A stretch of DNA of 49,789 nt, taken from NCBI GenBank assembly GCA_012518315.1, contig JAAYSL010000083.1, positions 1 through 49,789 on the forward strand. Direction: 5' to 3'. The notes under the pieces are model-generated. The model did no database searches. It was not told the DNA's origin and worked only from the letters and a program-made list of their open reading frames with translations. The first letter of the stretch is position 1. The number at the start of each line of letters is the position of its first letter. Source of the stretch: Bacillota bacterium (GTDB taxonomy: Bacteria; Bacillota; Limnochordia; DTU087). Below, piece by piece: positions 1 through 49,789 of this stretch. Both the position numbers and the translations under genes were made by a program.

Positions 1-47
1 TAGCAGAATATGAGAGACTTTTCCTACCTAGAGCCTGGTCGTTATGA
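1..47 (+). CDS. 3' end of an upstream gene, possibly a dGTPase-like HD hydrolase
   Basis: The third forward frame is open from the window edge and ends at TGA 45-47, giving the tail AEYERLFLPRAWSL. A tail of this kind (aromatic-x-x-LF-x-P) resembles the C-terminus of deoxyguanosinetriphosphate triphosphohydrolases. From general knowledge, such a gene can precede dnaG and rpoD in clostridia. Only 14 residues are visible, so the identity is inferred mainly from context, and the fragment could be chance. Confidence 0.35.
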   Translation, partial: AEYERLFLPRAWSL

Positions 48-98
48 GGCAGGATAATACATACGCACAACGAACACGTATCAGGCGGGGTGAATGGT

Positions 99-1982
99 AT
101 GTCTGGTCCTATTCCAGAAGAGGTGATCGCTGAGGTCAGAGAGCGCAATGATATCGTTGCTGTCATATCTGAATATGTTCAGTTGCGCAAGACTGGGAAA
201 AGCTGGAAGGGGCTTTGCCCGTTCCACAAGGAGAAAACCCCATCCTTTAATGTAAACCAAGAGGAACAGTTTTACTATTGCTTTGGCTGTGGCGTTGGCG
301 GTAATGTCATTAACTTTATCATGGCTATAGAGAACCTTCCCTTTCCTGAAGCATTGGAGCGGCTCGCTGAGCGGGCAGGTATACCCATTGTGTCAAAGGC
401 TATAGACCCCCAGGAAAGGCAGGAGCGTGGGGAACGAGACAGGCTCGTTGGGCTGCATCAGACAGCGCAAGAGTTTTTTGGCCGCAACCTGCGAAGCAGT
501 GCGGGGGCACCTGCTAGGCAATATTTGGCAGCAAGGGGTATTCAGGTGGAGACTGCCCGGCGATTTGGCCTTGGTTTTGCCCTGCCGGATTGGAGGAGCC
601 TTCTGACCCACCTTGAACAACGGGGATTCAGTCACGACGAGTGTCTGGCGGCAGGACTCACTTTGGAGGGGCGCAATGCCCGATTATATGACCGTTTCCG
701 GTGCCGAGTGATGTTTCCCGTTTGTGACGCGCGGGGTCGACCCATCGCCTTTGGGGGCAGGGTACTAGATAACTCACAACCAAAGTACCTGAACTCACCG
801 GAGACACTCATATTTAACAAGGGGAATAATCTGTATCGGCTGGATTTGGCCAGGGCGGCTTTCCGCAAACAAGGATTTGCCATCATAGTCGAAGGATATA
901 TGGATGTGATAGGGCTCTATGAGGCTGGGCTAGATAATGTCGTTGCCTCCTTGGGGACGGCGCTAACGGAGAGTCAGGCTCGGACTCTACGTCGGTTTAC
1001 CGATGAGGCGGTAATTGCCTTTGATGGGGACGCTGCCGGTGAGGCCGCCACTTGGCGAGGGTTGGAGGTATTGCGGAGCCAAGGTTTACGTGTGCGGGTA
1101 GTGGAGATGCCCGGTGGAGAAGACCCCGATACGTTTGTTCGCACATATGGACGGCAAGCTTTTGAGAAGTTGCTTGCTGAAGCCCCGGGGTTGACAGAAT
1201 TTAAACTGAGCACCATTATCCGACGGGGGGATCTGTCCACTGTGGACGGAAAAGTTGCCACTGCGGGCAGGATTATGGAGGTATTGGCCGAAATAGATAG
1301 TCCGGTGGAGAAAGACGGATACCTGCGTTGGGCGGCTACCCGGCTGCAAATCGGAGAAGATATTCTCGCAGCTGAGCTGAGCGCCTATCAGGCAAAAGCA
1401 GGTATTGAAAGCAGGTCTAGGCATAGAATCTCTACCAGGAGCAATAATAGGGAAGATGGTAAAGACCGAGCCAAAGTGAGTCCGCGGCCGACCAGCCGGG
1501 TTCTGGGAAGGCCGAACCTCGGTGGTTTTAGGGGTTTATCTATGATTGAGGCGAACTTGCTTAGATTGTTGCTACATGATCGGCATCTGGTTAGCCAGGT
1601 GCAAGAGGTGTTGTCTCCCACTGACTTTCGTCATCCAGTAGCCCAGAAAACTATGGAGTGTTTGGTTGCTTGTCAGAAGGCAGGGCAATTGGATAGTGGG
1701 GCTGCAATCTTTGACTATACTGATGATGATAGTGTGCGGCGACTCCTGACCGGCTTATTATCCTCCAGGACAAGTTTGCCACCACCACAGGCTTGTATGC
1801 AGTATGTACGACGGTTGCAGATCATGCAGCTAAAAGATGATCTCAGAAGCCTAGAGGAGCAGATTGGCAAGGTAGAGCATAGGCCTTTGAACAATGATCT
1901 GGTAAACCAACTAGACAGCTTATTGATTAGATATCGGCAAGTAAGGGAAGAGATTAGTGAGGGGCTTATCCCACAGCATTAA
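99..1982 (+). CDS. dnaG: DNA primase DnaG
   Basis: DnaG makes the RNA primers for DNA replication and works with the replicative helicase. Counting from the GTG at 90, the N-terminal CHC2 zinc finger is C43-x2-H46 with C64-x2-C67. The TOPRIM catalytic core follows at about residues 260-340, with the acidic motifs VEGYMD and DGDAAGEAA. The C-terminal part matches a helicase-interaction domain. Length (about 627 residues) is normal. I chose ATG 99 because the GGCGGGG stretch at 84-90 is well spaced for it but abuts GTG 90. The gene lies 74 bp upstream of rpoD, the common dnaG-rpoD macromolecular-synthesis order. Confidence 0.96.
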   Translation: MSGPIPEEVIAEVRERNDIVAVISEYVQLRKTGKSWKGLCPFHKEKTPSFNVNQEEQFYYCFGCGVGGNVINFIMAIENLPFPEALERLAERAGIPIVSKAIDPQERQERGERDRLVGLHQTAQEFFGRNLRSSAGAPARQYLAARGIQVETARRFGLGFALPDWRSLLTHLEQRGFSHDECLAAGLTLEGRNARLYDRFRCRVMFPVCDARGRPIAFGGRVLDNSQPKYLNSPETLIFNKGNNLYRLDLARAAFRKQGFAIIVEGYMDVIGLYEAGLDNVVASLGTALTESQARTLRRFTDEAVIAFDGDAAGEAATWRGLEVLRSQGLRVRVVEMPGGEDPDTFVRTYGRQAFEKLLAEAPGLTEFKLSTIIRRGDLSTVDGKVATAGRIMEVLAEIDSPVEKDGYLRWAATRLQIGEDILAAELSAYQAKAGIESRSRHRISTRSNNREDGKDRAKVSPRPTSRVLGRPNLGGFRGLSMIEANLLRLLLHDRHLVSQVQEVLSPTDFRHPVAQKTMECLVACQKAGQLDSGAAIFDYTDDDSVRRLLTGLLSSRTSLPPPQACMQYVRRLQIMQLKDDLRSLEEQIGKVEHRPLNNDLVNQLDSLLIRYRQVREEISEGLIPQH

Positions 1983-2056
1983 GCTAAGGGGTGCTAACAT
2001 AGAAGGGGTAAAGACGTGATCGATTTTACTTTAGGTAATGGGAAGGGGGGAGCGCG

Positions 2057-3178
2057 GTGAACAATGATAACGGAATGGCTAATCTCGAAAACTTGAGAAC
2101 CTTGATCGACAAGGGGAAGAAAAAAGGCATCCTGACGTATAAAGAAATAATGGATGCCTTACAAGAGGTCGAGTTGTCACCGGATCAGATCGATGACATT
2201 TATGAGCAATTCTCCACCTTAGGGATCGATGTAGTGGCAGATAGTGACGACGAAGATCCCGATACCGATCCCGATACTGATACCGATGCCGATGCCGAAA
2301 AGGCTGATGAGCAAGATGATGCCGATGATTTCGGTATGCTAGAAGGCATAGGGCTCGATGATCCGGTCCGCATGTACTTGAAAGAAATTGGGCGAGTTCC
2401 CCTCTTGACTGCTGAGGAAGAAGTGGAGCTGGCTAAGCGGATAGAAGCTGGCGATGAGATGGCCAGGAGGCAATTGGCAGAGGCTAATCTACGCCTTGTA
2501 GTTAGCATTGCCAAGCGTTATGTGGGGCGAGGAATGCTGTTTCTGGATCTAATTCAAGAAGGCAACCTAGGCTTGATTAAGGCGGTTGAGAAATTCGACT
2601 ACCGCAAGGGATACAAATTCTCAACCTATGCAACTTGGTGGATTCGGCAGGCCATTACTCGGGCGATTGCTGATCAGGCTAGGACAATTCGCATCCCGGT
2701 GCATATGGTGGAAACTATTAACAAACTAATTAGGGTTAGCAGGCAGCTGGTGCAAGAGCTGGGTCGAGATCCCACGCCAGAGGAAATAGCCCGAGAGATG
2801 GATCTATCCGAAGAGCGGGTGAGAGAGATCCTCAAGATAGCCCAAGAACCGGTCTCTTTAGAGACACCTATTGGGGAGGAAGAGGATAGTCATCTGGGGG
2901 ACTTTATCGAAGACCAGGAAGCACCGGCTCCAGCAGAGGCGGCATCTTTCGTTATGCTTCGGGAACAGCTTGAGGGTGTTTTGGACACTCTAACCGAAAG
3001 GGAAGAACAGGTTTTACGTCTCCGTTTCGGTCTAGATGATGGTCGTTCTCGCACTTTAGAAGAAGTTGGTCAAGTGTTTGGTGTCACCAGAGAACGGATC
3101 AGACAAATCGAGGCAAAGGCTTTACGTAAGCTCAGGCATCCTAGCCGCAGCAAGAAGCTAAAGGATTTTCTTGATTAG
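2057..3178 (+). CDS. rpoD: RNA polymerase principal sigma factor SigA (RpoD)
   Basis: This is the housekeeping sigma factor that directs RNA polymerase to TTGACA/TATAAT promoters. Visible parts are region 1.2 ([18 protein letters not shown]), the region 2 core ([20 protein letters not shown], then [20 protein letters not shown]), region 3, and a region 4.2 helix-turn-helix ending in [20 protein letters not shown]. Length (373 residues) matches Gram-positive SigA. GTG 2057 follows the GGAAGGGGGG tract at 2041-2050. A linker at about residues 65-85 is an Asp-Pro-Asp-Thr low-complexity tract made of near-repeated codons. Confidence 0.97.
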
Positions 3179-3181
3179 ATT

Positions 3182-3216
3182 GGGGCTAGCCCAGGGAGCT
3201 GTCCTTGGGCTACCCC
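3182..3216 (+). terminator. Stem-loop after rpoD (terminator without T-tract)
   Basis: GGGG-c-TAGCCCAGG pairs with CCTTGGGCTACCCC four bases past the rpoD stop, forming about 14 pairs with one bulge and one G-T pair. No T-run follows, so it may protect the mRNA end or act as a weak terminator. Confidence 0.45.
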
Positions 3217-3255
3217 AGGTGCGGCAGGCTAGAGCAGTTTGAGGTGGAATACCGG

Positions 3256-3284
3256 TTGACTGGTTTGTAGATATGCATTATAAT
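3256..3284 (+). promoter_or_regulatory. Sigma-A promoter of the tRNA pair
   Basis: TTGACT (3256-3261), a 17-bp spacer and a perfect TATAAT (3279-3284) lie just upstream of tRNA-Asn. Transcription would start about 3291, ten bases before the tRNA. This is the clearest housekeeping promoter in the window. Confidence 0.88.
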
Positions 3285-3300
3285 AAGGACGTCACATTGT

Positions 3301-3375
3301 TCCTCGGTAGCTCAATGGTAGAGCACCCGGCTGTTAACCGGGTGGTTGTTGGTTCGAGTCCAACCCGGGGAGCCA
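3301..3375 (+). tRNA. tRNA-Asn (GTT)
   Basis: A full cloverleaf can be drawn: acceptor TCCTCGG/CCGGGGA with discriminator G and an encoded CCA (3373-3375), anticodon stem CCCGG/CCGGG with loop CTGTTAA, and a T-loop TTCGAGT. The anticodon GTT at 3333-3335 reads asparagine codons. It is followed six bases later by tRNA-Met. Confidence 0.95.
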
Positions 3376-3381
3376 TTTATT

Positions 3382-3456
3382 GGGCCCTTAGCTCAGCGGT
3401 AGAGCAGGGGACTCATAATCCCTTGGCCGCAGGTTCGAATCCTGCAGGGCCCACCA
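3382..3456 (+). tRNA. tRNA-Met (CAT), probably elongator
   Basis: Acceptor GGGCCCT/AGGGCCC with discriminator A and encoded CCA (3454-3456), anticodon stem GGGGA/TCCCT with loop CTCATAA, T-loop TTCGAAT. Anticodon CAT is at 3414-3416. The paired first acceptor base and the lack of GGG/CCC at the foot of the anticodon stem argue against initiator tRNA. A lysidine-modified tRNA-Ile2 cannot be excluded without identity-element analysis. Confidence 0.9.
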
Positions 3457-3489
3457 AGCAAAACCCACGAGGAGCGGTGGGTGGTATCG

Positions 3490-3527
3490 ACCGTCTAGGA
3501 GTAGACACTCTTAGGCGGTTTTCATTT
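3490..3527 (+). terminator. Rho-independent terminator of the tRNA pair
   Basis: ACCGTCTAGGAGT pairs with ACTCTTAGGCGGT (13 pairs, two of them G-T) around the loop AGAC, followed by TTTTCATTT. It ends the two-tRNA transcript. A shorter hairpin, ACCCAC/GGTGGGT, precedes it. Confidence 0.8.
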
Positions 3528-3565
3528 CCTGCCTTATAGCATTTTCCATTTATCAGGGGGCTCAC

Positions 3566-3594
3566 TTGTGATATCCTGATAGTGAACGTAGTAT
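3566..3594 (+). promoter_or_regulatory. Candidate promoter for the SIMPL gene
   Basis: TTGTGA (3566-3571), 17 bp, TAGTAT (3589-3594). Each hexamer matches consensus at four of six positions. The position suits a start codon at 3645 rather than the upstream GTG at 3582. Confidence 0.4.
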
Positions 3595-3644
3595 GTGTAA
3601 TCTGCGGGAGAGAATTGTTTGGCATTTTAGGAAGGATGGGGAGT

Positions 3645-4352
3645 ATGAGGGAGTATGGCAAGGTAGCGGCAGTGTTGGGAATATCCATAGTAATGGCTTC
3701 ACTAGTATTTGGTGTTTTCTTCTTTGAGTCCCGGAAGCCCCAGCAGACCATTACTGTGGTGGGCATCGCGTCCAAACAATATGAAGCTGACACGGTCAAA
3801 TGGTCGCTTACCCTGACTGAAAGAACGGGCTTGGATGATTTGCCTGGTGGTAGGCACAGGTTGCATGACGCTTTGCAGGAACTCGTGGCCTTCTTGAATG
3901 AGCAGGGCGTTAAGGCTGAGCAGATTAGTATTATACCTCCCAATGTTTATGAGAACTATGGAAGTAGCGGGGTGGATGGTTACCGGCTGGAACAAGAGAT
4001 ATATGTGATTTCCAAGGATGTCGACACCATCGATAATCTAGCTCTTAATGTGATCCCAGTACTTGACAGAGATATTAACATCTATCGCACAGGGCTTGAA
4101 TATTTTTATTCCGATATCGATGAGCTCAAAAAGAACATGGTGGCGGATGCTACTCAAAACGCCAGGGAGCGGGCTTTGGAAATGCTAAAAGGCAGTGATA
4201 TGTCTTTGGGAAAACTCAGGACTTTGCGCCAGGGCGTATTTCAGATTACCCAGCCACACTCCACAGAGGTATCAAGCATGGGAATTCATGACACCTCAAC
4301 CAAGAAAAAGCAGATCAGTGTGACCGCCCATGCTACTTTCGTCATAAAGTAG
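3645..4352 (+). CDS. SIMPL (DUF541) domain protein, membrane-anchored
   Basis: The protein has about 235 residues with one N-terminal hydrophobic anchor (VAAVLGISIVMASLVFGVFF), then a SIMPL/DUF541 domain beginning QQTITVVGIASKQYEADTVK. SIMPL proteins are extracytoplasmic and have been linked to oxidative-stress or envelope functions, but no enzymatic activity is established. ATG 3645 follows AGGAAGGATGGGG. An ATG at 3636 or the GTG at 3582 are less likely, and the latter lies within the candidate promoter. The gene is monocistronic, flanked by the tRNA terminator and its own terminator. Confidence 0.82.
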   Translation: MREYGKVAAVLGISIVMASLVFGVFFFESRKPQQTITVVGIASKQYEADTVKWSLTLTERTGLDDLPGGRHRLHDALQELVAFLNEQGVKAEQISIIPPNVYENYGSSGVDGYRLEQEIYVISKDVDTIDNLALNVIPVLDRDINIYRTGLEYFYSDIDELKKNMVADATQNARERALEMLKGSDMSLGKLRTLRQGVFQITQPHSTEVSSMGIHDTSTKKKQISVTAHATFVIK

Positions 4353-4391
4353 GAGAAGTGGCAGGAGGGAAGCCAAGCAACTAACAAGGGC

Positions 4392-4417
4392 AAGGGCCTA
4401 TACCCAAGCCCTTTTTT
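4392..4417 (+). terminator. Terminator after the SIMPL gene
   Basis: AAGGGC pairs with GCCCTT over a ten-base loop in which GGG/CCC may also pair. A TTTTTT run (4412-4417) follows. Confidence 0.75.
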
Positions 4418-4477
4418 CATGCCCCAAATCGCTGGTCGAGTATCGTGCCCATCGCTCAGTCGGATGCGCTAGGCTGA

Positions 4478-7702
<3,225 letters not shown>

Positions 7703-7743
7703 CTGGCAGACAGCGGTTTTACCCTGGCATTGACAGACGATAA

Positions 7744-7777
7744 GGGGGTTAGCCTAATTAGCTAACCCCCAAGTTTT
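7744..7777 (+). terminator. Terminator after lacZ, shared with convergent P-II-like gene
   Basis: GGGGGTTAGC (7744-7753) pairs perfectly with GCTAACCCCC (7761-7770) over a seven-base loop, then AAGTTTT. The + strand has the better T-tract. On the minus strand the stem is followed only by TTAT, so it may end both convergent transcripts with unequal strength. Confidence 0.82.
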
Positions 7778-7818
7778 AGTGAAGATTATTGCTTAGTCCT
7801 AGTGGGCCAAGAAATTGG

Positions 7819-8151
7819 CTAGTTCTGGGGATCTACACCTTTTTGCCGAGAAACAAGACCTACGGTTCGATTTACATCCAGTACAAAGGCAATTCCAGAC
7901 CCAGGCTTCTCCAAGTGGCCTGTCTCGATCATAACCTGCAGGATTCGATCAGTGTCGTTCTTGTCGGTTAGAACAAAGAGAATCTCTTTTGCCTCTTCCA
8001 CGATCAAACCAAAAAAGGTCTTGGCTTCATCAGCACCAGTTCCCCTAGCAAGGAATACAGTACCACCTTGGGCCCCGGCCTTTTTGGCGGCGCTCATGAC
8101 AGAATCGGCGGTTCCCCGTGGGAGCACGGCAAAAATGGCTTCATAGCTCAT
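7819..8151 (-). CDS. P-II-like regulatory protein
   Basis: This 110-residue protein (MSYEAIFAVLPRGTADSVM, then GAQGGTVFLARGTG) has the beta-alpha-beta ferredoxin-like pattern of P-II/GlnB signalling proteins. A predicted ligand loop lies around GGTVFLARGTGADEAKTFFG, and a second half carries EILFVLTDKNDTDRIL. It lacks the classical uridylylated Tyr T-loop motif, so its effector is not known. The start is ATG at 8151 behind AGGGGTG. It follows the DUF1538 gene by ten bases and almost certainly shares its transcript. P-II proteins commonly gate transporters, so regulation of the DUF1538 membrane protein is a reasonable inference. Confidence 0.75.
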   Translation of the reverse strand: MSYEAIFAVLPRGTADSVMSAAKKAGAQGGTVFLARGTGADEAKTFFGLIVEEAKEILFVLTDKNDTDRILQVMIETGHLEKPGSGIAFVLDVNRTVGLVSRQKGVDPQN

Positions 8152-8161
8152 ATTCTCACCC

Positions 8162-8857
8162 CTAAAGTCGATATACAATACCCAAGAGCAGCATTAGAAC
8201 TGTCGGACAGACTAGGCAAAGGGCAATCAGGCCAAATCCATCTGATAAAGGATCCCGGCCTCCCAGGGCTGTGGCGATACCCACTCCCAGTGCGACAATC
8301 AGTGGTACAGTCACAGGCCCAGTAGTTACTCCCGAGGCATCGAAGGCTACTCCAGTGATGGCGGCCGGTGCTCTCCAGGCTAGAAGAGCCAGAAGGGCCA
8401 TAGCGGGGATCATGATCTTGACTGTGGGTATTTGGAGAATGATTTTCAAGACACCCAGTGTTACCCCTGTGCCAATCCCTAGTGCTACGGTGACCATGAC
8501 GACCTGTTTTTTCAAAGTCCCCGCGGTCAATTGTTCAACCTGACCAGCCAAAGCCTGCATGGACGGTTCGGCCATTGTCACACCAAAACCGAGGATAAAA
8601 CTGAAAACCAAGACGAGCCAGAGAGGGGATTCCTTAGGAAGACTCAATCCAACAGTCTCTCCCAAGGGCAAAAGCCCCATCCTTAAGCCATTAGAGAAAA
8701 GTACGAGTCCGATGACGGCAACCACTATCCCCACCAGGTTCTCTTTGGGGTTTTGCAGGGGTGTGCGCAGGACAAAACGGTTGAATGCTAGAAGAAATAG
8801 GACAATAGGTAGGATACCAGCTAGTGCTTCGACGGTCGTACTGTATATTTCTTTCAA
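8162..8857 (-). CDS. DUF1538 family integral membrane protein (single domain)
   Basis: This is a 231-residue polytopic membrane protein with about six or seven hydrophobic segments. It matches the DUF1538 pattern, with GLRMGLLPLGETVG, the signature GFGVTMAEPSMQALAGQVEQ and a glycine-rich GVAFDASGVTTGPVTVPL stretch. From general knowledge DUF1538 proteins are putative transporters, often of two tandem domains or two adjacent genes. Only one copy is present here. I chose TTG 8857 because AAGGAGG lies ten bases upstream of it. The frame is open further upstream (to 8896) but without an SD. It is first in a minus-strand operon with the P-II-like gene. Confidence 0.75.
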   Translation of the reverse strand: MKEIYSTTVEALAGILPIVLFLLAFNRFVLRTPLQNPKENLVGIVVAVIGLVLFSNGLRMGLLPLGETVGLSLPKESPLWLVLVFSFILGFGVTMAEPSMQALAGQVEQLTAGTLKKQVVMVTVALGIGTGVTLGVLKIILQIPTVKIMIPAMALLALLAWRAPAAITGVAFDASGVTTGPVTVPLIVALGVGIATALGGRDPLSDGFGLIALCLVCPTVLMLLLGIVYRL

Positions 8858-8890
8858 TGATATTGAGCCTCCTTCAATCAATAGTCGGGA

Positions 8891-8934
8891 AAACATATGG
8901 TTGCCCGAGCAAGCTCGATGCCAACCATATGTTT
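8891..8934 (-). promoter_or_regulatory. 13-bp inverted repeat at the DUF1538 transcription start (operator or leader hairpin)
   Basis: AAACATATGGTTG (8891-8903) is the perfect reverse complement of CAACCATATGTTT (8922-8934), with a nested CGAGC/GCTCG inside the 18-bp loop. It directly abuts the -10 box of the minus-strand promoter, so the predicted start falls inside the right arm. That position suits a repressor operator. As RNA the leader could only form part of the stem, followed by TTTTCCC. Confidence 0.6.
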
Positions 8935-8963
8935 ACTCTAACCTTTAATAAAAGCAAAGTCAA
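8935..8963 (-). promoter_or_regulatory. Sigma-A promoter of the DUF1538/P-II-like operon
   Basis: Read on the minus strand: TTGACT (8963-8958), 17 bp, TAGAGT (8940-8935). The -35 box matches five of six positions and the -10 box four. It is the only good match upstream of the operon. Confidence 0.6.
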
Positions 8964-9055
8964 ACATCATTGGTCGGTAAGTAATAAATTGGCAACAGGG
9001 CCAAAGCTTCAGCTTGTGGGCAAGAAAAATCATGGTATCCATGGTAAGGATAGGA

Positions 9056-9061
9056 TATAAT
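9056..9061 (+). promoter_or_regulatory. Possible -10 box for the DUF4384/PEGA gene
   Basis: TATAAT is perfect and lies 39 bases before the ATG, but no recognisable -35 or TG extension accompanies it, so this is a weak call. The rest of the 8964-9100 gap shows no gene. Confidence 0.35.
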
Positions 9062-9100
9062 GAAAACAAGATGCGCTATTACTATCCGGAGGTGTTAGTG

Positions 9101-9904
9101 ATGAGACGATGGAATAGCCTTGTGCTTGTGGTACTGCTGTTGGCCGTATTCACCGTTGGTGCAAGTGCAGACCCCCAGACAAAATCTTTGATCATCAATC
9201 CCAGCCCCAAGAGTGATTTGCAGGTGCGCCTATGGACTGACAAGGGTACAGGTGATCCAGCGTATCGTGTGGGTGAGAGGGTACAGCTATATTTCGAAGT
9301 GAATCAAAATGCTTATGTCACCATCTATGATATAAATGCCGATGGAAAAATCACCAAGCTGTTCCCTAACTATCAGCAGTCCAATGACTATGCTAGGAGA
9401 AACCGAGTCTACCGCGTACCTGATGGGTATGAGATCTACGCCGCACCCCCAACCGGAGAAGAGACGCTGTTGATTGTGGCTAGCCGCAACAACCCGGTGG
9501 ACTATCCTGAGTTATTGCGGGAGAATGGGTTGGATAGGTTGCTCTCCAGGCTACGTCGACGCCTGGCGCTGTCTGGTGAGGATTGGGCGATGGATATCTG
9601 TGCTCTTAGGATCCTACCGGATAGAATCAGGAACATCAGACTGGATGTGGACTCAAATCTTTGGGGAGTGACTCTCTATGTAGATGGCTCCTATGTAGGA
9701 GAGCTTCCACAGAGGGTAGATCTAACCCCCGGGGAGCATCAGTTAGTGGCCCTTAAGAGTGGATATAAAGCGGCGATTCGAGACATTTATGTGGATCAGT
9801 CCAGCGAAAATGGCAAGTGGGCTGTCAGACTCGAGGCTCTTAAGACCCCCCGTACATCCTCTGTCGAAGGTGACCTGCGGTTCGATTTTGAGATCAAGCT
9901 TTAA
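9101..9904 (+). CDS. Secreted DUF4384 and PEGA domain protein
   Basis: The protein has 267 residues. It begins with a signal peptide (MRRWNSLVLVVLLLAVFTVG followed by ASA), then a DUF4384 domain (about residues 40-150: YRVGERVQLYFEVNQNAYVT, ITKLFPN, LLIVASRNN), then a PEGA domain (about 185-245: GVTLYVDGSYVGELPQRVDL then PGEHQLVALKSGY). PEGA domains resemble surface-layer modules, and DUF4384 is common in secreted or envelope proteins. No catalytic residues are apparent. ATG 9101 follows GGAGGT. It stands alone and is closed by a terminator. Confidence 0.8.
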   Translation: MRRWNSLVLVVLLLAVFTVGASADPQTKSLIINPSPKSDLQVRLWTDKGTGDPAYRVGERVQLYFEVNQNAYVTIYDINADGKITKLFPNYQQSNDYARRNRVYRVPDGYEIYAAPPTGEETLLIVASRNNPVDYPELLRENGLDRLLSRLRRRLALSGEDWAMDICALRILPDRIRNIRLDVDSNLWGVTLYVDGSYVGELPQRVDLTPGEHQLVALKSGYKAAIRDIYVDQSSENGKWAVRLEALKTPRTSSVEGDLRFDFEIKL

Positions 9905-9968
9905 TGGATGACGACCTGGCAATGGGGAGGCATTCATCTCCTTGCTTATTTGAATCCAAGATCTGCAG

Positions 9969-9999
9969 ATACCGGTCCTTGATGGGCCGGTATTTCTCT
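9969..9999 (+). terminator. Terminator after the DUF4384/PEGA gene
   Basis: ATACCGGTCC pairs with GGGCCGGTAT (ten pairs, one G-T) over the loop TTGAT, followed by TTCTCT. The short T-rich tail makes it moderate in strength. Confidence 0.65.
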
Positions 10000-10084
10000 A
10001 ATCTGGGAGGAACTTCTTGCTAGATAGAGAATGTTTCCTCCGGTGGGGTCTTTAGTTTTCCAAAGTCAGGAAGAGGGTGGGTTA

Positions 10085-10894
10085 GTGCTTGCCGTTCATG
10101 ATGTCATATCATATATCGAAGGGGATTTTCCTCCATCACTAGCCGAAGCATGGGATAATGTTGGGTTACAGGTAGGCTCTAGCTGCCTGCCTTGCCGGAC
10201 AGTGATGACCTGCCTAACGGTCACCGAAGCAGTAGTTGATTATGCTGCCGAAATCGGGGTAAATCTACTTGTTGCTCACCACCCCCTAATCTTTCAACCT
10301 CTGAAATCGATTATCCTTGAACAGTCGACAGGGCGGATCATCAGAAAGCTATTAACTCACCAGATTTCCCTTTTTGTTGTCCACACCAATGTTGACAAAG
10401 CCCAGGGAGGACTAAATGACTGGCTGGCAGATGCTTTAGAGCTAAAGGATGTTAGAATACTAGAACCCGAGGAAGGGGAGACCCTAGGCTATGGCCGTGT
10501 TGGTCAATTGGCATCCACATTAACATTGGGCTCATTAGCAGAGCATGTGGGAGAAACCTTGGGTATTAAGACAGTGCGGTTTATTGGTGAAGCAACGAGG
10601 CCCATCAAACAAGTTGCCGTATCTAGTGGTAGTGGTTCACATCAATGGTGCTTGGCCTTGCAGCAGGGTGCTGATGTGCTGATTACAGGAGATGTGAAAT
10701 ACCATACGGCTATGGAAGTGATGGATACTTCTCTGGCCCTTATCGATGCCGGACATTTTGGCACTGAGATCATTTTTGCATCACGGTTTGCAGCATATCT
10801 AGAAAAGGAGGCGACAAGGCAGCGATGGCCTTTGCGGGTGATCACCTATGAGGGGGAGGTAGACCCGTTGGCTGCAGTGTGGAAAGGAGTCTAG
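10085..10894 (+). CDS. Nif3-like dinuclear metal centre protein
   Basis: Nif3/YbgI/YqfO proteins form hexameric rings with a two-metal site. They are widespread, and their physiological reaction is still unclear. Family marks here are SLAEAWDNVGLQVGS, the metal-binding LLVAHHPLIF, HTNVDKAQGGLNDWLA, and the late motif LIDAGHFGTE. At 269 residues it is the short form, without the inserted domain found in Bacillus YqfO. GTG 10085 is preferred because GAGGGTGG lies just upstream. An ATG at 10031 lacks a spaced SD. The next gene starts four bases after its stop. Confidence 0.88.
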   Translation: MLAVHDVISYIEGDFPPSLAEAWDNVGLQVGSSCLPCRTVMTCLTVTEAVVDYAAEIGVNLLVAHHPLIFQPLKSIILEQSTGRIIRKLLTHQISLFVVHTNVDKAQGGLNDWLADALELKDVRILEPEEGETLGYGRVGQLASTLTLGSLAEHVGETLGIKTVRFIGEATRPIKQVAVSSGSGSHQWCLALQQGADVLITGDVKYHTAMEVMDTSLALIDAGHFGTEIIFASRFAAYLEKEATRQRWPLRVITYEGEVDPLAAVWKGV

Positions 10895-10898
10895 TGGC

Positions 10899-11081
10899 AT
10901 GCAAAGATATTGTGAGCTGTGTGGGAAGCTCATCCCACAGGAAAGACTAGATGCATTACCTCAGACCCGGCGCTGTGTGGATTGTGCCCGAGAGAACGGT
11001 TCCGACATAGATACAAGGCGAGCAGAGATTGGTATGGACTTGGATACCTACCGGGATCTGCTCCGGGCAGTTCGCAGCTAG
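10899..11081 (+). CDS. Small C4 zinc-finger protein of DksA/TraR type
   Basis: This 60-residue protein has the finger C5-x2-C8 ... C26-x2-C29. Its inner sequence ELCGKLIPQERLDALPQTRR follows the DksA/TraR zinc-finger consensus closely. It lacks the coiled coil with which DksA enters the RNA polymerase secondary channel, so it is not a functional DksA. It sits four bases after the nif3-like gene and is surely cotranscribed. A role as a metal- or redox-linked accessory is only an inference. Confidence 0.75.
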   Translation: MQRYCELCGKLIPQERLDALPQTRRCVDCARENGSDIDTRRAEIGMDLDTYRDLLRAVRS

Positions 11082-11130
11082 TTTGTTCTCCCCCGCAACT
11101 TTTTCTGGGTATTTGGAGGCCATTAGTAAG

Positions 11131-11159
11131 GCGATGATCTAACCAATCACCGCTTTTTT
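11131..11159 (+). terminator. Possible terminator after the zinc-finger gene
   Basis: GCGATGAT can pair with ATCACCGC with one A/C mismatch, and TTTTTT follows. It is weaker than the hairpin at 11185. Confidence 0.45.
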
Positions 11160-11184
11160 CTTTTTCTGGAAGATTCTATAGGAA

Positions 11185-11221
11185 AGCCCTCGAAAAGCGC
11201 AATTCGAGGGCTAATATTTTT
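11185..11221 (+). terminator. Terminator upstream of mraZ
   Basis: AGCCCTCGAA (11185-11194) pairs perfectly with TTCGAGGGCT (11203-11212), followed by AATATTTTT. It insulates the dcw cluster from the nif3-like operon. Confidence 0.75.
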
Positions 11222-11270
11222 GCATGAGGGGCAGGATTCAGACGAGGGCAAGCCGAATAGTGAAGACAGA

Positions 11271-11317
11271 GTGGTGAAAAGTGGGGGGAAGTGGGGGAAC
11301 CCTCGGGGAAAGTGGGG
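11271..11317 (+). promoter_or_regulatory. MraZ-box operator (GTGGGG direct repeats)
   Basis: GTGGTG (11271), GTGGGG (11281) and GTGGGG (11291) recur at exact 10-bp steps, followed by a degenerate CTCGGGG and another GTGGGG at 11312. Known MraZ operators are TGGGN or AAAGTG repeats with 10-bp spacing ahead of mraZ, so this is the expected autoregulatory site. The last copy may also serve as ribosome-binding sequence. Confidence 0.8.
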
Positions 11318-11325
11318 CAGCCGCC

Positions 11326-11757
11326 ATGTTCATGGGAGAATGGCAGCATACACTGGATACTAAGGGTCGCCTGATCGTCCCAGCTAGATTTCGAGAACAG
11401 CTAGGGGAGCGGTTTGTGGTGACTAGAGGTCTAGATCACTGTCTTTTTGTATACCCCCCTGAAGAATGGGCCATATTGGAGGAGAAACTAAAGGCACTGC
11501 CTTTGACTAAAGGAGATGCCCGGAGATTCGTGCGATTCCTCTTTTCAGGTGCAACTGAATGCGAGCTTGACAAACAAGGCAGGATCACATTACCCGCTAA
11601 CCTACGGGAATATGGGAAGTTAGATAAAGATGTAGTGGTTATCGGTGTCTCCAATCGGGTAGAAATTTGGGCTAAGGAACACTGGGAGGACTATGTAGAA
11701 GAAGCTAGTGCTTCCTATGAAGAGATAGCTGAGAAAATCGTTGATCTTGGGATCTAG
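11326..11757 (+). CDS. mraZ: Transcriptional regulator MraZ
   Basis: MraZ is a ring-forming DNA-binding protein related to AbrB-type swapped-hairpin folds. It binds repeats ahead of its own operon and controls the division and cell wall cluster. Starting at ATG 11326 ([20 protein letters not shown]) gives 143 residues, the usual length. The two conserved DxKGR motifs are [13 protein letters not shown] and [13 protein letters not shown]. The frame extends upstream to GTG 11281, but that region is the operator itself. It is the first gene of the cluster, 36 bp before rsmH. Confidence 0.94.
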
Positions 11758-11793
11758 TCTGCGCAAAGTGCGGTTACAGGAAAGTTTGGTGAG

Positions 11794-12756
11794 ATGTTGG
11801 ATTATCAGCATGTACCGGTATTGGCCCAGGAAGTCATTAGTCTCGTTTGCTGGCGACAGGGTGGAACTTATGTCGACGCCACTATCGGTGGGGCAGGACA
11901 TGCTCGGCTATTACTGGACGCGGCGGGAGCACAGGCAAGGCTTATCGGCATAGACCAGGATCCAGCGGCTTTGGAGGCCGCAGGCAAGGTCTTACGGGAT
12001 AAGGCAGGGCAAGTCACTTTGGTTCACTCCAATTTCGTGCACCTGCGTGCCATCTTGACAGAACGAGGGCTTGCACCTGTAGATGGTGTTTTGTTTGACC
12101 TGGGTGTTTCCTCGCCACAATTGGATGTGGCCCGGCGGGGCTTTAGTTACCAGCATGATGCTCCTTTGGATATGAGAATGGATCCCACATCACCGACAAC
12201 CGCCGCCCACCTGGTGGCGAACCTTTCTGAGCCTGAGCTAGCCAAGGTGATTTTTGATTATGGTGAGGAGCGCTGGGCCAAACGTATTGCTACGTTTATT
12301 GTGAAGCGGCGTCAAGCATCACCCATTGAGACCACTGGGGATTTGGTAGAGATAATCAAAGCAGCGATACCGGCCGGTGCCCGCAGGCAGGGACCACATC
12401 CAGCCCGCAGGACTTTCCAAGCACTAAGGATCGCGGTTAATCGGGAGCTGGAGTTTCTAGAAAAGACCTTAATCGATGCCGTTAAGATTCTCAAGCCCAA
12501 AGGTCGCCTGGCAGTAATCAGTTTTCATTCTTTGGAAGATCGGATTGTGAAGGAGACTTTTAGCCGATTGGCCTTAAGATGTGAGTGTCCACCGGATTTG
12601 CCTATTTGTGTCTGTGGGAAGCGGGCGGAAATCGAGATTCTGACCAAGAGACCCATAGTACCGACTGAGGTAGAAGTCGCCCAAAACCCTAGAGCCCGTA
12701 GTGCCAAACTCAGAGTGGCCGAGAAGGTTCTACCGGATGAAGGGGATGAATATTGA
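11794..12756 (+). CDS. rsmH: 16S rRNA (cytosine-1402-N4) methyltransferase RsmH
   Basis: RsmH (MraW) methylates N4 of C1402 in the ribosomal P site using S-adenosylmethionine. The SAM-binding motif is YVDATIGGAGHARLLL (about residues 28-43). Other family marks are DGVLFDLGVSSPQLD, RGFSYQHDAPLDMRMD, ARRTFQALRIAVNREL and ISFHSLEDRIVK. Its 320 residues are typical. ATG 11794 follows GGTGAG. The stop overlaps the ftsL start by one base (TGATG), so translation is probably coupled. Confidence 0.96.
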   Translation: MLDYQHVPVLAQEVISLVCWRQGGTYVDATIGGAGHARLLLDAAGAQARLIGIDQDPAALEAAGKVLRDKAGQVTLVHSNFVHLRAILTERGLAPVDGVLFDLGVSSPQLDVARRGFSYQHDAPLDMRMDPTSPTTAAHLVANLSEPELAKVIFDYGEERWAKRIATFIVKRRQASPIETTGDLVEIIKAAIPAGARRQGPHPARRTFQALRIAVNRELEFLEKTLIDAVKILKPKGRLAVISFHSLEDRIVKETFSRLALRCECPPDLPICVCGKRAEIEILTKRPIVPTEVEVAQNPRARSAKLRVAEKVLPDEGDEY

Positions 12757-13289
12757 TGGTACTGGCAGCTAAGCATCAAGTGGCATATGAAGAAAGATGG
12801 GAAGCATTACCCTCTGTAGAGCAACCGTTAGAGCAACCTATTCGAGGAAAACGCCGTCGGCGCTTGCGGGTGCATCCCATGATTTTTCTGTTTGCTTTGG
12901 CTGTGTTCATCGTGGCTTTAACTGCTCTGGGCATTAATCAGAAGATCAAGGCCATCGAACTTGAGTATCGGCTGCAAGCCTTGGAAGCCGACCTTAAGCT
13001 GGTGCAACGGGAAGGGCAGCAGCTTCAACTCAAGGTTGAACAGCTACAGTCGCTATCTCATATCGATACTGAGGCCCGTAGCCGTTTGGGTATGGTGGAA
13101 CCACAGGGAGCTAAGGTGCTGGTTATGCTGGATTGGGACGATAGGCGCAGTGAGTTAGCGGCAGCTAAGACAGATGCCCGTGCGGTTTTGGCAAAACAGG
13201 GGCACCGTTTGTGGACTGCCATCTATCAATGGGTTGGTGCACGGCTTCCTGCGCTAGGAACTGCAGAAGCCGGGCTTTTGGATCAGTAG
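12756..13289 (+). CDS. ftsL: Cell division protein FtsL
   Basis: This bitopic protein has about 177 residues: a basic cytoplasmic N-terminus (GKRRRRLRVHP), one membrane segment (IFLFALAVFIVALTALGI, about residues 44-61) and an extracellular heptad-rich coiled coil (about 62-105). A helix ending SHIDTEARSRLGMVEPQ follows, as in FtsL/DivIC proteins. The sequence is poorly conserved, as usual, so the call leans on topology and position between rsmH and the transpeptidase gene. FtsL forms the FtsL-DivIC-FtsQ complex that activates septal synthesis. The C-terminal tail after residue 120 is longer than usual. Confidence 0.85.
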   Translation: MVLAAKHQVAYEERWEALPSVEQPLEQPIRGKRRRRLRVHPMIFLFALAVFIVALTALGINQKIKAIELEYRLQALEADLKLVQREGQQLQLKVEQLQSLSHIDTEARSRLGMVEPQGAKVLVMLDWDDRRSELAAAKTDARAVLAKQGHRLWTAIYQWVGARLPALGTAEAGLLDQ

Positions 13290-13312
13290 ATAATCTGCTA
13301 TCATAGACTGGG

Positions 13313-13358
13313 GCCACCCCTTAGGCCGGAGGCCTTGGGTTTGGTGGCTTAGTTTTTT
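13313..13358 (+). terminator. Intra-operon terminator-like hairpin between ftsL and the transpeptidase gene
   Basis: GCCACC (13313-13318) pairs with GGTGGC (13343-13348). An inner stem is built from AGGCC/GGCCT, and TTAGTTTTTT follows. It lies in the 91-bp gap inside the dcw cluster, so it may attenuate downstream expression. Confidence 0.55.
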
Positions 13359-13380
13359 GGATGGTGCGGGAGGTAAACCA

Positions 13381-15504
13381 GTGGTCAAGTTAACGGCAAT
13401 GGAAGTCCGGAAACGGATCGCTGTGATATTCCTAGGTGTCATGATCTGCATTGCCATACTTTTCTTCCGCTTGGCCTACCTGCAGGTTGTGCAAAATCAT
13501 TGGTATCAAGCAAAAGCCCTCGATCAAAGAATGCGTCCTGTTCCAGTTGATGCTAAGCGGGGCGTTATTTATGATCAGAATCTGCAGAAACTAGCCATTA
13601 GTGTAAGTGCTGATGCGGTCTATGCTATTCCCGCAGAAGTAAGCAAGCCCACCGAAACCGCCCAGGCTTTGGCGCCTCTTTTGGGAACCGATACAGCATC
13701 ACTAGAAGAGAAGCTTCGCAAAAAGCAGGCTACTGTTTGGCTAGCGCGTAAGCTAGATACCGAGACTGCCCGAAAAATCCGGGAATTGGATCTACCTGGA
13801 ATTGGATTGGTGGAACGGCCTCAAAGATATTACCCCCATGGCAATCTAGCTGCCCAGGTATTGGGTATTGCCGGGATTGATAACCAGGGCCTGGAAGGTC
13901 TGGAGTTCTTTTATGATGAATATCTGCGGGGGGTACCGGGCCGGGTAGTGATGGAAAGAGATGCCACAGGCCGTCAGATCCCCGATGGAATTCAGCGCTT
14001 TGTGCCTCCTGAGGATGGGGCCAATCTGATTTTGACCTTGGATCATGTGATCCAGTATGCGGCGGAAAGGGAACTGTCTCGGGCAGTTAAGGAAACAGGT
14101 TCTGACCAAGGTGTGTTTATTGCCATGGATCCCAAGACTGGGGGTATCCTTGCCCTTGCTATCTACCCATCCTATGATCCGAATGATTATGCAGCTTATC
14201 CTGCCCAAAACCGGCGCAATATCGCCATAGCCGATCAATATGAACCAGGGTCGACTTTCAAGATTGTGACGGCTAGTGCCGCTCTGCAAGAAAGGGTCGT
14301 CACTCCCGAGACACGCTTCTATGATCCTGGTTATATCAAAATCGGGGGAGTTACAGTCCGTTGCTGGCGCGCAGGTGGTCATGGCTCCCAGACTTTCATC
14401 GAGGCAGTGGAAAACTCATGTAACCCGGTTTTCGCTGAACTGGGAGCAGAACGCTTGGGTGGTGAACGGTTTTACAGAAATATCCGAAGCTACGGCTTTG
14501 GTGAACCGACAGGCATCGATTTCCCCGGAGAAGCAAAAGGCATGGTGCCCGTACCGGGTAAGGTGCAGTTTGGTGAAGTAGCCCGCTGGGCCAATGTTGG
14601 CTTTGGCCAGGGTATCGGTGTGACGCCTTTACAGTTGTTAAGTGCGATGGCCACCATCGCCAATGGTGGTGTACGGGTTACTCCACATTTTATGAAGGAG
14701 ATCCGGGATCGCAATGGCCGCATCATCGAACAATACCCAGTTACTGGTACCCGAGTACTTGATGAAGAAGTCGCCAGAGAGTTTACCGAGATCTTGAGGT
14801 CGGTAGTGGTAAACGGATCCGGTGTCAGGGCAGATATTCCTGGGTATCGGGTAGCGGGTAAGACCGGTACCGCTCAAGTGGCTGAAGGTGGGCGGTATTC
14901 GGACAAACGCATTTCTTCTTTTGTCGGGTTTGCACCGGCAGACGATGCCCGGATCGCGGCACTGGTTGTATTATACCATCCCAAGGGCCAGACCTATGGT
15001 GGTGTAATTGCTGCTCCTGTATTTCAAGCTGTGGTGGAAGATTCCTTAGAGAGGATGGGTGTTCCTCGGCGGCAGGAACCAACACCCAAGCTACAGGGGA
15101 ATATCTTTCAGAAAGAAGATGTTAGTGTTCCCAATGTGACCAATTTCCCGCAGAAGGATGCGGAGACTATCCTACGACAGGCTGGCTTGAAGTATCAGTT
15201 CCATGGTGAAGGTGAGATCGTCTTTGACCAGGTGCCACAACCGGGGACGAAAGTCCCTTGGGGGACCATCGTCCAATTGCTGGCTTACAACGAAGTTGTG
15301 TATGATGCGGGCGATGAGCGAGTCACTGTGCCTAAGGTTCTTGGCCTCGGGATTCGCGAGGTGGCAGCGACACTGGCCCATGCCGGGTTGAGGCTACAGG
15401 TCTATGGCTCTGGCGTGGCCGTCAAGCAGGATCCGGCTCCAGGCTCCACGGTTTCGGTAGAATCCATCGTGAAGGTGTTCTTCCAATCACCTGATTCGAG
15501 CTAA
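13381..15504 (+). CDS. Septal peptidoglycan transpeptidase (class B PBP with PASTA domains)
   Basis: This class B penicillin-binding protein cross-links peptidoglycan at the septum with FtsW. It has 707 residues from GTG 13381, which follows GGGAGGT by six bases. It has a membrane anchor (about residues 10-33), a dimerisation domain, and the transpeptidase motifs SxxK (STFK, Ser about 291), SxN (SCN, about 346) and KTG (KTGTAQ, about 494). Two C-terminal PASTA domains begin near VPNVTNFPQKDAET and VPKVLGLGIREVAA. It could be the vegetative PBP2B/FtsI type or the sporulation SpoVD type. With no second copy in the cluster, the vegetative role is likely. Confidence 0.94.
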   Translation: MVKLTAMEVRKRIAVIFLGVMICIAILFFRLAYLQVVQNHWYQAKALDQRMRPVPVDAKRGVIYDQNLQKLAISVSADAVYAIPAEVSKPTETAQALAPLLGTDTASLEEKLRKKQATVWLARKLDTETARKIRELDLPGIGLVERPQRYYPHGNLAAQVLGIAGIDNQGLEGLEFFYDEYLRGVPGRVVMERDATGRQIPDGIQRFVPPEDGANLILTLDHVIQYAAERELSRAVKETGSDQGVFIAMDPKTGGILALAIYPSYDPNDYAAYPAQNRRNIAIADQYEPGSTFKIVTASAALQERVVTPETRFYDPGYIKIGGVTVRCWRAGGHGSQTFIEAVENSCNPVFAELGAERLGGERFYRNIRSYGFGEPTGIDFPGEAKGMVPVPGKVQFGEVARWANVGFGQGIGVTPLQLLSAMATIANGGVRVTPHFMKEIRDRNGRIIEQYPVTGTRVLDEEVAREFTEILRSVVVNGSGVRADIPGYRVAGKTGTAQVAEGGRYSDKRISSFVGFAPADDARIAALVVLYHPKGQTYGGVIAAPVFQAVVEDSLERMGVPRRQEPTPKLQGNIFQKEDVSVPNVTNFPQKDAETILRQAGLKYQFHGEGEIVFDQVPQPGTKVPWGTIVQLLAYNEVVYDAGDERVTVPKVLGLGIREVAATLAHAGLRLQVYGSGVAVKQDPAPGSTVSVESIVKVFFQSPDSS

Positions 15505-15614
15505 CAAAATGGTGGGGTGGAGAGCCTACAGAGTCTAAGCAATAAAAGGTGTCTTATTGGGAGAAACTACATATTGCGGAAAATATGTGATAACTAATCA
15601 GGGGATGGTTGCAA

Positions 15615-17141
15615 GTGAGAATAGGGGAACTGGCTAGTTGCTTGCCACAAGCCAAGCTATGGGGTGACCCCAATGCAGAGATCAGAGGTATTGCCTATGA
15701 CTCCCGGCAGGTGCGGCCAGGAGATCTTTTTGTGTGTGTCAAAGGCTTTCGTTTCGATGGGCATGCTTTCATCGATGATGCCGTCCGGCGGGGAGCTGCT
15801 GGTTTGGTGGTAGACAAGAAGAGCAGCCAAAGTGCCTCTGGCAAAGGCACTAAAGCGCCTATCCCGAACTCCATTTCTATTCCAGTCATATATGCCGAGG
15901 ATACCCGCCAGGCTCTGGCCTTAATCGGTGCTCATTTCTACGATCATCCTTCAGAGAAACTACGCCTAATCGGGATTACCGGTACTAATGGCAAAACAAC
16001 TACGACGTACCTCATCAAGTCTATCCTGGAGACTGCCGGGTACAAGGTCGGTCTTATTGGCACCATTCAAAACATGATAGGGGATTCAGTACTGCCTGCG
16101 AAGCACACAACACCGGAATCTGTAGATCTACAATCTCTACTTGACGAGATGGTAGCTAGTAGATGCGATTTTGCGGTAATGGAGGTTTCGTCCCATGCCC
16201 TAAAACTTCAGCGCACCACCGGTAGTGAGTTTGATATTGGAGTATTCACTAACCTTAGTCAGGATCACCTGGATTTTCACGCTAGCTTTCAGGACTATCT
16301 CGATACCAAAACTAGCTTTTTCGCGGATCTTGGACAAATGGGTACCAAGGAAGGCAAGATGGCGGTTCTTAATTCCGATGAAGATTATGGTGATTACATA
16401 AAGAAGCGGACTAAGGTGCCGGTTATCACTTATGGTACCAAGCTAGGAGCCGCGTACAGGGCAGCGAGCATTACCATCAAACCTAGTGGCCTTACTTATC
16501 TCTTGGAGCATGCCCAAGGTGAAGCTCAAGTTAGTTTGCCGATCACGGGGTATTTCAATGTGTACAATTCCTTGGCTGCACTATCGGCCTGTCTTGCCGC
16601 GGGAGTGTCTTTACCAATGGCAGTCAAGGGTCTTCAAGAGGCACAGCCGGTTCCAGGGCGGCTAGAGCTAGTAGATGAGGGTCAAGATTTCACGGTCCTG
16701 GTGGATTATGCTCACACCCCTGCCGGATTGGAAAACGTTCTGGATACAATAAATGGCCTTACCCAGGGACGCAGTATTGTAGTTTTCGGTTGTGGCGGTG
16801 ATCGGGACAGAACGAAGCGACCACTGATGGGTGAAATCGCAGGCAGGATGGCCGATGCCGTAATAGTTACATCAGACAATCCCCGTAGTGAAGCACCGGC
16901 ATCGATCTGTGAAGAGGTGAGCATAGGCGTCAAGGAGACTATTGGGGATAAGCCCTGGGAGGTCATCATTGATCGGCGGCAAGCTATCGTTCGAGCCATT
17001 GAAATGGCCAGGCCAGGTGATGTTGTCTTAATTGCCGGTAAAGGCCATGAGCCTTATCAGATTCTAAAAGGTAGAACCATTCATTTTGATGACAGAGAGG
17101 AGGCCGCCAGGGCCTTAAAAGAGCGCCTGGAGCCAAAATGA
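15615..17141 (+). CDS. murE: UDP-MurNAc-L-Ala-D-Glu:meso-DAP ligase MurE
   Basis: MurE adds the third stem-peptide residue in the cytoplasm. The Mur-ligase ATP loop is ITGTNGKTTTTYL (about residues 122-134). The central domain shows SHALKLQRTTG and NLSQDHLDFH, and the C-terminal domain VDYAHTPAGLENVL. The DNPR motif in TSDNPRSEAP marks meso-diaminopimelate as substrate, which predicts A1-gamma peptidoglycan. GTG 15615 is favoured over TTG 15609 because AGGGG at 15600-15604 is better spaced for it. The stop overlaps the murF start (ATGA). Confidence 0.96.
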   Translation: MRIGELASCLPQAKLWGDPNAEIRGIAYDSRQVRPGDLFVCVKGFRFDGHAFIDDAVRRGAAGLVVDKKSSQSASGKGTKAPIPNSISIPVIYAEDTRQALALIGAHFYDHPSEKLRLIGITGTNGKTTTTYLIKSILETAGYKVGLIGTIQNMIGDSVLPAKHTTPESVDLQSLLDEMVASRCDFAVMEVSSHALKLQRTTGSEFDIGVFTNLSQDHLDFHASFQDYLDTKTSFFADLGQMGTKEGKMAVLNSDEDYGDYIKKRTKVPVITYGTKLGAAYRAASITIKPSGLTYLLEHAQGEAQVSLPITGYFNVYNSLAALSACLAAGVSLPMAVKGLQEAQPVPGRLELVDEGQDFTVLVDYAHTPAGLENVLDTINGLTQGRSIVVFGCGGDRDRTKRPLMGEIAGRMADAVIVTSDNPRSEAPASICEEVSIGVKETIGDKPWEVIIDRRQAIVRAIEMARPGDVVLIAGKGHEPYQILKGRTIHFDDREEAARALKERLEPK

Positions 17142-18601
17142 AGCCAATATCTATTGCCCAGATCAAACAATGGGCCCGGGGTAAGCAGTATAGCGGTTCT
17201 GCCTCTCTTTTTCTCAAGGGGGTTTCCACAGATAGTCGCACCCTAAGCCCAGGGGAGTTGTTTATCCCCCTTCGGGGAGAGCGATTTGATGGCCATGATT
17301 TTGTGCCCTCGGCCTTTCGCCAAGGGGCAGCTGCCGTTGTCATTGAAGAGCACACCGCCAGCGACATCAAGGCAAGGCTTATGGGTGATGGCCTTTGGGA
17401 AACGGTGCCCAACATTATTACGGTGCCCGATACACTATTGGCTTTACAGGAGATTGCTCAGGGCTATCGGAGTCTGTTTGATCCGCAAGTGATCGCGATC
17501 ACGGGAAGCACAGGTAAGACTACCACCAAAGATATGACGGCAAGTATAGTGGCCGAGGTCGGCCCGATGCTCAAATCCCCGGAAAACTACAATAATGAGA
17601 TAGGCTTACCCTTAACACTGCTACAGCTGGAGCCTTGGCATAAGACAGTAGTAGTTGAAATGGGGATGCGGGGGCCAGGACAGATCCGGACTTTGACGAA
17701 GCTAGCCATGCCCAGTATTGGTGTGATCACCAATATCGGGACTGTTCATCTGGAGCTTTTGGGATCCCAAAGAGCCATTCAAAGGGCAAAGCAAGAGCTG
17801 GTGGAAACCATGGAACCGGGTAGTACTATTGTACTTAATGCCGATGATCCCCTAGTAAGAGAGATGGCGGAGGTAGCTGTAGGCAAGGACGTTATTTATT
17901 ATGGTTGGCAAACAACTATTCATGATGAGCCCAGTCTGGCACCGGGCTGTACAGATGCTTCATTGGTCACAGCCACTCATCTAGTCACCCATGGTGCCAA
18001 GGGGATCTCGTTCACATTATGCTATAAAGGCAAGTCTGTAGAGATTCAGCTCCCGGTTCCAGGCAGATATCAGGTGAGTAATGCCCTAGCTGCCGCAGCG
18101 GCAGCCATGGCTGCGGGGGCAAGCCTTGATGATGTGCAGATGGGTCTTTCCAGAGCGACCTTGTCTGGAATGAGAATGCAGCTAATTCCCTGGCTGGATG
18201 GAGGTCTTGTAATCAATGACGCCTACAATGCCAACCCAACTTCCATGGCCGCTGCACTAAAGACTACCCAGGAGATCGCGGTTGGTAGACCTTTGATCTT
18301 GGTACTCGGTGACATGCTCGAGCTAGGCCAATTGTCCAAAGAGGCCCATTTGGATATCGGCCGTCAGGCCGCTGGGCTAAAGCCTGCTTATTTGGTCTGT
18401 GTTGGGACTAACGCTAGAGGATTTGCAGAAGGTGCCGGCAAAGCAGGTCTGTCTTCCAAGAAGATTGTTGAATGTGAAGACTATACCTCAGCCGAAGAAG
18501 CAGTACTTCGGGTGGCAAACCCTGGGGATATCATTTTGGTTAAGGGTTCTCGGGGTATTGCTCTGGAAAACGTTGTACAGGCACTTTGTACCAAGCTGTA
18601 A
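17138..18601 (+). CDS. murF: UDP-MurNAc-tripeptide:D-Ala-D-Ala ligase MurF
   Basis: MurF completes the UDP-MurNAc pentapeptide. It has 487 residues with the ATP loop TGSTGKTTTKDM, the MurF-typical KSPENYNNEIGLPLTLL and VVEMGMRGPGQIRTL, and NDAYNANPTSM near the C-terminal domain. It overlaps murE by four bases, indicating coupled translation, and precedes mraY by 24 bp. Confidence 0.96.
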   Translation: MKPISIAQIKQWARGKQYSGSASLFLKGVSTDSRTLSPGELFIPLRGERFDGHDFVPSAFRQGAAAVVIEEHTASDIKARLMGDGLWETVPNIITVPDTLLALQEIAQGYRSLFDPQVIAITGSTGKTTTKDMTASIVAEVGPMLKSPENYNNEIGLPLTLLQLEPWHKTVVVEMGMRGPGQIRTLTKLAMPSIGVITNIGTVHLELLGSQRAIQRAKQELVETMEPGSTIVLNADDPLVREMAEVAVGKDVIYYGWQTTIHDEPSLAPGCTDASLVTATHLVTHGAKGISFTLCYKGKSVEIQLPVPGRYQVSNALAAAAAAMAAGASLDDVQMGLSRATLSGMRMQLIPWLDGGLVINDAYNANPTSMAAALKTTQEIAVGRPLILVLGDMLELGQLSKEAHLDIGRQAAGLKPAYLVCVGTNARGFAEGAGKAGLSSKKIVECEDYTSAEEAVLRVANPGDIILVKGSRGIALENVVQALCTKL

Positions 18602-18625
18602 GAGACAGAGGAAGGAGGGGAAGGC

Positions 18626-19603
18626 ATGATCGCTAGGATTCTTTATGCAGCGTTATTGGCCTTTTTCATAGCATTGATCGTCGGACCCCCACTGATTAGG
18701 TTCTTACGCAGGCTCAAATTGGGTCAAAGCATTAGGGTCGATGGCCCCCAGACCCATCTAAAAAAGGCTGGTATCCCCACCATGGGTGGCATCCTAATTG
18801 TAACAGCGGCTGCCGCCTCCACCCTGCTTTTTACTAAAGGGCATGTGGCTGTACTCTATGGCCTTTTGGCTACACTGGGATTTTCCTTGATTGGACTAGT
18901 AGATGATTTTATTATTGTTGTGGCCAAAAGATCCTTGGGTCTAAAGGCCCGGCAGAAGCTGTTAGGCCAGCTTATCTTGGGTTTGGTGATTAGTCTTTAT
19001 GCTTTGGCATCACCAAAGCTCGGTCCAACGCTGCTGGTGCCTTTTAGTAACCAGGTACTTGTGTTACCTTCGTGGATGTTTGTGGTGGTGGCTACTGGAG
19101 CCATGGTGGGAAGCGCCAATGCTGTCAATTTCACAGATGGTCTTGATGGTCTGGCGGCAGGGACTACTGCCATTGCTGCTGTCAGTTATGCGTTGCTTTG
19201 TATTGGTCTAGGTGAGTGGGAATTGGCTGTTTTCGCTGCTGCCATTGCCGGTGCCTGTCTTGGTTTCACTTGGTTCAATGCCTACCCTGCCCAGGTGATC
19301 ATGGGGGATACTGGCTCATTGGGGCTGGGGGCAGCCTTGGGCACATTGGCAGTACTAACTGGAACAGAGCTCTTTTTGGTTATCATCGGTGGGGTGTTTG
19401 TCATGGAAACCCTCTCGGTGATTCTACAAGTACTGTATTTTCGTCTAACCGGTGGTGGGCGGATATTTCGCATGGCTCCCTTGCATCATCATTTTGAACT
19501 GAAAGGGTGGCCCGAGACCAAGGTGGTGTTTCGCTTCTGGATCATAGCCTTTGTCTTTGCCGTTTTGGGATTGGCTGGATTACCTGCGGTATTAGGGTTT
19601 TGA
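18626..19603 (+). CDS. mraY: Phospho-MurNAc-pentapeptide transferase MraY
   Basis: MraY transfers phospho-MurNAc-pentapeptide to undecaprenyl phosphate, forming lipid I at the membrane. It has 325 residues and about ten membrane segments. Catalytic loops include GLVDDFIIVVAKRSLGLKAR with the Asp pair, NFTDGLDGLAAG, and MAPLHHHFELKGWPE with the His triad. ATG 18626 follows GGAAGGAGGGGAAGG. In most genomes murD follows, but here ftsW begins 18 bp later. Confidence 0.96.
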   Translation: MIARILYAALLAFFIALIVGPPLIRFLRRLKLGQSIRVDGPQTHLKKAGIPTMGGILIVTAAAASTLLFTKGHVAVLYGLLATLGFSLIGLVDDFIIVVAKRSLGLKARQKLLGQLILGLVISLYALASPKLGPTLLVPFSNQVLVLPSWMFVVVATGAMVGSANAVNFTDGLDGLAAGTTAIAAVSYALLCIGLGEWELAVFAAAIAGACLGFTWFNAYPAQVIMGDTGSLGLGAALGTLAVLTGTELFLVIIGGVFVMETLSVILQVLYFRLTGGGRIFRMAPLHHHFELKGWPETKVVFRFWIIAFVFAVLGLAGLPAVLGF

Positions 19604-19621
19604 AGATGGGGAGGGAGAGAC

Positions 19622-20716
19622 TTGTCCCGGGAGACTTACCGTATGCCTGACCTCGTGTTGTTTGCCGCGGCCCTGCTTTTGGTGAGCCTGGGGCTGGTGA
19701 TGGTTTTTAGTGCTAGTTCTGTAATGGCCATGTCAGAGACCGGGGATCAGTTTCACTATTTAAGGCGCCAACTAATTGGTGTCATCGTAGGTACAATTGC
19801 CATGCTAGTGATTATGCAAATCGATTACCACGTATACCAAAGGGTCGCCATCCTTGGAGTTGTGATTGCCTACATCCTTTTGGCAACAGTGTTGATTCTA
19901 GGGACAGAGATCTCGGGATCTCGGCGTTGGATTAACCTGAAGGTAATCAACCTACAACCCTCTGAGATAGCCAAACTAGCTTTAGTCAATTTTATAGCGG
20001 CCTATGCTGCCTCCCGTCCGCAGTCAATGAAGGGCTTTTGGAAGGGTGTCATCCCACCGGTTGCGGTGACAGCAGGCTTTTTTGGACTGATCATCCTGGA
20101 GCCGGATTTCGGTACTGCGGTGTCAATGGCCGGAACCGCAGTGATTATGTTATTTGCCTGTGGGACTCGGCTGCTACATTTGCTTATGCTGGCAGGTATG
20201 GCTATACCCCTTTTTGGTGTGATGATTTGGCTAGAGCCATATCGGATGGAGAGAATCCTGTCTTTTCTCGATCCTTGGGCCGATCCGATGAACACCGGGT
20301 GGAATATCATTCAATCCCTTTTAGCCATAGGCTCTGGAGGGCTTTTTGGATTGGGCCTGGGGAGCAGTCGTCAGAAGTTTTTTTACTTGCCTGAACAGCA
20401 TACTGACTTTATCTTTGCTATACTCGGTGAGGAGCTAGGCTTTCTCGGGGCGGCTGTGACTTTGCTTTTGTTTTTCCTTTTGGCTTGGCGGGGTTTTCGG
20501 ATTGCCCTTAGAGCTAATGATCTGTTCGGTTGTTTCATGGCAGTGGGGATCACCTCCATGATCATCTTGCAGGCAGTACTGAATATCGGTGTAGTTAGTG
20601 GTCTGTTGCCGGTAACAGGTGTGACTTTGCCGTTTATTAGTTTTGGCAGTTCTTCCATGGTAATAACTTTGGCGGGTATAGGCATCTTGCTGAACATATC
20701 AAAGCAAATTCACTGA
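19622..20716 (+). CDS. ftsW: Lipid II polymerase FtsW/SpoVE (SEDS family)
   Basis: SEDS glycosyltransferases polymerise lipid II and pair with a class B PBP. The protein has 364 residues and about ten membrane segments. Family motifs are GLVMVFSASS near the start, NLQPSEIAKLALV, LEPDFGTAV, QHTDFIFAILGEELGFLGA, and PVTGVTLPFISFGSSSM at the end. TTG 19622 follows GGGAGGGAGAGA. Vegetative FtsW and sporulation SpoVE cannot be told apart from the sequence, but the location in the dcw cluster favours a septal role. Confidence 0.94.
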   Translation: MSRETYRMPDLVLFAAALLLVSLGLVMVFSASSVMAMSETGDQFHYLRRQLIGVIVGTIAMLVIMQIDYHVYQRVAILGVVIAYILLATVLILGTEISGSRRWINLKVINLQPSEIAKLALVNFIAAYAASRPQSMKGFWKGVIPPVAVTAGFFGLIILEPDFGTAVSMAGTAVIMLFACGTRLLHLLMLAGMAIPLFGVMIWLEPYRMERILSFLDPWADPMNTGWNIIQSLLAIGSGGLFGLGLGSSRQKFFYLPEQHTDFIFAILGEELGFLGAAVTLLLFFLLAWRGFRIALRANDLFGCFMAVGITSMIILQAVLNIGVVSGLLPVTGVTLPFISFGSSSMVITLAGIGILLNISKQIH

Positions 20717-20740
20717 TTGTGATAATGGGAGTGAAGATGT

Positions 20741-21880
20741 GTGCGTGTGCTGATCGCCGCAGGTGGTACCGGTGGACATATATATCCTGGTTTGACCATA
20801 GCCAATGTCATTCGGGCCCGCTATCCTGGTTGCGAGGTTATTTTTGTCGGTACCCACTATGGGTTGGAAAAGGATATTATACCCCGTGCAGGGTACCCTC
20901 TGGAGCTTATCCAAGTACAGTATTTTCGCAGGGCGCTATCGTTGGATCTTCTTAAGACGAGTGTGATCGCCCTCAAGGGTCTTAAGCAATCCTTTGGTAT
21001 TGTCGGAGATCTTCGGCCAGATGTGGTAGTGGGTACAGGGGGCTATGTGGCTGGGCCAGTACTTCTTGCCGCCGCGATACGCAGAGTCCCTACTTTTATT
21101 CAAGAGCAAAACGCCCTACCAGGGATCACTAACAGGCTTTTAGGCCGATTTATGCAGGGTATTGCTTTGGGCTATGTCGAAGCGACTCGCTATTTTCCCA
21201 ACGATGGTCGGGTGATGGTAACCGGCAATCCCATCCGTTCTGAGATTACTGCCATCACTAAAGCCGATGCCAGAAGGCGCTTGCAGCTGCATCCTGATTA
21301 TCGTACAGTGGTTGTTTTTGGTGGCAGCCAAGGGGGTCTGAGCATCAATAGAGCCATGCGGGAGCTAGCCCCTCGGCTAAATAGGGAGCCCTGGCTACAA
21401 GTAATCCATCAAACGGGTACAAAGAGTTACGCAGATATTGCGTGGGAAGTACTGGGAAATGATTCTGGTCGGGAAAGGGGCGAACCTCCTTCTATGGTCA
21501 AGGATGGTTGTGTGAGGATCGTACCATATATCTACGACATGCCTGCGGCATTGGCCGCTGCTGACTTGGTGGTGGGCAGAGCTGGTGCCCTCTCCATCGC
21601 TGAGATCACAGCTAGAGGTTTACCAGCAATCCTAATTCCTTTTCCCTACGCGGCGGAAAATCACCAGGAGAAAAACGCGCGGGTCTTAGAAGAGGCCGGA
21701 GCGGCCCGGGTTTTGCTCGATGAGGTAGTCTCAGGTGAGAGTCTAGGCGATCTCATGTTTGGCCTGCTAAGTAATCGTGATGTCCTAGCTAAGATGGCTA
21801 TAGCTAGCAAGAGTTTGGGAAAGCCCAATGCTACTTCGGTGATTGTTGATCGAATTGCAGAACTAGCCGGGTGGTCATAG
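20741..21880 (+). CDS. murG: Lipid II-forming GlcNAc transferase MurG
   Basis: MurG (GT28 family) adds GlcNAc to lipid I at the inner face of the membrane. It has 379 residues with AAGGTGGHIYPGLTIAN at the N-terminus, FIQEQNALPGITNR, VFGGSQGGLSINRA and the C-terminal donor-site motif VGRAGALSIAEITARGLPAI. The start is GTG 20741, preceded by GGGAGTGAAG. The stop is 140 bp before murC, the largest gap in this part of the cluster. Confidence 0.96.
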   Translation: MRVLIAAGGTGGHIYPGLTIANVIRARYPGCEVIFVGTHYGLEKDIIPRAGYPLELIQVQYFRRALSLDLLKTSVIALKGLKQSFGIVGDLRPDVVVGTGGYVAGPVLLAAAIRRVPTFIQEQNALPGITNRLLGRFMQGIALGYVEATRYFPNDGRVMVTGNPIRSEITAITKADARRRLQLHPDYRTVVVFGGSQGGLSINRAMRELAPRLNREPWLQVIHQTGTKSYADIAWEVLGNDSGRERGEPPSMVKDGCVRIVPYIYDMPAALAAADLVVGRAGALSIAEITARGLPAILIPFPYAAENHQEKNARVLEEAGAARVLLDEVVSGESLGDLMFGLLSNRDVLAKMAIASKSLGKPNATSVIVDRIAELAGWS

Positions 21881-21886
21881 CTTGGA

Positions 21887-21970
21887 AGTATGCATAAGAG
21901 ATGCTTGTAGTTTTGTGCAGCCAAGGGCTTCCGCTTCTCGGGGGCGCACATTCCGCGGCCCTTGCATACT
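21887..21970 (+). other. Long inverted-repeat fold between murG and murC
   Basis: AGTATGCA (21887-21894) is complementary to TGCATACT (21963-21970), and AGGGC (21924-21928) to GCCCT (21958-21962), giving a branched fold over most of the gap. No T-run follows. It may be an mRNA processing or stability element. Confidence 0.35.
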
Positions 21971-22020
21971 ATGTAGTATCCTTGCCCTTAAGAATCTAGA
22001 AGAGGGAGGGCAAAGAGCGG

Positions 22021-23490
22021 ATGGGGATACACATGGAGCAGGGGCCTTTTCATGTTCATTTTGTTGGTATCGGTGGTATTGGGATGAGTGGGATAGCGAG
22101 GATCCTAGTAGAGATGGGGTGGCCGGTGTCTGGTTCTGATTTGGTCGCTTCTGAAAAAACGGAGTCTTTGGCGGCAGCCGGTGTTAGAGTGCATATCGGC
22201 CATCGTGAGGAGAACGTGGCTGGGGCCAAGCTAGTCGTTGTTTCCGCCGCTGTTCCCATGAATAACAGTGAGGTGCTTTTTGCCCATGAGCATGGTATTA
22301 GGGTAGTGACTCGGGCCCAAATGCTCGGGCGCCTCATGCAAGACAGATTCGGGATTGCCGTCGCCGGTACCCATGGTAAAACTACTACTACATCAATGAT
22401 ATCCTTGGTTTTGGAGAGACTTGGCTATGATCCTAGTGTAGTGGTGGGAGGCGAAGTCTTTGATATCGGCGGTAATGGCAAACTAGGTCATGGGCCACAT
22501 TTGGTAGTAGAAGCGGATGAAAGTGATGGCTCATTTCTGGATTTACCGGCTCAGATTGTAGTGGTTACCAATGTTGAGGCGGATCACCTAGATCACTATG
22601 CTGACCTAGATGCTGTCAGGGCCACTTTCCTGGCTTTCATGCGCCTGGTTCCACCCGATGGAATCGTGGTCAGTTGTGCCGATGACCAAGGCTTAGCTGA
22701 TCTCGTTAGCCAGCTTGACTGTCGCCACATAGACTATGGGCTGCAAAATGTGGGTCACTGGCGGGCTACGGAATTGCAGTTTTTCCCGTTTGGCTCCAGG
22801 AGCACGATTTGGCGTGGCCGAGAGAGAGTCGGCTGCTTGGATTTGCAGGTTCCGGGCAAACACAACATCTCCAATGCTCTGGCGGTACTGGCTGTGGCAC
22901 ATGAGCTGAATCTTCCCATTGGTGAGACCATGGCTATACTGGGTGAGTTTAGAGGTGTGGCCCGCCGCTTTGAGAAACTTGGTGAAAGTGGGAATGTACT
23001 TGTCATTGATGACTATGCACATCATCCCACTGAGATTAAGGCGACACTGGCAGCGGCAAGGCATTTACACCGACGGATTGTCGCCGTTTTTCAACCCCAT
23101 CGCTATACTCGAGTTGCTCGGCTTGTCAATGAGTTCGCCTCCTCGTTCTATGATGCCGACCAGCTCATCCTCACCGACATCTATCCGGCTGGAGAAAAGC
23201 CAATACGCGGCATCTCTGGGGGAGTTCTAGCTGAGGCAGTCTCCAAGTCAGGCCATCCCCGTCTAACGTACATCCCCCATAAGGGCGATATCCCCGGTTT
23301 CTTGGCAAAAACCGTGCTTAGTGGAGATGTGGTACTGACACTAGGGGCAGGGGATATTCGGGAGGCAGGAATAAAGTTTCTAAACTGGCAAAAGGAGCGG
23401 GTGGTATCAAAATGCCTAGAATACGAATCCATGGCCAACGGCCACTTGAGGGTCTTATCCCCATTGGTGGAGCAAAAAACGCAGTTTTGA
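22021..23490 (+). CDS. murC: UDP-MurNAc:L-alanine ligase MurC (cluster copy)
   Basis: MurC adds the first amino acid of the stem peptide. It has 489 residues with the Rossmann start HFVGIGGIGMSGIA, ATP loop GTHGKTTTTSM, EADESDGSFL, TNVEADHLDHY and the C-terminal IDDYAHHPTEIKATL and FQPHRYTR. ATG 22021 follows GAGGGAGGG by ten bases. MurC proteins usually end soon after TLGAGDI, but this frame runs on about 35 residues, so its last 79 bases overlap murA in another frame. A paralogue lies at 42374-43834. Confidence 0.93.
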   Translation: MGIHMEQGPFHVHFVGIGGIGMSGIARILVEMGWPVSGSDLVASEKTESLAAAGVRVHIGHREENVAGAKLVVVSAAVPMNNSEVLFAHEHGIRVVTRAQMLGRLMQDRFGIAVAGTHGKTTTTSMISLVLERLGYDPSVVVGGEVFDIGGNGKLGHGPHLVVEADESDGSFLDLPAQIVVVTNVEADHLDHYADLDAVRATFLAFMRLVPPDGIVVSCADDQGLADLVSQLDCRHIDYGLQNVGHWRATELQFFPFGSRSTIWRGRERVGCLDLQVPGKHNISNALAVLAVAHELNLPIGETMAILGEFRGVARRFEKLGESGNVLVIDDYAHHPTEIKATLAAARHLHRRIVAVFQPHRYTRVARLVNEFASSFYDADQLILTDIYPAGEKPIRGISGGVLAEAVSKSGHPRLTYIPHKGDIPGFLAKTVLSGDVVLTLGAGDIREAGIKFLNWQKERVVSKCLEYESMANGHLRVLSPLVEQKTQF

Positions 23491-24662
23491 AGCTGATGGC
23501 AGCGGCCTTGATGGCTCCTGGGGAATCAATCATCCACAATGTGCCCCATATCCAGGACGTCTTTACTATGATCGAACTACTGGAGAACTTGGGGGTTGGT
23601 GTGGAGTTTGAGGCCAGTACTTTGCGGCTATCGGTAGGCAGTGATATTGGCCAAGAGGCACCTCATGATCTAGTAAGAAAAATGAGGGCCTCTATTCAAG
23701 TAATGGGGCCGTTACTTGGACGTTTGGGACGGGTTAGGGTATCATTGCCGGGTGGCTGCGCTATTGGGGAAAGACCCATTGATTTTCACCTTAAGGGTTT
23801 CACACAGCTAGGGGCTAGGATTCGGGAAGAACACGGATATATCTGTGCCGAAGCCGATCGGCTAAAAGGCGTAGATATCCAGCTGGACTATCCCAGTGTA
23901 GGTGCCACCGAGAACTTGATGATGGCCGCCACTTTAGCCACGGGAACCACCCAGATCCGCAACGCCGCTCGAGAACCGGAGATCATCGAAGTGCAGAACT
24001 TTCTTAATCAGATGGGAGCCCAGATCAGGGGTGCAGGTACCGATGTGATTCGGATTGACGGGGTAAAGAGCCTATCTCCAGCGGAACACACCATTATTCC
24101 AGACCGAATCGAGGTGGGAACTTATCTGGTGGCAGTTGCTATGGCGGGAGGCAACGCAACCATCCGGCCTGCAATACCGCAGCATGTGGCAAGCCTGATC
24201 GCCAAGCTTAACGAAACAGGGGTACGGGTCTTGGTAGGAGAAGATAAGATCAGTGTACATTCCGCCGGCAGATACCGGGCTGTGAACTTTCAATCATTGC
24301 CATATCCAGGTTTCCCGACGGATTTGTTACCTCAGGTAATGGCGATGATGACTATAGCTGAAGGCACTAGTGTGATTCGGGAAACAGTGTATACCAATCG
24401 ATACAAGCATGTCGGTGAGCTGAGGCGCATGGGTGCAAACATCATGATTGCCGATCGAACAGCTGTAATACAAGGAGTTTCACATCTGACAGGTGCAGAA
24501 GTCGTGGTACCTGATCTTCGGGCTGGTGCCGCCTTAGTCTTAGCAGCTCTCGCGGCAGAGGGAACAACCATAGTTGAAGATGAGGGCCATTTAGGTCGCG
24601 GCTATGATAACCTAATCGGCAAATTGCAGGGACTGGGTGCTGACATAAGGCTTGTCGACTAG
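23412..24662 (+). CDS. murA: UDP-GlcNAc 1-carboxyvinyltransferase MurA
   Basis: MurA uses phosphoenolpyruvate in the first committed step of peptidoglycan synthesis. It has 416 residues. The conserved Lys sits at residue 22 (GGAKNAVLK), as in characterised MurA proteins, which supports ATG 23412 despite the 79-base overlap with murC. The active-site loop has Cys at about residue 116 (LPGGCAIGERPIDFHL). Cys at this site is the residue alkylated by fosfomycin in sensitive enzymes. Later marks are ATENLMMAATLA and FPTDLLPQVMAMM. It occupies the position where murB is often found. Confidence 0.95.
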   Translation: MPRIRIHGQRPLEGLIPIGGAKNAVLKLMAAALMAPGESIIHNVPHIQDVFTMIELLENLGVGVEFEASTLRLSVGSDIGQEAPHDLVRKMRASIQVMGPLLGRLGRVRVSLPGGCAIGERPIDFHLKGFTQLGARIREEHGYICAEADRLKGVDIQLDYPSVGATENLMMAATLATGTTQIRNAAREPEIIEVQNFLNQMGAQIRGAGTDVIRIDGVKSLSPAEHTIIPDRIEVGTYLVAVAMAGGNATIRPAIPQHVASLIAKLNETGVRVLVGEDKISVHSAGRYRAVNFQSLPYPGFPTDLLPQVMAMMTIAEGTSVIRETVYTNRYKHVGELRRMGANIMIADRTAVIQGVSHLTGAEVVVPDLRAGAALVLAALAAEGTTIVEDEGHLGRGYDNLIGKLQGLGADIRLVD

Positions 24663-24715
24663 CTGGAAATAGTTTTGATTAGGGACAATTCCTGCCAAAT
24701 TAGTCCTGCTAGCTA

Positions 24716-24724
24716 TGCTATAAT
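24716..24724 (+). promoter_or_regulatory. Extended -10 promoter ahead of ftsQ
   Basis: TGC followed by a perfect TATAAT (24719-24724) forms an extended -10 element, 33 bp before the ftsQ ATG. No clear -35 is seen. It would give ftsQ-ftsA-ftsZ an internal promoter. Confidence 0.55.
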
Positions 24725-24756
24725 TGGGATGTAGCCGAGAAGAGGGGGGAGATCTC

Positions 24757-25473
24757 ATGCCCAAGGTGCGAGGCGGCTATTCCTTTGGCCTGTCACTGGT
24801 GGTGTTACTTTTGGTTATAGGCCTTGTCGGGTTTTTTCATTCCCCTTTCTTTACGGTGCAAAGCATTCAGGTTAGTGGTTCGAGCTATACAATGGAGAAG
24901 ATAGCTGATCTTGCTGGAATCAAGGTGGGGACAAGCCTTCTGAAGCTAGATGTGGAAATGGCAATGCGCCTTCTAGAACAGGAGCCTATCATCTCACGGG
25001 CGATTGTCCGTCGCCACTTGCCTGATACCATTCTTATCGAGGTGGAGGAATACACCCCCGTAGCTATGGTATCGGTTGAGACAGGGTTTTGGGGCGTGGC
25101 GGTTGATGGAACGCTTCTAGGCAGGATAGACCTAGGTGGTATCAGTCTGCCAGTGATCACCGGTGTCAATAGCGAGTTCTTGACTGTGGGCAGCAAAAAT
25201 GTGAGTGAATTGATGATGGCCGCCAACATTATCAATGGGCTGCCCCAAATGGCTAGGGATCGCATCTCTGAGGTGAATGTAAGAGACCGAGATGGGTTAA
25301 GAGTGATTAGTCGCAACCTAGTCGAGTTCTACTTAGGGGACCTGAGTCACTTAGCTGAAAAGCTTGATGCAGTGGTGGCTTTTCTGGCTAACCTCGAATC
25401 AGGACAGTTACCACCATACACAGTAGTGGATTTGTCCAATCCGAAACGACCCGTAGTTCGCAAACTGCAGTAG
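24757..25473 (+). CDS. ftsQ: Cell division protein FtsQ/DivIB
   Basis: This bitopic divisome protein has 238 residues: a short cytoplasmic tail, a membrane segment (SFGLSLVVLLLVIGLVGFF), a POTRA domain (FFTVQSIQVSGSSYTMEKIA and following, about residues 32-100) and an FtsQ/DivIB beta domain (EYTPVAMVSVETGFWGVAVD onward). It links FtsL/DivIC to the wall-synthesis enzymes. ATG 24757 follows GAGGGGGGAGA. An upstream ATG at 24724 in frame overlaps the -10 box and is unlikely. Confidence 0.88.
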   Translation: MPKVRGGYSFGLSLVVLLLVIGLVGFFHSPFFTVQSIQVSGSSYTMEKIADLAGIKVGTSLLKLDVEMAMRLLEQEPIISRAIVRRHLPDTILIEVEEYTPVAMVSVETGFWGVAVDGTLLGRIDLGGISLPVITGVNSEFLTVGSKNVSELMMAANIINGLPQMARDRISEVNVRDRDGLRVISRNLVEFYLGDLSHLAEKLDAVVAFLANLESGQLPPYTVVDLSNPKRPVVRKLQ

Positions 25474-25572
25474 ATAGTGAAAACCTGCTTGCCAAAAAGG
25501 GAATCAACCTAGATTGTGGAATTAGAAAGCAAAGGCAAATTGCTCCTTAATGAAGGAGCCTGGACAAACAGG

Positions 25573-26061
25573 GTGAAGATATTGCAAGTAAGCCGTTTAG
25601 CAGAGGAGCATTTGGTGGCAGGCCTTGATATAGGTACATCCAAGGTCGCTGTAGCTATAGCTGCAAAGGATGGTTTGGGCTCATGCAAGATCATCGGCGT
25701 GGGTACTGGTCTGCACAATGGCCTACAGCGGGGAGTTATTCGTGATACCGATGCAGTTAGGCAGGCTGTGACGGAGGCTGTCATCAAAGCCGAGAGAATG
25801 GCACAAAGGCCCATGCCACCGGCAGTAGTAGGTATACCGGGTAGTTTGAGTTCATCCTTTACTGCTCGGGGTACGGTTCCAATTAGGCGATCCGGACATC
25901 GTGTGCAAGCCGAAGATGTGGAAAGAGCCCTTGGCGCGGCCAAGGCTATGTCTATTCCACCGGGGCGGCGGGTAATTCACCGAATTTTGCGTGGCTTCTG
26001 GTTGGATGGTAGACATCTGCCAGGAGAACCAGTGGGCTTAGTAGGGCGGCATCTTAGGTAG
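25573..26061 (+). CDS. ftsA: FtsA, N-terminal part (gene interrupted by frameshift)
   Basis: FtsA is the actin-like ATPase that tethers FtsZ to the membrane. This part covers domain 1A and the FtsA-specific 1C (SHS2) domain: GLDIGTSKVAVAIA (phosphate loop), GLQRGVIRDTDAVRQAVTEA, VVGIPGSLSSSF, and RRVIHRILRGFWLDG. It stops at TAG 26059-26061 right after GEPVGLVGRHLR. Restoring one base near 26057 joins it to VEVQFVT in the next frame, as in intact FtsA. The start is uncertain: GTG 25573 lies about 14 bases after AAGGAG, and GTG 25516 is an alternative. Confidence 0.85.
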   Translation: MKILQVSRLAEEHLVAGLDIGTSKVAVAIAAKDGLGSCKIIGVGTGLHNGLQRGVIRDTDAVRQAVTEAVIKAERMAQRPMPPAVVGIPGSLSSSFTARGTVPIRRSGHRVQAEDVERALGAAKAMSIPPGRRVIHRILRGFWLDGRHLPGEPVGLVGRHLR

Positions 26062-26816
26062 AGGTGCAATTTGTCACCATAGCATTATCCGCTTGGGAGG
26101 AACTGACGAGTTTTCTGGAACAAGGGGATGTCGCGGTTGCCAAGATGACGGTTCAGTGCCTAGCCACAGCAGACATGGTATTAGCTCTCGACCAAAAAAA
26201 GTTGGGAGTTGTTTTAGTTGATCTTGGAGCAGGGTTGACTGACATTGTCGTATATCATGCTGACAAGCTACAGCATATGGCCTGCCTACCCATGGGCACC
26301 CGCAATCTTGCCCTCGACTTAATGATGGGTTTGGATATCACCTTGGAGGATGCTGAATGCTTAGTGCGAAAACTTGGATGCCACCTGTCCCCCGAGAATA
26401 TTGCCAGGTTTCAGGAAGGCTGGCAAGGTGATATTGGTGGCCGGTCTTTCAGTCTCGAGCAGTATGCCGAAATTTTCGACGCGAGGGCAGAGGAGATCTG
26501 GCAACTGGTGAGAAGTCAGATAGCGAAGGTCGGTGGTAACTCTAATCTGCAGGCAGGCGTGAGAATGGTGGGCGGAGGAGTGCTCATTCCCGGACTAAAA
26601 GACCTAGGGTCCAGCATTCTAGGTCTACCGGTGGATGCGTCACTTCCGGTAGAAATGGCGAATTTGCCCGAATCCTGGTTAAGCCCCGGGTATGCATCGG
26701 CGGTGGGGCTGGTTCAGCATAGGACAACAGGTCTATCGGCACTGCCCAAACCACGAACAAAGAAACCCGCGTGGACCGCTTTGTGGCCCAGGATACGTGG
26801 TTGGCTCAAGTTTTAG
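26058..26816 (+). CDS. ftsA: FtsA, C-terminal part (gene interrupted by frameshift)
   Basis: This frame opens at 26058 (codons for VEVQFVTIALS) and continues FtsA: CLATADMVLALDQKKLGVVL, VDLGAGLTDIVVY (second phosphate loop), VGGGVLIPGLKDL and a late basic-hydrophobic tail (ALWPRIRGWLKF) that could be the membrane-targeting amphipathic helix. The first available start is GTG 26064, which has no spaced SD. The two parts sum to about 415-430 residues, a normal FtsA length. So the gene is either intact in the cell with a one-base sequence error, or truly split. Confidence 0.85.
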   Translation, partial: VEVQFVTIALSAWEELTSFLEQGDVAVAKMTVQCLATADMVLALDQKKLGVVLVDLGAGLTDIVVYHADKLQHMACLPMGTRNLALDLMMGLDITLEDAECLVRKLGCHLSPENIARFQEGWQGDIGGRSFSLEQYAEIFDARAEEIWQLVRSQIAKVGGNSNLQAGVRMVGGGVLIPGLKDLGSSILGLPVDASLPVEMANLPESWLSPGYASAVGLVQHRTTGLSALPKPRTKKPAWTALWPRIRGWLKF

Positions 26817-26860
26817 CAACAGATAGCCGGTGGGTTCCGGTTCTTGGGAGGTAAAGGGAC

Positions 26861-27925
26861 ATGTTCGAATTCGATATGCAAGCTGGCCAGTTTGCCAATA
26901 TAAAAGTAGTTGGAGTTGGTGGTGGTGGGAGCAATGCGGTAAATCGCATGATCGAGGCAGAATTGCAGGGTGTGCAGTTTATCGCTCTCAATACCGATGC
27001 CCAGGCCCTACTACTGTCTAATGCCAGCCATAAGATCCAAATGGGAGAGAAACTAACTAGAGGTCTAGGTGCAGGCTCTAACCCAGACGTCGGTCAGAAG
27101 GCAGCAGAAGAGAGTAAGGATGAGATCAAAGCCTTGCTTGAAGGGGCGGATATGATCTTTATCACTGCGGGAATGGGTGGTGGAACTGGCACTGGTGGAG
27201 CACCTATAGTCGCGGAAATAGCCCGGGAAGTGGCCGCTCTCACGGTGGGAGTAGTGACTAAACCCTTTAGCTTCGAAGGTAAACGCCGTATGAAGCAGGC
27301 AGAAAAAGGAACCGCCGAACTGAAGGACAAAGTCGATACCTTGATCACTATACCGAATGATCGGTTATTACAGGTGGCGGAGAAGAAAACCTCAATCATC
27401 GAAGCCTTCCGTATGGCAGATGATGTACTACTGCATGGAGTGCAAGGCATCTCTAATCTGATCACAGTTCCGGGCCTAATCAATCTTGATTTTGCCGATG
27501 TGCGGACAATTATGACCGACGCCGGTTCGGCACTAATGGGTTTAGGCTATGCAACTGGTGAGAATCGGGCTGCAAAGGCTGCTAATATGGCGATTTCCAG
27601 CCCACTACTGGAAGCATCCATCGAGGGTGCTAAGGGGATTTTACTTAACATCACCGGCAGCTCTTCGTTGGGACTATTTGAGGTCAATGAAGCTGCCGAA
27701 CTAATCGCCGCCGCGGCCGACCCCGATGCCAATATCATCTTTGGGGCGGTGATCGATGAATCTCTCAAAGAGGAGCTTCGGGTCACGGTGATTGCCACTG
27801 GCTTTGGTGAACGCAGTGAAGCTATGGCAGATCAGGCTAACCGCCAGAGCATCAGAGATGACTTTGATATCAAGCCTTTTGCCACTGACGATCTGGATAT
27901 TCCGGCTTTCTTGCGCCGCAAATAG
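26861..27925 (+). CDS. ftsZ: Cell division GTPase FtsZ
   Basis: FtsZ is the tubulin homologue that forms the division ring. It has 354 residues. The tubulin signature GGGTGTG is at about residues 106-112, the nucleotide-binding start at [15 protein letters not shown], and the T7 loop around [12 protein letters not shown] short C-terminal linker ends in the conserved peptide [12 protein letters not shown] that binds FtsA. ATG 26861 follows GGGAGGTAAAGGG. It is the last gene of the cluster and converges on sigE with only 20 bp between the stops and no visible terminator. Confidence 0.97.
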
Positions 27926-27945
27926 ACAAAGGGGGCGGGGGCACA

Positions 27946-28674
27946 TTACTCTAGTTTCTTGATCTCCCGCCTCAGTTTTTTTAGGATGCGCTTTTCCAGC
28001 CGTGAGATATACGACTGTGATATACCTAGACAGTCGGCAACTTCCTTTTGGGTTTTTTCCTCACCATCCTCTAGCCCAAATCTAAGCTTCATGATCCGAG
28101 TTTCCCGGGGGCTTAGTCGTTTTAGGGCACCCACCAGTAGTGCCCGATCAACTTCCTCCTCTATCGCCTTGGTGACATTACTCTCAACTCCCAGAATGTC
28201 GATCCAGCCGATCTCATTACCATCATAATCAGTATGGAGCGGTTCCTCCAAAGACACTTCGATCCGAGTCTTGCTATTGCGCCTTAAGAACATGCGGATC
28301 TCGTTATCTATACATTTGGAGGCATAGGTAGCCAGCTTGACATTGCGGCCTGGATCAAAGGTATTCACGGCCTTGATCAAGCCAATAGTGCCTATGGATA
28401 CCAGATCCTCAATGCCCACCCCCGAGCTTTCGAATTTGCGGGCTATATAGACAACTAATCTTAGATTGCGCTCAATTAAGGTGTTCTTGACGGCACTATC
28501 TCCTTGGCCAAGCCTCTGGAGTAATCGGCTTTCTTCTTCTGCCTCCAGAGGAGGAGGTAGTACTTCATTACTGCCAATATAGTATACGGCCGGTGGTTCG
28601 AGTCCGATTCGCTGGCAAAGGCGCAGAGCCATTATCCGCAAAAAAAGCGAGATACGGAGTCTTTTTCGTTTCAC
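27946..28674 (-). CDS. sigE: Sporulation sigma factor SigE (pro-sigma-E)
   Basis: SigE is the early mother-cell sigma factor, made as a precursor and activated by SpoIIGA. It has 242 residues. The N-terminal stretch (MKRKRLRISLFLRIMALRLC) fits the membrane-associating pro-sequence. Region 2 has SIGTIGLIKAVNTFDPGRNV and YASKCIDNEIRMFLRR. The SigE/SigK-type motif KTRIEVSLEEPLHTDYDGNE follows, and region 4 ends GISQSYISRLEKRILKKLRR. The start is GTG 28674, overlapping the spoIIGA stop (GTGA) with GGGAGGAGAG just upstream. It is inverted relative to ftsZ. Confidence 0.95.
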   Translation of the reverse strand: MKRKRLRISLFLRIMALRLCQRIGLEPPAVYYIGSNEVLPPPLEAEEESRLLQRLGQGDSAVKNTLIERNLRLVVYIARKFESSGVGIEDLVSIGTIGLIKAVNTFDPGRNVKLATYASKCIDNEIRMFLRRNSKTRIEVSLEEPLHTDYDGNEIGWIDILGVESNVTKAIEEEVDRALLVGALKRLSPRETRIMKLRFGLEDGEEKTQKEVADCLGISQSYISRLEKRILKKLRREIKKLE

Positions 28675-29642
28675 TGCCGCTCTCCTCCCAAGGTCGCCGG
28701 GGTGACTACCGGTGATGCAGAGATACTAGCTAGAGTGCCTTGCACGATGGCAGGGGGTATTAGCGCTTGGTATTCATTAGCCGGATCGAGCTTGTGATCA
28801 CAAATGGCGATAACGGCCTCACTGGTTGGTACAGATTGCCCGGAAATATCTACCGTCACCCCATCTGGTCGAAATCCAATGAGGATACCGTTTTTCTTTC
28901 CCAGTGAGGTATAGGGTATGATCCGAAAGCGGCTAGACCAATGTGATGACGCTAGAAGCTGGGTGAGAGCCTTCTCATCTCCGGCTTCTAGCTGATCCAT
29001 GTTTTTGGCCAAGTCGGGTGGTAAGAGTTTAGTCAAAAGGTCTTGCTCCAAAATGATGACAGGCACACCTGTTAATGGGTCAGTCAAATGATTGCCTGTG
29101 TCGATTAGTCCGATCACCCTAATGGAGGTAGGGCCAAATTGGATGTCTAGTGGCAGCTGATAGATGCGTCGCACCATTCTGTATTGCACAACCCCCCACC
29201 CTAGCTCAGCAATGACAAGGATGCCTGCCATGGCGATGAGTAAGCCGAGGAAAGTATTAGGTTTGGTGGGTGTGCCCAAAAGATAAGCAGCGGCAAGCCC
29301 AGTACCACCAGCACCAAAACCTAACCCGAGAAAATGTAGAAGAAGCCCTCCCAGGCGCCGGGGTGATACTGGGAAAAAAGCAGCAAAGAGCATAAGCACT
29401 GTAACTGCTAGAATAGTTGGTATGAAACGCAGTAAACCATAGTATGGAATGATACGTAAACTAGCTAGATAAAGCAACAGGAAATGCCCGGTGCCGATTG
29501 CCGCCCCCAAAGATAACCGTTGCCAAGTGGTTTCGGCCAGAGTGATGGCAGCGGTAGCCCACAGCAAAAGATAATCACAGACAAAATTGGCCACTAGATA
29601 AAGCATAAGGATATCCACATATACAACGTAATCAAGTCTCAC
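28671..29642 (-). CDS. spoIIGA: Pro-sigma-E processing peptidase SpoIIGA
   Basis: SpoIIGA is a septal membrane aspartic protease that cleaves pro-sigma-E when signalled by SpoIIR. It has 323 residues: an N-terminal half of about five membrane segments (starting YVVYVDILMLYLVANFVCDY) and a cytoplasmic protease half with the aspartic motif GLIDTGNHLTDPLTGVPVII. GTG 29642 follows AGGTGAGG. Overlap with sigE indicates coupled expression of protease and substrate, as in other spore formers. The operon runs opposite to its usual direction. Confidence 0.94.
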   Translation of the reverse strand: MRLDYVVYVDILMLYLVANFVCDYLLLWATAAITLAETTWQRLSLGAAIGTGHFLLLYLASLRIIPYYGLLRFIPTILAVTVLMLFAAFFPVSPRRLGGLLLHFLGLGFGAGGTGLAAAYLLGTPTKPNTFLGLLIAMAGILVIAELGWGVVQYRMVRRIYQLPLDIQFGPTSIRVIGLIDTGNHLTDPLTGVPVIILEQDLLTKLLPPDLAKNMDQLEAGDEKALTQLLASSHWSSRFRIIPYTSLGKKNGILIGFRPDGVTVDISGQSVPTSEAVIAICDHKLDPANEYQALIPPAIVQGTLASISASPVVTPATLGGERQ

Positions 29643-29675
29643 TTAGCTTCACCTCACCTGTTGGCCTCCTGATTC

Positions 29676-29758
29676 ATAATACTTAGGATAATTGCCAGTT
29701 CCTTCTTTATTGACGAAGATAAATATCAATGCCTGACTCCTCCGGAATAAAGCGACAA
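29676..29758 (-). promoter_or_regulatory. Candidate Spo0A-controlled spoIIG promoter region
   Basis: Minus-strand TATTAT (29681-29676) is a plausible -10 with a start near 29669. TGACGAA at 29711-29717 (+ strand) fits the Spo0A box TGNCGAA exactly and would lie at about -42 to -48. A partial box, TGTCGCT on the minus strand at 29757-29751, would lie near -85. This resembles the two Spo0A sites of the Bacillus spoIIG promoter, although box orientation differs and no good -35 is seen. Confidence 0.45.
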
Positions 29759-29773
29759 GGCTGTGGCAATACT
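29745..29773 (+). promoter_or_regulatory. Candidate sigma-F/sigma-G promoter of sigG
   Basis: GAATA (29745-29749), 15 bp, GGCAATACT (29765-29773). The second element fits the forespore -10 pattern GGnRAnAnT, and the first fits GYWTA at four of five positions. A start near 29780 would give a 32-base leader to sigG. The 29643-29811 gap holds no gene. Confidence 0.42.
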
Positions 29774-29811
29774 GAACTATACAGACGGCTTGTAGTTGGG
29801 GGGAGAACGGT

Positions 29812-30609
29812 TTGAACAAAGTCGAGATATGTGGAGTGAATACATCGAAACTGCCAGTTCTCTCAAACGAAAAGATGAGAGAGCTCCTAAAAAGCATGCG
29901 AGAAGGCGATGAATCCGCTCGTAAGCAGCTTATTCAGGGCAATCTCCGATTAGTCCTCAGTGTGATCCAAAGGTTTAACAACCGTGGCGAGCCAGTGGAT
30001 GATCTATTCCAGGTGGGATGTATTGGACTGATGAAGGCCATTGACAACTTTGACCTAAGTCAGAATGTCAAGTTCTCCACCTATGCAGTTCCCATGATCA
30101 TCGGGGAGATTCGGCGCTATCTAAGGGATAACAATCCCATCCGTGTTTCACGTTCACTAAGGGATACCGCCTATAGAGCACTACAGATTAGGGATTCTCT
30201 GGTAGCTAAGTATTCCCGGGAACCTACCATCGGCCAAATCGCTGCGGCACTAAAGATGCCCCGGGAGGAGATCGTCTATGCCCTTGACGCCATCCAAGAA
30301 CCGGTCTCGCTCTTTGAGCCTATCTATCACGATGGAGGAGACCCCATCTTTGTTATGGATCAGATTAGCGATGAGAAAAACGAAGACACCAATTGGCTAG
30401 AAGGCATTTCTATCCGGGAGGCTATGGACAAACTAGGAGAACGGGAAAGGCTGATTCTCACCATGAGGTTCTTCGATGGACGTACACAAATGGAGGTAGC
30501 CGACGAGATCGGCATCTCACAAGCCCAAGTATCCCGGCTGGAGAAGGCTGCCCTAAAGCACCTGCGCAGATACATGATGGTTCATGAAGCGGAATCGATT
30601 AATCAATGA
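29812..30609 (+). CDS. sigG: Sporulation sigma factor SigG
   Basis: SigG is the late forespore sigma factor. It has 265 residues. The N-terminus NKVEICGVNTSKLPVLSNEK is the SigG hallmark. Region 2 shows FQVGCIGLMKAIDNFDLSQN and TYAVPMIIGEIRRYLRDNNP, then RVSRSLRDTAYRAL, and region 4 ends EIGISQAQVSRLEKAALKHL. TTG 29812 follows GGGGGGAG. It is divergent from spoIIGA-sigE, whereas in Bacillus sigG lies downstream of sigE on the same strand. Confidence 0.96.
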   Translation: MNKVEICGVNTSKLPVLSNEKMRELLKSMREGDESARKQLIQGNLRLVLSVIQRFNNRGEPVDDLFQVGCIGLMKAIDNFDLSQNVKFSTYAVPMIIGEIRRYLRDNNPIRVSRSLRDTAYRALQIRDSLVAKYSREPTIGQIAAALKMPREEIVYALDAIQEPVSLFEPIYHDGGDPIFVMDQISDEKNEDTNWLEGISIREAMDKLGERERLILTMRFFDGRTQMEVADEIGISQAQVSRLEKAALKHLRRYMMVHEAESINQ

Positions 30610-30655
30610 TCACAAGACAAGAACTGCAAGTTAGGTACCGCAGGAGGTGGCAAGG

Positions 30656-31363
30656 GTGATTGTGAAAGCATTACGCAGTCGTTTACTTGTTTCTAGTATG
30701 ATAATAGCGGTGGCATTGATCTTTGGTTTTCTTTGTGTGCAAGTGACTAGCAATGTTTTGCCTGTGGAAAAGGCGTACAATACGGAAAGTCTCATACGGT
30801 TGCATATTCTGGCCCATAGCGATTTGCCCGGTGATCAGGAATTGAAGTTGCAGGTACGGGATGCCATTATTGCGGAAACGAGTGGTCTGTTCACCCAAAT
30901 CACCACAAGAGAAGAGGCTTGGCAGCAACTGAATATCCACCAGGACACCATCCGCCAAGTGGCTGAAGAGACGATTCATCGGTTTGGCAAGGATTACCCG
31001 GTAGAAATTCGATTAGGTAAGCATGATTTCCCTGAGAAGACCTATGGGCAGCTACTGGTGCCAGCTGGCGAGTACCAAGCTATGCAGGTGGTCATCGGAG
31101 AGGGTAAAGGCAAAAACTGGTGGTGTGTGCTTTTCCCACCACTCTGCTTTATGGAAGGCGCCTTGATGGAGGAGGCTATCATCAAGCGGGCGCCAGATGA
31201 CGAAAGCCAGGCCCCTAGAAAGGTGGTAGTGGAGTGGCGCTTCAGGTACCTGAATGATCTATATCGAGAATATGGTGAGAAGCTGGCGGTGTTAATCTAC
31301 TCTGCCTCTGGGGGTCGTCTGTTTTCCACAGCCCAGATGCCAGCTCATATCTTGCGACACTAG
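30656..31363 (+). CDS. spoIIR: Intercompartmental signalling protein SpoIIR
   Basis: SpoIIR is made in the forespore, exported into the intermembrane space, and triggers SpoIIGA. It has 235 residues with an N-terminal signal/anchor (LLVSSMIIAVALIFGFLCVQ), IRLHILAHSDLPGDQELKLQ, and the family signature NWWCVLFPPLCF near residues 175-190. GTG 30656 is eight bases after AGGAGG, while an upstream GTG at 30647 overlaps the SD. It lies 46 bp after sigG with no terminator between them, so forespore cotranscription is likely. Confidence 0.94.
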   Translation: MIVKALRSRLLVSSMIIAVALIFGFLCVQVTSNVLPVEKAYNTESLIRLHILAHSDLPGDQELKLQVRDAIIAETSGLFTQITTREEAWQQLNIHQDTIRQVAEETIHRFGKDYPVEIRLGKHDFPEKTYGQLLVPAGEYQAMQVVIGEGKGKNWWCVLFPPLCFMEGALMEEAIIKRAPDDESQAPRKVVVEWRFRYLNDLYREYGEKLAVLIYSASGGRLFSTAQMPAHILRH

Positions 31364-31479
31364 CAAACCTATGCTGGAGTATGAATGAAACACACCGGGA
31401 TACACAAATGAAAGGCCCTGGTCAACAGACTCCCAAATAGGCACGCTGCCTAAAGAGAGTACATTTACCCATACCGGTA

Positions 31480-31505
31480 CATATAATACAATGGTACTTA
31501 GTACC
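31480..31505 (+). promoter_or_regulatory. Candidate promoter and palindrome ahead of ylmC
   Basis: CATATAAT (31480-31487) fits both a sigma-A -10 (TATAAT, 31482-31487) and a sigma-E -10 (CATAnnnT). No good -35 for either form was found. It is flanked by palindromes TACCGGTA (31472-31479) and GGTACT-t-AGTACC (31493-31505). The latter lies at the expected start site and may be an operator. No gene is seen in 31364-31510. Confidence 0.45.
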
Positions 31506-31519
31506 GGGGGGTGGGGGTC

Positions 31520-31783
31520 TTGCTGGTCAAGACATCGGAGCTTTGGCTGCTTGATGTCATTAATACTATCGATGGTCAAAGGCTAGGAAACATCACTGAT
31601 TTAGATATTGACCTAGCCACCGGCAGAATCAATGCACTTATTTTGACTGAGTCTAGCGGTTTTTTCGGTCTGTTTAGGCGAAGTCATGATCTAGAGATCC
31701 CCTGGGAGAGAGTAATCCTGATCGGTATCGATGTAATCCTGGTAGAGATGGCTTCATTAAGGGAGCCCAAGCGAGGCCGTTAA
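31520..31783 (+). CDS. ylmC: YlmC/YmxH-type PRC-barrel sporulation-associated protein
   Basis: This is a small beta-rich protein of 87 residues, LLVKTSELWLLDVINTIDGQ then RLGNITDLDIDLATGRINAL, ending in IPWERVILIGIDVILVEM, which matches the PRC-barrel YlmC/YmxH family. In Bacillus ylmC lies near sigG, consistent with this position. Its molecular role is unknown. TTG 31520 lies eight bases after a GGGGGG run. GTG 31511 is the alternative start. It converges on the rubredoxin gene across a bidirectional terminator. Confidence 0.78.
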   Translation: MLVKTSELWLLDVINTIDGQRLGNITDLDIDLATGRINALILTESSGFFGLFRRSHDLEIPWERVILIGIDVILVEMASLREPKRGR

Positions 31784-31799
31784 CCTAAGGTAATCAAAT

Positions 31800-31835
31800 A
31801 GTCCCCGACACCTAGCACAGCTGGTGCCGGGGACT
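31800..31835 (-). terminator. Bidirectional hairpin between ylmC and the rubredoxin gene
   Basis: AGTCCCCGACACC (31800-31812) faces GGTGCCGGGGACT (31823-31835) over a ten-base loop. On the + strand one A/C pair is mismatched. On the minus strand it becomes a G-T pair, so the stem is complete there and is followed by ATTTGATT. Confidence 0.65.
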
Positions 31836-31845
31836 CGCTATCTGA

Positions 31846-31989
31846 CTAATCCTCTAAAAGCTCAAAATCCTCTTTGCCTACACCACACAAAGGGCAGACC
31901 CAGTCGTCTGGCAAGTCCTCAAAGGCAATGCCACCTTCTTCGTAAGGATCATAGATATACCCACATACAGTGCATTCCCATTTTTCCAT
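31846..31989 (-). CDS. Rubredoxin with a shortened loop
   Basis: This small iron protein passes single electrons, classically to flavodiiron proteins and peroxide reductases in anaerobes. It has 47 residues. The Fe(Cys)4 site is C6-x2-C9 and C32-x2-C35, with [20 protein letters not shown] typical of the family. The usual distance between the Cys pairs is about seven residues longer, so the middle loop is trimmed. ATG 31989 follows GGAGGG. It is divergent from the flavodiiron gene, its probable electron acceptor. Confidence 0.9.
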
Positions 31990-32015
31990 CTGCGTGAACC
32001 CTCCTTCACTTTTGT

Positions 32016-32033
32016 CCAATGATTGATCATTGG
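32016..32033. promoter_or_regulatory. 18-bp palindrome upstream of rubredoxin (operator candidate)
   Basis: CCAATGATTGATCATTGG has perfect 8-bp arms around a 2-bp centre, 27 bp upstream of the rubredoxin ATG. It does not match the Fur, PerR or Rex consensus as I know them. A binding site for a dimeric redox or metal regulator is likely but unidentified. Confidence 0.5.
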
Positions 32034-32069
32034 TAGGGTATCTTGTGTTTTCACCGCGGACTTTCCTTT

Positions 32070-32110
32070 TCCTGCTGGCCCCCGGGAGAATCATGACAAT
32101 TCTAGCAGGA
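32070..32110. repeat. Inverted repeat in the rubredoxin/flavodiiron intergenic region
   Basis: TCCTGCT (32070-32076) and AGCAGGA (32104-32110) are perfect complements, with a smaller GAAT/ATTC pair inside. There is no T-run. The whole 31990-32263 region holds no gene and presumably carries both divergent promoters, which I could not locate confidently. Confidence 0.35.
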
Positions 32111-32263
32111 ATTTCGCACAGAATATGCCAAGCTATTATTAGATTCTATTGCAATGGGGCATATATTACGCGGAACCTTGATTGAAGAAGACTGGAAGTG
32201 GCTGACACTGAGGAGTTGGCCCAGATTATGCCGATTCCCGGATGCTTGTAAAGGAGGCTGGCA

Positions 32264-33481
32264 ATGGCTGTCGTAGAAGTGAAAGACAATGTTTATTGGG
32301 TAGGTGCAGTGGACTGGCAGAGCCGCTATTTTCACGGGGTAATATACACAACCCACCGGGGAACCACGTATAATGCTTATTTGGTGATTGGCGAGAAATA
32401 CAAGGCCCTGATTGATACGGTCTACACACCCTTCAGTGAAGTCTTGGTGTCTCACCTGAAGGAACTGGTGGATCCGACGGAGATTGATTATGTAGTTGTA
32501 AACCATGTGGAGATCGACCACTTGGGCGCTTTGCCTAGGGTGATGGAGCTGTGTCCCCAGGCGAAGATATTTTGTAGCCAAAGGGCAACTTGGCCCATTA
32601 AGAAGCATTTTGGTGAACGCGGCTGGGATATGACTGTGGTGGGCACGGGAGATGTTTTGGATCTAGGTGGCAAGACTATCCAGTTCATTGAAGCTCCGAT
32701 GCTGCATTGGCCTGATAGTATGTTTTCGTATATACCAGAAGATAGGCTTTTACTTCCCAATGATGCTTTTGGACAACACTTGGCTTCATCTGGTCGATTT
32801 GATGATGAAGTGGATAATGCTATACTGATGGATGAGGCAGCTAAGTACTATGCCAATATCCTTTTGCCCTTTAGCTCCCTGGTGGATAGAAAACTAAAAG
32901 AGATTGCCAAGCTAGGAATCGAGATCGATACCATTGCCCCAAGTCATGGTGTAATCTGGCGAAAGGATCCTAATCAGATTATCACTGCCTACCAAAGCTG
33001 GGCGAATGGGCTGGAGACTCCAGGACGGGTGTTCCCCGAGGTTGTGGTCGTCTTTGATACCATGTGGGGCAGTACAGAAAAGATGGCAGAGGCCATTAGT
33101 GATGAGCTATCAAGACAGGGGCTTAGAGTCAGCTTATATAATATCGGCAAAAGCGATGATAGTGACATAATTCGGGAGGTATTGGAGGCTAAAGCTGTTA
33201 TCGTTGGTTCATCTACCATCAATAATGCGATGCTGCCCTCGCTGAGTCCTTTCCTGTATGGGTTGGTGGGACTAAAGCCCAAGGGGAAAATGGGAGCAGC
33301 TTTCGGTTCCCATGGGTGGAGAGGTGGGGCGGTTCCCCAAATCGCTGCCATGTTGGCTGATGCGGGAATGGAGCTAGTGGGAGATGGCCTTGCCATTCAG
33401 TGGGTTCCTGATGCGGCAGATCTCGAGGCTAGTCGTGACTTGGCTCGCCAAGTGGCATCAATTCTGGCTAGTCAAGGTTAG
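32264..33481 (+). CDS. Flavodiiron protein (A-type flavoprotein, O2/NO reductase)
   Basis: Flavodiiron proteins reduce O2 to water or NO to N2O using electrons from rubredoxin. It has 405 residues. The N-terminal beta-lactamase-like domain carries the diiron ligands H81-x-E83-x-D85 (NHVEIDHLG), H148 (LHWPDSMF), D167 (LPNDAFG) and H228 (PSHGVIW). The C-terminal flavodoxin domain begins VVVVFDTMWGSTEKMAEAI with the FMN phosphate loop. ATG 32264 follows AAAGGAGG. The divergent rubredoxin gene completes a likely oxygen-detoxification pair. Confidence 0.95.
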   Translation: MAVVEVKDNVYWVGAVDWQSRYFHGVIYTTHRGTTYNAYLVIGEKYKALIDTVYTPFSEVLVSHLKELVDPTEIDYVVVNHVEIDHLGALPRVMELCPQAKIFCSQRATWPIKKHFGERGWDMTVVGTGDVLDLGGKTIQFIEAPMLHWPDSMFSYIPEDRLLLPNDAFGQHLASSGRFDDEVDNAILMDEAAKYYANILLPFSSLVDRKLKEIAKLGIEIDTIAPSHGVIWRKDPNQIITAYQSWANGLETPGRVFPEVVVVFDTMWGSTEKMAEAISDELSRQGLRVSLYNIGKSDDSDIIREVLEAKAVIVGSSTINNAMLPSLSPFLYGLVGLKPKGKMGAAFGSHGWRGGAVPQIAAMLADAGMELVGDGLAIQWVPDAADLEASRDLARQVASILASQG

Positions 33482-33520
33482 GAAACATAAAGATCAAACA
33501 TAGGCGAGCTAGGCTACGGG

Positions 33521-33572
33521 CAGCGGTCTTTGGGCTCTACCGAGGCGTGAGGTAGATTCCCCAAGACCGCTG
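33521..33572 (+). terminator. Two-tier hairpin between the flavodiiron gene and nrdR
   Basis: CAGCGGTCTTTGGG (33521-33534) pairs with CCCCAAGACCGCTG (33559-33572) with one mismatch. Inside, TCTACC (33536-33541) pairs with GGTAGA (33551-33556). No T-run follows. A TATAAT at 33576-33581 comes directly after and could be a -10 for nrdR, so the element may be a terminator or a regulatory fold. Confidence 0.5.
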
Positions 33573-33621
33573 TAGTATAATGAAAGCGGTTAGTTTTGAC
33601 CTTAGTTAGGTGGGATCATCG

Positions 33622-34080
33622 GTGAAATGCCCCTTTTGTGGTTTTATGGAAAGTAAGGTTGTAGACTCCCGGGCCACAGAGGAAGGTAGTTCTATACGCA
33701 GGCGACGAGAGTGTATAGACTGTGGACGACGTTTTACTACCTATGAGCGGTTAGATGAGATCCCCCTAATGGTAGTGAAGAAAGATGGGCGACGAGAGGT
33801 TTTTTCCCGTGACAAAATCATTACCGGGGTATTAAAGGCTTCACAAAAACGGCCCATTAGCTACACAGTTATCGAGAATCTAGCCCGGGATATAGAGCGG
33901 GATCTCCGTAACCAAATGGATCGGGAAATCTCTTCACAGGCTATTGGTGAGATGGTGATGGAACGCATACGGCAGATCGATGAAGTCACCTATGTTCGCT
34001 TTGCCTCAGTCTATCGGCAGTTCAAGGATATCGGGCGCTTTATGGAAGAGCTAGAGAAACTGCGACAGGAAAATGAATAG
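33622..34080 (+). CDS. nrdR: Ribonucleotide reductase repressor NrdR
   Basis: NrdR senses ATP/dATP through an ATP-cone and represses ribonucleotide reductase genes. It has 152 residues. The N-terminal zinc ribbon is C3-x2-C6 ([10 protein letters not shown]) and C-x2-C in [11 protein letters not shown], and the ATP-cone begins [23 protein letters not shown] 33622 follows AGGTGGGA. No ribonucleotide reductase gene or NrdR box was recognised in the window. pgeF starts 14 bp downstream. Confidence 0.95.
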
Positions 34081-34094
34081 GTGGGAGTTAATCT

Positions 34095-34934
34095 TTGAAT
34101 CGGGATCAGCCGGAGCGAGAGGAAGTCTTGAGCTATCAAGTGCATAATGGGGTTGGCTACTGGCAGCCTAAGGGAATACCTCAACCGGTGGGAGTTGTTT
34201 GTGCTTTTTCTAGTCGGCAAGGAGGGATAAGCGAAGGCCCCTTTGGCTCGTTGAATCTAGGACTCCATGTTGGCGATGAGCCTGGCTGTGTATTGGAGAA
34301 TCGTCAGAGATTTTCCCGTGCTTTGGGCGTAGACCCAAGACATTGGGTAGCGGCCCAGCAGGTACATGGCTGCAATGTGGCTGTGGTAAGCCAAAAGCAT
34401 CGAGGACTTGGTGCCTATTCCCAAAAGACTGCTCTGTGTGGCACAGATGGATTAGTTACAGCTGAAGCCGGAGTGTGGCTAAGCTGCTACTATGCCGACT
34501 GTGTGCCATTAGTCTTTTGGGATAGCTTGAGAGGAGCCATCGGGATTGCCCATGCCGGTTGGCGTGGGACATTGGCAAATATCGGTGTTTGTGTAGTTAG
34601 GCAAATGGTGAGTTCTTTTGGATGTGAGGCTCAAGATCTACAGGTACTGATTGGGCCCGCTATTGGTGCTTGTTGCTACGTGGTCGGTGAAGAGGTAGCT
34701 ATGGCTTTCGAGAAGCGCCTTGGCCAAGGATCCCTTAGCCACAGGCATGGCCGTAGTTATCTTGATCTTCGGGCAGCCAATCGAGAGCTTATAGTGGAGG
34801 CTGGCATTCCACCAGATCAAATACACGTAAGTAATCTATGCACCGCCTGTCACCCTGAGGCTTTCTTCTCACATAGGCGGGATGGAAGTCCCACAGGCAG
34901 AATGACAGCCATTATCGGATTACGGGAGCAATAA
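34095..34934 (+). CDS. pgeF: Peptidoglycan editing factor PgeF (YfiH/YlmD, laccase-like fold)
   Basis: This cytoplasmic enzyme of the YfiH family has been described as removing wrongly incorporated residues from muropeptide precursors, and its members also act on purine nucleosides. It has 279 residues with the metal-site motifs ADCVPLVFWDS, IGIAHAGWRGTLANI and CTACHPEAFFSHRRDG. TTG 34095 follows GGGAG by eight bases. The Bacillus counterpart (ylmD) adjoins ylmC, whereas here the two are separated by rubredoxin, flavodiiron and nrdR genes. Confidence 0.9.
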   Translation: MNRDQPEREEVLSYQVHNGVGYWQPKGIPQPVGVVCAFSSRQGGISEGPFGSLNLGLHVGDEPGCVLENRQRFSRALGVDPRHWVAAQQVHGCNVAVVSQKHRGLGAYSQKTALCGTDGLVTAEAGVWLSCYYADCVPLVFWDSLRGAIGIAHAGWRGTLANIGVCVVRQMVSSFGCEAQDLQVLIGPAIGACCYVVGEEVAMAFEKRLGQGSLSHRHGRSYLDLRAANRELIVEAGIPPDQIHVSNLCTACHPEAFFSHRRDGSPTGRMTAIIGLREQ

Positions 34935-34954
34935 TTGCTCCCGTAGTCACTTTT
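34921..34954 (+). terminator. Terminator containing the pgeF stop codon in its loop
   Basis: TACGGGAGCAA (34921-34931) pairs perfectly with TTGCTCCCGTA (34935-34945), and the three-base loop is the pgeF stop codon TAA. GTCACTTTT follows, and GTCACTTTT recurs at 34958-34966. The left arm encodes the last residues of PgeF. Confidence 0.6.
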
Positions 34955-35018
34955 CTGGTCACTTTTGAGGCAACAAGGAGTTTCACCTGTAGATGGGGAA
35001 TCTCCAAAGGGAACGGGA

Positions 35019-37322
35019 GTGAGTGTTTTGGCGAAGATGGTGGAACAGGCAAAAGGTGTAAAGCAGCCTACACCTGGGCGTAGACCCAAGGAAATCCTTG
35101 CTGTTTTGCTTTTTGCCATGGGTATCTTTACGTGGTTTAGTCTCCATACCGAGAGTGTGGGAGTCATCGGTATGTGGGTCTCAAGATACACCCGTTGGCT
35201 ATTGGGTTTGGCCGCTGATCTCCCGGTTCTGTTTTTTCTGTTGGCAGGCTATTTTTGCTTGCGAGGGATTACAAAACAAGCACTCTTTGTCCGGGTCTTG
35301 GTGGGTGCCATCATTTTGGCCTTAGCATCTCTAATCTTGCTCCATTTGCAGACCACAGACATTGTGGCAGTGCCATACATACAGTTTACTGACCCTTGGG
35401 TAACTCATTACCAAGGAACTGGCATGATTGGTCAGTTTCTCACGGCAATATGCCTAAGGGCCTTGGGTCTTGCCGGTACTTATGTTTTTACTATTGCCTT
35501 TTTGCTGATTGCTGCTATCTTGCTTTTTGATGTACCTTTTTCTAAGGCCATCTTTGGGTTTGGCCGATGGATTGTGCAAAGCTGTGCTGGCTTGGTGCAG
35601 AGCCTAAAGAAGCTGCTAACTGATGCCCTCTCTTTAGCTAGCTCCTTGACGAAGAGGGCAGCTGTAAGCACAGGCACAGGCAAAGGTAGCAAACGGCGTT
35701 CCCGCAAACAAGGCCAGGCGGCTTCTGCTAAAGTCAAGACGAATGAGACTAAGCCCGTAAGCCAGGAGCAAGCTATCAAGGAAGTGGCAGTAACCGAAGA
35801 AGGCGATCTAAGACACCAGAGGACTACGGCACAGGTAGGTGGTGAGGAAGAGGCTGCCATCGATGCATCTTTTCGGCACCCAAGGCGGGTGGGACCTTTT
35901 ACCTTACCGGCATTAGATCTAATTACACCCACCCGAATCCGCAGGTCTAGGAAACAGAGTATTGACCAGACTGTGCTTCTGGAGGAAACTCTGGCTAGCT
36001 TCGGGATTGAGGGCCGTGTGGTAGATGTTTGTCAAGGGCCTACCGTCACTCGGTACGAAATTCAACCACCACCGGGGATCAAAGTAAGCCGAATTGTAGC
36101 TTTGGCTGATGATCTCGCCTTAGCTCTAGCAGCACCAGATGTCCGGATCGAGGCACCGGTGCCAGGGAAGTCAGTGGTAGGTGTTGAGGTTCCCAACAGA
36201 GAGCCCAGTGCTGTGTTTCTGCAGGATGTATTGATTAGTCCTGAATTCCAGAAGCATCCTTCCAGATTGGCTATGGCTTTAGGTAAGGATATAGCTGGTA
36301 ATCCTGTGGTGGCGGACTTGAGAAAACTGCCCCACCTACTTGTAGCAGGGGCAACCGGTTCAGGTAAGAGTGTGTGTCTTAACACCATCATCGCCAGCTT
36401 CCTTTACAAATCTTCACCTGAAGAAGTTCAATTACTGATGATTGATCCCAAGCGGGTGGAGCTGACAATGTACAACGGCATTCCTCATTTGATCTCTCCG
36501 GTGGTCACCGATCCCAAGAAGGCTGCTACTGCACTCCGCTGGGCAGTGAAGGAGATGGAGCGCCGTTATGCGCTATTTGCCGATGCGGGGGCCCGCAATA
36601 TTGAATCGTATAATGACTGGATGGAGAATAACCGCGAACGCTATGGTGAGGGAGAAGTTCTGCCCTATATTGTGATCATCATCGACGAGCTGGCAGACTT
36701 GATGCTGGTAGCGGCCGCGGAGGTGGAGGATGCCATCTGTCGCTTGGCCCAAATGGCTAGAGCCGCCGGGATGTGTTTGGTCATTGCTACCCAGAGGCCT
36801 TCAGTGGATGTGATTACTGGCCTAATCAAGGCCAATATCCCATCCCGTATTGCCTTTGCAGTATCTTCCCAGGTGGATTCGAGAACCATCTTGGATATGG
36901 CAGGAGCAGAACGGCTCTTGGGTAAGGGGGACATGCTATACTTCCCAGTGGGGGCCGCCAAGGCCATCCGGGCCCAGGGTGCCCTGATTTTGGAGAAAGA
37001 TATCGAAAAGCTTGTGGACTTTTGGGCAAAGCAGGCAGATCCCGACGCTGAAGAAGAGAACATCGTTGAAATACAGGAATCCATCGACAATGAAGTGGTG
37101 GTGGATGACGAACTCTTCGATGATGCTGTTCAGCTGGTGATTGACTCAGGACAAGCTTCGATATCCATGCTACAACGCCGTTTTCAGATTGGATATTCCC
37201 GGGCTGCGCGGCTCATCGATACTATGGAGCTGAAAGGGATTGTCGGGACCCACCAGGGCAGCAAGCCCCGGGAGGTATTGGTTGATGCATATCAAGAATC
37301 TAGAGAAGATAGGGAATCCTAA
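35019..37322 (+). CDS. ftsK: DNA translocase FtsK/SpoIIIE
   Basis: This septal ATPase pumps chromosomal DNA, in sporulation moving the forespore chromosome through the septum. It has about 767 residues: four or five N-terminal membrane segments (about residues 25-185), a basic linker, then the motor with Walker [10 protein letters not shown] (near residue 445), Walker [33 protein letters not shown], and a C-terminal winged-helix gamma domain ([20 protein letters not shown]) that reads polar sequence motifs. GTG 35019 follows AAAGGGA. TTG 35028 is also possible. The gene begins a probable unit with rodZ and the UPF0182 gene. Confidence 0.95.
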
Positions 37323-37356
37323 AGTATCTGACTTTCTTAGAGAGAAGGGGTAGAGG

Positions 37357-38451
37357 GTGACTGAAGTGGGGCGGATGCTGGAGGAAGCCCGGTTAAAGAA
37401 GGGCATTACCCTAGATAAGGTAGAGGCTGAGCTTAAGATCCGCAAGCATTACCTTTTGGCTATAGAGGCCGGTAATTGGGATAAGCTCCCTGGCTATGCT
37501 TATGCTACTGGCTTCTTGCGCAGCTACGGTGACTATCTAGGGCTATCTGGCGAGGATCTAGTCGAAGAATATAAATATTGGAGGGAAAGCCAGGGGATTG
37601 ACACTATAGCTGACGATGTACCGGTCGGTGTCTTCACTAGAGCCAAGGAATTACAGACTGATACTGGGATTTTCCAGCTCAGTGCCAAAGACCAAGGTAG
37701 AACAAAGCGTCGGCGGAAGGGCCAGAGAGGCTTGGTTGTGGCCCTCATATTGGTGGTGGCTTTGGCAGCGTATCTCTTTTTGACCTGGAAACAGCCTTTT
37801 TCTGATACCGGCGGGGAGCCGCTCCCCTCCGAAGAAGTGCATATTGAATACGAAGAACCCAAGGATACCGGGGTAGTATCTGAAGAGGTGTCTTTGAAGG
37901 AGGCACCAGATTCGACTCCGGAAGTAGCTCTTAGTGAAGTACCTGCAGAGAAAACCCCGATTGTGGAACGAGAACAAGAGGTAGATAGTAAGATAGATGA
38001 AGGCGCGTATTTTGACCTAGATGGCTCCACTGATATGGGATTCGATCTGAAAAAACAGAAGGTGGAGCCTGAACCGGTTGAAACTGACGAGATAGACGAT
38101 ACCATCTTGCCCGAGGATGATGCCGCTCTGCTGGGGGTGGAGGTTACCCTGCCAAGCGACACAGTCCATCGCTTGCCTCCAGTAGAGGTTGGAGATGAAG
38201 TATGGCCTCTCACCTTGGATGCGACTACTACTGGCAGGTGCTGGGTGGAAGTGCGCAGTGATGGACGACTCGTTGCCTCCCGTACTCTAGAAGCGGGTGA
38301 GCACCATACTTGGCGTGCCTTGGAGGAGCTCAAGGTGCGGTTTGGTAATGCCGGTGTTGTGGAGTTAACACTAAATGGCAAGCCACTGGGGCCAGCGGGG
38401 AAGGGAGTCACTACCCGAGTCTTCACGACAGATTCGGATGCACAGGATTAG
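37357..38451 (+). CDS. rodZ: RodZ-like cell-shape protein (HTH, membrane segment, DUF4115)
   Basis: RodZ-type proteins link MreB filaments to the elongation machinery. It has 364 residues with a cytoplasmic helix-turn-helix of the HTH_25 type (GRMLEEARLKKGITLDKVEA, AIEAGNWDKLPGYAYATGFL), one membrane segment (GLVVALILVVALAAYLFLTW, about residues 126-145), an acidic low-complexity linker (about 150-260) and a C-terminal beta domain like DUF4115 (ATTTGRCWVEVRSDGRLVAS). GTG 37357 follows GGGGTAGAGG. It lies 34 bp after ftsK. Confidence 0.85.
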   Translation: MTEVGRMLEEARLKKGITLDKVEAELKIRKHYLLAIEAGNWDKLPGYAYATGFLRSYGDYLGLSGEDLVEEYKYWRESQGIDTIADDVPVGVFTRAKELQTDTGIFQLSAKDQGRTKRRRKGQRGLVVALILVVALAAYLFLTWKQPFSDTGGEPLPSEEVHIEYEEPKDTGVVSEEVSLKEAPDSTPEVALSEVPAEKTPIVEREQEVDSKIDEGAYFDLDGSTDMGFDLKKQKVEPEPVETDEIDDTILPEDDAALLGVEVTLPSDTVHRLPPVEVGDEVWPLTLDATTTGRCWVEVRSDGRLVASRTLEAGEHHTWRALEELKVRFGNAGVVELTLNGKPLGPAGKGVTTRVFTTDSDAQD

Positions 38452-38481
38452 TCATTAGGCAGCTGGAAGGGGAGTAGGGGG

Positions 38482-41211
38482 ATGGCAAGGCGGCTAATGC
38501 TACTGCTGTTGGCAGTGGTGATCATCCTATTGGGCCTCAGTCTATGGCTCATCGGTTTCTATACAGACTGGCTATGGTTTGAACAGGTGGGATATAGGTC
38601 TGTCTTTACAGCTCGACTAGCTTGGACGTGTATAGTGTGGCTAGGTTCGGGCTTATTATTTTCCGGCTTCATTTTCTTTAACTTAAGAGCTACCACCTGG
38701 GCCCTCAAGCAGAGAACTAGAATGGATACATCTCCGTTTTGGGATGGCCCCCGGCTTCGACGGGGTCTTTACCTTGTCAGTCTCATTCTAGGGTTTGTCA
38801 TCAGTGCAGGATTTAGTACCAGGTGGGAGGTTGTGGCTAGATTCATCCACCGGACCCCCTTTGGATACACAGACCCTGTCTTTCACCAAGATATCGGTTT
38901 CTATGTGTTCCAACTGCCCCTTTTTGAACAGCTCTATGTGCCTTTGCAGGGGCTACTTCTGGTAACCTTGGTGGCAGTAGGGCTATCCTATGTTCTTGGT
39001 CGGGTGGTAGGTTTTGAGGAGAGAAAACCACACATAGTAACCAAGGCCAAGGTACATTTGTCTATCCTTATCGCTCTCGTGCTCACTCTCAAAGCACTAG
39101 ACTATCTCTTGGGAATGTATCAATTGGTCTATTCTCCCCGGGGCGCCGTATTTGGACCTAGCTATACAGATGTTCATACTCAGATACTGGCCGCCAAAGC
39201 TATGGCGATTACTACAGGAGCAGTGGCGGTTAGTGTTCTTTGGAACGCCTTCCAGCCTCGACTGCGCTGGGTGATTAGTGGGATCATCCTTTTGGTGGTA
39301 GAATCCATGCTCCTGGGTAGTGTCTATCCCAACCTAGTACAGCGCTATGTGGTGGAACCTAACGAATTGGCCAAAGAAGAAAGGTTTATCGGTTACAATA
39401 TCGATGCTACCCGTCAAGCCTTTGGGCTAGATAACATAGTGGAACACAAGTTTGTGACCCAAGATGAGCTGCCTCCTAAGCAATGCCTCCAAAGTGAGAC
39501 TGTTGACAATATCCGGCTGTGGGACTGGCGCCCCCTTCTGGAAACATATAGTCAATTACAGGAATTCAGGCTTTACTATGATTTTACTCGGGTGGATACA
39601 GATCGCTACTGGGTGGATGGTGAGTATCGTCAAGTTATGGTTGCTCCTCGGGAACTAGCCATCGAGCAGCTGCATAACCGTACCTGGGTAAATGAAAGGC
39701 TACAGTATACCCACGGCTATGGGCTGGTGATGAGTCCTGTAAATCGAGTGACACCCGAGGGCCTACCAGATCTTTGGATCTATGATATTCCTCCTAAGAG
39801 CAAGATGGGAGAAGCTTTGGCAGTCACTCGGCCGGAGATTTACTATGGCGAACAGACCAACCATTACGTCTTTGTTAGAACCGAGGTGCCGGAGTTTGAT
39901 TACCCCCGGGGTGATCAAAATGCAGAAACTCTCTATCAAGGCACAGGTGGGGTGCCTATGGGTTCGTGGGGACGGAGGCTGCTTTTTGCTTTGCGATTTC
40001 AAGATAGCAGAATCCTTTGGACCCAAAGCTTTACTAAAGACAGCCGGGTGATGTATTACCGCAATATCCAGGAGAGGGTTCGGAAGATAGCTCCGTTTTT
40101 GCGCTATGATAACGAACCCTATATGGTAGTGGCAGATGGGCGGCTCTTTTGGATCTTGGATGCCTACACATCTTCAGATCGGTACCCTTATGTACAGCCT
40201 GTGGCTGGTTGGGGTAATTATGTACGCAACTCAGTGAAAGTGGTAGTTGATGCCTACAATGGTACTGTAACTTACTATATGATGAATGAACGTGATCCAT
40301 TAGCCCTGACACTCGGGCACATGTACCCTGGCCTATTTCGGCCCTTGACAGAGATGCCCGCTTCCCTTAGGGCTCACATCCGCTACCCAGAAGAGCTGTT
40401 TTTGCTTCAGGCCCGCATCTACGGGACCTATCACATGGCCAATCCCCGGGTCTTTTATAACCAGGAGGATCTGTGGAACTTTCCTCGGGAGATCTATGGT
40501 GATGAGCAGATCGACATGCAGGCCTACTATACAATTATGGAGCTGCCCGGCGAGATTGGGCGAGATAGAGCCGCAGAGTTTGTTTTGATGTTGCCTTTCA
40601 CCCCGGCCGAGAAGGCCAACATGGTCGCTTGGCTTGCGGCTCGCAATGATGGCGAGCATTACGGGCAGCTAGTATTACACAAATTCCCCAAACAAAAACT
40701 CACCTATGGTCCAATGCAAATTGAGGCCCGTATCGATCAAGATGCTGAGATCTCCCGCCAGCTGGCTTTATGGGATCAAAAGGGGTCACGAGTAGTTAGG
40801 GGAAATCTCTTGGTACTACCTTTAGGTGATTCGATTTTGTATGTCGAGCCTCTTTACCTAAAGGCCAAACAAGGTGAGCTGCCAGAGCTAAGGCGGGTAA
40901 TTGCCTCACTTGGTGGTAAGATCGTTATGGCTGAGACCGTTGAGGAAGCACTCAATGAGCTGTTTGAGGAAAGAGTGTTATCAACGCCAGAGGAATCAGG
41001 CGAATCAGGGGTGGGGATAGTACTAGAGCCAGAGTCTGTGCCCCCAGATAGTCCACTCTCACGGACGGAAGGCAAGGCCCAGGCGGCGCTAGAGCTATTT
41101 GGAGAAGCCAAAACAGCAAGGCAAAGCGGTGATTGGGGCCGCTACGGTGAAATTCTGGATGAACTGGAAATTTTGCTGCGGGAGCTAGCCGAACAAGAAC
41201 AATCCCAGTGA
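38482..41211 (+). CDS. UPF0182 family large membrane protein
   Basis: This protein has 909 residues with about seven membrane segments in the first 280 (beginning LMLLLLAVVIILLGLSLWLI and including TDWLWFEQVGY), then a large presumably extracytoplasmic region. It matches the UPF0182/COG1615 family through LGMYQLVYSPRGAVFGPSYT, NIRLWDWRPLLETYSQLQE and VDAYNGTVTYYM. The family is conserved in actinobacteria, clostridia and cyanobacteria, and its function is unknown. An acidic, Ser/Pro/Glu-rich stretch near residues 840-870 precedes the end. ATG 38482 follows GGAAGGGGAGTAGGGG. Confidence 0.88.
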   Translation: MARRLMLLLLAVVIILLGLSLWLIGFYTDWLWFEQVGYRSVFTARLAWTCIVWLGSGLLFSGFIFFNLRATTWALKQRTRMDTSPFWDGPRLRRGLYLVSLILGFVISAGFSTRWEVVARFIHRTPFGYTDPVFHQDIGFYVFQLPLFEQLYVPLQGLLLVTLVAVGLSYVLGRVVGFEERKPHIVTKAKVHLSILIALVLTLKALDYLLGMYQLVYSPRGAVFGPSYTDVHTQILAAKAMAITTGAVAVSVLWNAFQPRLRWVISGIILLVVESMLLGSVYPNLVQRYVVEPNELAKEERFIGYNIDATRQAFGLDNIVEHKFVTQDELPPKQCLQSETVDNIRLWDWRPLLETYSQLQEFRLYYDFTRVDTDRYWVDGEYRQVMVAPRELAIEQLHNRTWVNERLQYTHGYGLVMSPVNRVTPEGLPDLWIYDIPPKSKMGEALAVTRPEIYYGEQTNHYVFVRTEVPEFDYPRGDQNAETLYQGTGGVPMGSWGRRLLFALRFQDSRILWTQSFTKDSRVMYYRNIQERVRKIAPFLRYDNEPYMVVADGRLFWILDAYTSSDRYPYVQPVAGWGNYVRNSVKVVVDAYNGTVTYYMMNERDPLALTLGHMYPGLFRPLTEMPASLRAHIRYPEELFLLQARIYGTYHMANPRVFYNQEDLWNFPREIYGDEQIDMQAYYTIMELPGEIGRDRAAEFVLMLPFTPAEKANMVAWLAARNDGEHYGQLVLHKFPKQKLTYGPMQIEARIDQDAEISRQLALWDQKGSRVVRGNLLVLPLGDSILYVEPLYLKAKQGELPELRRVIASLGGKIVMAETVEEALNELFEERVLSTPEESGESGVGIVLEPESVPPDSPLSRTEGKAQAALELFGEAKTARQSGDWGRYGEILDELEILLRELAEQEQSQ

Positions 41212-41229
41212 CATAGCTAGGGCTTAAGT

Positions 41230-41295
41230 CCTTCGCCATAATGACATACTTGCGGAATATCTTGGTGATACCGCGAATATCTATTATGGCGAAGG
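41230..41295 (+). promoter_or_regulatory. Hairpin covering the spoIIP ribosome-binding site
   Basis: CCTTCGCCATAAT (41230-41242) is perfectly complementary to ATTATGGCGAAGG (41283-41295), and an inner stem GCGG..TATC pairs with GATACCGC. The right arm contains the AAGG that begins the SD AAGGGGG (41292-41298) of spoIIP, so folding would block ribosome binding. There is no T-run. Confidence 0.6.
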
Positions 41296-41301
41296 GGGTT
41301 G

Positions 41302-42150
41302 ATGGGTTTGGCACGAAGATCTTGGAAAACTCGCCAGAAAAATGGTCCAGGTCTTTTGTTTATCCTTATTGCTTTGGTGGTTGTGGCGGCTGCAGGTGCA
41401 AAATACCTAGGGCTATATGCACCGGAGCAGCCGACCCTAAGTCCCCAAAGACTAGTGCAAGATACTGCAGCCAGAGTCTCAACAGAAGAACAACAGAGTC
41501 TGGGAAGTCAGGAGCCAGTGACAGTACTGGTTTTCCATTCCCACACCAGCGAAAACTACTCATCTAAACCATCCCATGATAAGGGTGGCAAGGGAGAAAT
41601 CCTGCAAGTGGGGGCCGAGTTTTGTCAGGCCATTAGTGAGAAAGGCATTAAGGCTATTCATTTGAAGGGAACATATGATACACCAGAATACAGTGAAGCC
41701 TTTCGAAAAGCCGGGGAAGACGTGGGTAAAGCTTTGGCAGAGAATCCTAACATTAAGGCAATCATCGATATCCATCGGGATGGCTTACCCAAGAATAAAG
41801 ACAAGGATTACACTACTGCCATTATAGCAGGGCAGAGGGTGGCGAAAATCCTCTTTGTCGTTGGAGATGTAGCTAACCCGAATCGTAACAGCAACATGGC
41901 CTTTACTGAAGCCGCGAAAGCTCGCCTTGAGGCTATGTATGCCGGAGTTAGTCGGGGGGTTAGAGTTCAGCACCGCAATGTCAACGGCAGCTTGCACTCC
42001 AATGTATTGGTGGCTTATCTTGGTGACTATCACGGCAATTCGCTGGTTGAGGCTAAGGCTTCCGCCCGAATCCTTGCCGATGTGGTGGCGGCAGTACTGC
42101 TGGAACAGGCCCAGGAAGGTATGCTAGTTTTGCCTACAACAACTCCTTAG
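41302..42150 (+). CDS. spoIIP: Stage II sporulation protein P (engulfment peptidoglycan hydrolase)
   Basis: SpoIIP acts with SpoIID and SpoIIM to degrade septal peptidoglycan so the mother-cell membrane can engulf the forespore. It has about 282 residues: a basic N-terminus, one membrane segment (GLLFILIALVVVAAAGAKYL), then the SpoIIP domain with VLVFHSHTSENY, AIIDIHRDG and NGSLHSNVLVAYLGDYHGNS. It is shorter than the Bacillus protein, mainly before the catalytic domain. ATG 41302 follows AAGGGGG. TTG 41308 is an alternative start. Confidence 0.93.
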   Translation: MGLARRSWKTRQKNGPGLLFILIALVVVAAAGAKYLGLYAPEQPTLSPQRLVQDTAARVSTEEQQSLGSQEPVTVLVFHSHTSENYSSKPSHDKGGKGEILQVGAEFCQAISEKGIKAIHLKGTYDTPEYSEAFRKAGEDVGKALAENPNIKAIIDIHRDGLPKNKDKDYTTAIIAGQRVAKILFVVGDVANPNRNSNMAFTEAAKARLEAMYAGVSRGVRVQHRNVNGSLHSNVLVAYLGDYHGNSLVEAKASARILADVVAAVLLEQAQEGMLVLPTTTP

Positions 42151-42195
42151 GGCGACACAACCCCCTTCACTGGGTAATCCTTGTGTGCGTATAGA

Positions 42196-42235
42196 CCCAC
42201 CCTAGCTTTGTGGTCTTTGGGGTGGGAGTTTTTTT
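42196..42235 (+). terminator. Terminator after spoIIP
   Basis: CCCACCC (42196-42202) pairs with GGGTGGG (42220-42226), followed by AG and seven Ts. The rest of the 42236-42373 gap shows no gene and no convincing promoter, although one for the next gene is expected there. Confidence 0.8.
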
Positions 42236-42373
42236 GTGATGGCGAAAATCTCCAGCAGGATCGTCATAGGAAAGCGGCGAAGTGCTAGGGCTGACTGTAT
42301 ATAGATATCTTAGCCGCTAATAGCTTAGCCTAGTTCTGGGGATATTAGTGGTAAGACTGGAGGTGCCCCTGCC

Positions 42374-43834
42374 TTGGTACAACACATTCATATGATCGGG
42401 ATCGGTGGGGCAGGTATGAGTGCCATAGCAACCGTTCTCTTGGAGATGGGGTATAAAGTCAGTGGTTCAGATCTAAAGGATTCAGATGTGGTGAGTTCTT
42501 TAATGAGAAAAGGTGCAGAAGTACACATAGGTCACGCCGCTTCTCATGTAGCAGGGGCTAACCAGGTGGTTTTCTCGTCTGCGATTCCACAGGATAATCC
42601 TGAAATACGGGAGGCCAAAGGGCTTGGCATACCGGTTTTGCATCGCTCAGAAATGCTTGCCCGTATTCTCAACAATCATGATGGTATTGCTGTGGCTGGA
42701 GCCCACGGTAAAACAACAATTACTGGCATGATTGCCCACATCCTGACTAGCCTGGGGGTAGATCCCACGGTACTGGCCGGGGGAGAAATGCAGAATAAGT
42801 GTGTACACGCGCGCCTAGGGCGGGGTGAATATGTGGTGGCAGAGGCTGATGAGAGTGATGGCTCCTTCCTCCGGTATTACCCATATATCGCAGTCATCAC
42901 TAGCGTCGAAGCGGATCATCTAGAAAACTATGGGGGTAGGGCCCATCACTTGGTCGATAGCTATAAGGCATTCATAGCCAATATCAAGGATGGTGGAACC
43001 CTTGTGATCAGCCGTCAGGCTTATCTAGTCCTTAAGGATGCTATAGATCAGGCCAAAGGTAGATTCGCTGTCAGTGTCTATGGTCTGGACTACCAAATGG
43101 GACGTCCGCTGGAATCCAAAGGTGATCACCTCGGTGATAATTGGTTTAGGGATGGCCGAGAACTGGATTACAGAGCGAGTAATGTTCACCTGGCTGGCTC
43201 GACCTCCATCTTTACAGTGGACTATCAAGGGCGATCTTTAGGAAAAGCTAGGTTGGTGATCCCAGGTGCCTACAATGTTGAGAACGCCCTAGCCGCTATA
43301 GCGGTGGCACAGGCGGTGGGATTAACCTTTGGCGAGGTGGTTGGTGTTCTGGATGGTTTTCACGGAGCCCATCGCCGCTTTGAGTGGGTAGGTGCCGGAG
43401 ATGGAATTGTAGTCTATGATGATTATGCCCATCATCCCACTGAGCTAAGGAAAACGCTACAGGCTGCTAGGGAATTTGGACGGAGGGTAGTAGCTGTTTT
43501 CCAGCCTCAACGATATAGCCGTACCCAGCTATTGATGGAGGAATTCGGCCGTTCTTTTCAAGATGCCGATCTAGTAGTGGTAACCGATATTTATGCCCCA
43601 CCACCGGAAAAACCGTTACCTGGCGTCACTGCGGAGCGATTAGCCCACCTAGTTGCCCAGCATATTGGCCAAGATCGTGTACTTTATGTTGGAGACCAAG
43701 GTCACATTCCCGATGCTTTGCTCCCCCATCTAACCAACAACGATCTGGTGATCACGATGGGAGCTGGTGATGTTTGGCAGGTGGCCCATGCTGTTGTAGA
43801 GCGTTTGCAGCGAAAGGATGTCCAAGGCATGTAG
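42374..43834 (+). CDS. murC: Second MurC-type ligase (UDP-MurNAc:L-alanine ligase paralogue)
   Basis: This Mur ligase has 486 residues and full MurC motifs: IHMIGIGGAGMSAIATVLLE, GAHGKTTITGMI (Ala replaces the Thr of the usual GTHGKTT), EADESDGSFL, TSVEADHLENY, YDDYAHHPTELRKTL and FQPQRYSRTQ. It resembles the cluster MurC in length and layout but differs throughout, so it is not a recent duplicate. It may be the active MurC, a sporulation-specific copy, or a ligase for another amino acid. TTG 42374 follows GGAGGTG. It sits between spoIIP and the helicase operon. Confidence 0.88.
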   Translation: MVQHIHMIGIGGAGMSAIATVLLEMGYKVSGSDLKDSDVVSSLMRKGAEVHIGHAASHVAGANQVVFSSAIPQDNPEIREAKGLGIPVLHRSEMLARILNNHDGIAVAGAHGKTTITGMIAHILTSLGVDPTVLAGGEMQNKCVHARLGRGEYVVAEADESDGSFLRYYPYIAVITSVEADHLENYGGRAHHLVDSYKAFIANIKDGGTLVISRQAYLVLKDAIDQAKGRFAVSVYGLDYQMGRPLESKGDHLGDNWFRDGRELDYRASNVHLAGSTSIFTVDYQGRSLGKARLVIPGAYNVENALAAIAVAQAVGLTFGEVVGVLDGFHGAHRRFEWVGAGDGIVVYDDYAHHPTELRKTLQAAREFGRRVVAVFQPQRYSRTQLLMEEFGRSFQDADLVVVTDIYAPPPEKPLPGVTAERLAHLVAQHIGQDRVLYVGDQGHIPDALLPHLTNNDLVITMGAGDVWQVAHAVVERLQRKDVQGM

Positions 43835-43861
43835 CAATCTAAAAAGCTGTGGTGGTGAGGC

Positions 43862-45598
43862 GTGGAAGTTCTTTTTGATGTCGAAGGGTTAAGGCTCTTA
43901 GGAAACACCGCCCAGGGCCGTCCGGTTCCTTTGCCCTGGCCGCTTCCTTGGCGGGAGGCGGAAAGGTTCCTTGGCGCGGGAGAAATCAGAGGGCTGGAGT
44001 CTTTAGATACATTACCGAATTTAGAGCTCTATCCCCATCAAGAGAAAGCTGTGCTACAGGTAATCCAAGAGATGAAGGGTAGGGCTATCCTGGCTGATGA
44101 AGTCGGTCTAGGCAAGACCATTGAGGCTGGCGTTATCCTCCGTGAGTACATTCATCGGGGTCTTGTGGAGCGGGCACTGATCTTGACACCACCGGCCCTG
44201 GTGGGGCAATGGCAAGCCGAGCTTGATGAAAAGCTAGGTCTTCCCTTTGCAGTCAATCAATTCTCCGAGGTGGCCAGGGAAAGGGCCAGGGTGATCATAT
44301 CACTGGATACTGGCAAGCGGGAAGAGCATGCCACCAAGATTCAATCAGTACCCTGGGATATAGTGATTGTCGATGAGGCCCACCGCCTAAAGAACCGCAC
44401 TACCCTTGCTTGGCAGTTTATCAATCAAATTCAAAAGACGTACCTGCTACTGCTTACGGCTACACCGATTCAAAATGATCTACGAGAGCTTTACAATCTA
44501 GTCACCTTACTGTGGCCCGGAAAACTGGATACTTACACGAAGTTCAAGCAAGCCTTCATGCTGGATCGGCACACACCCAAAAACGTAGTTGAGCTTCGTC
44601 GAAGACTGGGCGAGGTATTGGTGCGTTCCACCCGAAAAGCAACTGGGCTCGGATTTCGCCGAAGACAGGTAAGTACGATTTTCTCCCAACCCTCTCTTGC
44701 GGAACACGAGGTTTATCTATTGCTTTGGCAAAAGCTCCACGCAGCCTATCTGAGACTCTCTAGCAAGGAGAAAAACATCCTGCCTATGGTCATCCTCTTG
44801 CGGGAGCTTTGCAGCAGCCCGGCGGCCGCGTCGACCACACTCTCTCGCTTGATAGCCAATAACCAATCTAGATATGTCGATCCAGAAGCTGCCACGCGGA
44901 TTGGAGGGCTATTGGCGAACCTACATGGTAGCAAGCTGAACTGTCTGCCAGGGGCCATTGGGCAAACTGGCGAAAAGGCCATCATTTTTACTGAATTTCG
45001 CAGTTCGCAAAGAGAGATCGCCAAATACTTAAGAGCCATGGGCAGACAAGTTGTGGTTTACCATGGTGGCCTGACCCGCCAAGGTAAAGATGCGGCAATT
45101 GAAGAATTCAGACAAGGGGCCCAAATCCTTGTCTCCACAGAGGCCGGTGGTGAAGGTCGAAACCTGCAGTTTTGCCGCAGAGTAATCAACTATGATTTAC
45201 CCTGGAATCCCATGCGACTAGAGCAACGGATTGGTAGAGTGCATCGTTTGGGTCAGACTCGGGATGTGCAAGTGATTAACCTGGTTCTAAGAGACACCAT
45301 CGAAGTACATGTTCTGTACCTTCTAGAAAAAAAGATTCGCATGTTTGAACAGGTAATTGGTGAATTGGATATGATCTTGCCTCTGACCGGCAGATCTTTG
45401 GAGATGGAGCTTGCCCATGCACTTTTGGGTAGCTCGGATGAAGCAGTTCTAGCCCAAAAGATCGAAGCATTAGGGAGCGAGTTGTGGGCTAGCCGTTGCC
45501 GCTATGACGAAGTAAGTAAGCTGAATTATGCTGTTTTCGACAGTGCATTGCCCAAGCCAATGTCCACTGTCCCACAAAGGAGCGGCCAAATAGGCTAA
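43862..45598 (+). CDS. yqhH: SNF2-family helicase, YqhH-like
   Basis: This is an SNF2/RapA-type ATPase of 578 residues that probably remodels protein-DNA or RNA-polymerase-DNA complexes. The first ATPase lobe has Walker A DEVGLGKTIEAG (about residues 79-90), DEAH at 171-174 and LLLTATPIQND. The second lobe has IIFTEFRSSQREIAKYLRAM and VSTEAGGEGRNLQFC, and motif VI in QRIGRVHRLGQT. Size and a nearby YqhG-like gene point to Bacillus YqhH. GTG 43862 follows GGTGGTGAGG. Its stop overlaps the next ATG (TAATG). Confidence 0.9.
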   Translation: MEVLFDVEGLRLLGNTAQGRPVPLPWPLPWREAERFLGAGEIRGLESLDTLPNLELYPHQEKAVLQVIQEMKGRAILADEVGLGKTIEAGVILREYIHRGLVERALILTPPALVGQWQAELDEKLGLPFAVNQFSEVARERARVIISLDTGKREEHATKIQSVPWDIVIVDEAHRLKNRTTLAWQFINQIQKTYLLLLTATPIQNDLRELYNLVTLLWPGKLDTYTKFKQAFMLDRHTPKNVVELRRRLGEVLVRSTRKATGLGFRRRQVSTIFSQPSLAEHEVYLLLWQKLHAAYLRLSSKEKNILPMVILLRELCSSPAAASTTLSRLIANNQSRYVDPEAATRIGGLLANLHGSKLNCLPGAIGQTGEKAIIFTEFRSSQREIAKYLRAMGRQVVVYHGGLTRQGKDAAIEEFRQGAQILVSTEAGGEGRNLQFCRRVINYDLPWNPMRLEQRIGRVHRLGQTRDVQVINLVLRDTIEVHVLYLLEKKIRMFEQVIGELDMILPLTGRSLEMELAHALLGSSDEAVLAQKIEALGSELWASRCRYDEVSKLNYAVFDSALPKPMSTVPQRSGQIG

Positions 45599-46863
45599 TG
45601 GCAAGCCATATAAAGCGGGTAGACAGCAATCAATTCATCCTTTGGGATCAGCACTGCGCAAAGGGGGCAAAAAACCCGGCCCGCAGGCTGTGGTCCGGGA
45701 CTAGAGCCTTTCCCATGAGGCAGCGCTTTTTGTACAGAAGACAGGTGTTATTTAGTTTTCAGGTGACGTTTCTGGCAGATACAAGGGTAACCAGTCTTTG
45801 GCAAATCCTGGTGGATCCCTGTGGGGAGCGGCCAGTGAGAGTTGGAGATCTGGTTGGATGGGTGGCTCTGCCCCGGGTGTGGCCTCTCTTCTTGAGCTCT
45901 CGATTTGCTACAGGGGAAAAGCAATGGTATGCAGACAAAGAAGAGGGAGCCAGGTGGCAATCTTGGACAACACACCAAGGGAGGATTTCCCTGGAAAGCG
46001 GGGATTATGAGCTAAATCGCCTATATGCCAAGGCTTGTGAGTACTTGCAGACACGGCTGCCACGGGCCATGCAGGGGCTGGAAGCCGGGACGCGGGTTCG
46101 GCACGAACAGGAGAAACGGCAACTGCATGAGTACTATCATGAGCTGACCCAGGAAGCCATGCATCCTCTGCGAAAGCTCTTTCGGAGGTTAGCGGTGGCT
46201 ACAGTAAGGGCAGATCTAGCTCGATCCCCGAAGACCCACGGCGTTTATGCTGAGCGGATCATGGCTCTTAAGCGGGAAATCGCAGCTGTGGAGGCAGTAT
46301 ACAAGGAGTATCTAGAGAGAATTGGGCAGGATATGAGCTGGCGTTTAGATGAGCTAGAGGCCCGCTATGCTACGAAGGTACAGGTGTCTCTAGATGGTAT
46401 GGCCTGTATCTGGGCACCTTACATTGAGTTTACTTTCCATTTAGCCACATTGCCAGGCGAGCACAGGTATCTGTACAATTGCACAGCCAATCGGTTTGCA
46501 GATACAGTATGTGATACCTGCATGGAGCTCGTTTGTCACCTAAACCCCTGTTCCTGTGGTAACGTAGTCTGTGATGACTGCTATAGTGTTTGCCCTGGCT
46601 GTGGCAACACAGTGTGTCGGGATTGTGCCGGGGCAGCTTGCTACATCTGTGGTGTTTTCACCTGTGAACAATGTGCCGCAAGTTGCCCTTTTTCGCTTCC
46701 GGCCTTGGCCACCTGTCCTACATGCCTACAGAAAAGTTGTAGTGTATGTATCTCTCTTGTGGGCTATGGGTGGGAATTATGTCAGCAGGTGACTAAAGAA
46801 CTGATGGCGAACTCTAGCGAAGGCGATAGCGTAGTGGAAAAGGACGGGGTGGGGCGTCAATGA
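45598..46863 (+). CDS. Cysteine-rich helicase-operon protein of unknown function
   Basis: I do not recognise this 421-residue protein. Residues 1-150 look beta-rich. About 160-275 is a charged helical or coiled-coil region (HEQEKRQLHEYYHELTQEAM, LKREIAAVEAVYKEYLERIG). Residues 295-384 hold 21 cysteines, mostly C-x2-C pairs, including a 15-residue repeat with CGNVVCDDC and CGNTVCRDC, which suggests several zinc sites of treble-clef or RING-like type. The gene overlaps the SNF2 gene by one base and the next helicase gene by four, so all three should be made together, perhaps as one complex. Confidence 0.8.
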   Translation: MASHIKRVDSNQFILWDQHCAKGAKNPARRLWSGTRAFPMRQRFLYRRQVLFSFQVTFLADTRVTSLWQILVDPCGERPVRVGDLVGWVALPRVWPLFLSSRFATGEKQWYADKEEGARWQSWTTHQGRISLESGDYELNRLYAKACEYLQTRLPRAMQGLEAGTRVRHEQEKRQLHEYYHELTQEAMHPLRKLFRRLAVATVRADLARSPKTHGVYAERIMALKREIAAVEAVYKEYLERIGQDMSWRLDELEARYATKVQVSLDGMACIWAPYIEFTFHLATLPGEHRYLYNCTANRFADTVCDTCMELVCHLNPCSCGNVVCDDCYSVCPGCGNTVCRDCAGAACYICGVFTCEQCAASCPFSLPALATCPTCLQKSCSVCISLVGYGWELCQQVTKELMANSSEGDSVVEKDGVGRQ

Positions 46864-49313
46864 AAGTCGAACGGATCTTGCAGGAACTGCTGAACAGTAG
46901 GGATTACAGGGGTCAAGCGGTGGCTATGCGGCAGTTGCCTGCCCGAGAGGCTGTCTATAGTGAGCCGCAAGGTGGCATATTGCCGGATCTGCGAATGGCC
47001 CTGGTCGAAATGGGGATCGAGCAGCTTTATACTCATCAGGCTAAGGCCATAGACACTGTTAAGGCAGGTAGCAATGTTGTAATCGTTACATCGACGGCTA
47101 GCGGCAAGACATTGTGTTATAATCTACCGGTTTTGGAGGCTTTGCTAAAGGATCCAACTAGCAAGGCTCTGTATATCTTTCCTACCAAGGCCTTAGCCCA
47201 AGATCAGTTGCAGGGCCTTCTACGCTGGCAGTCACTGATTCCTGGTTTGCCTTTGAGGGCTGGCACATATGATGGTGATACACCTAGGGATCTAAGGCGA
47301 AAGCTGCGGGAAGAAGGTAACGTCATTTTGACAAACCCAGATATGCTTCATGGTGCCATCTTGCCACATCACCCTAGCTGGGGCCATTTTTTTGCCAACT
47401 TGCGTTTTATCGTTATTGATGAGATTCATACTTACCGTGGCATCTTCGGCAGTAATGTGGCTAATGTCCTTCGGCGCCTTGCCAGGATCTGTCGGCACTA
47501 CCAGGCTAATCCTCAGTTCATTTGTTGCTCAGCCACTATTCGTAACCCAACTGGGTTGGCTAGCCACTTAACCGGTCAAGAGATGACCTTGGTAGACAAC
47601 GATGGTTCACCCAAGGGGCAGAAGCATTTCCTTTTATGGAACCCGCCTCTTTTGTCTGATGGATTGCAGCGGCGCAGTGCCAATGCTGAAGCCAAAGAAT
47701 TGATGGTACGTCTGGTGAAACAGCGCATCCAAACTATTACTTTTACTCGGGCCCGGGTGGTAGCAGAGCTGATTTATCGATATGTGCGGGAAGAACTGGG
47801 GCGGTATGGTAAGAGCTTGGCCAACTCTGTGCGGGCGTATCGGGGTGGCTATCTACCGGAGGAACGCCGAGCTATCGAAAGGCAGCTTTTCTCCGGAGAG
47901 CTCCTGGGTGTAAGTTGCACTAATGCTTTGGAGCTTGGAATCGATATCGGCAGTTTGGATGCGTGCCTAATGGTGGGTTTTCCTGGAACCATGGCCAGTG
48001 TCTGGCAGCAGGCTGGACGGGCTGGCCGACAAAGTGATGACAGCCTTGTTATTCTGATTGGGTACAATAACCCCATTGATCAATATCTCATGCAACACCC
48101 AGACTATTTCTTTGGGCAAAGTCCAGAAAGTGCGATTATCGATCCAGACAATCCCTATATTGTGCTGGGGCACCTTAGAACCGCTGCCTTTGAACTGCCA
48201 ATTCGAGTCGATGAAGAGACTGATTTTGGCCCCTTGGCACCGGCACTTCTGGATATTCTCGGTGAAGATCGTCAGCTGGTCTACCGTGGTGACCGCTGGT
48301 TTTGGACAGGCCGTGGCTATCCCGCCGATGATGTCAATCTGAGAAACATGACTGAGAATACTTATACCATAGTAGACACCACGGGGGAGCATAGTGTAAT
48401 TGGTAGCACCGATGAGCTTAGCGCTTTTATGCAGCTACATACCGAAGCTGTGTACATCCATGAAGGGGATACATATTTTGTCTCGGAGCTGAATCTGACC
48501 CAAAAGGTCGCCTATGTGCATCGAGCGGAACTAGACTACTACACTCAAGCTATCACCGATCGTAGAGTACAAGTTGTGGATACGGAGATAGAGAAAGATG
48601 TTGCCGATGGCAAGGTGCGCTTTGGAGAGGTGAGTGTCACTTATATCACCTACATGTTCAAGAAGATCAAATTCTACAGCCAAGATAGCATTGGCTTTGG
48701 CAAAGTCTCTTTGCCACCTAGTACCCTGGAGACCTGCGCATTTTGGCTTTCTCCATCCCTCGAGACCCTGGCTCGGACAAGGCAGTGGGGCCGTAACCCC
48801 CAAGAGGGTTTGCTAGGCATCGCTAATGTGATTACGGCCGTATTGCCCCTTTATGCTATGTGTGACTCTATGGATATCGGCTCAGTGGTTGACTCAAGCA
48901 ATACCGGTGTGCCTACTGTCTTTGTCTTTGACCGCTTCCCAGGCGGGATAGGCTATGCAGGCAAGGGGTATGAGCTAATCGGTGAGATTCTAGAGGCGTG
49001 TCTTGAGCTGATCCAGGAATGCTCCTGTAGTGGAGGCTGCCCTTCCTGTGTGGGTTCGCCCTTGCCCCCGTACATGGCTACAGATCCGGATAGTGACGTA
49101 AAAGGCACAATTCCAGATAAGGAAGCGGCCCTTTTAATCCTCCATGATTTGTTGGGCAGAGAGCCTTACACTCCCGAGCCCCTAGCCAGTCCCTTAGCGG
49201 CTGGAGAGGTGGCGGCAAGTTCTGTAGTGGTTCGTCCCGCCAGCCCCCCTCTTCCAGAGCGGGTGGAACTACGGATTCGGCAACAGATCCAAAGATTCAA
49301 TTCCACCAAGTGA
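46860..49313 (+). CDS. mrfA: MrfA/YprA-like DEAD/DEAH-box helicase with C-terminal zinc cluster
   Basis: This superfamily 2 helicase has 817 residues. Walker A is STASGKT (about 78-84), box II DEIH (187-190) followed by the family motif TYRGIFGSNVANVLRRL, and motif VI QQAGRAGRQ. The C-terminal DUF1998-type region has C721-x-C723-x3-C727-x2-C730, the four-cysteine zinc pattern of MrfA. Bacillus MrfA acts with the nuclease MrfB in repair of mitomycin-C damage. No mrfB-like gene is in the window. ATG 46860 overlaps the preceding stop (ATGA). It converges on the next gene with a 12-bp gap. Confidence 0.9.
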   Translation: MKVERILQELLNSRDYRGQAVAMRQLPAREAVYSEPQGGILPDLRMALVEMGIEQLYTHQAKAIDTVKAGSNVVIVTSTASGKTLCYNLPVLEALLKDPTSKALYIFPTKALAQDQLQGLLRWQSLIPGLPLRAGTYDGDTPRDLRRKLREEGNVILTNPDMLHGAILPHHPSWGHFFANLRFIVIDEIHTYRGIFGSNVANVLRRLARICRHYQANPQFICCSATIRNPTGLASHLTGQEMTLVDNDGSPKGQKHFLLWNPPLLSDGLQRRSANAEAKELMVRLVKQRIQTITFTRARVVAELIYRYVREELGRYGKSLANSVRAYRGGYLPEERRAIERQLFSGELLGVSCTNALELGIDIGSLDACLMVGFPGTMASVWQQAGRAGRQSDDSLVILIGYNNPIDQYLMQHPDYFFGQSPESAIIDPDNPYIVLGHLRTAAFELPIRVDEETDFGPLAPALLDILGEDRQLVYRGDRWFWTGRGYPADDVNLRNMTENTYTIVDTTGEHSVIGSTDELSAFMQLHTEAVYIHEGDTYFVSELNLTQKVAYVHRAELDYYTQAITDRRVQVVDTEIEKDVADGKVRFGEVSVTYITYMFKKIKFYSQDSIGFGKVSLPPSTLETCAFWLSPSLETLARTRQWGRNPQEGLLGIANVITAVLPLYAMCDSMDIGSVVDSSNTGVPTVFVFDRFPGGIGYAGKGYELIGEILEACLELIQECSCSGGCPSCVGSPLPPYMATDPDSDVKGTIPDKEAALLILHDLLGREPYTPEPLASPLAAGEVAASSVVVRPASPPLPERVELRIRQQIQRFNSTK

Positions 49314-49325
49314 TGTTTTGCCGAA

Positions 49326-49789
49326 TTAATGCAATGCTTGATTGGATATGGGGTCAAATCGCAGACACAAAGTCTCGTCCCCCGTGGATACCTGGTAGAA
49401 GACAAGTGGTATATAGATAAGAGTCGTGGCAAAAGGACTAGCCATCACTCGAGGCTGCGCTCGCTGCTTGAGCTCTTCGATTCGCTTACTTCTCTCAAGA
49501 AGCAAAAGCTCATTGGATCCTTCCTTGGCAAGGCGGTCGGTGTAGTACTTTGCCAGGGCATCTGTCTCATTTTTCAGCTCTTGCCTAGCGGCCTCGGCCC
49601 AGCTAGGATCCTCTTTGGCTAGAAGAGCCTGGATCTGCTCACACATGATGTGATAAGCTCGTTTGAAGCTTAGTCGGCGCTTAGCTTTGGGTAGTGACGG
49701 TAAAGGCTGATTGTGGAGATGACAGTGGAGAAGGTTCCGGTAATACCCCAAGTCACTTCTGCCTGTGACCAGATTCACAATCAAGTCAA
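49326..49789 (-). CDS. yqhG: YqhG-like protein, C-terminal part (cut by window edge)
   Basis: The frame is open on the minus strand to the window edge, so the N-terminus is missing. The visible 154 or so residues include LIVNLVTGRSDLGYYRNLLH, a charged helical part (EDPSWAEAARQELKNETDAL) and RIEELKQRAQPRV before the end. From memory this pattern (NL-x-TG, then W-x-E-A-x-R and a late RIEEL..R..PR) resembles the C-terminal half of Bacillus YqhG, whose gene adjoins the SNF2 gene yqhH. The function of YqhG is unknown. The call depends on recall and context. Confidence 0.55.
   Translation of the reverse strand, partial: DLIVNLVTGRSDLGYYRNLLHCHLHNQPLPSLPKAKRRLSFKRAYHIMCEQIQALLAKEDPSWAEAARQELKNETDALAKYYTDRLAKEGSNELLLLERSKRIEELKQRAQPRVMASPFATTLIYIPLVFYQVSTGDETLCLRFDPISNQALH

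Follow-up and report, generated by a model that had tools for sequence, protein, structure and literature searches.

The cell-division protein FtsA, as represented by TIGR01174 and by PF14450 with PF02491, has actin-like lobes with an inserted SHS2 (1C) domain and a C-terminal amphipathic tail, and its gene lies directly before ftsZ. The textbook form of its second phosphate motif is DIGGG. In Bacillus subtilis FtsA is dispensable, as the cells grow and divide without it, though they are very long, and FtsZ and SepF suffice (PMC11790237). Isolated frameshifts in draft or metagenome assemblies and recent bacterial pseudogenes are also known, with a one-base indel in a single gene, preserved flanks and intact relatives. 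The gene described here lies in a stretch of 49,789 nucleotides (the window; contig C211 of an assembly of 2.72 Mb in 281 contigs) and is an ordinary ftsA with a one-base break; nothing points to a novel mechanism. It shares each of those features and differs from such cases in that a core division gene is affected and the break is not in a long homopolymer.

Profile searches identified the gene as that of FtsA, in interrupted form. The two pieces matched TIGR01174 with 104.7 bits (model positions 2-146) and 133.8 bits (150-370) of 371 positions; neither piece reached the cut-off of 175.85 alone, and there was no full-length match in one frame. As the two pieces jointly span almost the whole model, the assignment to ftsA is far beyond chance. 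The actin-like lobes and the inserted SHS2 domain are present (PF02491, 54.4 bits in the first part; PF14450, 66.2 bits in the second), in the domain order of FtsA, and the second part ends in an amphipathic-looking tail, WPRIRGWLKF. The gene is flanked by ftsQ and ftsZ within a dcw cluster that is complete, and the order is the same in G001 and G004, the nearest relatives, whose synteny with the window extends over most or all of its length and whose intact FtsA are 60-72% identical to each half of the window protein. Unlike FtsA elsewhere, the window gene is split over two frames, with one base missing. In the alignment, the window protein and its relatives have DLGAG in place of the textbook second phosphate motif, and DLGAG or close variants occur at this motif (26211-26260; family alignment A1) throughout the FtsA of this bacterial family.

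Direct reading of 25570-26820 with translation in all frames confirmed the break in the given sequence: ftsA runs in two frames from a TTG start at 25582 to a stop at 26814-26816 (Table 1). The first frame, encoding the N-terminal part, ends in ...GEPVGLVGRHLR (GLVGRHLR-stop), where TAG occupies 26059-26061. From 26058 onwards the -1 frame reads VEVQFVTIALSAWEEL... (VEVQFVTIAL...) and is open to 26816, in agreement with an earlier description, made from the DNA alone, of a first part closed by a stop and a next frame opening with VEVQFVT. TTG at 25582 is more likely to be the start than GTG at 25573, because the latter falls inside the likely ribosome-binding site AGGGTGA and because the relatives use the equivalent TTG, most of them with stops just upstream. 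Most FtsA family members in this bacterial family, the window gene included, use a TTG start. Recoding of TGA in the FtsA of the relatives was considered and rejected, as the TGA stops precede the true TTG start and none interrupts the coding frames.

Table 1. Positions of the two parts of ftsA, the junction and the adjoining features in the window.
Feature	Position	Strand	Evidence
Likely ribosome-binding site of ftsA, AGGGTGA	25570..25576	+	Sequence; same layout before TTG in relatives
ftsA 5' part: domain 1A plus most of the SHS2 (1C) insert	25582..26061	+	TIGR01174 2-146/371, PF02491 SHS2_FTSA 4-71/79
Site of one-base loss, likeliest in conserved Glu codon; two-frame junction	26055..26058	+	Protein alignment with 10 relatives, tblastn coordinates
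ftsA 3' part, -1 frame: end of SHS2, domains 2A/2B, C-terminal tail	26058..26816	+	TIGR01174 150-370/371, PF14450 1-127/127
ftsZ, intact, directly 3' of ftsA	26861..27925	+	TIGR00065 443 bits; 92-94% identical in syntenic relatives

The sequence-only reading had taken ftsA to be split by an apparent single-base deletion and had proposed a comparison with the gene in close relatives. This comparison covered ten ftsA-carrying genomes of the same family and four FtsA from outside it, and in 14 of 14 the protein was encoded in one unbroken frame. Collinearity was exact, which bore out the deletion. In tblastn with the intact FtsA of G001 and G004 (411 aa each), the frame 1 alignment took in residues to 159 and reached 26058; the remainder, residues 160-411, aligned in frame 3 with 26058-26813. 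No FtsA residue was missing or duplicated at the junction, as judged against the ten intact family proteins and by tblastn with G001 and G004, and therefore exactly one base had been lost. The codons of the first frame at this point are CAT CTT AGG TAG, and the junction codon thus reads Arg (AGG) before the stop. The same column has Glu in eight of the ten family relatives, Gly in the other two and Glu in all four FtsA from outside the family; Arg was absent from all 14. Because this column is Glu or Gly and never Arg, the lost base was probably within the conserved Glu codon, at 26055/26056. It had previously been held that one G added near 26057 would restore the frame with no residue lost. 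The loss of one base without loss of a residue held, and the position was probably one codon late, as a G placed at 26057, in the GG run, would leave the Arg; this placement is the less likely of the two.

Selection on the two halves was analysed with a maximum-likelihood codon model in which the window branch had its own omega, applied to the window, G001 and G004 for 19 genes and both halves of ftsA. The window-branch omega was 0.170 against a background of 0.247 for the N half (p = 0.34) and 0.276 against 0.300 for the C half (p = 0.78); in neither half was it above background, where relaxed selection on an old pseudogene would have put it. With both halves profiled jointly, omega was 0.24 with a 95% upper bound of ~0.33 (background ~0.27), and omega = 1 was rejected (2dlnL = 56). 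Of the family-invariant residues, the N half retained 34 of 34 and the C half 45 of 50. Both halves are still under purifying selection on the window lineage. Any broken state of ftsA would cover at most roughly 9% of the window branch, a figure derived arithmetically from the omega bound with evolution after the break taken as neutral (omega 1). The constraint on both halves and the kept invariant residues indicated that the break is either recent or absent from the organism. Together with the intact relatives, the exact collinearity and the Glu/Gly column, this constraint indicated an ordinary ftsA with one base missing from the assembled sequence.

The C half had gained 41 unique amino-acid changes in the window lineage versus 16 and 18 in two relatives (Fisher p = 0.003). 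Decay of the C half was rejected as the cause, as the codon model explained the acceleration by the length of the branch rather than by relaxed selection; the N half had no such acceleration. Separately, ftsQ (24724-25473) was found to evolve faster on the window lineage (omega 0.234 versus 0.088 in G001/G004; p = 0.008, uncorrected, in 21 tests), with 42 unique amino-acid changes versus 18 and 14.

To place the break among other genes, 285 kb sampled from this genome was compared with 1.03 Mb of relatives' DNA, mostly from G004 with one G001 contig. The survey returned 68 matches without overlap, which together span ~66 kb of coding DNA; 46.6 kb of this lies in the window. Within this homology-checked set, no gene other than ftsA was split between frames. 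The break is therefore a single, isolated event, and the otherwise clean contig points to a low rate of errors. Two other apparent frame changes, near 11766-11780 and 21987-22002, were discarded; they came from short ORFs of relatives lying opposite mraZ/mraW and murG/murC, which are shadows and not genes. A partial match on a contig of this genome (L056 on C205) was to an ORF without any sign of being a gene. The relatives' genomes that were located in a named collection are metagenome bins; most bear 'AS'-series isolate names, and one is named DTU087. From this naming style, the relatives are apparently for the most part bins of the 1600-species anaerobic-digester study, which used Illumina reads and Megahit assembly (PMC7038595). 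The bearer of this ftsA is apparently an anaerobic-digester-type bacterium, and the window may itself belong to one of those bins.

The ftsA of the window is best seen as an ordinary, single-copy dcw-cluster gene that lacks one base in the assembly. A ribosome reading the assembled sequence would halt inside the SHS2 (1C) domain, and the truncated product would have neither the second actin-like lobe nor the membrane-binding tail. A second intact ftsA was not found in the assembly, in which the other FtsA-family matches were an MreB on contig C193, named from reading of its sequence, and an FtsA-like protein of 741 aa on contig C208; a first scan of the contigs with the C half of ftsA alone as query gave no match. 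The 741-residue protein (L003, 817-3042) has a long C-terminal extension, and large FtsA-like proteins resembling it, with open frames mostly of 600-990 residues, occur in many genomes of the class.

Three origins had been suggested for the split, namely a sequence error, a very recent mutation or frameshifting during translation. The first two stand, and the last is poorly supported. The exact overlap of the second frame with the stop codon and the conservation of both halves are what one protein made by programmed -1 ribosomal frameshifting, or by transcriptional slippage, would also give. However, there is no X-XXY-YYZ slippery heptamer at 26031-26068 and no run longer than three near the site, and a slip by one base on CAT CTT AGG would mean re-pairing with unrelated codons. 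Downstream RNA structure was unremarkable (z = -0.31, with 70 of 200 shuffles folding equally well, in a test of pseudoknot-free folds), the shift occurs in none of the 14 relatives, and the product would bear Arg at the Glu/Gly position. We therefore regard such recoding at the junction as exceedingly unlikely. Read-through of TAG was rejected because the frame would stay unrestored. Re-initiation at an in-frame GTG (26064), two bases past the stop and preceded by AGG, could instead yield two polypeptides that assemble into a working FtsA. The cut falls within the last part of SHS2, where the PF02491 match ends at 71 of 79 positions, an unfavourable position for a natural split; in none of the relatives is ftsA split, and the AGG is a weak site that compares poorly with those preceding ftsA and ftsZ, making this arrangement very unlikely. 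It is highly improbable that this FtsA is genuinely two interacting polypeptides or is made by a frameshift at a site lacking known slippery signals, and functional recoding and a two-piece arrangement have, even jointly, a small chance at most.

We consider it rather likely, and the most likely reading, that the missing base is a consensus error of sequencing or assembly in a metagenome bin and that the cells carry an intact gene. The fragmented state of the 281-contig assembly and the metagenomic origin of its relatives count in favour of this, and some observations count against it. The longest run near the break is three, and a sequencing error is therefore less typical there; the otherwise clean surroundings of the contig and the Illumina data behind the digester bins, if the window is one of them, weigh in the same direction. 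Next in rank is a real, very recent frameshift, which we hold to be possible, if doubtful: the population or its dominant strain would be without full-length FtsA, with SepF anchoring FtsZ, or the gene would be in the course of being lost. Loss of a single base outside a homopolymer is what a true mutation typically looks like, and the excess of unique changes in the C half could be read likewise. In addition, the genome has a sepF gene (contig C73, 86 bits), and this, with the precedent of B. subtilis, means that a real loss of ftsA would be survivable. Against a real mutation, the codon model detected no relaxation, only a small part of the branch could be free of selection, and ftsA is intact in every relative of the family, so that its loss is no trend in the group.

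The break matters mainly for annotation: a gene caller would give two FtsA fragments for this sequence, and loss of FtsA in the lineage might be wrongly inferred from them. If the deletion were real and fixed, the organism would be a natural example of a sporulation-type Firmicute with SepF alone anchoring the Z-ring.

Two further features of the window were observed. In Bacillus, sigE and spoIIGA are co-oriented with ftsZ. Here, sigE and spoIIGA (27946-29642) are encoded on the other strand from ftsZ and sigG and converge with ftsZ, an arrangement kept in G001 and G004. The window also has two murC-like ligase genes, at 22021-23490 and 42374-43834, which are about 41-42% identical, and the second of these may encode a specialised or recycling ligase.
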